Assembly (NCBI GenBank): GCA_033439255.1
Contig: CM065887.1
Coordinates: 2,108,001 to 2,172,000 of the forward strand
Source: Hericium rajendrae
Taxonomy: Eukaryota > Basidiomycota > Agaricomycetes > Russulales > Hericiaceae
Reading direction: 5' to 3'
Length of the DNA stretch: 64,000 bases
In this document: positions 1 to 64,000 of the stretch, one piece after another
Layout of the letters: every line of letters starts with the position of its first letter
Numbering within the stretch: position 1 is the first letter of the stretch
The notes under the pieces: model-generated
Databases searched by the model: none
The model's input: the letters and a program-made list of their open reading frames with translations, nothing else
Told to the model about the DNA's origin: nothing
Translations under genes and position numbers: made by a program

Positions 1-1859
1 CTTCTCGAGGGGAATGCCGAGCTTCTCGGCTGCCTCGGCCGCCCCTGCTGGAGACCAAGCTTTCCAGAACGGGAGATCCTTGAGATATCCTCGAAAGTAC
101 ACCAGATAGGCTAGTCCTGCGCGTGCCTGCTTCCCCGAGATCTCATCGGGTTCCTGCTCAAGCTGTTGGTAACGGGCGAGGATCTCATTGTATGCTGCGA
201 TAGCCTCCGGGTAGGTTTTGATATCCTTCATCAGCCGCATCGAGAATTGGGCGAGATCTGATCTTGTGGCTATACGAGCATCCCCCACTGGAATTGTCTG
301 CAGACAAGTTCGAAGTTTGTTGCGCCAGGCCTGCCAGATGTGGAACATACAGAGTAGGAGATGCACCGAGTCCCAGGTCGTCGTAAGCGCAGCACGTTCC
401 CGAGCATCATTGTCCGTATTGGCGACACAGACAGTGAAGTCAATGTTTAGCCGATCGCACAGCCACGTTTTGAATAGGCCGAGTAGCCGGGTCAGGAGCA
501 CTGTATTGTAGCCGGCATGGGCAGCCTTGGCAGTAGAGCGGGCGGTAAAGATGATGTGGCCAATCGGGATGCCAGAATTATCCCGATGATCGATAGCAAC
601 AATGTTCAGCAAATTTGCACGCGCGCTCGAGAAGCTGAAAGTGAGGTCAAAATCTACTTGGCCATTGTGTGCGACACTGCGGGCGAATTCTTGCTGCTTG
701 GGGTGGCTCAGAATAAGCACAAATCGATCAGATTTGCCTTCAACGCAAGGCTCGTAGTACAAGAGAGAGTCCTGGAGAATTGGGTCCGGTGGAGACGGCG
801 ACTCGGCTCGGAACCATAAATCAAGATTCGTCTCGGCAGCGGAACGTGCTGGTACCCCTGTTCGAGCCACGATTGTGCGATAGATGCTTGTCCGATCGTG
901 CGGGGCGAGCAGGTACCTATGAGATTTGTCACCAGATGGGTAGTTCTTTCCCCATTTGTTTTCAGCCCACTCATGGCATCGCTTCACCAGTTGCTGTGGT
1001 GACATGTTATCATTTGCGATGCAAGCAGTGGCAAACACACGGAGTTCGGGATGGAGGGGGATTCTCGGCATGCCCGGCATCTCTTCCAGGTCCTCACAGG
1101 ATGCACAGTGGTCGAAAATCCCTGTAATCTCATTGATGTATTCAATGGTTCGTCCTATTATCAAATTAATAAAAAAAGCCTCTCATATTTCTGAAACCCT
1201 GACCTTCGTCCGCAAGATGTGTCGTTTCAAGAAGGACACAAAAACAGCACCCGAGATATGGAAGTGGACGCTGGCGCTTCTTCGGTTTGCCGCGTTTTGA
1301 TGGCGCTGCTTCTCCGTTGCTTGATGGTGCCGCTTCTCCGTTGCTTGATGACGTCGCTTCTCCGTCGTTTGATGATCCTTCTGTTGTCAAAGTATTGGTG
1401 GAGTTTGACTCTGCGGCGTCCTCGATGCTGCTCATGCACTGAAAGATTCGTGTCCAGCGCTTGTACGTATAAGGTTTCTTGCCGAGGCCAGTAGATCCGC
1501 TCTTGACAATACTGAGCTTGGAGCTTGCCGACCGATGAATCTCGCCCGGCATATAGAGGTCTAATTGGCCGAAAAGCGATTTCGCATGAACTAATTCCGA
1601 GGATTTGGTCATTAGGTAACTGCATACAGTCTGATTGCTACTCACCTTGCGATGGCTTGGCCTGGACGAATGAATGTGTTTCATAGCCGACAAGATCCAG
1701 GTGACGCTGGATTGCTTCTTTGGAGGCCGGTGTGACCTTGAGTCCTGCGAATGGCTTATTCAAGGCTTGAGCAGTATTGGAATTCGGTGCTCTTCGTGCA
1801 GGAACAGGAGGCTTAGCCCGTGCTTTAGACGGTTGAAAGAAATCTTCAATTGTAGTCAT
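1..1859 (-). CDS. MULE (Mutator-like) transposase, 3' part outside window
   Basis: Cut-and-paste DNA transposase of the Mutator-like superfamily, expected to act in the nucleus on its own element ends. I model three exons on the minus strand: 1859-1646 from the ATG, 1590-1198, and 1154 to the window edge. Introns are 1645-1591 (GTGAGT donor, 55 bases) and 1197-1155 (43 bases, weaker GTTTCA donor); both keep phase. Exon 1 starts MTTIEDFFQPSKARA. Exon 2 is Ser/Asn-rich and ends in a basic stretch. Exon 3 is open with no stop through the whole transposase core: first acidic motif VDFDLTFSF near 655, second region VANTDNDARERAAL near 420-380, and the CxxH-type motif LLLCMFHIWQAWRNKL near 355-315. 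That order and the FHIWQAW signature are typical of MULE transposases. No internal stop is seen, so this copy may be recent. The second intron is the least certain part. The gene lies 382 bases from the first gypsy LTR and has no clear terminal repeat inside the window. Confidence 0.85.
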
Positions 1860-2241
1860 ACTGCCGTACTAAGATATACAGGAGGAGGAGGGTGTAGGGT
1901 AAAGGGTAACGATGAGGAGGAGCGCGTCGCGCGGTGACGCGACCCCATCACGTGACCCCGCTGGACCGGCTGCTGACGTGATAACTTGGCTTGAGTTTGA
2001 GTTTCGTGTTGAAGGGGGCTGATGCATTGGCACACAGCGGCCGAGGCGACAAGCTGGCAAGCATGATGCGGTGATCCCGCGAGCATCATTGAGGCCATGG
2101 GGGCAATGGAAGGCACACCAACCTGCTCTTGAGGGAGGGTGGATGTTGTCAACAAAGTGATGTCATCATCGAGAGCAAGGAGGAGGTGGAAAGAGCAAGC
2201 AGAGAGAGGGGTCTGTAGCCGAGGGAAGAAGACCATGCATC
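1860..2241. other. Intergenic: upstream region of the MULE gene
   Basis: No gene is seen. This is the 5' flank of the MULE gene and probably holds its promoter. A GC-rich stretch near 1920-1950 is rich in CGCG. The last five bases, GCATC at 2237-2241, are the left target-site duplication of the downstream LTR retrotransposon. Confidence 0.5.
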
Positions 2242-2664
2242 TGTCACAGATCGCTCCATTTCTCTCCACCTTCTTCTCTGCCATCAAGGCATCGCATCAG
2301 TCATGTGCTCTAGCAGTCCCATCACATGTTCACTTCCTCACATGACCTGGGGCTATCCTTCACCCATGCCCTTGTTCCCCTTTGGGACATCCTATTGTTC
2401 TCCCTCCCATTGTTCTCCTTTTGGCCACCATTGTTCTCACTCTATTGTTCGACCCGTTATGGTGTCCATTGTTCTTTTCCCATTGTCATCCCAGTACTTA
2501 TAGGCTCCCTGTCGCTCACCTATTTCTCTAGATTGTCCATTTTGTCTGTACCATACTGTACCTCCAATACAGGTCACTGCACTGCTAGTCGCTCTCTGCT
2601 CTCTCACTCTCATCATTGCTGGTGACTTGGGTGGTTCTCTGCTGTCTACAACCGAGTCTTGACA
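2242..2664 (+). repeat. 5' LTR of gypsy-1
   Basis: 423-bp long terminal repeat bounded by TGTCA and TGACA. It matches the reconstructed 3' LTR (8909-9087 plus 11933-12176) over its full length with no gaps. I count 19 differences, all transitions. It contains TG-rich repeats such as CATTGTTCTCC and a TATA-like box in its second half. Confidence 0.95.
2497..2539 (+). promoter_or_regulatory. LTR promoter: TATA-like box and inferred start
   Basis: CTTATA at 2497-2502 lies about 30 bases before AGATTGTCCA at 2530-2539. That ten-base block is the reverse complement of the primer site just after the LTR. In self-priming retrotransposons of the Tf1/sushi group the RNA 5' end is the block that pairs with the primer site, so I infer transcription begins near 2530. 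The pairing is visible; the start site is inference. Confidence 0.55.
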
Positions 2665-2666
2665 CC

Positions 2667-2676
2667 TGGACAATCT
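2667..2676 (+). promoter_or_regulatory. Primer-binding site of self-priming type
   Basis: TGGACAATCT begins two bases after the LTR end (2664). It does not look like a tRNA 3'-end complement ending in the usual TGG-CCA pattern, but it is the exact reverse complement of AGATTGTCCA at 2530-2539 inside the LTR. This is the arrangement known for Tf1/sushi-type elements, in which the mRNA 5' end folds back as primer. Confidence 0.55.
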
Positions 2677-3123
2677 CTCATACACCTGCCTCACCTCCCT
2701 ACTATCGCCCATCATACCTCTCTTCTTTGAACCCTTCACTGCCGACATCTTCACCGTATCTCGACATCCATTCCATCAACCTCATCTCCCCTTCCCCATC
2801 ACCAACACCATCGAGGGCAGTGCACTCATTCCCCTCCTCCGCTATTGTGCTGTAAAGCATTGGGAAGCTGAAGGAGTTTGGTTTCGATTGAGATCGTGGA
2901 AACCACGTGCAGGTGCTATCTTCATTGCCTTATACGTTCGAATTCGAGTTGCTTTTGATGTCGACTTGCAAGAATTCACGTTTGGTGCCTCGGACATCGC
3001 CTACCACTATCGCCAACCCAACCGAGGATCCCCTGCAAGCATCCTGCCATTGACCTCATTCCCCTTTTGCACACTAGGTTTCTTCACCCCAGAACCCTCG
3101 CCTGAGCCTGTGTGGGCCAGAGA

Positions 3124-4882
3124 ATGCCTCGGCCACCGATTCCTCAGAACCCCGTACTCCACCACCTTGTACCCTCATGCCTTGGACATCATCCAGTTGC
3201 GGCAGACTTCCTGTAGGTTGTTACCATTGATTCCACTGACCCCCGCTTCCAGACCACTGCACCCTTCCCACTTGGGATCTTCGAGTCCCTTGGGGACTAC
3301 CATGTTTACACCCTTGCTGGCATCGCCCGGATCCACTTTTCTCACCAAGACCCTGCCACCCGCCAGTGGTACTTCGCCGAGCACAAAGACTTCCCCTACC
3401 TCAAACTCGTCGACTTCGACGTTGCCAGAGAAGAACACCACCGCCTACACCCAGCCACTCCACCGCTCCCCACCATTGCCCCTCCTAGTATCGACTCCCC
3501 TCTTGCACGCACCGAACCCCTCTTTGTACCAACAGGTATCAGTATCATCTTCAACGCCGTTACCAGGAAGTACTACGCATACCGTTCCAACTCTCGACGC
3601 CTAGTCGTTGGCTAGAGACCAAACCTAGTAGAAGGAAGAGATCAGTGGTTTTGGCAGGCCAGTAGCGTTTTCATCACTGAACCTGAACTCGCTCTCTCTC
3701 ACCAAGTCCTAGAAGCCTGCGAGCAAGAGCGAGTTGCCCGGCTCGCAGTCCTCCGCTCACCCTACCCCCTCGCATCCCAACCCCGACACCAGTCCCCTCA
3801 CCCACTCCACCTGTCACCACTGTTACATTCACATCCACCGTCAACGTCAAACCGATCATCGCCCCAGCTCCCCCTGTTCAGCCGCCCGACGACATGTCCA
3901 ACCCCGAGATCGGCATCAAACCTGCTCCCTTTGAGGGAGATCGTTCCAAGTCCAAGGAGTTCCAGTTGCGTATTTGCTTATTCCTTCGTGCTAACTCTGT
4001 CTGGTATAAAAAAGATACCACCCAGATCTCCCTCTTCCTCGACCTCTGCCAGGGCCCTATTGCCGGCCAGTGAGCCACCCAGCGTGTCGAGGAGATCCTT
4101 GAGGATAACGATCTCGTGGCTGCAAACACATCTCCAGCTCATGTCCCTCGCTATGCCAACCTCGCTGCCCTTCGAACTCACTTCAATTTGGACTTCTCCC
4201 CCCTTGACGACTCCAAGGATGCCTCCCATGCCATCCAGACCCTCCAGATGGGTACGCGCCCAGTAGTCGACTACATCACCGAGTTCGAGTCCTTCGCTCC
4301 TTGCACCGGCTACAACGATGTGGCCCTGATCGATTGGTTCCTGCATGGCCTCAACAGCACCTTGAGAGATGATTGCCAGCACAGCTACCCCACGCCCACC
4401 ACCCTGGATGAGTGGAAGGCGAGGGCCCATGACAGGAATGCTGCCTACCTCATGCGCACCCGGTTCCAGAGTCCCCACCCTACAACTGGGCGCACCCCGG
4501 TGAGCACTCGCTTGCCTCAGTCCACATCTACTGGCCGATCCCGCACAGTTGCTGCTACAGGTGCCCCACTGCCCAAACTCTGGAGCCTGACCGTGAGCAT
4601 CTCAGGCATGAGGGCGGTTGCTTCCGCTGCCGCCAGAGGGGCCATGGCTTCCGCGACTGCCCCCTCAATGCCGACTCCAACCCTCGTGCCCCAATCCCTC
4701 GTGTCCGAGCACTAGAAACTGACTCTGCCCTGGGAGTAGCTCCAGAAGATGCAGCCGCCACCCTTGCTGTCCCCACCATCAACAGGTCCATCGCCGACTT
4801 ATCGTCGCAGTTGAAGGACTTGAGCGAGGAAGAGAGGGAAGAGGCAAAAGCTGCATTAAAGGATATGGTTGAGGGTTTTTAA
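3124..4882 (+). pseudogene. gag: gag pseudogene of gypsy-1
   Basis: Decayed capsid-like polyprotein. A coding frame can be followed from an ATG at 3124 (MPRPPIPQNPVLHHLV) through a conserved-looking N-terminal part (IFESLGDYHVYTLAGIARIH near 3270-3330). It continues into the capsid core (IGIKPAPFEGDRSKSKEFQL near 3910-3970, then VDYITEFESFAPCTGYND near 4270-4320) and a C-terminal zinc knuckle CFRCRQRGHGFRDC (CX2CX4HX4C, near 4620-4665). Breaks seen: TAG at 3214, TAG at 3613, a frameshift near 3765, TGA at 4071 where relatives have Trp, and a frameshift between about 4480 and 4590. The last frame ends with TAA at 4880-4882, 25 bases before the pol frame opens in another frame. The gene is dead; the assignment is firm from the knuckle, the capsid motif and the position. 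Confidence 0.85.
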
Positions 4883-4905
4883 AGTGCCCCTGGGTCACGT
4901 CATCC

Positions 4906-7900
4906 GTGGGTGGCAAGAAACATTTCTTTGATCCGTCGAATCACTTCTCTGTACTATCCGACCCCTGTGAGCAATCGTATCCATCGTCTTTGTGCATGTC
5001 TGCTATCACGCCCAACCATCAGACACCGTCCATTATGCTCCAGGCCAAGATTATCACTGCCCCGATCAAGAAACAAATCGATGCTGAGGCACTTCTCGAT
5101 AGTGGTGCAGAAGGCATCATTATGCACCCCGAGTTTGCCAAGAAACACCAGTTTCCCCTCAAGAAACTCCCTAAACCCTTTCCCGTTCGCAATGTGGACA
5201 ACTCCGAAAACATCATGGGCTGGGTTCGCTATTCAGTCAACCAGAACATCCGCATTTACGCCAAGGACTCGACGTCCTTCCATGAGGAGACAGCTGAGTT
5301 CTATCTTGTTGACATTGGCGACTACGACATTATCCTCGGGACCGATTGGTTACAGGAACACAACCCTGAAATTGATTGGGTCTCTCATTGTGTCAACATG
5401 ACTCACTGCCCTCCCTCTTGCACTCTGAACAAACCCCCGGTCAAGAACCTGTCCACTCGCACTGAATGCCGCCAGTCAGCCCCTCATCCACCAGTCCTCA
5501 GCGCTGCTGCCGTACTGCTTCCCCCACCTTGCCCCCCTCCATTGCTCCCACCGCCCCCACCATTTGTTGCTGCTCCACTTCCCAAATATGTGATCCCTGC
5601 CCGCCGAGTCCAAGGTGTCCGCCTTCGCTGCATCCACCTGTCCAAAGTCCCTGCATGCCTATTCACCGAGGACGATGACCCCCGACCTAATGTCGATGAT
5701 GACTGGGTTGAAGAGGGCCTTCGCCTAGCTGGTGTTCTCCCTGACTGGGACACACCACCCCCACCAGACGATGACCCCGACTACCAACACACCATCTGTA
5801 TCCGTCGCTCTTTCACCAATGCTCAGAAACTGGCTGAGCGTGTGGCCGCCCATGTTGCAGAGAAGTCCTTTGCTGAGATGGTTTCCCCTCAGTACCAGGA
5901 TTTCCAACCCATCTTCAATGAGGAATCCTCCCATCGCCTTCCTGAACGTCGCCCTTGGGATCATGCCATCGACCTGAAAGATGGTTTTGAACCCCATTCA
6001 TGCAAGGTCTATCCCATGGCTCCCACTGAGCAGGAGGACCTCGATTCATTCCTTGATGACCAGGTCAAAAAAGGCTACATCCATCCTTCCAAATCCCCTA
6101 TGGCGAGTCCCTTCTTCTTTATCAAGAAAAAAGATGGAAAACTACGCCCCGTCCAGGACTATCGCACCCTCAACAAGGGCACCATCAAGAATGAATATCC
6201 CCTGCCCCTCATCTCTGAACTCGTTGACAAGCTCAAGGGTGCCAAAGTCTTCTCCAAGATGGACGTTCATTGGGGTTACAACAACATTCGCATCAAGGAG
6301 GGCGACAAATGGAAAGCCGCCTTCAAAACCAACCGTGGTCTCTTTGAACCCCTGGTGATGTTTTTTGGTCTTACAAACTCCCCTGCCACGTTCCAAGGAA
6401 TGATGAATGAACTTTTCAAGGATCTCATCGACATGGGCAAAGTCGTCATCTACATGGACGATATCCTCATTTTCACCGAAACCCTCGAAGAACATCGCGA
6501 CCTTGTGCGCAAGGTCCTCCAACGCCTCCAGGACAATGACCTCTTCCTCAAACCAGAGAAGTGCTCTTTCGAGCAGCCCTCAGTTGAGTTCCTCGGTCTC
6601 ATCGTCTCCCATAACATGCTCGCCATGGACCCCGTCAAGGTTGCAGGCATTGCTGAATGGCCTGCCCCCCGTAACGTCAAGGACGTCCAGTCCTTTGTTG
6701 GCTTTGGCAACTTCTATCGACGCTTTATCCAGGACTTCTCCAAAGTCGCTCATCCCATGTTCGACCTTACCAAGAAAGACCATCCTTGGGCCTGGTCTGC
6801 TGAATGTCAACATGCCTTTGAGGCCCTTAAAGCTGCGTTCACCTCGTCCCCAGTCCTTATCATGCCTGATCCATCCAAACCCTACCTGGTTGAGGTCGAT
6901 GCCTCAGACTATGCCACAGGAGGTATCCTATCCCAGCGTGGGGAGGACGAGCACTGGCACCCTGTTGCTTACATCTCCAAGGCCTTCACTGCCCCTGAAC
7001 GCAACTACGACATCTATGACAAGGAACTCCTGGCCATCATCCGTGCCCTCGAAGCCTGGTGCCATTACCTGGAAGGTTCTCCCCATACTGTGGAGATCTG
7101 GACCGACCATAAGAACCTGGAATACTTCAAGTCTGCCCAAAAGCTGAGTCATCGTCAGGCTCGCTGAGCTCTCTTTCTCACTCGTTTCGACTTCACCTTG
7201 ATCCACAAGCCCGGTATTCATCACCGGCCAGACGCCATGTCGAGATGACCTGACCATAGAGAGGGGGTGGACGATGACAACTCAGATCGTGTCCTCCTCG
7301 ACCCCAAGTACTTCCAGATCCGTGCTACACGTCCAGCTGCTGTCAAGTCCATTGGCAATGCTGATCTTTGCCAATGCATTCGCAATGCCAAGACCAAGGA
7401 CATTGAGGTTGTTCAAGCTCTTGATGTGATCCTGAACAATGGTCCTCGCTCTCTCGTCAAGAACCTCCAAGAATGGAACTACGAGGATGGCCTCATCCTC
7501 TTTCGTGGCAAGGTCTACATCCCTGTTGACAAGGACCTTCGTCGGGACATCGTCAAGCTGCATCATGACACCCCCATGGCTGGTCACCCAGGACGCTACA
7601 AGACCTATGAGCTCCTCAGTCGCAACTACTGGTGGCCCGGTATGTCTGTCTTCGTTCGCGATTATGTTGATGGCTGTGCTACCTGCCAGGCCACCAAGGT
7701 TCAAAATCACCGCCCTCATGTTGAAACAATTTCCAATGCCATCCCTACCCGTCCCTTCCAAGACATTACCTCAGACTTCATTGTCAAACTCCCAGAATGC
7801 CAAGGCTATGACTCCATCAATGTGGTTGTTGACCGTTTTACAAAGCACGTCTCCTTCACTCCTTGTAAAGAGACCATTACCAGTGATGGCACAGTCGACA

Positions 7901-8916
7901 TCCTTTTTGACAGGATTTATCGGAACTACGGCCTCTGGGAACGCCTCATCTCTGATCGTGGCCCACAGTATGCAGGCAAAGTCATGCGTGGTGTCTTTGA
8001 CAAACTTGGTATCAAGTCCTCCCTCAGCACCGCCTATCATCCACAGATCGACGGCGAGTCAGAACGTGTCAATCAAGAACTCGAGCAGTTCCTTCGTACC
8101 TTCTGCAACTACCGTTAGGATGATTGGGTCCAATGGCTCCCTTATGCTGAGTTCTCGCACAACCACCGTATCCACAGCGCCACTAACCGAGCACCATTTG
8201 AAATGCTCCTCGGCTATATTCCCACTGCCATCCCCACTGTCAACCCCACATCGTCTACACCCGCCGTCGAGGATCATTTCCGTCACCTCGAACAACTTCG
8301 CACTGAGGTCCAGGCCAGCCTTCAAACAGCTGCTGATCTCATGAAGCGCAACAACCAGGACTATATGCACGACACCATCCACTTCCAGGTTGGTGACAAG
8401 GTCTGGCTCGATGGCAAGAACATCAAAACCACACGACCCAAAGCTAAGCTTGCTGATCGATGCCTGGGACCTTTTGAAATCACTGACGTCCTGGGCCCAG
8501 TCTCTTATCGACTGAAGCTACCGCCCACCTGGCGTATCCACCCGGTGTTCCACACGTCCCTGTTGTCCCCTTACAAGGAAACCGATGCTCATGGTCCCAA
8601 CTTCCCTGCACCACCACCTGACCTTGTGGAGGGTGAGGAAGAGTACGAAGTTGAGTCTGTCCTCGATGCTCGTCTCACCTGGAACAAATGTGGCATTGAA
8701 TATCTTGTCAAATGGACAGGCTACCCTGATTCGGAAAATCAGTGGCTTTCACGTACCTCCCTTTCCAATGCCCATGGTGCAATCACCGACTTCTACACCC
8801 ACCATTCGCATGCACTCAAGGCTCCCAATCTTCGTGGACTCATCTACCTCGACCCCGTCCATGCTCATCACGCACTCCAGGCGAAAGTGCGTCTTAGAGA
8901 GGGGATGATGTCATAG
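4906..8916 (+). pseudogene. pol: pol pseudogene of gypsy-1 (PR-RT-RH-INT-chromodomain)
   Basis: One reading frame with three internal stops: TGA at 7165 (Trp expected), TGA at 7246 (Arg expected in DAMSRR) and TAG at 8116 (Gln expected). Domains in order: aspartic protease with LLDSGAEG near residue 65; reverse transcriptase with IYMDDILIF near residue 516; RNase H starting EVDASDYATGG near 6895; integrase zinc finger (HHDTPMAGHPGRY near 7561, then CATCQATK near 7680); integrase catalytic core (DFIVKLPECQGYDS, SDRGPQYAGKV, STAYHPQIDGESERVNQELE). A chromodomain follows near 8640-8800 (YEVESVLDARLTW then YLVKWTGYPDSENQWL), which in chromoviruses directs insertion to marked chromatin. The final codons run into the 3' LTR, which starts at 8909. 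Catalytic residues look intact, so inactivation is by nonsense changes only. Confidence 0.93.
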
Positions 8917-9087
8917 ATCGCTCCATTTCTCTCCGCCTTCTTCTCTGCCATCAAGGTATCGCGTCGGTCATGTGCTCCAGCAGCCCCATCACATGTTCAC
9001 TTCCTCACATGACCTGGGGCTATCCTTCACCCATGCCCTTGTTCCCCTTTGGGACATCCTATTGTTCTCCCTCCCATTGTTCTCCTT
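8909..9087 (+). repeat. 3' LTR of gypsy-1, left part
   Basis: First 179 bp of the 3' LTR, starting TGTCA directly after a purine-rich run (GAGAGGGGATGA near 8896-8908) that would serve as plus-strand primer. It is broken by element A. The last two bases, TT (9086-9087), are the left target duplication of A. Confidence 0.93.
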
Positions 9088-9479
9088 CATCTGAGAAAGT
9101 CCAAATTTATATAGCTACCAGCCATAATTATCTAAGTTATATGAGCTATATACAAGCCTTATACAGATATATATTTCTATAGTAGCTATATAGACTACAT
9201 AGCCTTATATGCCATCTATGTATGTTATATAGCTACTGAGCATAGCTATGAGAGCTATAGACACATCTCTACATGCTATAGAGCCTATGTAGCCTATGTC
9301 AACTATAGAGTCTTGTAAGTGTAAGCTATATGCTATGACATCTATGAGATATACAGCAAGTATACACATTATCCAGAGTATACATGTCATATAATGCACA
9401 CAAAAGGTAAATCAAATTCAACTTTATTATACAAGTCATGACTGCTCTAGTACAAAGATTTAGAAGTTCTAATTATATT

Positions 9480-10500
9480 GAGAGCCGACACGGGCACCAG
9501 TGCCATTAAGTGCCATCACGCGTCGATGCTTGTCAAGCGCACAGGTGCAGAGGGCGTGAATACGATGACGTATGCGCGTGCAGCAGGACGCGTGGGCGCC
9601 GGGATAGCGCACGAGAACAGGGTGTTGCACGGGCGTGCGGGATGGCGCAGGAGTGCGGGGTGTTAGATGCGGATGTGGGGTATCGCACGGTCGTGCTGGG
9701 CGGTCTGCACGCACGTGTAGCATTGAGTGCGCGGGGCATGTACGCATGCAGCGTGTCGAGCCCGGGGCATGCGGACCAGGAGCGAGAGGGCATGCGTGCG
9801 TGAGGGATGCTGCAGGAGAGCGCGCGGCATTGCGCGCAGTGGGATGTTGCGGTGCATCTGGGGCGTAGGGTACGAACGTGGTGGGGCATTGAGCGCGCAT
9901 GTCCAAGCCCCGGACTGGCCGTGATGCGCGAGCGCGGGCTGCTGTACCCATATCCGGGGCATGAGGGACGAGCGCGGGGCTTGAGGCGTGCATGCGGGGC
10001 TGCAGGGCATGTATGCTAAGTGCTGTATGCGAGCGTGGGGCATTGTGCGTGTCGGCGGGGCGTTGCAAGCATGCACGGTGTTACCCACGAGTGCGGGCCT
10101 TTGTGGGGCATGGGGCAAACGTGCGGAGTTGCGGGCCATGGGCACGAACGACGTCCAAGTCCTGTTGCCATGGCAACGGGACTCTACAGCGCAGGTATGC
10201 ACGGACGTCGACAGCATGGGCCATGACGTGGCCCGCGCATGCATGTCGTTGACGACGTGCAGACGGTGCGTCACAGCGGGCATAATCCGTGGCCGGGCAC
10301 GTGAAAGTGGGGAGTGGGCCGCGATTGTCGTGGCATATCGGGCGCGGGATGTTGGGGTTGCGCGAGCAGGCAACTGGAGGTGTTGGTAGCGGCGTTGAGA
10401 AGACAGAGGGGGCAGTTGAAGGCGGAGGGGGTGACGGGGACATGGTACGGCAACGGGAGGCATGGAGGTGTCGACGGAGGGCATGGGGGTGTCGAAAGAA
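9480..10500. repeat. GC-rich low-complexity block of element A
   Basis: About 1 kb of DNA dominated by GCATGCG, GGGGCATG and CGTGCGGG words, strongly alternating purine-pyrimidine, G-rich on the plus strand. Several frames stay open here but share no sequence with frames in the matching blocks of B, C and D, so I treat it as non-coding. It holds the X-box-like palindrome at 10159-10182. Confidence 0.7.
10159..10182. promoter_or_regulatory. X-box-like palindrome in element A
   Basis: A 24-bp palindrome centred on GTTGCCATGGCAAC (10164-10177), flanked by GTCC and GGAC. The core equals the known RFX-family X-box consensus GTTRCCATGGYAAC. Equivalent palindromes occur in elements C and D. Confidence 0.6.
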
Positions 10501-10502
10501 CC

Positions 10503-10530
10503 GAGTGTTGCTCGAAAACGAGCGACACTC
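10503..10530 (-). ncRNA. Conserved hairpin of element A
   Basis: GAGTGT then GCTCG pair with CGAGC then ACACTC around an AAAA loop, with one T-G wobble. On the minus strand it directly follows an apparent 46-base intron (donor GTAAGT at 10575, branch CTAAC, acceptor CACAG at 10530). The same arrangement with different but still pairing bases is present in B, C and D. Confidence 0.6.
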
Positions 10531-10942
10531 TGTGTTAGTTACAAAGAAATGATTTAAAAAACTCGTTTTACTTACCTGCCATCCTCTGCCTGCTGCAAAC
10601 CCGATCCTTCTGTCTTGATGCTCAATAACGAAAGAAGAGGGATGGAGGGAGGAAACACAGAGAAGAGTGAGTGGTGGGAGGAGGTCTCAACGTGTTCACT
10701 CGAGGCTTCAGCCACCAAATGCGCGAAGAGACACAACAAATCAAATAAAACAGCAGAAAATACGGAAAAAAGACACGAGCTACAAATATTGTCTCTCAGT
10801 ACATAACATGAGCTATCTTTATAACAAGCCTAACATATACTATTGAACAGCAGAGTTAAGATATCAAAATCTAATACTTAGTCCCTGGTGCGGCGCTCGG
10901 CAACGCCCGGCAGCTACAATTCTCGGCTTCACCCGGGATTCG

Positions 10943-10948
10943 TATATA
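10943..10948 (+). promoter_or_regulatory. TATA box of the rightward transcript of A
   Basis: TATATA in the context CGTATATAAGGCC. Upstream lies CCCGGCAGCTACAATT (10908-10923), also found upstream of the TATA boxes of B and C on the minus strand. A C/T-rich leader follows and runs to the donor at 11139. Confidence 0.6.
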
Positions 10949-11138
10949 AGGCCTGCGCGACATGCCTTCCCTCTTGCTCTTTAACCCCCATCTCTTGCCA
11001 CGTCAGCACGTTCGTCATCGTCACTCGCTCACTTGTTGTCGTCGTTCGCTCGCTCGTCGTCATCATTGCTCTTTTTATCATTGGCATTGCTCTTTCTGTT
11101 GTTGTTATTTATTGCTCGTCGTTGCTATTTTTTTTAAA

Positions 11139-11405
11139 GTAAGCTTTTACTCTTAGTCTCTTACAGCTTATACTAATATCTTTATACTTATTACACTACT
11201 ATTGTAGCTCTACTAGATAAGCTTTGTATCATGTCATGTACTAATGTCTTCATGCTGTCTTTAGAATTTCGCTTTTTTATTAGTTTGGTAAGCTTTCATG
11301 TGTTATCTTTGTTATATTCTAATGCTAATGTTTTCTTTTCTTAATTAGATTTTTGCTTTTTGTAGTCTTTTATGTTAGTCTTGACTAATGCTTATATCTT
11401 TATAG
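11139..11405 (+). ncRNA. Micro-exon chain of element A
   Basis: Four successive apparent introns separate very short exons. Introns: 11139-11207 (branch TACTAAT), 11226-11264 (branch TACTAAT), 11288-11348 (branch GCTAAT), 11362-11405 (branch GACTAAT). Exons between them are 18, 23 and 13 bases; two contain the core TTTCGCTTTTT or TTTTGCTTTTT. The pattern matches B and C, so I think it is a spliced transcript, not chance. No long frame is created. Confidence 0.5.
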
Positions 11406-11932
11406 AAGTTGTCTTAATCTCTATTCTATATAATGTAGTGTAGTAATGTATTATGATGTTATAGTTAGTAAATAAAATTTGATTTTGTGCTTAACTTTTG
11501 TTGTGATGAATTTAATTGTATTGTGCTATAATAAAGTTTTATGTTCTAGTTGAGCTACAAATTTATATGATAAATGTATATTTTATAGATAGTACATAGT
11601 GAGTTAGTATAGTATAGACAAGGTAAGCTTTATAGTATACAGATAATATATAGTGAGGTAGCATAGCATACTTAATATAGACTTTGTAGTCTTTGTAGCA
11701 GAGTTAGACTACATAGTCCTCATAGCTAAGCCTATAGCTCTATAGCTATCATAGCTACCCTTGTAGCTCTATAGCTATCATAGCACTCTATAGCTGTCCC
11801 TAATAGCTATATAGCACTATATAGACTAGAGCTCTCTATGGCCAGATATATACAAAAGAGGGTAGCTATGGAGTTATGCAATCTATATAAGATATAAAGC
11901 TCTCTATAGCTACCCGAAATTTCTCAGATGTT

Positions 11933-12176
11933 TTGGCCACCATTGTTCTCACTCTATTGTTCGACCCGTTATGGTGTCCATTGTTCTTTTCCCATTGTCG
12001 TCTCAGTACTTATAGGCTTCCTGTCGCTCGCCTATTTCCCTAGATTGTCCATTTCATCTGTACCGTACTATACCTCCAATACAGGTCACTGCGCTGCTAG
12101 TCGCTCTCTGCTCTCTCGCTCTCATCATCGCTGGTGACTTGGGTGGTTCTCTGCTGTCTACAACCGAGTCTTGACA
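11933..12176 (+). repeat. 3' LTR of gypsy-1, right part
   Basis: Remaining 244 bp of the 3' LTR, ending CTTGACA at 12176. Together with 8909-9087 it makes 423 bp. It is followed by the right target duplication GCATC at 12177-12181. Confidence 0.93.
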
Positions 12177-15090
12177 GCATCAATGTGGCACGAGTATGTA
12201 AAAATGATTAGCCCTGGTCGAAAACAGAAGGAACATGAGAAGAAACCCCCGTAGCCACATTCAGCCAGCTGCTGGGCCTTGGTGAGACCCAACTGGAAGG
12301 CATTGTGCAGCTGCAGGGGACTGGGACGATGCGAATACAGGAATACTCACCAACTTTGATGTGCTAGCATGCAGCGTTGGCATGCTAGAGCTGCTGAGCT
12401 GGCACGCGTGCTGGCCCATGCATGTGCCGGCTTCTCTGTGTGCCATGCTAGTGTAATGTGCTGGCGTGTGGAGGCACTGGTGTGGAACGGTGTAGTGTGC
12501 TGGAATGAGATGGAGGGGACGAGGATGCGGATAAGTCGTGTGGCATCGCATCCCTGCGATGAGGAGCTATAGTCAGTAAGAGAAACGGTGCCACACACCT
12601 GTTTTGCCACCGCAGTCCCCTGCCACTCTCCTCCTTTCCTGCACCTGCTCCGGCATTAGCATTGGCGTTGACACAGTGCTGATGTGCTGGCACGCAGTAC
12701 GATAGGGCAATGAGCCCATGAGCTAGCCGTCGTGGCCCCGTGGTGCTTGTCGATGTCGCGTGGGTGGTGTGAAGAGGCTTTTGAGGCCAGCAGTGATGCA
12801 GACAAGACACGGGGGTCGTTGAAGGGAGGTGGCCACTGCAGACTGGAAAAAGAGAGCATAAGGGAGGGAGAAGGAAGGAGGCACTGAGAGGCAGGAGGCA
12901 GGATGAAGGAAGGAAGGAGGCAACGTTCGACGAGACGTAGCACCATTCGGCAAATGCAGAACTCAGTGCCACACTTATGTTCGAGCATCGATTCTGGAGT
13001 CCAGAAATTAGTTTAAATTCTGAGAATAATGTGACAGCCTATGCTCCCAATAACACATATGTTTGTTAAGTTTTGTATAGATCGAGGGAGATTAAGAATG
13101 AGTATCTGTGGAACTATGGTAATTTGGTGCATGCCTGTTCTTAGTGCTTGATGCGCGAGCTCGAACGCTCAGTTTCGGGCATGTCGGGCATGAAATTTGA
13201 GGCTCATTTCCTTCATGCAGCATCCTCAATACCACTGTCACTTTGAGGACCTGTTTTGATTGATGCTAATACACACTTTCCGATTTTTATTTGTTTTTCA
13301 GAGCTCCTCAGCATACAAATCTTCGTGATCTTTGTGCTTTTTGGTGTGCTCAGGCATGATTTCCAATGTGTGTGAGCCCTGAAGATCTTGAATAGTGACA
13401 GAAAAAATTGTAGCTCAATATGTGTGAATCTTTCCTATACATCATTTCACTGAGCCTGAACCTCGAAATTTGTCAAACTCAGGGCTCTAGTATACGAGAA
13501 TCGAGGAAACCAGCTCAGTTTCACTGTATCTTGGTCATTCTGGGTCAAATTTGGCATGGAATTTCTTTTAATCTCGCAAGGGGACTGTATGGTACACGAT
13601 ATATCTATTTGACTCAAAATGCGATGCTGAAATGCCCCCTAAATGTCACAGAGCACTCCTCCTCCTCCAGCTTTGGGCAGCTCGGGGTTCAGCCACCGGC
13701 TCCTCGGCATTGTCCGAATTTCCCTTTCGAAAATGTTCAGTTTGCGACGCAGCGTCATCTTTCCTCTCCACCTCCTTCCTCGATATGCACATCCCCGACG
13801 TCTACATCTAATGCCACGCCAGCACCCCACTCTCTCTCGACAGCACATTCGTGCTCCCGCCCCACTGTAGCCACCCCGCCTGCCCACCTCCGCGATCCCG
13901 GTCGATGCCAGCACACCCACGTGCCAGCACACCCACCTCCCATGCCTGCAAGTGCACTACCATCAACAAATCGTGCTCGCAAATGCGCTAGTCCCTGCGC
14001 ATGACTGCGCCTCTGCCAGCACTGTGCTGTGTCTACAGCAGCATGCCCATTGCTCGCCTCTCCCTAATGCACCAATATAGCTGCATGCTCGTGTGAGCCC
14101 CAAGCCCCACGCACCATGCACTGCCTGCACTTGTTGGCCTGCACTAGTAACACATGCACCCACACCAAGAGCCTGTTTCAACACATCGCCAGCAAATGTA
14201 GCAAGCGCAGTGGTGTGCACGGGTGAGTGCGTGGCAGGAGGCAATGGTGAGCGCATGGCAGGCAGCAGTGGGCATGTGGGCGAGTGAGTGGTGGGCAGCA
14301 GGAGGCACGTGTGTAGCGCCGAGCACATGGGTGAGTGCGTGGTGGCGTGCCCATCGCTGGCAGCCACGTGTGTGGCAGGCAACAGCGGGCAGCGGCATGA
14401 ATGTGTGCGAGCGTGCAGCAGTGGGCAGGCAGCACACGGCAATGGGCGATGGCAAGTGCCTGGTTGCGTGGTGGCTGCGAGTATGCGGGTGAAGGTGAGC
14501 ATGCAGCGATGGGCAGCGGCAAGCATGCAGCGGTGGGCAGCAGCGAGCATGCAGCTGTGGGTGAGTGCGAGCGCGTGCAGGGGGTGAGTGCGAGCGTGTG
14601 GTGGCAGGTAGCAGTGGGTGCACCATGGCAGAAAGCAATAGTGGACGCATAGTGGTGGAGGGTGACAGCAGGTGCATGGCACAGCAGAGAGTGAGGGCAG
14701 GTGCGCGTCGTGGTGGAGGGTGGGCGTGCATCATGGTGAAGGGTGGCGATGGGCACTGGTGGAGAGTGGCAGTAGGTGCATCATGGCGAAGAGCGGCAGC
14801 AGTCGCACATCGTGGCTGAGACTGGCAGCGAGCGCATGTCATGGTGGAGATCGGCGGCGAGTGCGACAGTGACAGTGTGCCATGGTACAGGCATGGACAT
14901 CGCAGTGGAGGGCAGCAGCAGGCACGTGGCACGGCAGAGAGCGGTGGCGGGCATGTGGCACGGTGGAGTCAGGTGCATGGCAGGAGCGCGACAGGCTGAT
15001 CAGGCGATTAGATTGTAAGCAAGATTAATCTGTAGATATGTCTTTCGTCCAGTGTACATTTAGCTAAATACACATTTAGCTAAATTTGTG
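12177..15090. other. Non-coding region with GC-rich low-complexity blocks
   Basis: I recognise no gene. 12240-12970 and 13640-14990 are rich in GTGCTGGCACG, GCATGC and GTGGGCAGC words and leave many chance frames open. 13000-13640 is ordinary-complexity DNA without a supported gene. Near 15045-15085 TTTAGCTAAA occurs twice, just before recognisable gypsy-2 coding sequence. The region may hold decayed relatives of the CATCTG elements, but I find neither their ends nor their hairpin here. Confidence 0.5.
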
Positions 15091-17301
15091 GTAAGTCGCC
15101 AATGGCAGATCACTGATGATTTTTCAGTGGCAGGTGGCAGGTACCATGTATTTAGTTATATGGCTACCCTTAGTGGTGACGAGCAGTACCTCAAGCAACT
15201 CTGCCTGGATGAAAAGCCTAAACCCCTGATCATCTCGTGTGAGTCTGCAGCATTACACTCTATTGCAGCACTCATAGATCATCAAGAACCAGTCAAGTAC
15301 ATCTTGGACCCAGGTTCTCAGGTCATCTCCATGTCAGAGAGCGTCTGCTATACCTTAGGCCTGTTGTACGACCCCACAATTATCCTCACTATGCAATCCG
15401 CCAACGGCAAACTTGATGACTCGCTGGGCCTGTGCCGAAACATGCCTGTAGTCTTTGGCAACATTGTTCTCTACCTCCAAATACACGTCCTTTGGTCACC
15501 CACCTATGATATCCTACTCGGACGCCCCTTCGATGTGCTTACCGAGTCCGTTGTGCACAGCTACCACAATGAAACGCAGACCATCACCATCTTCGACCCA
15601 AACATTGGTGAAGCAGCTACAATCCCCACCCACCCATGCACTGACATTCAGTATACGCTTGCGGCAAAGGAGGATTTTCGCACTTTGATAATTTGATCGA
15701 AGATCAAGGAGAGGTCACTTTCATTGTTGATTTCGACTCAGAGACGTCGCAAATCACAGCTTATGCTGCTATACCCCCAGAATGTTCCGAAAACCCAGAA
15801 AAACATCAAGATCATCTTCAATCTCTTTATCTCTATGCCTGTGATGCCTCGCTTCTTGACTCTAGCCTGGGAGGTCCTTCGCTTTCAGATGCCCCCAATA
15901 AATCTAATTTGTTGTCTGTCTTTCTCTCCACTACAGCCTGCAAGTCCGCTTCCACTTCCAAGCAAGGTCACCCGAGTCCACCACCTCCTGGCACGATGAA
16001 TACCGGTCCTCCTGTCACCTCTTATGCTGCAAAGAAATACAAGCCAGTTGCCCAAAAAGTCTGCCCAGTATTTACGAACCTCCCCGAGTGCTTTCGGGTT
16101 CTTCATAACATCAAGGGCGATCCTCTCCAAGACCTGCTGGAATTATCTCCCAATCTGCCCCCGTTTGCTCCCACCACCCATTATACCGAAGAAAGAAAAG
16201 TGGTTATCAATTGTGCCCATCCAGAAGGTTTCCTCTGGCCCGCCAAGCGCGACCTACTCCACCATTTCATGTGCCTCCATGATACTGCCTTCGTCTGAGA
16301 CGATTCAGAGTGGGGACATTTCCATGAAGACTTCTTCCCCTCAGTGGTTATGCCGGTGATACCGCACACCCCCTGGGTCTTGAGGAACCATCCAATCCTG
16401 CCAGGCATCCATGACAAGGTCTGCAAGATCATCTGTACCAAGATTGCCACCGGCGTATATGAGCCTTCGTTGTCGTCATATCGCTCATGCTGGTTCTGCA
16501 TCACCAAAAAGGATGGCACAAGTCTGCGCATTGTGCACAGTCTCGAACTGCTCAACAAAGTCACCATCGCTCACTTAGGCATCCCATCTTTTACCGACCA
16601 GCTCGCTGAGCAGTTCGCCGGGCGTGCTTGCAGTGGCATCCTCAATCTCTATGTTGGTTACAATGAGCGACTCTTGGTGGAGGAGTCCCGCAACATGACC
16701 ACGTTCCAAACCCCATTCAGGCCCAAACAGCTTGTTACGCTGCCCATGGGGTGGACGAACTCCGTGCCTATCTTCCACGATGACGTTACTGAAATCCTGT
16801 GGCCCAAAATCCCAGCTGTCACCATGCCTTATATCGATGATGTCCCCATTAAAGGCCCAGCTACCTGTTACGAGTTGCCTGGCGGAAATTTTGAAACTAT
16901 ACCCTGGAACCCCGGTATCCATCGCTTTGTCTAGAAACACTTCCAGGGTGCGAACCGTGTTGTCCAATGCATGAAATATTGCAGTGGTACCTTCTCAGGA
17001 AAAAGACTGTCCTTTGCACACCAGAGATCATCGTCATCAGCCATAGATGCATGCCAGAGGGCCATTTGCCAGAACTCAGCAACCTCGCCAAGGTCAGCAA
17101 CTGGCAACCTTGTACCGATCTCTCAGACGTTCGTGCTTTTCTCAGGACCATTGGCGTGGCCTGCATCTTCATCAAGAACTTTGCAAAATGTGCTCATCAT
17201 CTAGTATGGCTTACACGCAAAGACACCCCATTCGAGTTCAGCCCAGACCACTGCACAGGAAGACCTTAAGCAGGTGCTACTCGCATCACCCGCCCTGCAC
17301 G
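15091..17301 (+). pseudogene. pol: gypsy-2 pol, protease and reverse transcriptase part
   Basis: Frame 15091-15696 holds a retroviral-type aspartic protease region (KYILDPGSQVISMS near 15298-15340, then DILLGRPFDVL near 15510-15540). The next frame (15693-16298) holds the linker KKYKPVAQKVCPVFTNLPECF and YTEERKVVI, seen before the RT in this basidiomycete gypsy lineage. Reverse transcriptase follows at about 16344-16934 with CFITKKDG-like CWFCITKKDGTSLRIVHSLE, LPMGWTNSVPIFHDDV and YIDDV near 16829. TGA after FV (near 16297) and TAG near 16932 both sit where Trp is expected. The frame then reads to CAC at 17298-17300, where element B interrupts it. Confidence 0.85.
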
Positions 17302-17771
17302 CATCTGAAAAACTTGCAAGTGGTACATAGCTCTATAAAGTCTACATAGATTTCATAGTTCCATAGCACTGCCCTTTTCTCTGTAGCCCACATAGCTACA
17401 GGGAGATGCTATATAGTGCTATAGAGCTCAAGGATGATGCTATGGAGCATTATCATAGCTATGTAGCTGACTATGCAGCTACCATAGTATGCATAGCTAT
17501 GAGAGCTATAAGTACCTATCAAAGCTATGAGACTTATGTTACTTACATATTCTATATTCAATACAATGCTATAAATTTTGATCAAATTTACATAGCAAGA
17601 TCCAAATCAAATGATTCAAATGATCATACAAATATAAACTTTGTTTAATGCATCAAGATTATATTTATATTATTATACTACTACAAATAAAGATACTACT
17701 ATTAATCACAAAAAGATAAAAACTACACTTACTACTAAAAGATAAACACAAGATAAGTATACTAGACTTAC

Positions 17772-17938
17772 AAAGATTATAAAAAGCGAAAATAGTCTAC
17801 AAAATAAAATTAGTAACAAACCAATAATAACAAAAGATTTAAAGACATACCAGAAGTGTTAAAAAGCGAAAATTAGAAAACACTAAGATATGAATGACAT
17901 AAGCATAAGATAGCAAACCTAAAGAAGAAAGACTTACC
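17772..17938 (-). ncRNA. Micro-exon chain of element B
   Basis: Read on the minus strand: exon 1 ends at 17938 (TCG before GTAAGT); intron 17937-17883; exon 2 17882-17851 (32 bases); intron 17850-17797 with branch TACTAAT; exon 3 17796-17772 (25 bases); donor GTAAGT at 17771. Exons 2 and 3 both contain ATTTTCGCTTTTT. The same core is in A and C. Confidence 0.55.
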
Positions 17939-18028
17939 GAAGGTAGAGAGGAAAAGCTCGAGAAAAGTCGGAGCGAACGGGGAATGTAGTGGTTGAAGAG
18001 AGAGAGAGAATGTGCATCGTGCGAGGGT

Positions 18029-18035
18029 TATATAG
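18029..18035 (-). promoter_or_regulatory. TATA box of the leftward transcript of B
   Basis: TATATAA on the minus strand, followed by a C/T-rich leader (CTCTCTCTCTC) up to the donor at 17937. Upstream on that strand is CCCGGCAGCCACATTTGG, matching the promoter block of A and C. Confidence 0.55.
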
Positions 18036-18434
18036 GTGAGTGCGGGTTTGTCCGGCGGAGCCCCAAATGTGGCTGCCGGGACGCGGCCCATGCACCGCGT
18101 CAGACACCAAGTCCCAGATCTCACTGACTTCGTGCCCCTTTCCAGTAGCTTAGAGTACCTTAGTTAGATATGGATCCCATTCAATCGAATTAAATTTGCA
18201 AACACTATGTACTGTCGTTTTTTTCTGAATTTGTGCGATTTTATTTGCTTTACTAAGTTCGAAAACATTCCAGCTCGCACACGTTCAGTGGCTGAAGCAC
18301 CGAAGTCGCGTCGTTTGACTTGGACAACACTGACTACCTCTCTTCGCATTCTCTTTAACTCGTTCTTCTCTTCCCTCGTCGCTCGTCAAGTCGAAGGTCG
18401 GAAGGGCTTGGTAGGAGCTGAGACAGGGCATAAG

Positions 18435-18509
18435 GTGAGTAAATAAAGTCTTTAATACTTGTGTTCGTGCTAATCTCGAGGGTACCGCTCGTTGTCGAAC
18501 GGTACTCTC
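18435..18509 (+). ncRNA. Intron and hairpin of element B
   Basis: Donor GTGAGT at 18435, branch GTGCTAAT, acceptor CTCGAG at 18480: a 46-base intron, the same length as in A. The hairpin GAGgGTACCG / CGGTACtCTC (18478-18509) begins at the acceptor. Confidence 0.55.
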
Positions 18510-19840
18510 ATCTCTTTTCGTTCACTAACCCTCCCGCGACACCCCACCATCTTCTACATCCCGCCGCTCCCCTCGTGCACATCCGCGCCTCTTCTCATCA
18601 CTCACGCCTTCGACATTGCTCACTCCTGCCTACGACACTGCATGGGTCCACGCATCACCCCCGCACCTTTGCTCCGCCCCTGCCGGCCTCCCGCAGCCTG
18701 TGCCCCCTCGTGCGCCAACCACCCATGGTTCTACCAATGCCCGCACATGGCTCCATCTGCCCTCATCTGCCCATGCAGTCAGCTCTGCACGACAGCACCA
18801 GAGATGGCTATGCCCGCCTCGCGAACGGCCCGACAAGCTCGCCAGCATATGCAAAACCAGCATACAGCATGCCCATGCCGGTGTACGACCCCGTCTGCGC
18901 CCGCATGTCCACACACATGCATGCATGGCCGCACACGACAGTGCCAGCACACGACCGCGCACCCTGCGCCAGCGCACAGATACGCATGGGCCCCGTCAAC
19001 ACTGCCCAAGCCCACACATGCATTCTCGCACAGCAGCGTCAGCGCACGGACACAACGCACACATTGCGCGAAGCCCCATCCCGCACTGCACGGATCCAAA
19101 GGACCACGCACAGCCGCAGCTCGCACATGAGCCAAGCAGCCTGTCTGCGACCCTCTCCCCTCGTGCACATCTTGCAACCCTCGCGCATGTCCCGATGTGT
19201 TGCCGCCTCCTTGTGCACGCTACTGCCCTCTTGCGCACATCGCCGCCCTCTCATCATCCTTTTGCGCCTGTCGCCGCCCTCTCGTGCCCGTTGTCACCCT
19301 CTCGCACCCGTCGCCGCCCTCTCGCGCCCGTCGCCGCCCTCTCGCGCCCGTCGCCGCTCTCTCGCGCCCATCGACGCTCTCTCGCGCCCATCGACGCTCT
19401 CTCGCTCATGTTGCTGCCCCTTCGTGCACGTCGCTGTGCCCCTTGCACACAGCTCGTGCCTTCACAGACGGCTGCAGCCCTCTGTGCATGCCCTCCCACA
19501 CATTGCCCGTGGCTCGGGCATCAAGAGCATGACTCGTGCGCATGCGTACGACTCGCAGGCTTTGTGCCTAGTCTGTAAGCTTCGCGCACGGCCTGCGCAT
19601 ATTGCACACCAATCGCGCCCCCTGCATATGGCCCGAACACGTCGCGCGTGGTTCGGTCATCTCGTGCACAGTCCGTGCACCTCGCGTGCGACCTCCACAC
19701 GAGTCCCGCACCTTGCACGCACGAACCTCGCATGTGGCCTCTGCCTGCTGCGTCGACATCCCGCATGCCGCCTTGACAACGCACATGTGCCCCTAGCGAT
19801 GCACGCAATGCATACGCTAGGACTGAGTTGTGATAATTGT
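18510..19840. repeat. GC-rich low-complexity block of element B
   Basis: C-rich on the plus strand with tandem CGCCCTCTCGCGCCCGTCG-like units near 19260-19410 and many GCATGC and CGCAC words. A 461-codon frame is open across it (18461-19846), but its product is low complexity and has no counterpart in A, C or D. I regard it as non-coding. No X-box palindrome was found in this copy. Confidence 0.65.
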
Positions 19841-20189
19841 AGCTAGTAATTACTGTAGCTATGGTAGTAATATTATTAAATTCACTTTGAAATTCTCCAT
19901 TGTAGTGCTATATATTCAGCAATATAATGTATTTTGACTTGATGCCTTAGATGTCTATCTGACTTATCATAGAGCCCATAGCTTGCATACCATGCCTATG
20001 ATATTATGTAGCAATCATAGCTATCCTTCATGACTACATACTGCTATATACCTTGTACCTACTGCTATGGAAACTATGACAGCTATCATAGGTCTATATA
20101 GATGAGGAGAGAACTACATAGACCACATAGCATTGTGATAGACCACATAATATAACACTAGGCTATGTAGATTTCACATTTTTCTGATG

Positions 20190-21205
20190 CGTGATAGATT
20201 ACGAGTCTCCCACCTCAGTGATCCTGAGCGTCAACACCTCCTATATTGCCATCGGTTACCTACTCTGTCAACAGGATGTGGACGACCCCAAAGTTTGCCG
20301 ATATGTCTGCTTCAGCTCTATTGCTCTGAACGACTGTGAGGCGCATTTCTTCCAATCAAAGCTGAAATTATATGGCCTGCACCAGAGCCTTCACGCACTC
20401 AAACTATGGCTCATTGGCATTCACAACCTGATTATCAAAGTCGACGCCTGGTATATATCTGGCATGCTGAATAATCCCAATCTTGCCCCTAGTGTGTCCA
20501 TGAACTGGTGGATCGTCAGCATCCTCATGTTTCAATTTACCCTGGTTCATGTCCCTGGCAAGAAGCACGGACCAGATGGCCTCTCCCGGCGCTGCTCCCA
20601 GGACAATGATGCACCTGAACCTGATGACAACTTCAACAACTGAGTCGACCATGCTTATGACTTTGTCCACATGATCAATGTGCCTTGGATCAGTCACGAC
20701 CACCTCAGCTGGCCCAACAGCTCATCTCGACCAATGTCGCCACCAGCAATTTTGTCATGCCTCCTCTGCAAGACCACTTGGCGTCCTACGCAGATGTTCC
20801 AAGGTCCGAAAAGTCCCTCCTCACAGATGCCCGACTGCATGCTGTCACCGACTTCCTGCCCCATCCGATCCGCCCTGATGGATTGACAGACCGGGAGTAC
20901 ACTTGCTTTCTGTGTTATTGCTGCGACTTCTTCATGAAAGGTGGCTGCCTCTGGAAGTGCACCAAGACAAATGCGCACAAACTAATGCTCCCACCGACTG
21001 GCTGCTAGGCTGCTCTTGTTGAGACTCACAAGTCCGCGGGACACTGTGGCATCACCGCAACTGCCCTCCTGCTCACGGTCCATTTCTGGTGGCCTTTTAT
21101 GGGCTCGGATGTCGCTTGGTTCATCTGTTTGTGCCATATTTGCCAAGCATTCCAGATCCACAAAGTTCTTATCCTGCTGACGGTTGCGATGCCTGTGCCT
21201 TTATT
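20190..21205 (+). pseudogene. pol: gypsy-2 pol, RNase H and integrase zinc finger
   Basis: Continues the protein after element B. RNase H: VILSVNTSYIAIGYLLCQQ (the first catalytic Asp appears as Asn), then FTLVHVPGKKHGPDGLSRR near 20530-20590. After a TGA near 20641 the frame goes on into the integrase zinc-binding domain: HKSAGHCGITATALLLTVHF, FWWPFMGSDVAW, CLCHICQAF (HHCC residues all visible, 21027-21155). A TAG near 21006 lies where relatives keep an open frame. It stops at 21205, where element C enters. Confidence 0.82.
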
Positions 21206-21762
21206 CATCTGAAAAATGTACCAGTACTATGTTGCCCTATATAGCTTATATAGAAGGCATAGGTCCATAGCAATCCCCTTTTATACATAGGGCCCTCATA
21301 GCTAAAGGGCAGTCTATGATAAGTTATGTAGTCAGATAGGATTGCTATACCTAGCTATGATAGCTATGCTAGCTATCAGAGCATAAGACATAGCTATCAT
21401 AGCTATAGAAACTATGTTAGCTATATCAATTATATTCTATATGCTTATTATCATATTCTATCTAGCTTATTAGGATTGCTATCTACTTTATATCACCTAC
21501 AAGTACTATATTGCCTAACAATGCTATACAAACATTTTCATTACCTACATTGTTTTGTAAGCTTATAGCTATTACATCTTAAACAAGCAAAACATCGAAA
21601 ATTTAAAAGCATATCATTGCATCAAATACACCAATACATCAAAGACACTAATATACAATAGCACTACATTAATAGGACTACATTATACTATAAGATTAGT
21701 TAGCCTATATATATTTACAAACATTAAGTCAGACTAAATCAGATAAAAGATACAAGACTTAC

Positions 21763-21945
21763 TATCCAAAGACAATAAAAAGTGAAAATGAAACCTTAAG
21801 TCAACAACTTATTGTAAGTAAATGATAGAAAGAAAGACCAAAATATAAGACTTACCAAAGAGAAGAAAAAGCGAAAATGTTCAAGTCTACAGATATAATA
21901 TAAGCATAAGTATTAGTTAACAATGTAACAATATGAGAACTTACC
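21763..21945 (-). ncRNA. Micro-exon chain of element C
   Basis: Read on the minus strand: exon 1 ends at 21945; intron 21944-21887 with branch AACTAAT; exon 2 21886-21856 (31 bases, core ATTTTCGCTTTTT); intron 21855-21795; exon 3 21794-21763 (32 bases, core ATTTTCACTTTTT); donor GTAAGT at 21762. Exon lengths and core match element B. Confidence 0.55.
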
Positions 21946-22040
21946 GAACATAAAGGGTTAGAGAGAGAGAGGAGAGAATGGCAAAAGATGGAAGATGGTA
22001 GTGGTAGGGAAGAGAGAGAGGACACGCATCGTGCATGCCT

Positions 22041-22046
22041 TATATA
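22041..22046 (-). promoter_or_regulatory. TATA box of the leftward transcript of C
   Basis: TATATA with AAGGC following on the minus strand, preceded by CCGGCCAGCTACAATTTGGG and followed by a C/T-rich leader. It matches A (CCCGGCAGCTACAATT) and B. Confidence 0.6.
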
Positions 22047-22506
22047 TGTGAGCACGTCGGAGCCCAAATTGTAGCTGGCCGGTGGTTGCCGGGCGTCGTG
22101 GCAGAGGCTACTGATTCAGACTTCACTAACGTAGATTGGTTGCTCAAGAATGTACAGTAGAATAGAAACATTTCTGGCTCATTCATAGTGTAGATATAAC
22201 AATTTTATATGTGCTACATTTTTTTTGGATTTTATAACATTTGATTTGATTTGTTGAACTCGAAACCGCCAGTCGCTGAGTCGAGTGCTGTGGCTGCACT
22301 CGACGCGCGACTTGGTACATTTCTTCGTTCACCATTGCCTTCACCTGTCCCTTCGTCTCCCCTCGCCTCCCCTTGTTTTCCATCTCGCTCTCCCTCCATA
22401 CACAATACGTGGTGTTATTTAATGATCGGGAGGACTTGTAGGGGTGCTGGGGCTGTCAGGTAAGCAAACAAATATCTATTTTTTTTTGTCTCGTGCTAAT
22501 CAAACA

Positions 22507-22535
22507 AATATCGCTCGTTGCAAATGAGCAATATT
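22507..22535 (+). ncRNA. Conserved hairpin of element C
   Basis: AATAT and GCTC pair with GAGC and ATATT, with one C-A mismatch, around a nine-base loop. It follows donor GTAAGC (22460) and branch GTGCTAAT. Unlike A, B and D there is no AG right before the hairpin, so splicing in this copy may have changed. Confidence 0.5.
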
Positions 22536-22605
22536 CGTGTTTTCTCCTGACCACCCACCTCGCCCATGCCAACGGGCATGCTCCATCCCTTCCCGTTGTT
22601 GCCTA

Positions 22606-22629
22606 GTCTCGTTGCCATAGCAACGAGAC
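22606..22629. promoter_or_regulatory. X-box-like palindrome in element C
   Basis: Ten-base inverted repeat GTCTCGTTGC / GCAACGAGAC with CATA between. It resembles the palindromes of A and D and the RFX X-box. Confidence 0.55.
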
Positions 22630-23720
22630 TCGACGTGCACTCGCCCTCTACCACGCAACATCCCCACTTCAACACCCAAGCCCTACCACGCTCGCATCTC
22701 TGTGCGACCCCGCCCACATGTGCATGGCCACGCACGGCCCCGCTTGCACGAGCAGAGCCAGTATGCCGGCGACTGTGCACATGGTCGCGAATGACCGTGC
22801 CAGCACATGCATGCACGTGTGCACATCGTGGGCAGCTGTGCAGGGGATGTCATGTGCGGGCAGCTGCGGACGACCCCGCCAGCTTGTGCACGCATGGCGC
22901 GGGCAGCTCTCCGCTGCTTTCTAGTATAAGCCCTCGCCTCCACTTCCACTCCCGCCCCCGACTCACCCTCACCCCCACTGTCAGCAGAAACGCGTGCATG
23001 TGGCTCCGCCAGCATGCATGGGGCCATGCACGCAGGCAAGTCCACACGTACGACCATGGATGACCATCAGTGCATCAGCGCCTGCCAGTGGACAACCACG
23101 CCAGCACCAGCTGCATACGAGCAGCCACAGACAATCCATCCAGCGCACGGATGGCACCACTCTGCCCCTGCACAGCCAGACAACCGTGCCAGCACGGAAA
23201 CCATGCACGCATGCATGGCGAGCGCTGCCATGCCCCGCCTTGCCAACATGCGGGTGGTCGCCCGCACCCCGCCTGCTCCCCACCGCGCCCTCGTCTTCTT
23301 GCTGCCGCGCCCTGCCTGCACATGCCCGTTGACACCCGCACCAGCCCAGCCACGCGGACGACCATGCCAGCCCATGCATGCACAGCTCTGCCAGCATGCG
23401 GGCTGTCACGAGGCAGCTGCGCACAGACCCGCCAGTGCACAGGAACACGCGTGGCCTCACCTGCCAGCGTGGGGCCACGCAGGCTGACGACTGCATGCAT
23501 ACGGCCACGCCAGCGCGTGCACGAGCTTAGGCATGGTGGGCATGGTGTGCACAGCCGCGCATGACCACGTCTGCGGGCATCCATGCATGCGCGCAATGAC
23601 GGCGCCAGCAGCCATGTAGGCGGCATCTCCGCGTGCGAGGCCATGCACACCGGCGACAATGCGTGCATGACCACATCAGTGCGGTTGCGCTCGTACATGT
23701 GCCCGGGCAGCTTGTCTGCA
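22630..23720. repeat. GC-rich low-complexity block of element C
   Basis: Rich in GCATGCA, CGCCAGC and CCACGC words, C-rich on the plus strand like element B. Several overlapping chance frames are open on both strands; none looks like a protein domain. Confidence 0.65.
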
Positions 23721-24053
23721 CGCGCGACCTCTGATAATGTAGAAGACTTGTGTATCATACTTCTGATCCTTTAAATTTGAAACATTTGACTTGAACTTTT
23801 TGGAAGCCTATCTGACTTATTGTAGTCAGTACAGTAATAATAGGAGCCATAGCCCCCCTTTCTGAGTACAATAGCTCTATGTATTTAATACTCATAGCTA
23901 TGAAGGCTATGTATTTTGTACTGTCTGCTATGAAGGCTATGGCAGCTCTCATAGCTCTACATAGCTTGACAAGTCAGAGCCATAGCTATCATAGCATACC
24001 TATAGAATCCATAGTTTGCCTTTTGGCTATGTAAAAATTGGATTTTTCAGATG

Positions 24054-25109
24054 TTTGCAAAGATGTACATGGACACCATGCACCTGCTGAAGTCCAACAA
24101 TATGCAATACCTGGTCCAAGGGTGTTGCTCTGTGTCCTACTTTCCTGAATGGTGCATGCTGCGCAAAGAATGCAGTGAGCATATTGCTGATTGGATTTAC
24201 CAAGACATCTTGTACTGCTGGGGTAGGCTCACCAAAATTGTGTCCGACAATGGCGGCCCGTTTGTTAAAGCCTTGATGCAGCTGGAAAAGAAGTACCACA
24301 TCCAGCATATCCGCATCTCAGGCTATAACTCGAGAGCCAATGGCATCGTTGAGCGTGCACACTTTGACGTATGCCAAGCACTGATCAAGGCTGCTGACAG
24401 TGTGGAGAAGAATTGGAGCTACTCAGCCCACTCAGTGTTCTGGTCGGAATGTATCACCATCCGCCAGTGCATGGGCTGTTCCCCATACTTCACGGTAACT
24501 GGTACGCACCCCCTGATGCCGCTTGATATCGCTGAAGCCACCTACCTGCTGCTGCCGCCCGAGGCAATCTTGTCCTCTACTGACCTGATCGCCTCCCATG
24601 CTCTTGCCCTGCAGAAGCGTCAAAAGGACCTTCAGCGACTTCACAGCCATGTCTATGAGGCCCGCCTCCAGGCAGCATGAAAATTTGAACTGGAACATGA
24701 ACGCACGATCTGCGACTTTGACTTTCGCTGCGGCGAACTGGTGCTTGTCTGCAATTCCACGTACAGCACCAGCCATTCCCAGAAGACCAAACCATGCTAC
24801 CTAGGCCCTTACCTCGTCCTTGGCCATAACAAGGGGCATGCTTACCTCTTGTGTGAGCTCGACGGTACGTTATTCGACCATCCCACCGCAGCCTACCGCA
24901 TTGTCCCGTATTTTACCCATACCATCCTCGATCACCTGCCATTGGAAGATTTCCTCGATGTCAGCATTGAGCAGTTCAAATGCTTACTCACCTCCACCGT
25001 CACAGACCTGGATGATGAAACTGCTGGTAGCGACCTCGGCAAATTCGACAGGTCCCGACCAAGTTCACCCGCAGTGTCCTCTGCCCACTTGACTAGTGAG
25101 GAGGACTGA
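24054..25109 (+). pseudogene. pol: gypsy-2 pol, integrase core and C-terminus
   Basis: Integrase catalytic core: first Asp in KMYMDTMHLLK (near 24071), second in IVSDNGGPFVKAL (near 24245), Glu in SRANGIVERAHFDV (near 24350), so the DDE triad is present. A TGA at about 24678 interrupts the frame, which then continues through ELVLVCNSTYSTSHS and KPCYLGPYLVLG, the typical integrase C-terminal part, to TGA near 25107. No chromodomain is visible, unlike gypsy-1. Confidence 0.85.
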
Positions 25110-25127
25110 GAGCAGTCCATTTTTCAG

Positions 25128-25140
25128 TTAGGGGGAGTAG
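25128..25140 (+). promoter_or_regulatory. Polypurine tract, first copy
   Basis: TTAGGGGGAGTAG in the context TTTTTCAGTTAGGGGGAG. It lies 19 bases after the pol stop, the usual place of a plus-strand primer, but no LTR begins directly after it. A second copy lies at 28591. Confidence 0.55.
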
Positions 25141-25564
25141 AGGCTGTCAGTCAAGCATGTCGATGACCTTGGATGCCCCACCAATACCCACATGCACGAA
25201 ATAAACCTATTATTACTTGCCTTTCGACAAACTCGCCTTGGGCGATCTTCATACCATCCACCACTCAGACTTTACCTTCACCAATCGTATAGGCCCTGAC
25301 AAGATCGCCCGGGGTGACCTTGTTTCTTTCTGGTTTTCCCCTTTAGATTTACACAGGTTCAGACTTCAAGATGGGCTCCCATTCGGCAGGAGCAACGATA
25401 CAGTAGGACTCAGTGTCCTGATTACGAGCGACCTATAGTAAAAAGCTGGGCCTAAGGCCCGGGCAACAGAAAACGTATGCGACAACTTCCACGATGACAA
25501 AACAAGATAGCAAATTTAAAGGGGAGGGTCTTTCCCTCCCTGCACAAAATGACAGCCCCACTCA

Positions 25565-27540
25565 TCAGGAGTCAGCTGGCATGACTTCCTCCGATGTGGC
25601 CACCTCAGCGATGGCAGCCTCACCACCAATGACAGGAGCTGCCGCCAGTTCCAACGGCTCACCAGGACCTTCGACCGAAGGAGTGGGGGACTCCCTCGCA
25701 AGTGGGTGCGAAGACGGACCCGCAGTGGGACTCGCCATGGCCTCTCCCTCTGTGTCACTAGCGGCGTCCGCAGGCTCATCCTTGGTGACCTTGCCCTCTT
25801 CATCCACCTCCGTCACGATATACTTGCCGCACATGCCCATATAGAGGGCTGTGATGAGCCTCTCGATGGTGAGGATCTGGCTGTGGTTTGACATGCACTG
25901 GAGGTACAAACCAACGAGCTGCCACTCGGTCTCCACGAGCAGGGTGCGACGGAGCGACGAATTGCACGGAATGCATGCGTAGGGGTTGACGTAGTCCCAG
26001 GCCCCTGGACGGAAGCCATTGGAGACCAGGAATGGAAGGCGAGATGTGAGCGCCTCGAGCGGGGCCATAGGATGGTCACCCAGTCAGCAAACGCATAGCA
26101 ACAGCGGGGTAGAGACTTACGGAGCACACCTGCGGGGTCTGGTATCCCCGGCAAGACCACGGGGAAGTCGACCACCTGGTCGAGACCAGAAGAAGCCATG
26201 GCAGCACGCACGGCAATGGGATCCACGATGGGCACACCTATCTGCGTCAGATGCACGTTGAGATCAATGCAGGTGAGGCAGGAGGTGCACTTGTTGCTGC
26301 ACTCAAAGCACCACTCGTGCTTTGCACGTCTGACATTCTTCACAGGGAGGACCCGGCGGAGGCACTCCTTGCCCTCATTGATGCACGTGGTGCACCACTG
26401 CTCGGGCAGGCACTATGCAAACAAGAAAATTAGCATCGAGCACAGGTGGAGTGGATGGGTACTTACCTGACCCCACTTCTCATCGGGCTCCTTGGCCTTG
26501 GCCTTCCCTTTCCCCTCGTTTGCAGCGATGACACCAGCTGGTCCCGTACACACCCTCTTCATTGGCGGAGGCATCTTGACAATCTCGTCCCCTGCCTTCT
26601 CCTCCTCGACAGGTGCCACGGCCTTGCGCTTGGCTGCGCGAGTTGCAGCAGACACTGGAGCATCCAGAGCCAGGTCTACGTCCTGCTCAGCAGACACGTC
26701 TATGACACCGGTGGTGGTCAACAGGGCGGCAACTTCGAGGCAGTCTTGCTCACCAGTCTGCGAGTGGGATGGTGATGGAGCCCTGGTGCGCGTGGAAGAT
26801 GAGGCCTGCAGGGACTTGTTGGTTGGCGTGGCTGCCTTCTTACCCTTGGGGGGCCCTGTCTTGCACGTTGAAATAGGCATGACCTGCATGGGCCCCTTGC
26901 CCTTGGGTGTTGCAGCTGCGAGCAGGGTGTCAGCATCGCTCTCCTCGAGCTCATCGGTCTTCCGGTCCTCTGTCTCAGTCGGGTCTTCAAGGGGCTCGAA
27001 GATGTTAAGCACCTTGGTGCCCCACTTGCAGTCGGACTTCAGCTCAAGGCAGCTAAAGACTTGATGGGCATCGGTGATCCCACAGCAGAAGAAATCATTG
27101 TCACGGTGGGCCAAATTCGACCTCAAGAGAGGGCCCTGTCAGGAGTAGTGGTCAGCAGGGATGGAAGCAAAATGTGCGCTGGCGGACTCACCAAGCAAGT
27201 GGCAACCTGGGTGATCCACTCTGCCCAGACCTTGCCAGGGTTGTCTTCATGCAGATGGCCTGACCCAAAGAGGCATTTGAGAGCCTGAATGCCCTTGGAG
27301 CAGTTGTCAATGTACACACGAGCCATGGGAGATGAGGTGCTGAGGAGCGAGTCGCCTCGCAACTCAGTGTTCATAAGGATTCTGCGACAAGATGGAAGCA
27401 CCTGGCGAATTGCCTCCAGAGAAGCCCCTGTGTACAGGTAGCTTCGCACAGAAGCTCGTGATGTGGGCACCCAGCCAAAACAGTTGTCGCTTCGGACTCA
27501 ATCAGGATCTCAGGCCCCAATTGGCACCCATTTGTCATTT
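25565..27540 (-). pseudogene. Antisense spliced gene 2 inside gypsy-2, Cys-rich product
   Basis: Four exons are visible on the minus strand. The 5' one (about 27540-27207) has two stops (TGA) in an otherwise good frame (DNCFGWVPTSRASVRSYLYT). Intron 27206-27136. Exon 27135-26467 encodes FFCCGITDAHQVFSCLELKS, an acidic stretch, then Lys/Pro-rich low-complexity sequence. Intron 26466-26413 (GTAAGT, CATAG). Exon 26412-26121 has a Cys cluster (CLPEQWCTTC, CFECSNKCTSCLTC) that could bind zinc. Last exon about 26060-25565 (ALTSRLPFLVSNGFRPGAW to EVMPADS, acidic end). The last intron does not keep phase with the sites I can see. Function unknown. It sits wholly between the integrase and the 3' LTR of gypsy-2, in the opposite sense. 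Confidence 0.6.
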
Positions 27541-27704
27541 CAGCTGCGTCTCGTGAACAGAAAGCCTATTCGGCAACGGGCAAGTCCCACAGACAGCAGA
27601 ATAGTTCAATTGAGCAGTGAGGCATGCTCGCCATCAGCGTACATCATACTATACTAATCCACGGCCCCTCCCGCGACCCTGTCACGGGCACCCTCCTTGT
27701 CTGC

Positions 27705-28462
27705 TCAGTAGGGCGGAAGCCGCAGCAGCTCAGCCAGGTCAAGTGCCTCTGCCACTAGGTGGTGCATCGTCTCTATCTCGCACAGATCCTCGCTCACCTC
27801 CCCCGTGGCATCTTCCCATGGCAACTCTTGCACGGAGACTGCTTGATGCAGCCTGGCGAACAACGGCTCCAGAGCCCGTTTACAGGCCTCCACATCTATG
27901 ACGTCATACTGGTACTTGCAGCAGGTGATATCGATTTCCTCCAGGGCCACCATGTGGCATGACTCCCACAGCTCGGACTTGGCCACAGACAGGCAGTCCG
28001 CAGCATCTACCTGATGGTGCTCCAGAGAATCGAGCCACTTGTGCTTCAGCGACGGCATGAGGTATCAACCCCAGTCGAGCCAATGGCAGACTTTCCCAGA
28101 CGCGCGGGCAGCCTCGGACAGGAAGTGGTCTGACATCTGCATGATGTCATCCTGCAGACCCACGTCGATGGTGCCAGCATAGCACTGGTAGTCCTTCTGG
28201 AGTCCCGAGATTAGTAGATACACAATAATGCTGCAAGCAAGCTTGGACGTACTACGGTGACCATGAGGTCTCGACCCCAGATCTTGCATTCTTGGATGAT
28301 CACGTCATGCTTGGACAGTGTGGATGCATCAAGCGGGGTCCATGAGTGCTCTGCAAGGAGCCAGGTCACTTTTTGGTGGAAGACTTGATCAAGGAAGGTG
28401 TTCATTGGGACAAGACTACTGGGCACGAAGATGGCTTGGAGTTGAGTGCCCTCCTGGGGCAT
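27705..28462 (-). pseudogene. Antisense spliced gene 1 inside gypsy-2, unknown product
   Basis: Exon 1 28462-28253 starts MPQEGTQLQAIFVPSSLVP. Intron 28252-28197 (GTACGT donor, CCAG acceptor, 56 bases). Exon 2 28196-27705 starts KDYQCYAGTIDVGLQDDIMQ and ends LAELLRLPPY. A TGA at 28064-28066 interrupts it between HWLDWG and YLMPSLKHKW; one transition from CGA explains it. No known domain is recognised. It lies about 165 bases upstream of antisense gene 2 on the same strand, so the two could once have been one gene or a pair. Confidence 0.55.
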
Positions 28463-28590
28463 AGCTGCCTTTTATAGGCTCACTGCAGCACACCCACCCA
28501 GGGCACCATCGCGCAATCAGATTCACACATGCCTGTGCCTGAATCCCTTGTGGGGCTTCAGATTAGACTACAGAGAGTCTAAATTTTCAG

Positions 28591-28600
28591 TTAGGGGGAG
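28591..28600 (+). promoter_or_regulatory. Polypurine tract, second copy
   Basis: TTAGGGGGAG in the context TTTTCAGTTAGGGGGAGAA, immediately before TGATGTG at 28603, the inferred start of the 3' LTR. About 17 bases around it match the first copy at 25128. Confidence 0.65.
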
Positions 28601-28602
28601 AA

Positions 28603-29623
28603 TGATGTGCCCCTTCATGTGCCTTGCAATAGCATTGCCCACTCCCCGCTTTCTTGCCCGTCCTGCTCCACTTCACCTCAGCTGCACCAAGTTCGCCCAC
28701 CGCGACATTGCTCCCTGCACAGGACAAGCACCCCCACGGGTTCAAGACCGACTGGGTCAGACTAAAGCCGGTGTCCCATGGTCCGATGCACCAAATGGGC
28801 CAGAGATCAACCAGCTGGATGAGTCAGCAGCACAGGAACAGAAGTATGCCCAGAGAACCAGCCGGCTCAATCAACGTGCCCTCGAATGCCCACACGCCCC
28901 TGGATCACGAGCGGTGCCCATGACAGTGTGCTACTGATGTCATCCCAGCCATTCCAGCTCGATGCACCTGCTGTTCCTGATGCACGCCCTGGGCGACGTT
29001 GTAAGGTGGCACCTTTGATTCACTGGTACCATGTCCATGTCCTCTGCCTTGCACAGGCCGAGCCGCAATGACTCCACTTGCCAAGGGACCCAGAGCAGGC
29101 AGGATCAGGAAGGAATTGGAGATTGGGTCGGTCAGTGGGAGGTTGTCATAGAAAGTCGCACCGGGCCGCTTGAGATGGCCTTGCCCATTTGTACTGTAGC
29201 TATGGACTTGGAGAATCAGAACAGAGTCTGCCCTTTTTCCCTCAGAGCTCAGATTTCACAAAGCCCGTTGTTTGATGTTCTCACAGCCAGCTTCTAAGCA
29301 CATCTCAGACATAGTCTTTCTCACTTTCTCGTTCTGCTCATCGTATTCATCATATTTGTCATCGTGCCATTATCTACAAGCTATATCATCTAAGATCCAT
29401 GAGTCTTGTCGTACCATCATCATCCCTAGCAGAACCATGTCAGAAGTTGTCCACATGCAGCAAGCCTGCCCTCTGTGATCTTGCTCCCCCACCTGTAGTA
29501 CGGTCACCTGTCAGCTACACATTCTGGCACTCCCCTCTTGAGATACTTGGTCCCCTCGCACCCCCTGGTACTCTGTTAGTTTTGGTTTTGGCTGCCGCCT
29601 CCATTCCCAGGGTCCACACATCA
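28603..29623 (+). repeat. Probable 3' LTR of gypsy-2
   Basis: 1021 bp starting TGATGTG and ending CACATCA, a perfect 7-bp inverted pair, directly after a polypurine tract. No second LTR copy is in the window for comparison, because the 5' part of the element is missing, so the right edge rests on the inverted ends alone. There is no coding sequence I can support inside. Confidence 0.55.
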
Positions 29624-30545
29624 GCGTGCCAGCACTCAACCAGTTCTGCTGCATGATCCTATACCAATGACCTTCCCTGCAATCATCACGCCCTCACACA
29701 TTCTGCCAGCCACCTCTTCTCTGACTCAGACACAAGATCTATCTCCTGCATCATGTCCACTTTTTCCATTGAGATGAAGCTCTCATGGTATGAGCGTGCA
29801 CGCCTTGCGTGAGCATTTGTCGATATGAACAAGCACCTGATCACAGCATACAATGGCTGCAAAAACCCTGAAGTCTCACATCTGACATTGACAGTAGTGC
29901 TCTCAAAGTATTGGGCCTGCGAGTTCAGGTGACGTGAAGCCACAGGAGTCCGTAGTGTGTAATCTATGGATGCAGCAGGAATGTGAGTGTGCCTTGCATG
30001 GGAGATGGCAGAGAGATACATGGGGATGCCATGGTTGCTCGGCCATTAGAAACTCGCTGTGCAGGAACACCTGCATTGCACCGAGGTAAGTGATACACAC
30101 TCATTCGAACCTTGTTCAGAATAGCAGGCGAGCACACACAAAGGCTGGGGATGCATGCAGCAGGATGCTCACAGGATATATGGGCATGGGTGTGGGCGTC
30201 CGAGTCATGATATGGGGGAGAAGCACTTGCAATGCATTGGACAAGACCGTGACGTGTTGTCATGTGATGGAGGTGTTGGTGAGACTGAGGCCCTATGCAT
30301 GGGCCAGGAACTCGGGAGACATGTCTGGTAATTGCACCAGTGGCAAGGCAATGCTGACAACAAGGACGTGTTCTGCTTGCAATGGGTGTCTCCATGCGAT
30401 TGCAGACACAAGGGTGCAGAGATGGACACTACATGTCCCCAGATGTGTTATCTACATACAAGGCCTGTAAAGCCACAAAGGTCTGAATTGTGCAGTACTA
30501 GTACCTTGCTAAATAAATTATGGATCATGAGTTATGGCAGGTAAC
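29624..30545. other. Unassigned region with decayed coding traces
   Basis: A minus-strand frame at 29686-30021 (MYLSAISHARHTHIP to LVSESEKRWLAECVRA, 111 codons) has balanced composition and may be a remnant exon, but I recognise no domain. 30021-30545 shows only short frames. It probably belongs to another decayed element between gypsy-2 and the copia remnant. Confidence 0.3.
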
Positions 30546-31295
30546 TCACAGGTCATGGAAATTTTGTAAGACTTTGACCTGGATCTGCACGAGTTTCAGC
30601 CACCGAGTGATCTGGAGCCACAGGTCAGATACCTGCGGGTAAATTTTGCAGGTATACCTGTGATGACCTGCAGGTGACTCTGACTTGTGTCCCTCCCTAT
30701 AGATCTCACAGGACAACTTCAAGAACTGGATGCACATGCCATGGCAGGTGATCTGCAAATCTGAGATCAGATTGCTATGGAGATCTGAAATGTAGAGTGC
30801 ATCTGAGAGGATGACTTTGTGCCATTTGCCTTTGGCCTGCATGAGGACCAAAATGTGCCCAATGCTGTGAGTGTCAATAAACAAGTTGTCATCAAGCCAG
30901 ACCTTGCATAGGGTATTGAATGCCTAGTATGTCATGAACCAATCACAGATGCAGCTCATAATTCATGAGGTGTCTGAGTTGATGAGCCATCTGGTCATTA
31001 GGTCAGGGTGCTTTGCCAGGACATCAGCTGATGCTTTGAAGACTGGGATGGCATCATCGTCAGGTTTGCAGACCATTGCAACTTTCATGATGGTGTTACC
31101 CACTGGGGCCTTAGAACTGAAGGAAGACTTGTTGTTCTTCTCCTTTTCCTTGAGCTTGCAGCACTCATCCCTGGTATGTTCCTTCACTTTGCAGAATTTG
31201 CAGTAGACTTTTGGCTTTCCAGATCCACTGGGAGAGCCTTTGAAGGAAGTCTTCCCACCTGAGGAGTGCACGAAAAATGTGGAGGTCGCACATGA
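30546..31295 (-). pseudogene. Ty1/copia gag-protease remnant
   Basis: On the minus strand 31304-30963 encodes a copia-type zinc knuckle, YCKFCKVKEHTRDECCKL (CX2CX4HX4C), a Lys-rich linker, then RWLINSDTS, which corresponds to the DSG(A)TSH protease site. A stop (TGA) follows directly, then DWFMT and, after 30884, FIDTHSIGHILVLM and SDALYISDLHSNLIS, matching the protease/pre-integrase segment of copia elements. Reverse transcriptase and integrase are absent. The upstream side runs into the foldback structure at 31295. Confidence 0.75.
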
Positions 31296-34200
31296 AACAG
31301 TCACTTAGTGCATTGAGGTAATGCCAGGTGAACCTGACAAAGTGCCATTGTTGATTGGCCATCCTGTGCTGGCCCGTCCATCACAATGTAGCAGTCATCC
31401 AATGACAGGCCTGCCCTTCCTATGTACCAATGGGTCATTGTTCGGCCTCTAGTCATTTAATCTGTAGTCCATTCATCATTGACCGGCCTGTCCTCTGATG
31501 TCCATTGGATCATTGGCTGGCCCACTTGATCCCGCAGGATATCAGTTGCTCGGCCCGTTCTCTACCATCCAATGGGTCATTGGCTGGCCCATCTCCTTAT
31601 AATGTCTACTGGTCATTCATCATTGACGGGCCCATTCTCTGATGTCCAATGGGTCATTAGCTGGCCCTCTCGATCCTGTGGAATGTCAATTGCTCGGCCG
31701 GTTCTCTACCATCCATTGGGTCATCGACGGACCTGTCCCCTTACAATTTCTACTGGTCATTGGGTCATTGGCTGGCCCATCCTCTTACAATATCACTGCA
31801 TATTCATCATTGACTGGCCCATCCTCTGACATCCAATGGGTCATTGGCTGGCCTGTCCTTTAATAGTGTCTACTGTACATTCATCATTGACAGGCCTGTT
31901 CTCCACTGTCTAATGGGTCATTGGCTGGTCCACTTGATCTTACAGGTTGTCAATTGCTCGGCCCATCTTCTACTGTCCAATGGAATATTATTGGATCTCA
32001 TAGAATCCTGCCAGACTCTGTCTTAAATATTTTCAGATCCCATGTAATCCCACGAGATTCTGTTTTAGACATTTTCAGATCCTATGAGATTCTGTGGGAT
32101 TCTATCTTAGATATTTTTGAATCCCATGAAATTCTACAGGATTCTGTTTTAGACATTTTTGGATCTCATGGAATTCCGTAGGATTTTATTTTAGACATTT
32201 TAGAGATCCTGCGGGATTCTGTCTTAGACATTTTCTGACTACATAAAATCCTATGAGATTCAGTTTTAGACATTTTTGGAGATCCCACGGGATTCTCTTT
32301 TGGACATTTTTGGATCTCATGAGATCCCATGGGATTTTGTTTTAGACATTTTTAGGGATCCTGCAGGAATTTGTCTTAGACATTTTCTGACTGCATGAAA
32401 TCTCGCAGGATTCAGTTTTAGACATTTTCGGAGATCCTGCGGGATTCTGTCTTAGTAGACATTTTCTAACCACATGAAATCCCATGGGATTTTTTTTAGA
32501 CATTTAAGGGATCCCGTGAGATTTTGTCTTAGACATTTTCTGACTGCATAAAATCCCGCAGGATTCTGTTTTAGACATTTTTGGAGATTTCGCAGGATTC
32601 TGTTTTAGTAGACATTTTTTAACCACATGAAATCTCACGGAATTCTGTTTTAGACATTTTTAAACTACATAAAATCCTAAAAGATTATGTTTTAGATGTT
32701 TTCAGATTCATAGGATCTTGTAGGACTCTATGTTAGATATTTTTTGTATTTTATAAAATCTTGTCTTAGATGCTTTTGGATTTCATGAGATCAAGTCTTG
32801 TAGGATTTTGTCTTAGATACTTTTGAAATTTATAAGGTTTCACCTGAGTTATCATGATATTTTGCAAAATGCTGATTTAGTGTCATCTCATGAGATCTAA
32901 TAGTAATTTATCAATTTGACAATTATCCAAGAATCTCAAGCTATGCTCAGATCTGACATTCAAATTGTTCTATAAGCAATTATGCCAAGTTTAGTACTTA
33001 ACTATACAATATATCTATATACATTTGCTTCATTTTGTGAGCTGAATTCAAATGTAACACTTTTTTACTTATATTAACTGCCAAATATGAAAATATGTGC
33101 TTAAACAACTATATGCACTCTTTGATAGATGATTTCTTAAAATCAATTTGAATATAACATGCATTAAGTTATATAAGGACTGGTTGAGGTCATGATACAA
33201 ATATTATACTTAAAATTTGTACAAATCAGTATATTGCAGTTTTTTATGGTTCAATTGGAGAATATGTTAAGTAATATATTGGATTAGATGCAGGTTTTTC
33301 AGGACCTTTCATATAGTAACATTTTTATATCAATTGGATCAGAACTAACTGAGATATTTACAAATTTTTATTTTATACAAAGCATTTTATCCAGTATTTT
33401 GCAGTTTGCAAGTGAGCCAGGACAGCTATGACAGTCAGACTACTTGTTTACCACTCAGATGACATTGTACTACACTTCAAGATACATATCACTATTTTTA
33501 CATATCACTTGTTACTTTGCTATGCTGGTATCTCAGATTGAATTTCTAGATAAATATATCTGAGATAGGCAAAGATGACCATTTTTCTGATTCACTGACA
33601 ATGGTCTGATTTGCATAAGTCAGACTACTTTCAGATGAGTCAGACCACTGTCAATGAGTCAGAAAAATGACCATATTTGCTAATGTGAGAAGCAAAAGTC
33701 TATGAAACAGAATTCTACAGAATTCCATAAGATCCAAAAGTGTCTAAGATGAGATTTCACAAGATTATCCAAAACAGAATTCTGTAATATCCCATGATAG
33801 GATCTGAAAGTGTCTAAAACAACATCTCATATAATTTGATCCTATGAAATTTAAAAGCATCTAAGACAAGATTTTATGGGATCCAAAAATGTCTAAGACA
33901 GAGTCTGTGAGATTTCATGTAATCTAAAAATATCTAAGACAGAATCTCATGGAATCTAAAAATATCTAAAACAGAATCTCGCAAGATCCTATGGAATCTG
34001 AAAACATCTAAAACAGAATTTCGCAGAATTTCATGTGGTCGAAAAATGTCTAAGATAGAATCCTACAGAATACCTGAAAATGTCTAAGACAGAATTCTGT
34101 AGGATTTCATGTGGTTAGAAAATGTCTACTAAGACAGAATCCTGCAGGATCTCTAAAAATGTCTAAAACAAAATCCCATGGGATCCCATGGGATCCAAAA

Positions 34201-35868
34201 ACATCTAAAACAGAATTCAGCGGGATCTCTAAAAATGTCTAAAACAAAATCCTGCAGGATTCCATGTAGTGAATGGCATGGGTAACCCTTGGGTACTTTT
34301 GAGCTAACCCATACCCATACCCATCAAAACCCACACCCATGCTGTGGGTATGGGTTTTCTGTGGGTTGGGTATGGGTAGAATATGGGTTCATGGGTAGCT
34401 GTGGGTTTATGGGTTACCCAAGGGTTGTAACATGTATTGAGAGACTATAGTCTTGTTATGCCATGTATATCTCAATATGAGCAGACACACATCAATAACA
34501 TTGTAGCAATTAACACTGATCAGTCAAAAAAATCAAGAAAGTTCCATTATATTGTATCTCTTTTTCATCTCAGACTCTTTATTATCTATTTTATTACCTT
34601 TTAGAGCATCTGCCATGTTAGCCACCCTTAATACATTAGTCTGATTGTTGCTTGATTGAGTATATAGTATGGTTTGCATCTTGATAATATACTTTGAACT
34701 AATCATTCTCAATATAGAAAAACCCATGACCCATGGTATGGGTATGGGTTTTTCATGGGTTGCATAAGGCTGACCCATACCCATACCCATGATACCCATA
34801 CCCATGACCCACTGTGGGTTACCCATACCCATGCCATTCACTAATTCCATGGGATCCAAAAATGTCTAAAACAAAATTCTGTAGAATTTTATAGGATTCA
34901 AAAATGTCTAAGATAGAATCCCACAGGATCTCATAGGATCTGAAAATGTCTAAAACAGAATCTCGTGGGATTACATGGAATCTGAAAACATCTAAGATAG
35001 AGTCTGGCAGGATTTCATGAGATCTAATAACATCTCATTGGACAGTAGAGGATGGGCCGAGCAATTGATAACCTGTAAGATCAAGTGGATCAGCCAATGA
35101 TCCATTAGACAGTGGAGAACGGGCCCATCAATGATGAATGTACAGTAGACATTGTTAAAGGACAGGCCAGCCAATGACCCATTGGATGTCAGAGGATGGG
35201 CCAGTCAATGATGAATATGCAGTGGTATTGTAAGAGGATGGGCCAGCCAATGACCCAATGACCAGTAGAAATTGTAAGAGAACGGGCCTGTCAATGATCC
35301 AATAGATGGTAGAGGACGGTCTGAGCAACTGATATCCCGCGGGATTGAGAGGACCAGCCAATGACCCATTGGACATCAGAGGACGAGCCTGCCAATGATG
35401 AATGACCAGTAGACATTATAAGGGGATGTGGGCCAGCCAATGACCCAATGGATGATAGAGGATGGGCTAAGCAACTGATATTCTGCAGGATCAAGAGGGC
35501 CAGCCAATGACCCATTGGACATCAGAGAATGGGCCCGTCAATGATGAATGACCAGTAGACATTATAAGGGGATGGGCCAGCCAATGATCCATTGGATGGT
35601 AGAGGACGGGCCGAGCAACTGATATCCTGTGGGATCAAGTGGGCCAGCCAATGATCCAATGGACATCAGAGGACAGGCCGGTCAATGATGAATGGACACT
35701 ACAGATTAAATGACTAGAGGCCAGACAATGACCCATTGGTACATAGAAAGAGTAGGCCTGTTATTGAATGACTGCTACATTGTGACAGACAGGCCAGCGC
35801 AGGATGACCAATCAACAATGGCACTTTGTCAAGCTCGCCTGGCATTCTCTCAATACACTAAGTGACTG
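31295..35868. mobile_element. Foldback-like element with long repeat-filled inverted arms
   Basis: Outer ends CAGTCACTTAGTG (31295) and CACTAAGTGACTG (35868) are inverted. From both ends the sequence reads the same inward: a 70-bp outer part, then tandem units such as CAATGGGTCATTGGCTGGCC (to about 32000 and back to about 35030), then units around TTTTAGACATTTT with GATCC (to about 32830 and back to about 33700). The middle (32830-33690) is AT-rich without a gene. Arms are roughly 1.5 kb and, by eye over the outer 400 bp, about 93-95 percent alike. Long inverted arms made of short tandem repeats are the hallmark of foldback transposons. Central sequences such as TGAGATATT and CAAAGC near 33345-33390 resemble the arms of the 45060-46808 repeat. 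Confidence 0.7.
34267..34843. mobile_element. hAT-type MITE, 577 bp
   Basis: Inverted ends TAGTGAATGGCATGGGTA on the left and its complement on the right (18 bp). Flanked by the perfect 8-bp duplication ATTCCATG (34259-34266 and 34844-34851). TAG ends and 8-bp duplications are typical of the hAT superfamily. The interior is filled with GGGTATGGGTT and ACCCATACCC words near both ends and has no transposase, so it is non-autonomous. Confidence 0.85.
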
Positions 35869-36246
35869 AACATACTCCCTGAGACATCATCGGTGCCTTT
35901 CTCTTAGTCATTGTTTGACTGCTGCAAGGTGGCATGACTCAGTTGACAGAAGGTATGATAGAAGTCTGAGAAGTCTGATAGACAATGATGATGATCTGCA
36001 GGTATAACAGTAGACAGTGGCTGATTGTATATTACCATAAAAAGATGAACTGTATAGTTAATGATATAAGATATTGGTAGCATCAAAATTCTGGCACCCA
36101 CAGACCTTCAGCTGATGTAAGCATCCATAGGTACCTAGCACATGGGTACAGGTTTGAACTGAGTTGGCAAAGTGAGATCCATACCCATACCTGGCATACC
36201 CATACTCATAACCCATCCAGGTTACTCATATCTGTGTCATACACTA
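35869..36246. other. Spacer between foldback element and gypsy-3 gag
   Basis: No gene is seen. 36170-36240 contains CATACCCATACC-like words resembling the hAT MITE interior, possibly a very decayed relative. Confidence 0.35.
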
Positions 36247-37891
36247 TCCATACCTGAAGATGATGCCTTACTCTCATCGCTCATCAGAAAGATCTTCCTG
36301 ACTAAGCAGTGCCAACAGGCCACTACTATGCAGCAGGTCCCTGCTCAGGTTCAAGAGCAGGCCAAGCAGCAACTTGAAGACCAAGGGATATGGGTCCCCA
36401 ATCTGGACTTTGAAGAAGATGATCATTGCTTTCGCAACTCTGAGTTGGAGTACACAGGCAGAGGAGGCAATGACGATGGTGGTGATGACAGCAGCAGCAG
36501 CCATGGTGGCTCTGGCGAAGGCTCAAATGGGGGTGGAGAATGTGGAGGACAACGAGTCGTCCCACTGCATTAAGATTCACAGAGGAATAGGAACCGTAAC
36601 AGGAGTGGAGGAGATTCAGATAGCAACAGTGGAGACAGAGGGGGCAGAGGTGGAGACAGCAGAGGCAGAGGAGGCCACAGCAAAGGTAGAGAAGGTCACA
36701 GCCCAGGGGTAAGAGGGAAAGGTTTTCCTCCCCATGCATTTCAGAACTGAGTCAAAAACCTCGTATGAAGTCAGAAATCAAATGAGAAGACCTATCCGTG
36801 TAGGATGACAACAAGAAGATGGTCATTGATTTCTTCTTCAAGATATCTACCATCACTGAAATCAGAGACTGGTTGCCATTTGAGATCCCTCATCTCCTTG
36901 TCTCCTACCTCTCACCTTCCTACCTGATTCCACGATAGCAGGACGGTACCGACTCCTTTCTGAGGTGTGTAGGACCACCATGAGCCGTCACCTAGAAGTG
37001 TTCTTGGAGAACATCTGAGAATGGTACTTGGAGGACAAATGGTCCTTCATGCAAAGGACTGTTTATGATTTCATGCTGTTCTGCTAGAAGGGCCACAAGA
37101 AAGAAAAACCCATAGACTTTGTCTAGCGGAAGGCAACCTATGCTCACATTTTAGGCCTCAGTGACAACAGTAGGTGCGTATAATTATGAGCACCTTCCCC
37201 ATATACTGGAGGACAATCATCAATGAGTGAGAAATCTCTGACACTACTGTCCTCCTCCTCTGACTCACTGAACATGAACAGGAGCTCATCCATGTCTGGG
37301 ACTAAAACTAACACTTCAAATATGCAGAAAGGTCTTTCAGGCCCTTTTATCAATGGAATGCCTACATCATGGAAGAAAAGGACCCTCAGGCAGATGCTGT
37401 GCCCGAGGAAATTTGAGACCCAGTCATAGCCTCCACCTACAACACCATACAACAACGAGTTCGCACACGCCCTCCTCTAAGAGATGGTTATCGCTTTCCT
37501 AAGGAAGATAACACCATCTCCAAGGTCTGGCTCCCACCTTCCCCCTGCAAGGTCTGTGGTAGCACTAACTATTGGGATAAAGAGTGTCCACAATTTCAGG
37601 AGTGGGTCAAATTGAAGGAGGTGAAGCAGTCAGAATGGGCGTATTATGACAGAGAGGAGCAGGACAACCAAGAGTATGAATCTATGTACCAAGTGTTTCT
37701 AATCAAGAAATCTCTTGACCTGTACAACCTGCTGTTGGTTACGTATGAGGAGTATAAAGTCGGTAAGCAGGCCTTCCTATCTAATGCTGAGCAACCCCAG
37801 GAGAAAGGAGAGGTTCCCTCTCCTCCTTCCGAGTCCGTGACTCCAGGCCTCCCAGATATGCCACCTTCTGTCTCACCAATTGTAAACATAC
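36247..37891 (+). pseudogene. gag: gypsy-type gag remnant (gypsy-3)
   Basis: Fragments of a gag protein in shifting frames. 36247-36573: LLSSLIRKIFLTKQCQQATT then acidic, Gly/Ser-rich sequence. Near 36930-37160: TIAGRYRLLSEVCRTTMSRH, FLENI, EWYLEDKWSFMQRTVYDFML, KPIDFV and YAHILGLSDNS, interrupted by several TAG/TGA codons. Near 37480-37600: a zinc knuckle CKVCGSTNYWDKECPQF (CX2CX4-5DX4C-like, His replaced). 37612-37930 continues without a stop (LKEVKQSEWAYYDREEQDN to PPSVSPIVNI), where element D begins. The original downstream pol is not found, so the copy was truncated at or after the D insertion. Confidence 0.7.
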
Positions 37892-38239
37892 CATCTGAAA
37901 AATTAGAAATCTATATAGCTCAGTACTAATGTATGTGTCCTAGCATAGTGCTATGAGGTCTATATAGCCACCCTTGCATATATATAAAGCTATGCACACT
38001 AAGATAGCCTTCATAGTAGCAGGCAGAAGGTGCATAGACCTATGTACCTGTAAGCCATTACTATCAGAGCTATGTACCATCATAGCCTTGCTATGGACTC
38101 TATCAGCCCTATGTCAAATATGATAAACTCCATAGTCAGAAGTCAGAATTTTTAATTTTATTATATCAGAGTCATGATTGGTACAAGGCATCTAACTACG
38201 AAAACTAGTTGTAATTGAAAATATAATCTAGGCAGCCAT

Positions 38240-38960
38240 GGTGCACATGTAGACTACACCGTCCACATCAAGTGGCAGCTATGCGCAGGCTACTGACATC
38301 GTGCGCGGGGTATTGATGCTATGTGCATGATGTCAATACCCTATCTGTGACAGTGGGATCACATACAGGCTGTCGGAGTCTGTGCACATGGCATTATAGT
38401 CATATGCAGATGATGACGACATGTGCGAGGTGCGCAGAGGGCAGAAAAGTGGCCAGGAGGGTAGAGAGGCAGAGCGCAAGGTGCAGACATAGCATGGAGC
38501 GTGTGGATGCAGCGCAGAGAGTGAGGACATGGCACAGAGGGTAAAGACGCAGTGTGGAGGGTGGAGACGTAACACAGAGGGAGCAGAAGTGACGCAAAAG
38601 GTACAGAGAATGCACGAAAGGCAGCATGGAGGCGACAGAAGGCGTGGAGGCACCGGGGACTGCATGGAGGTGGCACGGATGGCATGGAGGCAGTGCGGAC
38701 AGCATGGAGGCAGCGCGGATGGTGTGGAGGGAGTGTGGATGGCATGGAGGCAGCACAAATAGCGTGGAGGATGCACAGATGGTGGAAATGCAGCACAGAA
38801 GGTATGAAGTGGATGCAGAAGGCTTGGAGGGCATGTAGACACGGTGAAGGGGCAACAGACAGGGTTGGAGGTGACACGGATGACATAAAGGCATCCTAAA
38901 GGGCATAGAACATCACAGAGGGCACGAACATGGTCGCAGATGCAGAAAACGAGCACAGGG
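38240..38960. repeat. GC-rich tandem block of element D
   Basis: Imperfect tandem units of about 15 bp around GATGGCATGGAGGCAG (clearest 38630-38770), G-rich on the plus strand like element A. Frames open on both strands encode only repeats. Confidence 0.65.
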
Positions 38961-38979
38961 GTGCAGCACGATGCATCGA

Positions 38980-39003
38980 GTCTTGTTGCCATGGCAATGA
39001 GAC
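38980..39003. promoter_or_regulatory. X-box-like palindrome in element D
   Basis: GTTGCCATGGCAA core flanked by GTCTT and TGAGAC; 24-bp palindrome matching A and C at nearly every position. Confidence 0.55.
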
Positions 39004-39286
39004 CTGACAGTTATTGTTGTATCATTGTTTTGGCCATATGGGGTTGCTGCGAAGTGGTATCGACTGTCAGAGCAGCGTGGAGGGCGTGTGCAGCATGAAG
39101 ATGGGCATGGGCAGGTGCGAGGACAGGTGCGGGCTGCACTAGGGGCATCAGAGCTACACACAGAGAATGTCGCATGTTGAAATGCAATGGTGATGTGAGG
39201 GACGTGGCAAGGGTGTGAGGAAGGCTGCAAGGATGTGAAGAAGACAGAGAGTGAGGGTGATGGGGGCCGAAGGCACAAAAGAACAA

Positions 39287-39315
39287 GAGTATCGCTTGGA
39301 TAATGAGCAATACTC
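39287..39315 (-). ncRNA. Conserved hairpin of element D
   Basis: GAGTAT and GCT pair with AGC and ATACTC, one C-A mismatch in the stem, at the end of the apparent 50-base intron. Confidence 0.5.
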
Positions 39316-39530
39316 TCAGAATTAGTACAATAAACACAGATATATGGCTTTTTTTTTTACTTACCTTGAGCCCTCCAAGTCTCCAACTAATCTTGCTGAC
39401 CTTCAGGGTGACGAAAAGCGAGGAGAATGATGAGGAGGGTGGGATGCAAGGGGAGCTGAGTGAAGGATAAAGACAAGTCAAACGACGCACCATGCTTGAA
39501 CTACTGAAAGTGCGAGTTTAAATGTTTTGA

Positions 39531-40283
39531 ACTCATACCCTTTTCTAGAGATAATATACTGGGGACGACAAAAATTCTGCAGATGTGATGGATGTATCTT
39601 GTAGATACATGCCTGAAGAGACTCTGTGCCAAATTTGAACAAAATTGGTGGTCCCGTTCCTTGGCTACGAAGGAAACAAATTTTATCTCCCAAAGATCGG
39701 AGTGAAAAAGTACCAAGCGCCATGTTCCAATACAATCTGATAGATTCGGGTGATTTGAAAGTGATTTGCATGTCAAATGCTCCGGATCGCCATCACGGAT
39801 AAAAAAGCAACTCATACCCTTTTTCGACATATTATGTCCAGCTGCTTGCATATTATGTCCAGCTGCTTGATATATGCAGAGAGGGCTGCCACAGTGCAAG
39901 TATGGTAGTTTTTTGTCTTCGATCACACTTCATTATGGTACACAGAATGAACCCAGAACAAGATAAAGGAGGTTTGTACCAAGTGACTCAGAACTCAGAC
40001 ACAAGTTACTGTATGAAGGAAGATGGCCAAATATAGCAGGCAGAGATAGGTGTGATTTAGATGATCGATTCAGATCACAATTGTGTCTTCAATTAGTGAT
40101 TGACATGCTTTAATATCACCACTGGACTTCCATAATGCATTTCATTCTGTAAAAAGTGGTGGACAGAAACCATATGTCTATATATGGAAATATTGTTGTG
40201 GTTCAGACGTGAGATATTTATCTTCACAGTATGATAAAGCCTCAATGTCTGTAATCTCTATAACAGTCAGTCATGATGGCCTT
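39531..40283. other. Unassigned repeat-like region
   Basis: Contains ATTTGAACAAAATTGGTGGTC and CCCGTTCCTTGGC-type words that also occur near 46915-46940, so it is probably part of a dispersed repeat. A 19-bp unit TATTATGTCCAGCTGCTTG is directly repeated at about 39829-39869. A 141-codon minus-strand frame (39501-39926) shows no recognisable domain. Confidence 0.35.
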
Positions 40284-40665
40284 TGTCAAGACTGGGTTCA
40301 GGGGAACAGTGAAGCCATCCAAGTCACCCCAAGGGATCAAAGATCAAAGAGCAGAGGATGTCATAGAGAGTAGAGACAGGCTGAGAATGTCTAGGGTACA
40401 ATGGGACTGGAGAGTCAAGTGGACAAACTGAGGAAGCCAGTCAGAAAGGTAGCCCTATATATACTGGAAGGATAGCCCAAAGGGGAACAAGGGATATCCT
40501 GAAAGGGGAACAAGAGGAAGGGGAACAAGGGATGTCCCAAAGGGGAACAAGGGATATCCTAAAGGGGAACAAGGGATATCCTAACAGAGAACAAGGGGAC
40601 ATAACAAGGGAGTGTCTATATAGGGAACAAAGGGAATGAAGAAGACCAATGGGTGATTCATGACA
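40284..40665 (-). repeat. Solo LTR related to gypsy-1
   Basis: 382 bp bounded by TGTCA and TGACA and flanked by the perfect 5-bp duplication GCCTT (40279-40283 and 40666-40670). Read on the minus strand it shares layout with the gypsy-1 LTR: CCCTTGTTCCCCTTT repeats, a TATATATAGG box, and an ACCCAGTCTTGACA-like end. A solo LTR forms when the two LTRs of an element recombine. GGGGAACAAGGGATATCC units repeat near 40490-40600. Confidence 0.85.
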
Positions 40666-42599
40666 GCCTTCTGAAATAATGGTAATGCTACAGCAGATGA
40701 TAACAAAAAAGTATATTTCTATATTTGGAAATTTCCTTTCTGCCAAACCAAGTGGGCATTCACACCACTGCCATAGCACAGCCCTACGGGCACTACCTGT
40801 CCCTGTCGATTTTTGACGTAGTATATAGAAGGTTGATGAGGTATGATAACATTAATAGTATTAGATGGCACCTTTCAGTTAGTCTGCCTGACTGAGTACT
40901 GGAAGAACAACGATATGCTGAATGTCGAACCAGCCAGGTCCAAAGACGAGAGCGCTACACACCTACTGCATGAAGCTGAGGAAACAAACCATGGAAAAAT
41001 ATGTCTTTACCAAATTGCAAAAGGAATAACCAGCAGAGACATCAGCGACTAGCATAGAGGGGCGCGAATGTGAATTCGAATCATCGTGGCCACTAAATCT
41101 TATACACTTGACACCATCCTGCTGACCTTGCGAGGGACATCTTCGCTCTTCTGACTAATGACAATGGAAGCGAATAGGTTGACAGTACAAATGGCAAAGC
41201 TGCATACAGAGAAGCAGCTAGTCATACAGAAAAGTCGCTGTAGCTAGTGCGACGACGGGAAAGACAGGTGGACGAGTCCTAATTTGGACAACGTTGATAA
41301 TTTTCATATAAGGCAGCAACTTTCAAGGGAAGACCTGTCCCTTACAGGTACAGGAATCACAAAGTACCATGAATGGGAGGCCCTAGAATATCAGTGATGG
41401 CTCTTTGTCTATGTTCTCATTGATAATGAGTGCATGTTAGATGATCAAAATATGTGTACACATCCTTTACTATCTATTCTGAATTGGAGTAGTGATTTGT
41501 CTGGTTAGTTCCCAATAACAAATGAGAATGTAACCTGCTAGATATCCTGGCCAGCATGTGCTGGTTGTTGGCATCTTAAAGAACATATGTCCAATGTTAG
41601 AATTTCAAATTTCTTCATGCATGTTTCATGGCAATCTGGTTGTAGCTGCACTCACTTACTACAATCAAACAAAACTCCAATTGATACATCTTTGGCATGC
41701 TCATGTGTTCACATTCACCTCTCGTGTTCTTGCATCCACGTTCTCGTGTTCTCGTGTTCTCATGTTCTTGCGTTCTTGCGTTCTTGCGTTCTGACATTGC
41801 CGTTCCCCCATTTTCTGTCTGAGTTTCAGTTCCCCCTCAATCATTCACTCTTCTTTTGTTCCAAATGGAACAGAAACCAGGATGACAGAAATAATGTTGG
41901 GTTGACTTGAGGGTGGGTTGAGTGGTTGCAGAGATGTGCAAGTGGCAGATGGAGTCTGTAGGAGCCTGAAATCCTGGAACTACGGTCAGTGATCAGGCTT
42001 CACCAGATTGTGAGACTGAGATAGGTTCAGGTCCTTTCATCTGCCAAGAATGGATCTTTTCATTTTAGGGTCCAATACACTGAATGTTCAAAGTAGAATC
42101 TAGGATAAATGCAGAGGTAAGTCCGGGGGCCCACAGTGATGTACATTTGAGCAGGTCGCAGGCCGTGCAAACTTCCCACTGTTGCTGTAAGCATCTGAAC
42201 CCTCTTTGTCTGATACCATCAGCACTCAGAACTGAATTTCACATATCACTCACCACTTTGATTACAAGGTAGTATGAGTATTGTCTACCTTCTGACTCGA
42301 TTATCTGAAGAACATTAATAATTTTCACTGTAGTACTAGCCCTTGACAAGGAAATTGTTTCTACTTTCGTCTTGGGCATGCTTTCCACCTTTTGCATGTC
42401 TTGCACTTGCACTGGAGTTGTGAACAGTTGGGGTGTTCACTCTGAGTAGGTCTCAATGGATTTATTTTCATACAGGGCAAAAAATATGAGAATGATGAAT
42501 GGTAAGTAAAGAATTGATGGGCTTATCTCAAGATACAAACAGACATACTTATCTGTGCCACTCTTGTAGCACTCCAATCTCTTACACCCACCCAGCCTG

Positions 42600-42648
<49 letters not shown>

Positions 42649-43749
42649 AAAAAAAAACCTTACAATAAAATGAGAGAAGGAGAAAACAGAGAGACAAGAG
42701 ACTGAGAGAAGTGAGTAAGGAAAGAGTGGCAAAGATGATCTGCATTGCTTGCAGGAGTTGGCCTCTTTTTTCCCCCAAGTTGAAACCTGAGGAGCATGTT
42801 TGGGAACTCTAGGTTTGAAACAGATCTGTTTTGATTTTTTAAACAGATGTTCAGTCACAATTGTGAGAATTAGAGCAGCTCTGTTTTGCTGCATTTGCTG
42901 CATGCACTCTGTGCACTCCGGACTACTGCTACACTATGGTAGTCACTGGGGCTTCCCAAGAACATCTTCTCACCCATCTGAAGCTATCCAACAACCATTT
43001 TCAATTATGCCATCATGGTCCACTGCACAGTGAAGCATTATGATATAGACTACTAGGGTCTGGATCACTATTTGCCTCACAAGTGCTTCAAGGTGGAGCA
43101 TGTAATGCAAAGGGAGGCACCACCTGAAATTTCATCACTGCTCACAAATTTGACCTGCAGCAAGCCACAGCTGATATATTTACAGTCAAATTTTTGTAAT
43201 GAATAAGGTCATACTGCGTAAGTTGTTATAATGCATAAGGACGTCTGGGGACCAAGTTCATCCTTCAGTAATTATGCAACAATGTGTTATATTCAATAAT
43301 GCATGAGCCTTTTTGTTCATCATGCATAGCCACCATAGGGACAATTGCATGATATTGATGTGGGACTGAGCCAGAATGGGCACAAAAGAAACACAAAAGC
43401 ACAACAATGAACAGCAAGCATCAAAAAGAGAACCGTTTCACATGAATTTTGAACCCAAACTCTGCTTCTTTGATAAACTCCACCACCATGAAGGTGCATG
43501 TGCGTGTGAGCCCAAAATCTTACTTGCACATTCAGAGAATGTTGGCTCATTTCTGACAATCAAGAGAAGAAGTTGCTACCATTAGCTACAGTAGCAATCT
43601 GTAGTCTACGATAGCTACCTGTAACTCCTATAGTACTCATAGTACTCGTAGGAACCCCCCCTTCTGTGGTGGCATCTGTAGTGACCTGTAGTGAGGATCT
43701 TTCTACTGTAGTAACTGAACTTGTTATAGTAGTTCTACAATCTGAAGCA
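40666..43749. other. Unassigned region, no supported gene
   Basis: No domain-bearing frame is seen. Points noted: tandem CGTTCTTG / CGTGTTCT units at 41740-41792; a long A tract at 42600-42657; and GTAGCTACT-type short repeats at 43580-43740, which resemble the subterminal repeats of the CATCTG elements and may be the outer part of the 43750 structure. Confidence 0.4.
42600..42657 (+). repeat. Poly(A) tract
   Basis: 47 A, one G, then 10 A. It may mark the 3' end of a retroposed sequence; no target duplication or source gene could be identified. Confidence 0.6.
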
Positions 43750-45105
43750 TAAACTACTAATGTGAGCAGTTTATTTCACACAATTTTAATAAATCAGAAC
43801 ATTCAATATCTCATTTTGGTATTCACTACAAAAAAACTAAGTACTCTAATCTATACTGTTTCAACTCATCTATGTATATAAGGGAGGCATGCAGGGGTGC
43901 AGGGTGCAGGCATGTGGATGTGCAGGTGAGCATGTGGGTGGGCAGGCAAGTATATGAGCAGGCAGGCATATGGATGAGCAAGTAAGTAGGTGAGCAGGTG
44001 AACAAGCAAGTAGGAGTTGGTGGGCAAGTGAGCAGAGGTGGGTGGGTAAGTGAGCAGAGGTGGGTGGACAAACAAGTGGGTGGGCAGGTGTAGGCAGGCA
44101 CATCAGCAATGAAGCTTATAAGATAAAGACAAGTTTACTTACGGTTCGAACGGTACTAGGTACGTGTTAATCAGTTAAGAATTGATCTTTGTAGAAGAGA
44201 AAAGGAGATCTATCAGGGGGACTCGGACACTCTCCCATGCCCCTTTCAGCTGCGACACATGCAACTAAGGAAGACAGATTGCCAAATATAGCAATCTTAT
44301 TTTTGCCAGTACAAGGTAAACATAAGTTGGTGTAGAACTAGTATTACTAGATGTTTTAAAAAAACTTGTAAATAGTGTAATCTACGACATATTCTGCAAG
44401 GAGGCAGAAACCAAATTGCTAAATATGGCAATCTGGTTTCTGCCTTTGGTGTTGTTTGGCCTCAAGACTTTCTAGCAATGCGTGTTGTCTTTACCACTCT
44501 TCCTCACTCTCTCTTCACTCTCTCTCCTCACCCTTTTTTTTCTTCTCTTTCTTTTTCTCTTATATTATTGTAAGTCTTTTTTTCTTGGCTTCTCATTTGT
44601 TTTCAGGCCAGTTGGGTGCAAGAGGTGGCAACAAGAATGTAAAAGGTAAGTAAATTTGTTTGTATCTTAGAAGCTTCAGTACTGATGTGTACGTCTACCT
44701 GCCCACCTACATGCTTGCCCACCCACCTATCTACTCACTTGCCCACCCACCTGCCTGCTTGCTCACCCACCTGTTTACTTGCTTGCTCACCCACCTGCTC
44801 ACTTGCTCACCCGCTCACCTGCTTGCCTGCTCACCGCACTTGCTTGCCCACTCACTCACTTGCCTGCTCACCCACTCACCTGCTTGTTCGCCCACCCACA
44901 TGCCTGCCTGCCCACATGCTCACCTGCATATCTACATGCCTGCACCCTGCACCCTTGCATGCCTCCCTTATATACATAGATGGGTTGTAATAGTATAGAT
45001 TAGAGTACTTAGTTTTTTTGTAGTTAATACAACAATGAGAATATTGAATGATCTGATTTATCAAATTTGTGTGAAATAAACTGCTAACATTAGTAGTTTA
45101 TATAA
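43750..45105. mobile_element. Inverted-repeat element E with outward splice donors
   Basis: Arms 43750-44110 and about 44680-45105 are inverted copies: CTACTAATGT(G/T)AGCAGTTTA ends, AT-rich part with GTACT(C/T)AATCTATACT-like words, an inward-facing TATATAAGGGAGG box in each arm, and GGGTGGGCAGG / CACCCACCTGCC tandem DNA. The centre (44130-44660) has splice donors facing outward on both sides: GTAAGTAAACTTG on the minus strand at 44142 and GTAAGTAAATTTG on the plus strand at 44646, each next to the G/C-rich arm. This layout is like the CATCTG elements, but the ends differ and I cannot prove kinship. Confidence 0.5.
44403..44444 (+). ncRNA. Strong hairpin in the centre of element E
   Basis: GGCAGAAACCA pairs perfectly with TGGTTTCTGCC; inside, ATTGC pairs with GCAAT around a short loop. 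A weaker sister hairpin AGATTGC / GCAATCT lies at about 44278-44300. A stem of this length could be processed as a small RNA; whether it is transcribed is unknown. Confidence 0.45.
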
Positions 45106-46808
45106 ACCCAGTTGTAAACCTTACATATAATATTGTTGGGAGGATTGTGGCTGAACTAATGATCTGATTTGCATGTTTAATATATAGCTGTGATCATATT
45201 GATAAGAAGAATATGAATATGATGTCCATCAGCTTATATAATCAGAGGTAATTTTCCAATTTGGCAATTATACAATATATATATTATTCTACTCCATTTC
45301 TTGAGCTGAGTTCAAATTTGATGATCAATTCCTTATGTAAGCAGTGATAATTTCCAAATTTGATAATTATACAATCTATATATCTTCAGGCTTCATTTTT
45401 TGAACTGAATTCAAATCTGACAGTTAAATGTTTATATAATCTACTATATTTAGAACATTGAGCTTTTGTAACAGTATATATCTTTTTTAGCACTAATTTA
45501 GGAGCTGAAGTCAAATCTGATGTCAGTTTCATATACAATGATTGATTGTATAAAATTATTATACTTATGATATACTATATAGTTGTTAAAATCATTATAT
45601 TGCAGATTCAATTTTGGCAATTGATCTATCTGCATAACTCTATACTGTATTAGCATCATATTGATGAGACCTTTCTGACAGTACTATATTCATATCAATC
45701 GGACAAGAATTGGCTGAGATATTCACATATCTTTGTTTTGCACAAAGCGTTTGGTCAAGTATTTTGCAATTTTGAAGCTTGTTTGTCATTCAGGTAATAT
45801 GAGGCTACAATCTAAACATATGTCATTTTTTTTGCAACTCAGTTCCATCAACTTCACATACTCACATGAGACAGTTAAGTCTGTCATATACATATATCAT
45901 GATGAAAAGAAGATCATAGGGTTGGGTTGAGTTATTATATAGATGAGCATGTTTGTACTTACCTGTGTCTTACATGTCTCAATCTTTTGTAGATACTGAG
46001 TCTGTAGTATAACTAGAGGAATAGATGATATGTGAAAAAAATGACATATGCTTAGATTGTAGCCTCATATTACCTGAATGACAAACAAGCTTCAAAATTG
46101 CAAAATACTTGACCAAACACTTTGTGCAAAACAAAGATATGTGAATATCTCAGCCAATTCTTGTCCGATTGATATGAATATAGTACTGTCAGAAAGGTCT
46201 CATCAATATGATGCTAATACAGTATAGAGTTATGCAGATAGATCAATTGCCAAAATTGAATCTGCAATATAATGATTTTAACAACTATATAGTATATCAT
46301 AAGTATAATAATTTTATACAATCAATCATTGTATATGGAAACTGACATCAGATTTGACTTCAGCTCCTAAATTAGTGCTAAAAAAGATATATACTGTTAC
46401 AAAAGCTCAATGTTCTAAATATAGTAGATTATATAAACATTTAACTGTCAGATTTGAATTCAGTTCAAAAAATGAAGCCTGAAGATATATAGATTGTATA
46501 ATTATCAAATTTGGAAATTATCACTGCTTACATAAGGAATTGATCATCAAATTTGAACTCAGCTCAAGAAATGGAGTAGAATAATATATATATTGTATAA
46601 TTGCCAAATTGGAAAATTACCTCTGATTATATAAGCTGATGGACATCATATTCATATTCTTCTTATCAATATGATCACAGCTATATATTAAACATGCAAA
46701 TCAGATCATTAGTTCAGCCACAATCCTCCCAACAATATTATATGTAAGGTTTACAACTGGGTTTATATAGACTACTAATGTTAGCAGTTTATTTCACACA
46801 AATTTGAT
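45060..46808. repeat. Large near-perfect inverted repeat F
   Basis: Arms 45060-45832 and 46035-46808 (about 773 bp each) are inverted copies with very few differences by eye, around a 202-bp spacer. The outer ends share TGTGTGAAATAAACTGCTAA with the ends of element E, so F abuts or overlaps E's right end. No coding frame. The close match of the arms points to a recent origin or ongoing gene conversion. A transcript through it would form long double-stranded RNA. Confidence 0.85.
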
Positions 46809-47159
46809 TGGTACCCACATTCCTGCATCTCAACAACTGTTGTCATGGAATTTTGCCCTGAAATTTTGTATGTGGGTAGCTATATATATGAAGCCCTTGT
46901 ATGTGAAATTTTAGCAAAAACAGCGGTCCCGTTCTTTCTCGGCAAGGCAATCATTGTTGTGGGGGGGAGAGGAGGAGAAGATGGTCCAAACAATTCAGGC
47001 AGCAATGTTGGGGTCATTTGGGTGCATACATATTGTTCATACATGCTGTATTATGATGCTGCAGCAATATGGACCTGCCAAGAGCAATGCCTGAATTGTT
47101 TGGAGCACATTTGTCTAAAATTGACCCCCTCTAGGAGAAGACCTCTACCACTCATTATC
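46809..47159. other. Spacer between inverted repeat F and the satellite
   Basis: No supported gene. Contains AGCAAAAACAGCGGTCCCGTTC, related to a word near 39630, suggesting a dispersed repeat. The 131-codon frame here has no recognisable domain. Confidence 0.35.
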
Positions 47160-48650
47160 CTAAGGTCCAATCTCGCTCAAACATGCATGGTATGTGCATG
47201 GTATATGCAGTGCTGTACATGCAAAGTTTCAGAATCATAGCTACAACATTCAAATTATTTGAGCTGCATCTTGTTTTAGGAGATACATACTTTGATTGGC
47301 TTCAAATAATTCAGATATTCCTTCTGCTGCATAACTGATGAATGAATCATGTTCATGTACATTAAATATACATGCTCACAAAGTTTCATGATCATACGAC
47401 ATGTTTTCAAATTGTTTGCCCTTTACCATCTCTTCGAGGAGGCAACTTTTGCTGCACATTTGTGTGTGGTTCGATCGCACTCAAACTTATAGTATATGTG
47501 CTTTGCATTTGTTAGATGAGATGTGAAAAGTTTCAGAATCATAGCTGCAATATTCAAATTATTTGAGCTACATCTTTTTTTAGGGGATACATATGTTGAT
47601 TAGCTTCAAATAATTCAGATATTCTCTCTGCTGCATAACTGATGAATGAATCATGTTTGTGTACATTCAATATACATACTCACAAAGCTTCGTGGTCATA
47701 CCATACATACATTTTCAAATTGTTTGCCCTCTGTCACCTTCTCAAGAACATGACTGACTTTTGCCACGTATTTGTGTGTGGTCCGATCATCCTCAAACTT
47801 ATTTGGTATGTGTTTTTCATATGTTAGATGAGGCATGAAAAGTTTCAAAGTCATAGCCACAATATTCAAATTATTTGAGCTACATCTTGTTTCAGAGGAT
47901 ACATACTTTAATTAGCTTCAAATAATTCAGATATTACTTTTTCTGTATAACTTGTCAATGCATAGTGTTTATCTACATTCAATATACATCCTTACAGAGT
48001 TTTGAGAGTATATGATGTAATCTCACATTGTTTGCCCTTTGCCACCTCCTTGAGGAGGTAACTTTTGCCGTGCATTTGTGTGTGGTCCAATCATGCTCAA
48101 ACTTACCATACATGTGCTTTGCATATGTTAGGTCAGATGTGGAAGCATTCAGAGTTATAGCTACAATATTCGAATTATTTGAGCTACATCTTCTTCTGGG
48201 GGATATGTACCTTCATTGGCTTTAAATAATTCAGATACTGCTTTTGTTGTACAGCTGGTTTATACATGGTACTCATTCATACTCATTGTACATCCTCACA
48301 GAGGTTCAAGACAATAGGACACAATCTCACATTGTTTGCTCTCTGCCACCTCCTCGAGGAGGTTACTTTTGCTATGCATTTGTGTCTAGTCTGATCATGC
48401 TCAAACTTACCATACATGTGCTTTGCATACGTTGGGTCTGACGTGAAGAAGTTCAGAGCTACAGCAGCAATATTTCAATTATTTGGAAGAGATTTGTTTC
48501 ACAAGAGAGGCACACTTTGATTAGAGGCAAATAATTCAGATAGTGCTTCTGCTGTACAGCTGGCCCATGCATACTGTTTATCTCTGCTCATTCTACATCC
48601 TCACAGAGTCTCGACATGCTAGGACATGTTCTCACATTGTTTGCACAGAA
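47160..48650 (+). repeat. Satellite array, period about 306 bp
   Basis: Five diverged units in tandem. The word TCAAACTTA (or TCAAACA) recurs at 47175, 47481, 47793, 48097 and 48401. Each unit also holds GTGTGTGGTCCGATC, CAAATTATTTGAGCTACATC and ACATTCAATATACAT. No coding function is seen. The array resumes at about 51040. Confidence 0.8.
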
Positions 48651-49101
48651 CTTTAATGAGCATAGAGATAGCTCGAAGACCAAGTCACATCATCTACATA
48701 TATATCATGAAGTAGTGACTTCTGTTTGTCCACACCAGCCACTGCACTCGCATAAGCAGTTGGTTCTTGTCATCCTTACTCACGCTCACATACACTCTGC
48801 ACAACATGGAGATGAGTCAATCTATTGTTATATCTGGTAACCCAAGTGGGCCATGTTGGGTTGGATTGATGATGTTACTCTTGATGACAACAAAGTATGA
48901 AAAGATCGAAAATGATCTGGACTTTAGTGATTGTAGAATCACATGGAACACTCACATAGCCTTACTGTACAAGTTAGACACACGCTTACTGATACCTTAG
49001 TGAGCTGACTGATGCTGTTCTCACGCAATGAGCAATCTATGATGCTATGCTTATAATTACTGTACAATTTCTGATTGGTAGATATGCAGAGCCCACAGTA
49101 C

Positions 49102-49107
49102 TATATA
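49102..49107 (+). promoter_or_regulatory. TATA box before the duplicated gene fragment
   Basis: TATATA in CTATATAAGGGCTCCCTCG, about 30-40 bases before a CT-rich start region, followed by GAGGTGAGC (donor-like) at about 49156. The 48651-49155 stretch has no other feature and may be an LTR or a promoter. Confidence 0.4.
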
Positions 49108-49199
49108 AGGGCTCCCTCGTTCACTCAGATACCTCACTCTTTCACATAATAGACTGAGGTGAGCATATCTTGCATTACTTATGAGTTTTGCCTTTACTC

Positions 49200-49720
49200 A
49201 CTCTACTTGTAGCATAGACTAACGTCTCTCTAAGTCGTGTTTCTTCAGGCCAGACTGTGTTCTTTACCTTTTGTACGCACAGCTCGATGCTGAGGTCCAA
49301 GCTTTTAGCACTGATTTTTGGATGCTTACAACAGCTGTATCGGAATGTCACTGGATCTTTGCCGTTTGCAAGTCTGGATATCCTGCAAGAACAATGAGCT
49401 TCCCATATATCAGGTGGAGCAAGACCGTGATGAGTCAATCTCTTGCTTTAACTCAAGTGAAGCAGAAAAGGTGCGTGGATATTGAGTCCTTGGTCCTTTT
49501 GAAATTTACCTCATTACATCTCTGATCAGGCCTTTCTGATTAAGTCGACAACTTGTGAGTTTGACCAATCAGATATAAGGATTTTCGTTTCCATCGATGA
49601 AAGACTCACGAGCAACTGTAAGACTTGCCTTGAGTGTTTGGAAGAAGACATTATTGCAGAGACTGAGGGGCAAGAAGAGAGGCTGAGGGCAAGGAAGATA
49701 GTTCCCATGTGTCCATTATA
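49200..49720 (+). pseudogene. Duplicated gene fragment, copy 1
   Basis: Matches 49985-50430 along its length. Pieces of protein in different frames: TDFWMLTTAVSECHWIFAV, VKQKRCVDIESL, then FDQSDIRIFVSIDERLTSN and CLECLEEDIIAETEGQEE. Frames shift between these parts. Family unknown. Confidence 0.45.
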
Positions 49721-49984
49721 ATATTTTTGCTGCTGTTCATCCTGTTCTGGGTGATAATCTCTTTGTCTCCTCCAGCACTCCCAAATTCTCTCATCCACCC
49801 TCCCACTTGGTGTTTTGGTCCTGAGGTATCTGCTATTCAATAACCTCAGTATCTCAAAATCCAAAAAATGTGTGACAGTGAACACAACACGTTCACATCA
49901 TGTCTCTTCCTTCTCCCATACTAGTGTTCTTCGGTGCAAGTTTTTATGCAGCATCCTGTAATTTCGTGACTTAGCTTGGAAGTT

Positions 49985-50430
49985 GACCTGTGTTATATTC
50001 TTACCTTTTATACAGCTAGACACTTTAAGCATCAAGTACTGATTTCTGGACGCTTGCACCAGGGAGGCTGGCATGCCACTCCAGCTTCGTGGTCTGCAAG
50101 TTTCAATATCCTGCGATGATAAACAGCTTCCTCAGTTTCAAGTGAAGCAAGATGGTGACAATTCAATCTTCTGTTATATCCCGAGTGAGGCAGAAAAGGT
50201 ACATGGATATCAATTCTTTTGCTGATCAGGCCTTTATAATTGAGTTTACAACTGGTGGGTTTGACCAGTCAGATATAAAAGTTTTCATTTCCATTGATGG
50301 AACACTCGCGGGCAACTGCAACACTCACCTTGAGTGTTTGGAAGACAGCATCATTGCAGAGGCCAAGGGCAAAGAAGACAGTTCTACCATGTGTCTATTT
50401 ATTTTTGCTGCTGTTCACACACGTGGTTAG
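49985..50430 (+). pseudogene. Duplicated gene fragment, copy 2
   Basis: Best frame 50152-50430: VRQKRYMDINSFADQAF, FDQSDIKVFISIDGTLAGN, THLECLEDSIIAEAKGK. Copy 1 conserves these with conservative changes, so the segment was once coding. I do not recognise the family. Both copies interrupt the 306-bp satellite. Confidence 0.45.
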
Positions 50431-51039
50431 CCCAGTCTACCTCAGCTAGCCTTTCAGCTAGTGAAAATCTGTTTACAACATTCATCTCTAGAAGGAAAGG
50501 CATCCTGAAATCATGATTTCTCACAGCTAGGCACAGTGAAGATCAAAATCTGCCATGTCAACGAGCATGATAGACCTTGCAAATATTACAAACCTTACAA
50601 CCTAACCATTGGCAGTTTTTTTCCCTCAGAACTTCATGTTTCGGAGACAAAAAAGCTTACAGGGTACAATTATAGCATGTACGCCTGCTTCACAGTTCAA
50701 TGCTCATCTATATATAAGTTATCTTCTCACGCTTCACTCATATGACTGTCAATAGTCTAGGAGAACCTGTCAAGGCCACTTATTGAGAGTTACAATTCAA
50801 TTTTACTAAAATTGATACTGCCGATGATCCTTTCTGTATCTTCTGATTCCGATACATGCCTCGAGGTCAGTTTTCTCTCTTTTGAATTTTAGCATAGCTC
50901 ATCACACGAATCCATAGAAATGTGCGAGAGGAATAATACCAGGCAGTGCTCTGCTGTCATCGTACAAGGTAACCATTGGTATGTGCATTGTGTACAGAGG
51001 CAGTTGTATGTGTAGTGTGCATGCTTTCACCTAACAACG

Positions 51040-51560
51040 CACGAAATCATTTGTGTATGGTCTGATCGTACACAAAGATACCATGCATGTGCTTTATGTC
51101 AAAGAAATATTCAGAGCTACAGTGGCAGTATTCCAATTATTTGGAGGAGATCTTGTTCAGAGGGGAGGTGCAATTTGAACAGCAGAAAATAATTCATTTA
51201 TTGCTTCTCCTCTATGGCTAGTCAATGCACAGTGTTTATCTACATTCAATATACATCCTCACAGAGTTTCCAGACAATATGACATGTTCTCACTTTGATT
51301 GCCCTCTGCTACCTCCTCAAGGAGGTGGCTTTGGCCGCGCATTTATGTGTGGTCCGATTGCACTCAAACTTATCGTACATGTGCTTTGCGTATGTTAGAT
51401 CAGACATGGAAAGTCTCAGAGTCATATCAGCAATATTCAAATTCTTTGAGAAAGGTCTTGTTCAAGGGGGTACACACTTTGAACAGTCAATGTCAGGGGC
51501 AGAATTGAATGCATGCTCATGCAGTGCTCATCATCCAGACCACCTCTAATAGGTCTCTCT
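51040..51560 (+). repeat. Satellite array, right part
   Basis: Two further units of the satellite of about 306 bp (GTGTATGGTCTGATC near 51053 and GTGTGGTCCGATTGCACTC near 51345). The same array is thus split by about 2.4 kb holding the duplicated gene fragment. Confidence 0.7.
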
Positions 51561-53184
51561 TTTTACCAGCCTTCATACATATGATGCTGTCATCACACGG
51601 GGTAACCATTCGTATGTGCATGGTGTGAAGGGGCAGTTGTATGTGCAGTGCCCATGTTTTCACCTAACAACGCACAAAACATACAAGACGTGACAGAGCT
51701 GGCGCTCTGCCAGTCTTGGTCAAGGTTAGAGTCGATATTCATATTCTGTTTTGGAAGAGCAGGGTTCATGTGCATATTCAGTCGCATTTGGACGAAACAT
51801 ATTACAGAAGCAACATCTACACGATTTGGTACGAAAATATATAGAATTCTAGGGGGGGGGCCAATTTAAAAGTTTCTCCAATTTTCTAACACCCCTTCGA
51901 TCGTAGTCATCTTAGAAATCGTGATCTTGTACTTACTCTCGACCTCCACGATCGTCCGTATGAAACAAACTGGGCACTTATACCATAATGTGCATCTCGG
52001 TCAGAAGCACGAGAGAAAAAGGAGATGGCGAGACACACAATGCATCCTCAAATAGTCCTCCGCAACGTGGCTCGCCATCTCGCGGTCGTTCCACCTTGAG
52101 CGCATGCATGACACCAGGAGCACCACACACGGCATAGTACTGCGGCTGCTCAGGTCTCAAAGGCATACAGATACAAATGCACGCACCTCGTCCAGAGCGA
52201 ACCAGGGGCATAAACAGGCGCAGTGACTAATCCTTCTGCGCCTTCCCGTGCGTGGGAAGGCGAGGTACTCCGTACTCAACACAGAGTGAATCTTGTGTCT
52301 GGACGCGCTGATGTGGTACAGCCGCGAGATCGAAGCGTCAAGCGCGAAGACGTCCGTCACGCTCTGAACGAATTGTCGCGCTGCGGGACCACGTCGACGG
52401 CATTATCACGTTCGTCTCGTCAACAATGAATGCGAGCGAGGACGCGGTATGCGGGACGCAGTGCCAGATCTTGCACTGCATGATAATGTGCATGCCATAC
52501 GCGAGATCGGCACTGATTCTATGCATTCATCATGATGGCGGGCAGAATGCTTGCCTGCATGCAGATGTGAGCTTCGCTTATATGCAAGGATAGGTTATGG
52601 GTACCTGCAATCAGTCTCGAAATACAGAGATCCTACAGCCCCACATAGCGAACCAATCAGCACAGAAAAACAACACGACGATGCCCTTCACACGACCTCT
52701 CGGAGAGGATGCCCGCTCAGAGCACACTGCGCCTCTCGACGATCGTGCGCTATGCATCGCGCACAGCCTGGTCGGACGTCACCAGCAGGTGATGGGAACA
52801 CGCGCTGGTTGTATAGTAGGAAGTGTAACAGCATAATGGTCATGGAAGAGAATGCACTGCTGACTTACCGTGATTTTAAAGTCGATGCGGGCACACAATG
52901 CATGCATTAATAAGCATATTCAGTAGTGGAAAATATATGTCATATTCGAGTGCGGGATGACGTTCAATCCACAACGACACTTCTCGGAAGATGGAGTAGT
53001 CTACAGACTGCGCAGCAGAGTGTACAACCACATGTGAGACTTTTTGAGCAAACAGGAAGAGACGTGCGAAAGAGACTACAACCAAACATGTACAATTGCT
53101 GCGCAGCATACTCAGCAATAGTAGAGGAATAGAGGAATCAATAAATGGCCCTTTCAAGCAAGATCATCTACTGTCTTGCACAGC
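51561..53184. other. Unassigned region, no supported gene
   Basis: 51561-51950 is of satellite-like character. 51950-52900 is of higher GC with TGCATGCAT-type words and short frames on both strands; none shows a domain. It forms the border between repeat-rich DNA on the left and gene-rich DNA on the right. Confidence 0.4.
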
Positions 53185-53810
53185 CTACAATTCGCTGTCC
53201 ATTTGCTCATCGAAACACTCATCCAGTCCCTTCTGCGCTCCCTTCTGCATTGCCACTAGTGCCAATTCTGTGTCCTTCAAGTTTCCCAATGACTCCCATA
53301 GCTGTCGTGCAACATCACCAGTAAACCAATGATCCTCTCCAAGGCAGCAAAGCACACCCTGTAGGCTCTCCTTGACGGCAAGTCTGAGATCATCAGGCAC
53401 TGCAGCCAGCCGGAGCATGTCTGCGTCCGAAACGATGGGTGCAACGACCGTTGCCGGCATGTTGCCATGAGCTTTGCTGGATTCGATCAAGGCAGACGTC
53501 ATCCGCTGTGACCCATGCACTGTCGGTATAGGTATTTGATCATTTACATCCTGATTTTTGCTCTTTTGCGCCTTCTTTCGAGAGTTAGAGGATGCAAAAG
53601 CAAGACACAGACACGCACTGGCTGAGAAGCACTTATTCTCCCACTATTCTCCCTTTTTTTCACAGCCTTGACAGGTTGCAACGCTCTTTGCATCATCTTT
53701 TCTGCTGAAACATTCTCAAAGTCACAATCCCTTATGTGGGTCAGCCAAACTAACAACTCTGAGGACAATGATGCCTTACATTGTAAGCACTTCTGTCTCA
53801 GTGGTGGGTA
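53185..53810 (-). CDS. Small protein with C2HC zinc-finger-like motif
   Basis: Minus strand, two exons seen. Upstream exon about 53810-53618, entered after an AG at about 53805, encodes KYPPLRQKCLQCKASLSSEL and VWLTHIRDCDFEN, giving CX2C-X13-HX3C, like BED/C2HC fingers of transposon-linked proteins, then SAEKMMQRALQPVKAVKKRE. Intron about 53617-53575 (GTGCGT donor, branch CTCTAAC), phase kept. Last exon to TAG/TAA at 53185 encodes KAQKSKNQDVNDQIPIPTVH, an Ala/Leu-rich helical part and the acidic end DECFDEQMDSEL. The first exon and start codon were not found, so the gene model is partial. It overlaps the plus-strand gene at 53768. Function beyond likely zinc binding is unknown. Confidence 0.5.
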
Positions 53811-54321
53811 TTTCTATCCAGCTGGCAAGGCCTATACCCTGCGCCCTAGACGCGAGGTATATCCCATCAAAAATGAGGCAGCACAGCCACAGATTGTCTG
53901 AATCGCTGAAGGAAGGCATCTACGCTTCGGCCAAGAACCAGGTTCTCAATGCCCAGAGTAAGGAGTTTCGCCACCTCCATCGCTGCCTCACTGAGTTGAT
54001 CAACCTCTCGAATGGTCAGCACCTTACCCTCCCTCTCAGACCAATGCCTCCTCCCTCCACCCCTGAGAACATGGTGACTATCAAGCCAACTCCTGTTCTG
54101 ACCTCCACCCCACTCGCTCCTGCTCCGTATGTCGACAGCCAACCCTTGCTTCTGAATTCAACTTAAGGCAAGTACCTAGCATTATTTCTATGTCGTAACA
54201 AATACCAACGCTGAGAAATGACGATATATGACTTGCAGACCTCTTGGACAAGCCTGTCTTGAGCTCTCTGTATGTCCATGTCTGGTGGCAAATGTATCAT
54301 GACAAGGACTGCAGCCAGTAG
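53768..54321 (+). CDS. Hypothetical Pro-rich protein
   Basis: Frame 53768-54166 starts MMPYIVSTSV and contains SESLKEGIYASAKNQVLNAQ, EFRHLHRCLTELINLSNGQH and a Pro/Thr-rich end, with wobble-C codon use like neighbouring genes. A possible second exon at 54239-54321 (DLLDKPVLSSLYVHVWWQMY, then HDKDC) follows a TTGCAG acceptor; the only donor nearby would be GC-AG (AAG/GCAAGT at about 54167), which does not keep the frame. No family recognised. The first 40 codons overlap the opposite-strand gene, so the true start may lie downstream. Confidence 0.35.
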
Positions 54322-54427
54322 TCCCCTTCTCGACGCCTAATCACCAAATGTGCTTTGGCACTCGTCTCCACCACCGGGCTTTTTTCAAGGGTGAATTACA
54401 CCACTTGCACCAAATAATACAAGGTAG

Positions 54428-57400
54428 CTACTCTTCCTCCTCCTCCTCCTCCTCCTCTTCTTCATCAGTAGAATTTTGGTTGCTGGGCATGTCCTCATCG
54501 TCCTCCTCTGCTTCGGTGTCTCTATCCTCACTGTCTTGCCCAACTTCATCCTCTGGTTCAGATGACTCACTCCTCTCTTCGCTGCTTGTATCTTCCTTCT
54601 TCTCACTCTGTTTTGGAAGTTTTCTCTTGTTCCTGGACTGCACGGATTTTTTCTGACGTGCTTGTCTTGCCTGCTGCCGTCCCAATCGCCGCTGCATCTC
54701 TGCACTTTCCTCTGACCAATTTCGGACGTCCAGCAGCTTCTTCAACAATGCACCTTTTGGCTCCATTCCTGGTGCACCTCTCCTTCTTGGCTGCCTCTGG
54801 ATTGCTCCATTGTTTCCTACACTCTGGATACGGTAAAAGCGTGGATTCATTACCATTTGAATCTTCCCAGATTTTGTGGTCCAGATAGTACCATTCCGTG
54901 ACTTTTGATCCAGTGTCGCTACTGGCAGGCACTGCACGTGGTCAAAAAGGATGCCCAGCTCCAGATCAAGCTGCTCCACGCTGCCATCACTGCCATCCAA
55001 CATCCTCACTGTCTCCCAGTAGCTCTGGATGTACCCTGCATGGCAAGCAAGAATAAACCAATGTGATGTTTTCCGAAACTGGGTGTTCACAGCAGGGAAA
55101 AACAGAGATCGTCGCTCTCGAAACGTAGGTGTCACTTGCTGTGCTGGGGGAGCTCCTGTTAGGCCAGTTCCTATGCAGAGAGACTCTACTGCATTGATCT
55201 CCTCCAGAACTGTCTCCACATGCCATTTCTCCATGGCCTCCTCCAACGACAAGGGCTCGGAGCTTGGTTGCTGCGTTTTGGTGCGATATGCCTCGTTCAG
55301 AACTAGCCATGTGTCTTAACTAAATTCTATAAACAGACGTGCGGCGGTAGCGTATGACTCCCATAGTACTTCGTACATCGGCGGGCGCATCATCAGAGCA
55401 GGCTGGCTCTGGACTGTTTTGGACAGCATGGCCCAGCTTGGATGCTGGCCAATGGGATAGTCTTCTGTCGGAGTGGTGTTTGCTGGCCCTTTTTGAAGCA
55501 ATGGCGCCTTTTTCCTTGTCTTGAGAAGGGTCCGAACATCGTTTGCGTCTTTGTCCGACAGCGCATCGAGGGGGTTGTCATTTTCAAGTTTCAAGTCATG
55601 CAAAAACATCATTCCGAAGCGATGCTTGGTCGCCTTGAAATGCAGCCGTGCCATAGAATCAGTTACAAACGATGCGACCTTGGTGGGGGTGGTAGAAAGG
55701 CAGCGTATTAAAAAGTTCACCACGCCAGAGATGGTCCCCGCGTTGGGAGCATCGATCCCATGTATGTCCACCTGGGTAATTTTTAGCGCTTCCAGCCGTG
55801 CAGCAAGATATCCGAACCACGTTTTTGACGGAATCCATAGGATAGGCTTTGATTTAACGAATCGAGTTGCCTGCAACAATGAGACAGTCAGCACGTGCAT
55901 TTCATTGCAGAAGCAGCCACCTCACCAACTCCTTAAAGTTCTCCAGCACTTCCTTCGTCGCCAACCCACTGAGCCGATACTCATCTCGCACCCCATATGA
56001 ACGGTTTTTAGCCTCACCAGTAAATATCTTGTTTGCCTTGAAGCATTCACCCAGAAATGTATCGTTGAGGTGGTAAGCATCTGCGTCCTCCGCATAAGTA
56101 GGAATGTTGTCTTTTGCCCGACGCGTCTCATATTCCAGATTGTATGCTGATCTAAACAACACCTGTGTGTGAGCTGATCGCTCACCACCCATCTCTGCCT
56201 GCACAGATCCGTAATTTGCAAAGGTGTCAGCAGTGTGAAGATGTCCTTTCTTGTATCCTCCTGCGCCCATCGAAGCCTCCAAAGCATCCAATCTCCAGAG
56301 CCCCACCAAGGGACGGCCGTGCACCGGATGAAAGCCAAATCCAAGATCTACTATGAACTCTCCATTGTCTCGGTCCAGCATGTAGTCGACATCCAGCTGA
56401 AAGAATTCAGCCTCAAACGTATCCCACAACTCACTTGCATCCCCATCCAGCTCTACTGTTCTGAGCTTGACCCCCTTTGCCTCAAGCACAAAGAAGCAGC
56501 TCTTGTACCGCTCAAGAACAGGGTTATGCGAGTTGTTCAAGATGTGCTTCATGTGCATCTGCATGACTTCTAGCATGCTAGGACTCACAGAGACCAGTTT
56601 TGCTTTGTTCAAGTTTCCCGTGCGCTTCCCAGCCTGTGCAGACCGATACTGCCTCTCTTCCAGCGTGACATCGAGATATGCATCTGTGCTCCTGTTCGAT
56701 GCTACTTTGAGGGCAGGCAGGAGGACCTCTCTCCAGAAACAAGACTGTATCTCCAAGGGTATGATCGATTGCCGGTAACCAGAGATGGCACTGCGATGCA
56801 TCATACGAGGAAAGAAGATATAGATATTCAAGGTACCCTCCGAAGCAAACAAGGTGTGCGGGATTCCGCTCAGTGGCGTTTTGACCTCGTCCCAGCTTTG
56901 ATGTTTGCCCTGTCCCACGTCTTCGTCTTTGCGAGGCAGTAAGATATCAATGTATACGTGGTTGTTTTTGCTGATCAGAGGCTTGCGGGACACAGTCGGC
57001 GTGGTTGCTACTCCAATCGATGTCTTGACTTTGATCTCACGAGTCACCCAGACTATGCTATCAATGTCCACGGAAATCTCTGTTCCGTTGGCCTCCATGC
57101 CTGTCATCCCATCTGCTTCCAGGTTGACGCGGACGTATTTTCCATTGGCAAGCACACCGCGGACCAGGACATCTCGTTCAGACTCTTTTGCTGCGTAGCG
57201 AAGGAGTTTGCTGAGATGCACGTCCTCCACCATGCTCTGCTGGTAGCCCTTCAGAATGCCAGCTCTGGTTGTGTTGATCTCACCGGGTTGGTCATGGCGA
57301 TGCAGCCAAAAGAATCCAGGATTGTAGTCAGGTGGCACCCCAACAGGGAGAACATGATCTAGTACGTGGGTCGGGCTGCCTTCGTAGAACATTTGATGGA

Positions 57401-59651
57401 AACGATTCATCAGTCGGTAGCCATAGTCGGTGAACCTGGCCCACGGGCTTGTCTCATAAGACACCATTGTCAGCGCATTGGTGTAGTACGCATTCAAGTC
57501 TCGCATCTGGTTTTCCATCCAGTTGGGTGGAAAGTCTTCACGAGTGGGTCCACTCCAGTAGTCGTCGTAGTCATCATTCCTTTGCCTCCATAAAGGGTGT
57601 GGGCGAGGTGGGATTTTCACAGGCAACTTTGGACGGGCAAAACGCTCGAGATCTACCTGTCCTGATGGAGGTTTGCCTCTTGCTTTCTGACCAAATATGC
57701 GTCGAGGTATCTGTGCTCCTGCTGCGACTTCGCTGCCGTCGCTCTCCTCTCTTTGGTCCTGGTCATCTGCTCCCAGGCCTATCTGCTCGGCTGCCTCCCC
57801 GTGCACCCGACTACGCAGCTGGTCTTTGGTCTGAGTCCTCGTAGGGCCCTGGTCCTCGTAGAAGGTTTGACCATGAGCTGGTCGACAGGTTTTGCATGTT
57901 TTTTTACAGTCATCGAGAGCAATCAAAATGTCGTTGTCTCGTGACATGCTGCTGTGTCGGATCTCCTGCACCAATGCCCTGTCAAGAACAGGGTAGTCAT
58001 CAGAGGTCTGTCTCCGAGGTGCCCAGGTCACTTCCAATGCTTGCCACTCAACGGGTGGATTCTGTCTGTACTCAGAATACCGGGCACAGCATATGTTGGC
58101 CAGTGCAATCAGCTCGGTGTACATGCTATGACGGGCTGCATGCCCACAAGGAAGAGGAGGATGCTCCAGAGTCTGCCCGTCCTCTTTGTAGTTGAGGCCG
58201 TAGGACATGAAGTGCGACAGGGCCATGGCCGTCATGGGTCCACAGTTGATCCCATCGCCAACCCAGGTCACTTCTTGCACGGCGACATTCTGGTCAATGT
58301 AGACCAAAGATTTTTCTCCCATAGGCCAGCCGTGGATGCGACAAATATGCTGGTAGTACCGAGGCCCATTCCAGCTGCGCCAGCTGTCTCTTGTGTCCAG
58401 TTTACTTGTGCGTCCGAGGACGTGTACCACGCTATTTTCTGCGTCAAAAATGACGGAGAAAAAATGGCCTCCACGCAGAATGAAGAAACAGACAGGAGTG
58501 AAGGGGCAGGGAGGATACTTCCCATCTGGACCTGTCGTGCAGGGCAGAAAATACATTTCACGAAAATGGGGAACTGTTGCAATCATCTCGGCAGCCATGT
58601 CGACGTCCCACGCTCCTGCTAAACTTTGGCTAATATACCGCATGAGACGGCAGCTGCTGTCCTTGAACCAGTACTGCAGCAGGAAAAGTTCCAGAATGCT
58701 GTGATCCACCCATTCCGGTGGCAAAAGGGACCTGCGCCCCTCCCATGCTGGGTGCCACAAGCTGAACGTGGAGAGGTAGCGCCCTAGAAAAAGAGTCTCA
58801 GTGCTTTTCATCCAAGTGGCAGCACAGACAAACAAGTTACGAAAACACTACCCACATGCATGCTCCAAGCGCTGCAGCTCGTTCCAAGGGTTGAGCTCTG
58901 GAGAAGGGGATCTCCTCGGAGAGGTTTCTGCATTGTCCAGCGCAAGATCTTCTATTTCCTCGTAGTCATCGTTATCCCCACCGCCTGTCTTTTTTCCCGA
59001 CTTTGATGATGATGTGGACGAGGAGGAGGACTAGAAGAACATAAGCCAACAGAACGATATCCTTGTGACCTCCTGACTATTCACTCGATGTTTCCTGTTA
59101 TCCGTATTTCTTTCTGGTAGAGACAGCGGCGAAGGCTGGTCTTGATCTCTCGGCAGTGCTCGGGAAAACTAGAAGAATGTAGCAGAAACACATTTTTTTT
59201 TGCAGAGGCAGTACTCACAACTGATTTTTTTGCCCGCCTGTACAAGTCCAAGCGTCTTTTCTGTTCTGGCAGCTCCCATAGAGGACCTTGGTTACTAGAT
59301 GCCTAGACGGATATAAGCTCCACAGTGCTGTACATCCTTTTCTGACAGTACTCCCTCACAATTCTTTGTTCTGCACTTCTGTCCAATTCAGAATGATCAG
59401 TGTCTTCTAGCACAGAAGACGAGGACAAAGGCGGGCCTTCATCACCAGATGAAGGTGAGGAGGAGAGCTACAAGTGTGTAAGCTCGTCGTAGCATCCTTG
59501 TCAGACACCAAGTGCTCACTAAAGCTGGGGTGACTGCTTCTTCCACGTGGGCTGCCGCTTCGACTTGTGCTGCCACCTCTGCTTGTACTGACGCTGCCAA
59601 CCTTGCATATGTTGCCCTCCGTTTCGCCCATGCTTCCTTTGCCGATGCCAT
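54428..59651 (-). pseudogene. Large multi-exon gene with degenerate Ulp1-like domain and one internal stop
   Basis: Seven exons with phase-consistent junctions: 59651-59520 (ATG, MASAKEAWAKRRATYARL), 59467-59360, 59302-59219, 59168-59070, 59030-58852, 58803-55926 and 55870-54428. Introns are 39-57 bases with mostly GTGAGN donors. The frame totals about 1640 codons with one TAA at 55316-55318 (between ARLFIEFS and DTWLVLNEAYRTKTQ), after residue 1344. The N-terminus is Ser/acidic-rich. Residues about 290-375 resemble a Ulp1/C48 cysteine-protease core: RGGHFFSVIFD (His 304) and VGDGINCGPMTAMALSHF (Cys 368); the usual Asp about 17 residues after His is Gly, so activity is doubtful. The rest of the long exon has no domain I know. 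The C-terminus is very acidic (a run of Glu). If TAA is real, the product lacks the last 295 residues; an undetected intron or a CAA-to-TAA change could explain it. Confidence 0.7.
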
Positions 59652-59816
59652 GATGTTGCGCCAAAGGTGTATCTTCTGTGGAATAAGCGATGTTTCACTC
59701 CGTCAATATGAAATTTCATCGGCTATCAGAATCACGCCCCCTCACAACCCAATTTATCATCAGTCCTGCTCAAGCCTATCCGACGCTGGTCTTGCCCTGC
59801 CTCTTCGCTTTCTGCC
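59652..59816. promoter_or_regulatory. Shared divergent promoter region
   Basis: 165 bases separate the start codons of the large minus-strand gene (59651) and the plus-strand BAH-PHD gene (59817). Head-to-head genes this close probably share control elements. No clear TATA box is seen. Confidence 0.4.
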
Positions 59817-61229
59817 ATGTCTGCATCTACGTCTAGTGCTACGGCAGCAGATCCTAGTCCCCAGCACCTCGCTACCCTTCTGTCGCCGCAATGCATCATG
59901 GGTGAGAGTGTGCTCTCTTCTTCTCCCCGGACTCACAGAAACCGTTGGCTTTGCATAGCAACAGGCATGTCAAATCCTGGCCATGACCACCTGTTCACAG
60001 TGGGGGACGAGTGGGTTTTCAACCACCTTCCTGTGGCCGTGTTGACACAACATTTTCAGGATTTTGTTATTCCCTCATGGGGTGTCGCCAGGTCAAAACC
60101 TGCCATGGCCGCAGTGGTGGCGCGCGCGAATCACTCAGTTTCACGTGGCTCCTGGACATGAGCAAGAAAAAGTATATATCGACTCTCTGTGTCATTCATT
60201 TTTTCAATAACCCACCCTCTAGTCCTGGATCACTGTTTGCTGGTACTATTCCAAGGCAGACCTGAAGGCATGGTCGCATTGTTCTGCCCACTGTGCCCTA
60301 GACAACATGGCCAGTTCAAAGCGGAGCAAGAAAGCTCTTGTTCCTCTAAAGCTCTGTGAGACCATGATATCCAAAATAGGTGCGAAGAACGAGCGGGTTC
60401 TTAGCGTTGACAAGCAAATTCTTGAGATGTCGATGATCGTCGGTATGTCCGCTGCAAATCTCTACGGGTGGAAATTCACCCCCGTCGCTAGGCCCTGCCG
60501 ACATGGTCACTTTTGATGAGCATAAGGTCAACCTCCTTCCCATGAGCAAGGAAGACGTCTACTACCGCAGGATCCATGCCCACCTTTCACGTTCCCTGTG
60601 GCTGGTCCGTCCTCTCTCCACAATGTACTCATTTCCCTTGCTTGGAACATTGACCACAGATTTTGCAGAAGGACTCTGATTTGGTGAAAATGTGCCACGA
60701 AAAGTGTCGTCTCTACCGACGCTGGAATCCAGAGCAGCACACCACGCGCCACTACCCTTCTTGTCAAACCTGGCAACATGTCCGGTGTTTGGCGCCACTT
60801 CCACTGGATACCCAGCTTCCTGTTGGTGACTCATCTCAGGCCACGCCACAGCGTCACCCACTAGACTACGACATGGAATCTCTCAAACAAAGTCAACTGC
60901 TCGACTATGACTTTGAATCTCTCAAAGGCGCAGAAGATACGCATCTATCCATGGAGCTAGATAGCCTGGCATCTGCCCTCCGGTGGCCCATTCAACGCAC
61001 GCCAAACGGGTCCGTACCACTGAGCTACGAGTGCTTCGTAGTCGAGCTTCGAGCGCGTGCAGACACAGGGAACCTGGATGAGTTTTGGAGACAGTCTTTG
61101 GCTAACCAGTTCAGCCATGCACTCCATTTCCACCACCATGCCACCGATGTCGAGAACCACATACGCGACATGCTGAAAACCACATCACATACATACTATC
61201 GCTGCCAACAATGCACGAGAATCATATAG
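59817..61229 (+). CDS. BAH-PHD domain chromatin protein
   Basis: Likely nuclear chromatin reader. Starts MSASTSSATAADPSPQHL at 59817. BAH-type segments: HLFTVGDEWVFNHLPVAV near 59990-60040; SWITVCWYYSKADLKAWSH near 60223-60280; KNERVLSVDKQILEMSMIVG joined across intron 60442-60492 (GTATGT to GCTAG) to PADMVTFDEHKVNLLPMS. The phase is kept there and the join restores the typical BAH hydrophobic pattern. Next intron about 60610-60660 (GTCCGT to CACAG). Then a zinc region MCHEKCRLYRRWNPEQ and YPSCQTWQHVRCL, a PHD-like CX2-3C...CX4HX2C order, and a poorly conserved C-terminal part to TAA/TAG at 61229. The intron between about 60138 and 60222 is the least certain (donor GTTTCA, acceptor CTCTAG, phase kept). 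BAH-PHD pairs are known in fungal chromatin regulators; the exact target here is unknown. Confidence 0.65.
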
Positions 61230-63995
61230 AATGTTTTTTTGCCCTATCTTTTGCTGCATCTTCTACTCCATCTTCTGCTTCCTCTTCTACTCCATCTTCT
61301 GCTCTTGGAATGACGACCTGCACGAAGATGTCCCATGTGACAAAATAGAAACCTTCTTTCTCTAGCACCGGCTGGTGGGCTATCAGAAAATCACACATGG
61401 AGATACATCCTAGCTTTCCTCTCATCTATAAAGTGATAACAAAAATTATACACCATCAAATTAAAATGCGAGCAAGAGGACACCCACTGTTGCTTTTGGG
61501 TCCATCTTCGCCTTGTTTAAGATCTTTTCTCTTCCAACCTTCTCTGATCTCTTCCAATGCTCATCCAGCTTGCAAGAAAATGCTGTCAACACAATGGCTG
61601 TCTGTTCTACACCTGCTTCCGTCTTGTCTTTCTATAATCAGCCGATGTCAGCGTGTGCTTTGTTGACGCAGAACATAGAAATCGCACTTCTGCCTTGTCG
61701 CATTTCTTGCCCAAGGCATCCAAGCTGTCTATGACGTTCTCCCAAAAGCTCTTGCTTTCCCTGCGATCTTGTGAACCCTTCTCAGCCTCTTCTCTGGTGG
61801 CCCACTCTTGGGAGCAGGCAGATGACTTTCTTTCAGAGCGCTGCGACACCAATGATGAGGGCTCTGGCTGGTCCAGTTTTGTGGCTGACGACTTTCTACT
61901 CTGAGCATGCCGCGAGGTTACCACTGAGCCCTGATGCTCCAGTCTCTTGGAATCAGCTTTTAGCTTCTTGTTGACATTAGTCTTGTGCTTTTCCTTCGCA
62001 TCGGGTGCCGGTGTCTTCTTCTTCTCTACAGCAGTTGTCTTGAATGATATCGATATTGTCTGTGGATCATCGACATTGTAAACCAACAGTTCCTCAGAGC
62101 GACGGGACCGACACTGCTCTGACAAAGCCTGTCTGCTTGGACACGAAGGCTTTGAACCTGATGCCTGACGCGAGCTGCCTGCGCGGTTTGGAGAAAAAGG
62201 TGAGATGTCCTGGCTTGCAGAGGTGGGTGCCATAGCGTCATTGGTTGCATTGCCAGTTCGGGGCAGCATTGACAAACCCATGGCCCTTGGACCACTAGTT
62301 GAAGCCGGGCCACCACAAAGACGCCTAGACATTCGTACAGGACCAGTTGACGCTGGCTTGCGCGCACCCAGAGGCCTTCCGCGAGGACGCACTGGCAAGG
62401 ACACGGCTGCTTCTATAAAATCGTCAGGTCCATGCTGCAGTGACTCAGCATCATCCTCCTGGCCATCCATGTCTGCTGAACCGGGCGTCGCAAAGACACC
62501 AGGGCTGCTCACTGGGAGTCCTCCTTCCTCCCTTCCCCCAAGACGTGGGATGCTTGGCTGGAGGAGATCAATGTCTTGGTCCATGTCAGTTTGTAGGCTC
62601 GCCAGTAGAAGATCACTCATGTCACTGCTTAGGCTGGGCTGTGGGTGATCTGTGTCATCCATGGGGTGGCTTTCCTTGTCCTCTGTCAGACCATTGTCAC
62701 TGTATGCATTCTCCGGCTGCTGCCTGAGTTCATCCTTCTCCATTGCTGGAGTGTAAGCCCTTCATGAGAAGCTTCCTGGCCCCGACATGGTTTCCAGAGC
62801 CGTTGGGTTTGGTATGCTTTGCCTGGCTGAGGGTGAGATGGTTCTCTCCTTATGTGGACCAAAAAATGTGAAAGCACCGCTGTGCCACAGGTTCAACTCA
62901 CTACGCTTGCATGGTTGAGACAGAATAGGGACCTACCTTTCTTTGACAACCAGCCTAGGGGCTTTGATTGTATCAGATCGCTGTTGTTGTGCCCATACAA
63001 CGGTAGGACGTTGGCTTTTTGTGTCTGTGCTTGTGTCCTCTGCTGGTGTCGATACCGACGGCGGCCATTCTGACCCAGAAGCTTGGTAGTCTTCTGAGCC
63101 AAGAGAGGGAGATCGCGTGCCTTTGAAACATGTGCCAGCAATGTCAGATCGTGTCGTTGCTGTGGCATGTGATTGATGCGTACTGCTGTCTGGCATCGGC
63201 GGAGCTACCAAAGCAAGAGACAAGGTATGTCTTGCCACCCATTCTTCCGTGCGAGGGCTGCTTAGCAGCCCCATCTACGTCAACAAAACCAATCAATATA
63301 TGGAGGCCAACGGCATCTCCATGCCAGGATCATGGCCACATACGTGAGTGGTTGTGTCTTTGTCTTTCGACTCCAATACTCTGGTTGCCTCCCACGTCAG
63401 TTGTTGTTGCTCTCCGCTGCTTCTCTCGTTATCTGCATCTCAAAGTCAACACTATGTCATGTTTCCTTGGAGCTAATTTTATTATACAGCCCGTCGTACA
63501 ACAAGACCTTCGCTACAGCCGGGCCATGTGAAACCATTCAACTAACCTCTTGGTGACGACTGACGTGACTTATGTTTTGTCCTCAAAAATCAGCTTGTGA
63601 CCAGGTGGTCCTAGAAATTGAGGCTTACATCCATCCGGCGTCGTTTGCTCTCTGCACCCTGACCCAAGTGCTTCATGTCAGATCCCTGAACCAAATGAAA
63701 ACCATCAGCTGGCTGTGAGTTGATTTAGATCCCATGCGCTTACCTCCCGCTTATGTTTTTTGGCAGCGGATGCATCTGATGTCTATTGCGACATGGCACC
63801 TCTCAGTGGGTGTGGAGGCAAAATAGCATGAAAAAAACACACCGGCATGCTATACCTAGCCTCGGCTTCGTCTATTTCCATTTCATTCCCTAATGGCACT
63901 GGGTTGGCATCTTGGCTAACCATCCTGGCTTCGTTTTGCTGCTGGTGATGATGAGCATTTCCCAGCGGCAGGAGTGGTGGCACTGACCTGCGCAA
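61222..63995 (-). CDS. Multi-exon Ser/Pro-rich nuclear-type protein, 5' end outside window
   Basis: Exons read from right to left. About 63995-63860 (PPLLPLGNAHHHQQQNEAR, EMEIDEAEA); 63780-63746 (TSDASAAKKHKRE before GTAAGC); about 63688-63630 (GSDMKHLGQGAESKRRRMD before GTAAGC), both basic, NLS-like. Then about 63274-62937 (MGLLSSPRTEEWVARHTL to RLVVKE; donor GTAGGT). After intron about 62936-62882 the frame reads SGAFTFFGPHKERTISPSA to a TGA near 62764-62766, then continues RAYTPAMEKDELRQQPENAY down to RKTRRKQ at about 61612. It includes PVRPRGRPLGARKP, an AT-hook-like core, near 62350-62400. Two more exons: LDEHWKRSEKVGREKILNKA (about 61570-61490) and, after an acceptor at 61426, MRGKLGCISMCDFLIAHQPV to KKHSI and stop at 61222, overlapping the tail of the BAH-PHD gene by 8 bases. 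Function unknown; DNA binding is suggested by the AT-hook-like core and basic patches. Several junctions are tentative. Confidence 0.5.
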
Positions 63996-64000
63996 ATATC

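Follow-up and report, generated by a model that had tools for sequence, protein, structure and literature searches.

The window, a 64,000-nucleotide stretch of the Hericium rajendrae genome (C10:2108001-2172000), contains four members of a large family of mobile elements, present in some hundreds of copies. These are probably non-autonomous cut-and-paste transposons with ends of Plavaka type, a transposase supplied in trans and a spliced noncoding core, and some of the copies are likely to be recent. The ends and target-site footprints resemble those of a transposon group that is already known, and the noncoding interior is the unusual part: it has divergent arms bearing splice signals, a palindromic hairpin into which an intron leads, apparent microexons and no conserved reading frame.

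Elements in the window and their insertion sites

Three complete elements (A, B and C) and one incomplete copy (D) were delimited:

9088..11930, minus strand: element A, 2,843 bp; ends CATCTGAGAAA; duplication TT; hairpin unit on the minus strand
17302..20189, plus strand: element B, 2,888 bp; ends CATCTGAAAAA and CATCAGAAAAA; duplication CG
21206..24053, plus strand: element C, 2,848 bp; ends CATCTGAAAAA; duplication TT
37892..39530, minus strand: element D; retains the left end, a GC-richer stretch, the hairpin and the intron signals; right limit approximate, set by eye
2242..2664, plus strand: empty counterpart of the A site, an uninterrupted 423-bp LTR stretch

The complete elements have inverted ends of the form CATC(T/A)GA(A/G)AAA and are flanked by duplications of exactly 2 bp, not 3. 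The initial annotation had given the same limits and lengths for A, B and C and the same left end for D, and all of these were reproduced, as were its duplications. The shared terminus that it proposed, CATCTGA(A/G)AAA, holds in general but not at the right end of B, where CATCAGAAAAA departs from the motif by one base. Element D has its left end at 37892, and its right end was looked for and not found, in agreement with the truncated copy that had been claimed. Likewise, no transposase is recognisable inside A, B or C, and the arms with splice signals, the hairpin and the GC-rich block described there are all supported.

Outside the window, further copies were read, giving twelve elements with both ends, B among them. 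An exact 2-bp duplication flanks 11 of the 12, a 3-bp duplication none, and L040 has no matching duplication. The hexamer CATCAG is found at one or both ends of eight (B, L029 and L041-L046), the remaining ends being CATCTG except for one CATCTC. Since B, L043, L044, L045 and L046 each have one CATCTG and one CATCAG end, the two forms are exchanged within the family.

Element A interrupts an LTR, and its removal restores the 423-bp unit: the two flanks, with 2 bp in common, run on without a break in two uninterrupted counterparts (95-98% identity), namely window positions 2242-2664 and locus L013. Plavaka paralogues contain empty sites for the element at L029, and those in L026 and L027 agree in every letter, so that exact empty sites are available for two insertions. 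The claim that A, B and C all lie inside retrotransposons is borne out for A; for B and C it is the right flanks that open into retrotransposon pol. Directly right of B, an RNase H domain is encoded in 20191-20640 (PF17917, E 2.8e-07), and right of C the ORF 24051-24677 is integrase-like by eye, though not so named by Pfam.

Copy number, length and relatives

In the whole-genome search for the end sequence, which the initial annotation had proposed, exact matches to CATCTGAAAAA numbered 486 (20 for the reversed control) and those to CATCTGAGAAA 547 (control, 4), which excludes chance. C1 and C2 have 77 adjacent end pairs in convergent orientation, of which 46 measure 2,628-3,306 bp (median 2,860 bp) and none is shorter; the other end arrangements fall at 2.2-3.4 kb in 6 of 76, 3 of 33 and 5 of 36 cases. 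MITEs are short elements of hundreds of bp with terminal repeats and little interior. The present family differs from these and from ordinary deletion derivatives in that it keeps an almost uniform length, about 2.8 kb, and a noncoding core. The ends also accompany the hairpin described below: at 16 of the 17 listed hairpin sites on C1 and C2 a properly oriented exact end lies 0.8-2.4 kb away, and at 13 both ends do, against averages of 1.5 and 0.3 in shifted controls. An earlier cross-check over C1-C3 with two end motifs only had detected an end at 14 of 31 hairpins; the rise to 16 of 17 followed the addition of CATCTGAGAAA, predicted from element A, and the restriction to C1 and C2.

Three full-length relatives of element A stand at 96, 92 and 76%, B has many partial relatives at 67-92%, and L039 and L040 share their right part at 97%; L039 also contains a nested CATCAG-ended insert. 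The statement that only the layout is conserved applies among A, B, C and D, which beyond their ends share short scattered matches, but does not extend to the wider family. The similarity among the relatives of B is mosaic, as would be expected if the interior were a cellular long noncoding RNA gene that was captured once by a short Plavaka-type element and has since been carried passively and recombined among copies. Such cargo should be lost by deletion, however, and the lack on C1 and C2 of any adjacent convergent exact pair below 2,628 bp makes this origin unlikely, with the reservation that one copy of 2,312 bp (L046) has lost part of its GC-rich block.

Relation to Plavaka and to EnSpm/CACTA

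The initial annotation knew of no named superfamily with this set of traits. This did not hold for the ends and duplications, which are like those of PlavakaB, a member of the CMCT clade with CATCA..TGATG ends and 2-3-bp duplications according to PMC12730594; the same text gives CA..TG ends and 2-5-bp duplications as general to the clade. The family shares with PlavakaB the CATC.. ends and 2-bp duplications, the latter within the 2- or 3-bp range given there (2 bp in 11 of the 12 elements, 3 bp in none). It differs in that PlavakaB encodes a transposase, whereas the present elements are without a transposase gene and have a noncoding interior with splice signals and a hairpin, and in that the PlavakaB end as printed in that text is CATCA while the commonest end here is CATCTG.

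Plavaka elements also occur in the same genome. A genome-wide search with the Plavaka profile PF18759 gave 132 matches, none of them in the window, so that only non-autonomous membership is possible for the elements there. An automated terminal-pair search of 20 Plavaka loci yielded two candidates, of which a second copy backs only L037. This full Plavaka element (L037:924-7192) has CATCAGTA ends (CATCAG), a CA duplication and borders at which its alignment to the second copy, L036, also stops; L036 has no matching duplication. For the Plavaka element of L033/L034 one end, CATCTGGAAA, was found, and the other was looked for and not found. Short CATCAG-ended elements (14 pairs, 211-581 bp), apparently Plavaka-type MITEs (L021, L024, L038 and others), resemble the family in their CATCAG..CTGATG ends and 2-bp duplications (13 of 14 pairs; 3 bp in none), but the family is about 2.8 kb long and has a conserved core. 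The subterminal repeats are TAGCTAT in the family, in contrast to TTCAGG or TCTGA on the Plavaka elements. Among the 20 loci, TAGCTA clusters occur only in L029, L031 and L032, where they lie inside or beside CATCTG ends of the family and not Plavaka ends.

The search for an autonomous relative with CATCTG-type ends covered part of the genome and found none. On C1 and C2, 21 of the adjacent convergent pairs are longer (3.4-15 kb), and by eye none of them encloses a transposase match (PF18759 or PF02992). L039 and L040 (4.9 kb) were rejected as autonomous elements, inspection by eye of their ORFs of 120 aa or more having shown none that resembles a transposase. The CATCTGAAAAAC end at C4:1950758, next to a Plavaka match, falls in coding sequence, and at C2:4508247-4510972 a PF02992 match lies just outside the end pair. 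A literature search, with most subscription papers outside its scope, found no description of such elements.

EnSpm/CACTA elements carry subterminal repeats, and they and their defective derivatives resemble the family in their CA..TG ends and short duplications. Their transposase (Transposase_21, PF02992), which is reported in none of A, B and C, has 31 matches in the genome, 29 of them over the cut-off. Use of this or another CMCT transposase in place of a Plavaka enzyme is nevertheless quite improbable. CA..TG ends are common across the clade, but the fungal EnSpm families in PMC12730594 have 3-bp duplications and CAC..GTG ends; the present elements have neither, with duplications of 2 bp and never 3 among the 12 read. 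The longer end pairs on C1 and C2, inspected by eye, contain no PF02992 match.

The intron-hairpin unit

A stretch whose sequence is conserved across elements comprises an intron donor, a branch point and a hairpin:

10503..10575, minus strand: intron donor, branch point and hairpin of A (hairpin 10503-10530)
18435..18508, plus strand: the same in B (hairpin 18479-18508)
22460..22535, plus strand: the same in C (hairpin 22507-22535)
39286..39364, minus strand: the same in D

Splicing of the arms is suggested by these consensus signals, although C lacks the AG that normally separates branch point and hairpin, and mutations affect the donor in L044 and the branch point in L045. The 13 units that were aligned over-state donor, branch point and pairing, because the search that selected them demanded all three. 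Of 16 places located by the hairpin pattern alone (up to 4 mismatches), 12 have both a donor and a branch point upstream.

The stem is near-perfect and palindromic, tolerates wobble pairs and encloses a loop that varies freely. Compensatory changes, as expected of a structured RNA element, are found in it: 5 of 13 stem pairs show double changes and none of 500 shuffles reached the covariation score, both figures coming from units chosen partly by their pairing and ignoring the kinship of copies. Two pairs freed from the search pattern are complementary at 53 of 54 listed sites (shuffled mean 18.1), kinship again being ignored. Comparison of window positions 9000-40500 with Rfam yielded 10 matches (E values up to 10), all below their gathering scores.

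A palindrome of this kind could instead be a feature of the DNA, maintained by template-switch correction or as the site of a dimeric DNA-binding protein, and not a selected RNA structure. Template-switch correction of quasi-palindromes can alter both arms simultaneously, and a near-perfect stem with a freely variable loop fits such an origin. It is a serious possibility but the less probable one, as wobble pairs are tolerated and the hairpin stands behind a donor and branch point at most pattern-only places, as expected of an RNA feature.

Putative microexons and the GC-rich block

On either side of the unit lie the putative microexons, in which a 12-base motif recurs across elements, and a GC-rich block:

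11350..11361, plus strand: A, left-arm motif TTTTTGCTTTTT in an inferred microexon
17781..17872, minus strand: B, two inferred microexons (17781-17792, 17861-17872), each with TTTTCGCTTTTT
21777..21877, minus strand: C, two inferred microexons, with TTTTCACTTTTT (21777-21788) and TTTTCGCTTTTT (21866-21877)
9488..10487, minus strand: A, GC-rich block, C-rich on the hairpin strand, without a conserved frame
18502..19801, plus strand: B, GC-rich block, containing a 461-aa open frame
22606..23705, plus strand: C, GC-rich block

Open frames of 461 aa in B and 423 aa in L040 raise the question of whether a protein that escaped recognition is encoded in the block or in the spliced arms, which would make the elements autonomous. 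The sense strand is more open than the antisense in 12 of 13 GC-rich blocks, and the longest open stretch of three is reached by fewer than 5% of dinucleotide shuffles. The other ten, however, lie within the shuffle range, and no frame is conserved over the 13 elements: the frame defined by the hairpin meets its first stop after 0 to 455 aa, and the frame of B is much shorter in its relatives L041-L043 and L046. Block length and sequence vary even among the relatives of B, the ORFs of A and B have no Pfam match, and the inferred microexon lengths differ, by eye, by non-multiples of three. A conserved protein in the block was thus rejected, and autonomy by this route is very improbable.

Proposed mechanism and significance

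The explanation preferred here is that of a non-autonomous family, and the ends and 2-bp duplications of Plavaka type point to a Plavaka-like element as the most likely source of transposase in trans. This enzyme would act both on the CATC(T/A)G ends and on the TAGCTAT repeats that lie subterminally. A predicted divergent promoter region would drive two spliced noncoding RNAs. In one, the palindromic hairpin would follow immediately upon the first intron, with a C-rich tail beyond it; the other would be assembled with microexons carrying UUUUCGCUUUUU. The RNAs may be kept because copies without them fail to spread.

A stronger and decidedly more tentative version is a DNA transposon that has no protein gene and depends for its spread on noncoding RNAs of its own, structured, spliced and required in cis. 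Copies that keep their full length, with the promoter, the intron-hairpin unit and the microexons, would then multiply and deletion derivatives would not, the element being an RNA-bearing TIR transposon parasitic on the Plavaka transposase.

The usual view of non-autonomous DNA transposons is that their ends are all they need. Here a noncoding core stays (length, splice signals, covarying hairpin and 12-base motif) while much else diverges beyond alignment, and its retention in hundreds of copies makes the idea of a DNA transposon that depends on, or profits from, its own RNA testable. At the same time Plavaka, a little-studied fungal group, gains a large candidate dependent family.

Termini, target sites and family size

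The positions of the three complete elements in the initial annotation were confirmed together with their duplications, and a fourth copy is, as described, incomplete:

Window 9088-11930: element A, complete, duplication TT
Window 17302-20189: element B, complete, duplication CG
Window 21206-24053: element C, complete, duplication TT
Window from 37892: element D, left end alone present

Inverted ends are found on A, B and C, although their proposed form, CATCTGA(A/G)AAA, had to be widened to CATC(T/A)GA(A/G)AAA, the right end of B being CATCAGAAAAA. Element A lies inside an LTR, and its flanks join with a single TT in the intact 423-bp counterpart at window 2242-2664 and, likewise with one TT, in a second intact counterpart elsewhere in the genome (L013). 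Another complete element (L029:4994-8373) is inserted in a Plavaka gene at a position that is intact in Plavaka paralogues; L026 and L027 are identical letter for letter. Exact 2-bp duplications flank 11 of 12 elements (A, B, C, L029, the longer elements L039 and L040, and the B relatives L041-L046), with L040 as the exception, and 3-bp duplications flank none. The open reading frame to the right of C (window 24051-24677) resembles a gypsy integrase by eye; its sole Pfam match, a weak one to Gemini_AL1 (E 0.0055, under its cut-off), is probably spurious.

Genome-wide, exact ends number 486 for CATCTGAAAAA (reversed control, 20), 547 for CATCTGAGAAA (control, 4) and 146 for CATCAGAAAAA (control, 33), counts that would correspond to some hundreds of copies. 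Pair lengths were analyzed on contigs C1 and C2, where the end lists are complete and hold 224 exact ends. Neighbouring convergent pairs span 2,628-3,306 bp in 46 of 77 cases (median 2,860) and are never shorter, and in the other arrangements 6/76, 3/33 and 5/36 pairs fall at 2.2-3.4 kb. A shorter element of 2,312 bp occurs on contig C9 (L046). Full-length relatives of element A reach 96% and 92% identity, and part of the spread is therefore fairly recent; the relatives of B are more divergent and show mosaic similarity. Ends are clustered in parts of C1 and C2, with apparent nesting of insertions (also in L005-L007 and L039).

The putative intron-hairpin unit

The right arm contains a unit of 82 positions, aligned in 13 elements, that consists of a donor (GTRAG), about 40 nt, a branch point (CTAAY) and a hairpin of 13-14 bp. 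These units were preselected for donor, branch point and at least 10/12 pairs, so that their presence in all 13 is by selection. Pairing holds in 94.7% of alignment cells, compared with 30-51% in slid controls. Double changes affect 5 of 13 stem pairs, and the covariation score of these preselected units was reached by none of 500 shuffles. A genome-wide search that allowed any bases at two stem pairs, the other stem positions being fixed, gave 88 and 90 matches in total on the two strands; among the 54 matches listed, both freed pairs are complementary in 53, in four different combinations (shuffled expectation among these 54: mean 18.1, maximum 30). Since the copies are related, independent double changes are few, at least three. 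The main rival reading of this pairing is that the palindrome is purely a feature of the DNA level.

The hairpin pattern alone, at up to 4 mismatches, occurs at 16 places in the fetched loci, 12 of which have both donor and branch point, while L039 and L045 have only the donor, L044 only the branch point and one place neither; at 5 mismatches, most extra matches look like chance. The consensus hairpin, at up to 3 mismatches, was found at 179 places genome-wide (reversed control, 0). Among the 17 listed hairpin sites of C1 and C2, 16 are accompanied by a properly oriented exact end 0.8-2.4 kb away and 13 by both ends, against averages of 1.5 and 0.3 in shifted controls. In all but one of the 13 units, the exception being C, an AG is found 4-8 nt beyond the branch point, so the predicted second exon would start with the hairpin. 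In the B relatives L041-L046, a second, partly conserved palindromic stretch lies upstream of the right-arm donor (B offset ~985-1025; ACTTCGGTGC..GCACCGAAGT in L043/L044).

The left arm and coding potential

The opposite arm reads as a chain of putative short exons, in which TTTTCGCTTTTT or a near variant occurs once or twice per element and three times in L029. Exact TTTTCGCTTTTT is present in 21 copies in 319 kb of fetched sequence and in none of ten local shuffles; two copies sit in Plavaka copies (L036 and L037), not in elements of the family. Judged by eye, predicted exons with lengths such as 31, 32 and 47 nt would not preserve a reading frame. In the GC-rich block, the hairpin-defined frame is open for 0 to 455 aa over 13 elements, and 10 of 13 blocks fall within 95% of dinucleotide shuffles (B, L040 and L046 exceed them). 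Long, low-complexity open frames occur in this block, of 461 aa (window 18461-19849), which had no match in a Pfam scan, and 423 aa (L040:1273-2544). The interior is most likely noncoding.

Relationship to Plavaka

According to a published description (PMC12730594), PlavakaB elements combine 2-3-bp duplications with CATCA..TGATG ends, and the ends of the CMCT clade are mostly CA..TG. The genome contains 132 matches to the Plavaka transposase profile PF18759. In one Plavaka element, L037:924-7192, the ends are CATCAG and the duplication is CA; another copy, in L036, aligns with it up to these borders, but the flanks of the L036 copy itself do not match. Short CATCAG-ended elements of 211-581 bp, apparently MITEs of Plavaka elements, are flanked by 2-bp duplications in 13 of the 14 pairs and never by 3-bp ones, for example:

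L024:1104-1504: short CATCAG-ended element, 2-bp duplication
L025:8502-8902: short CATCAG-ended element, 2-bp duplication
L021:5606-5816: short CATCAG-ended element, 2-bp duplication
L038:3763-3973: short CATCAG-ended element, 2-bp duplication

Given the PlavakaB description and these CATCAG-ended elements in the same genome, the earlier view that no named superfamily has such traits falls, as the ends and footprints are Plavaka-like. An end-like CATCTGGAAA occurs at three Plavaka loci (L033:2473, L034:6778 and L035:6939), at the alignment limit in the first two; the opposite end was not found at these loci.

A search of C1 and C2 for a longer autonomous relative found no transposase-bearing element with the CATC(T/A)G-type ends, and TAGCTA clusters in 20 Plavaka loci occur only where an element of the family lies. 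The family therefore appears to work like a Plavaka-dependent element, a candidate dependent and not an assigned member. Most likely, a Plavaka-type transposase would cut at the CATC(T/A)G ends in trans, and the interior would be transcribed divergently into noncoding RNA. Exact end pairs include no short derivatives and the RNA-type signals are conserved, which suggests that the retained interior may benefit the element in cis; it might, for example, keep the copy accessible or help it to evade silencing.
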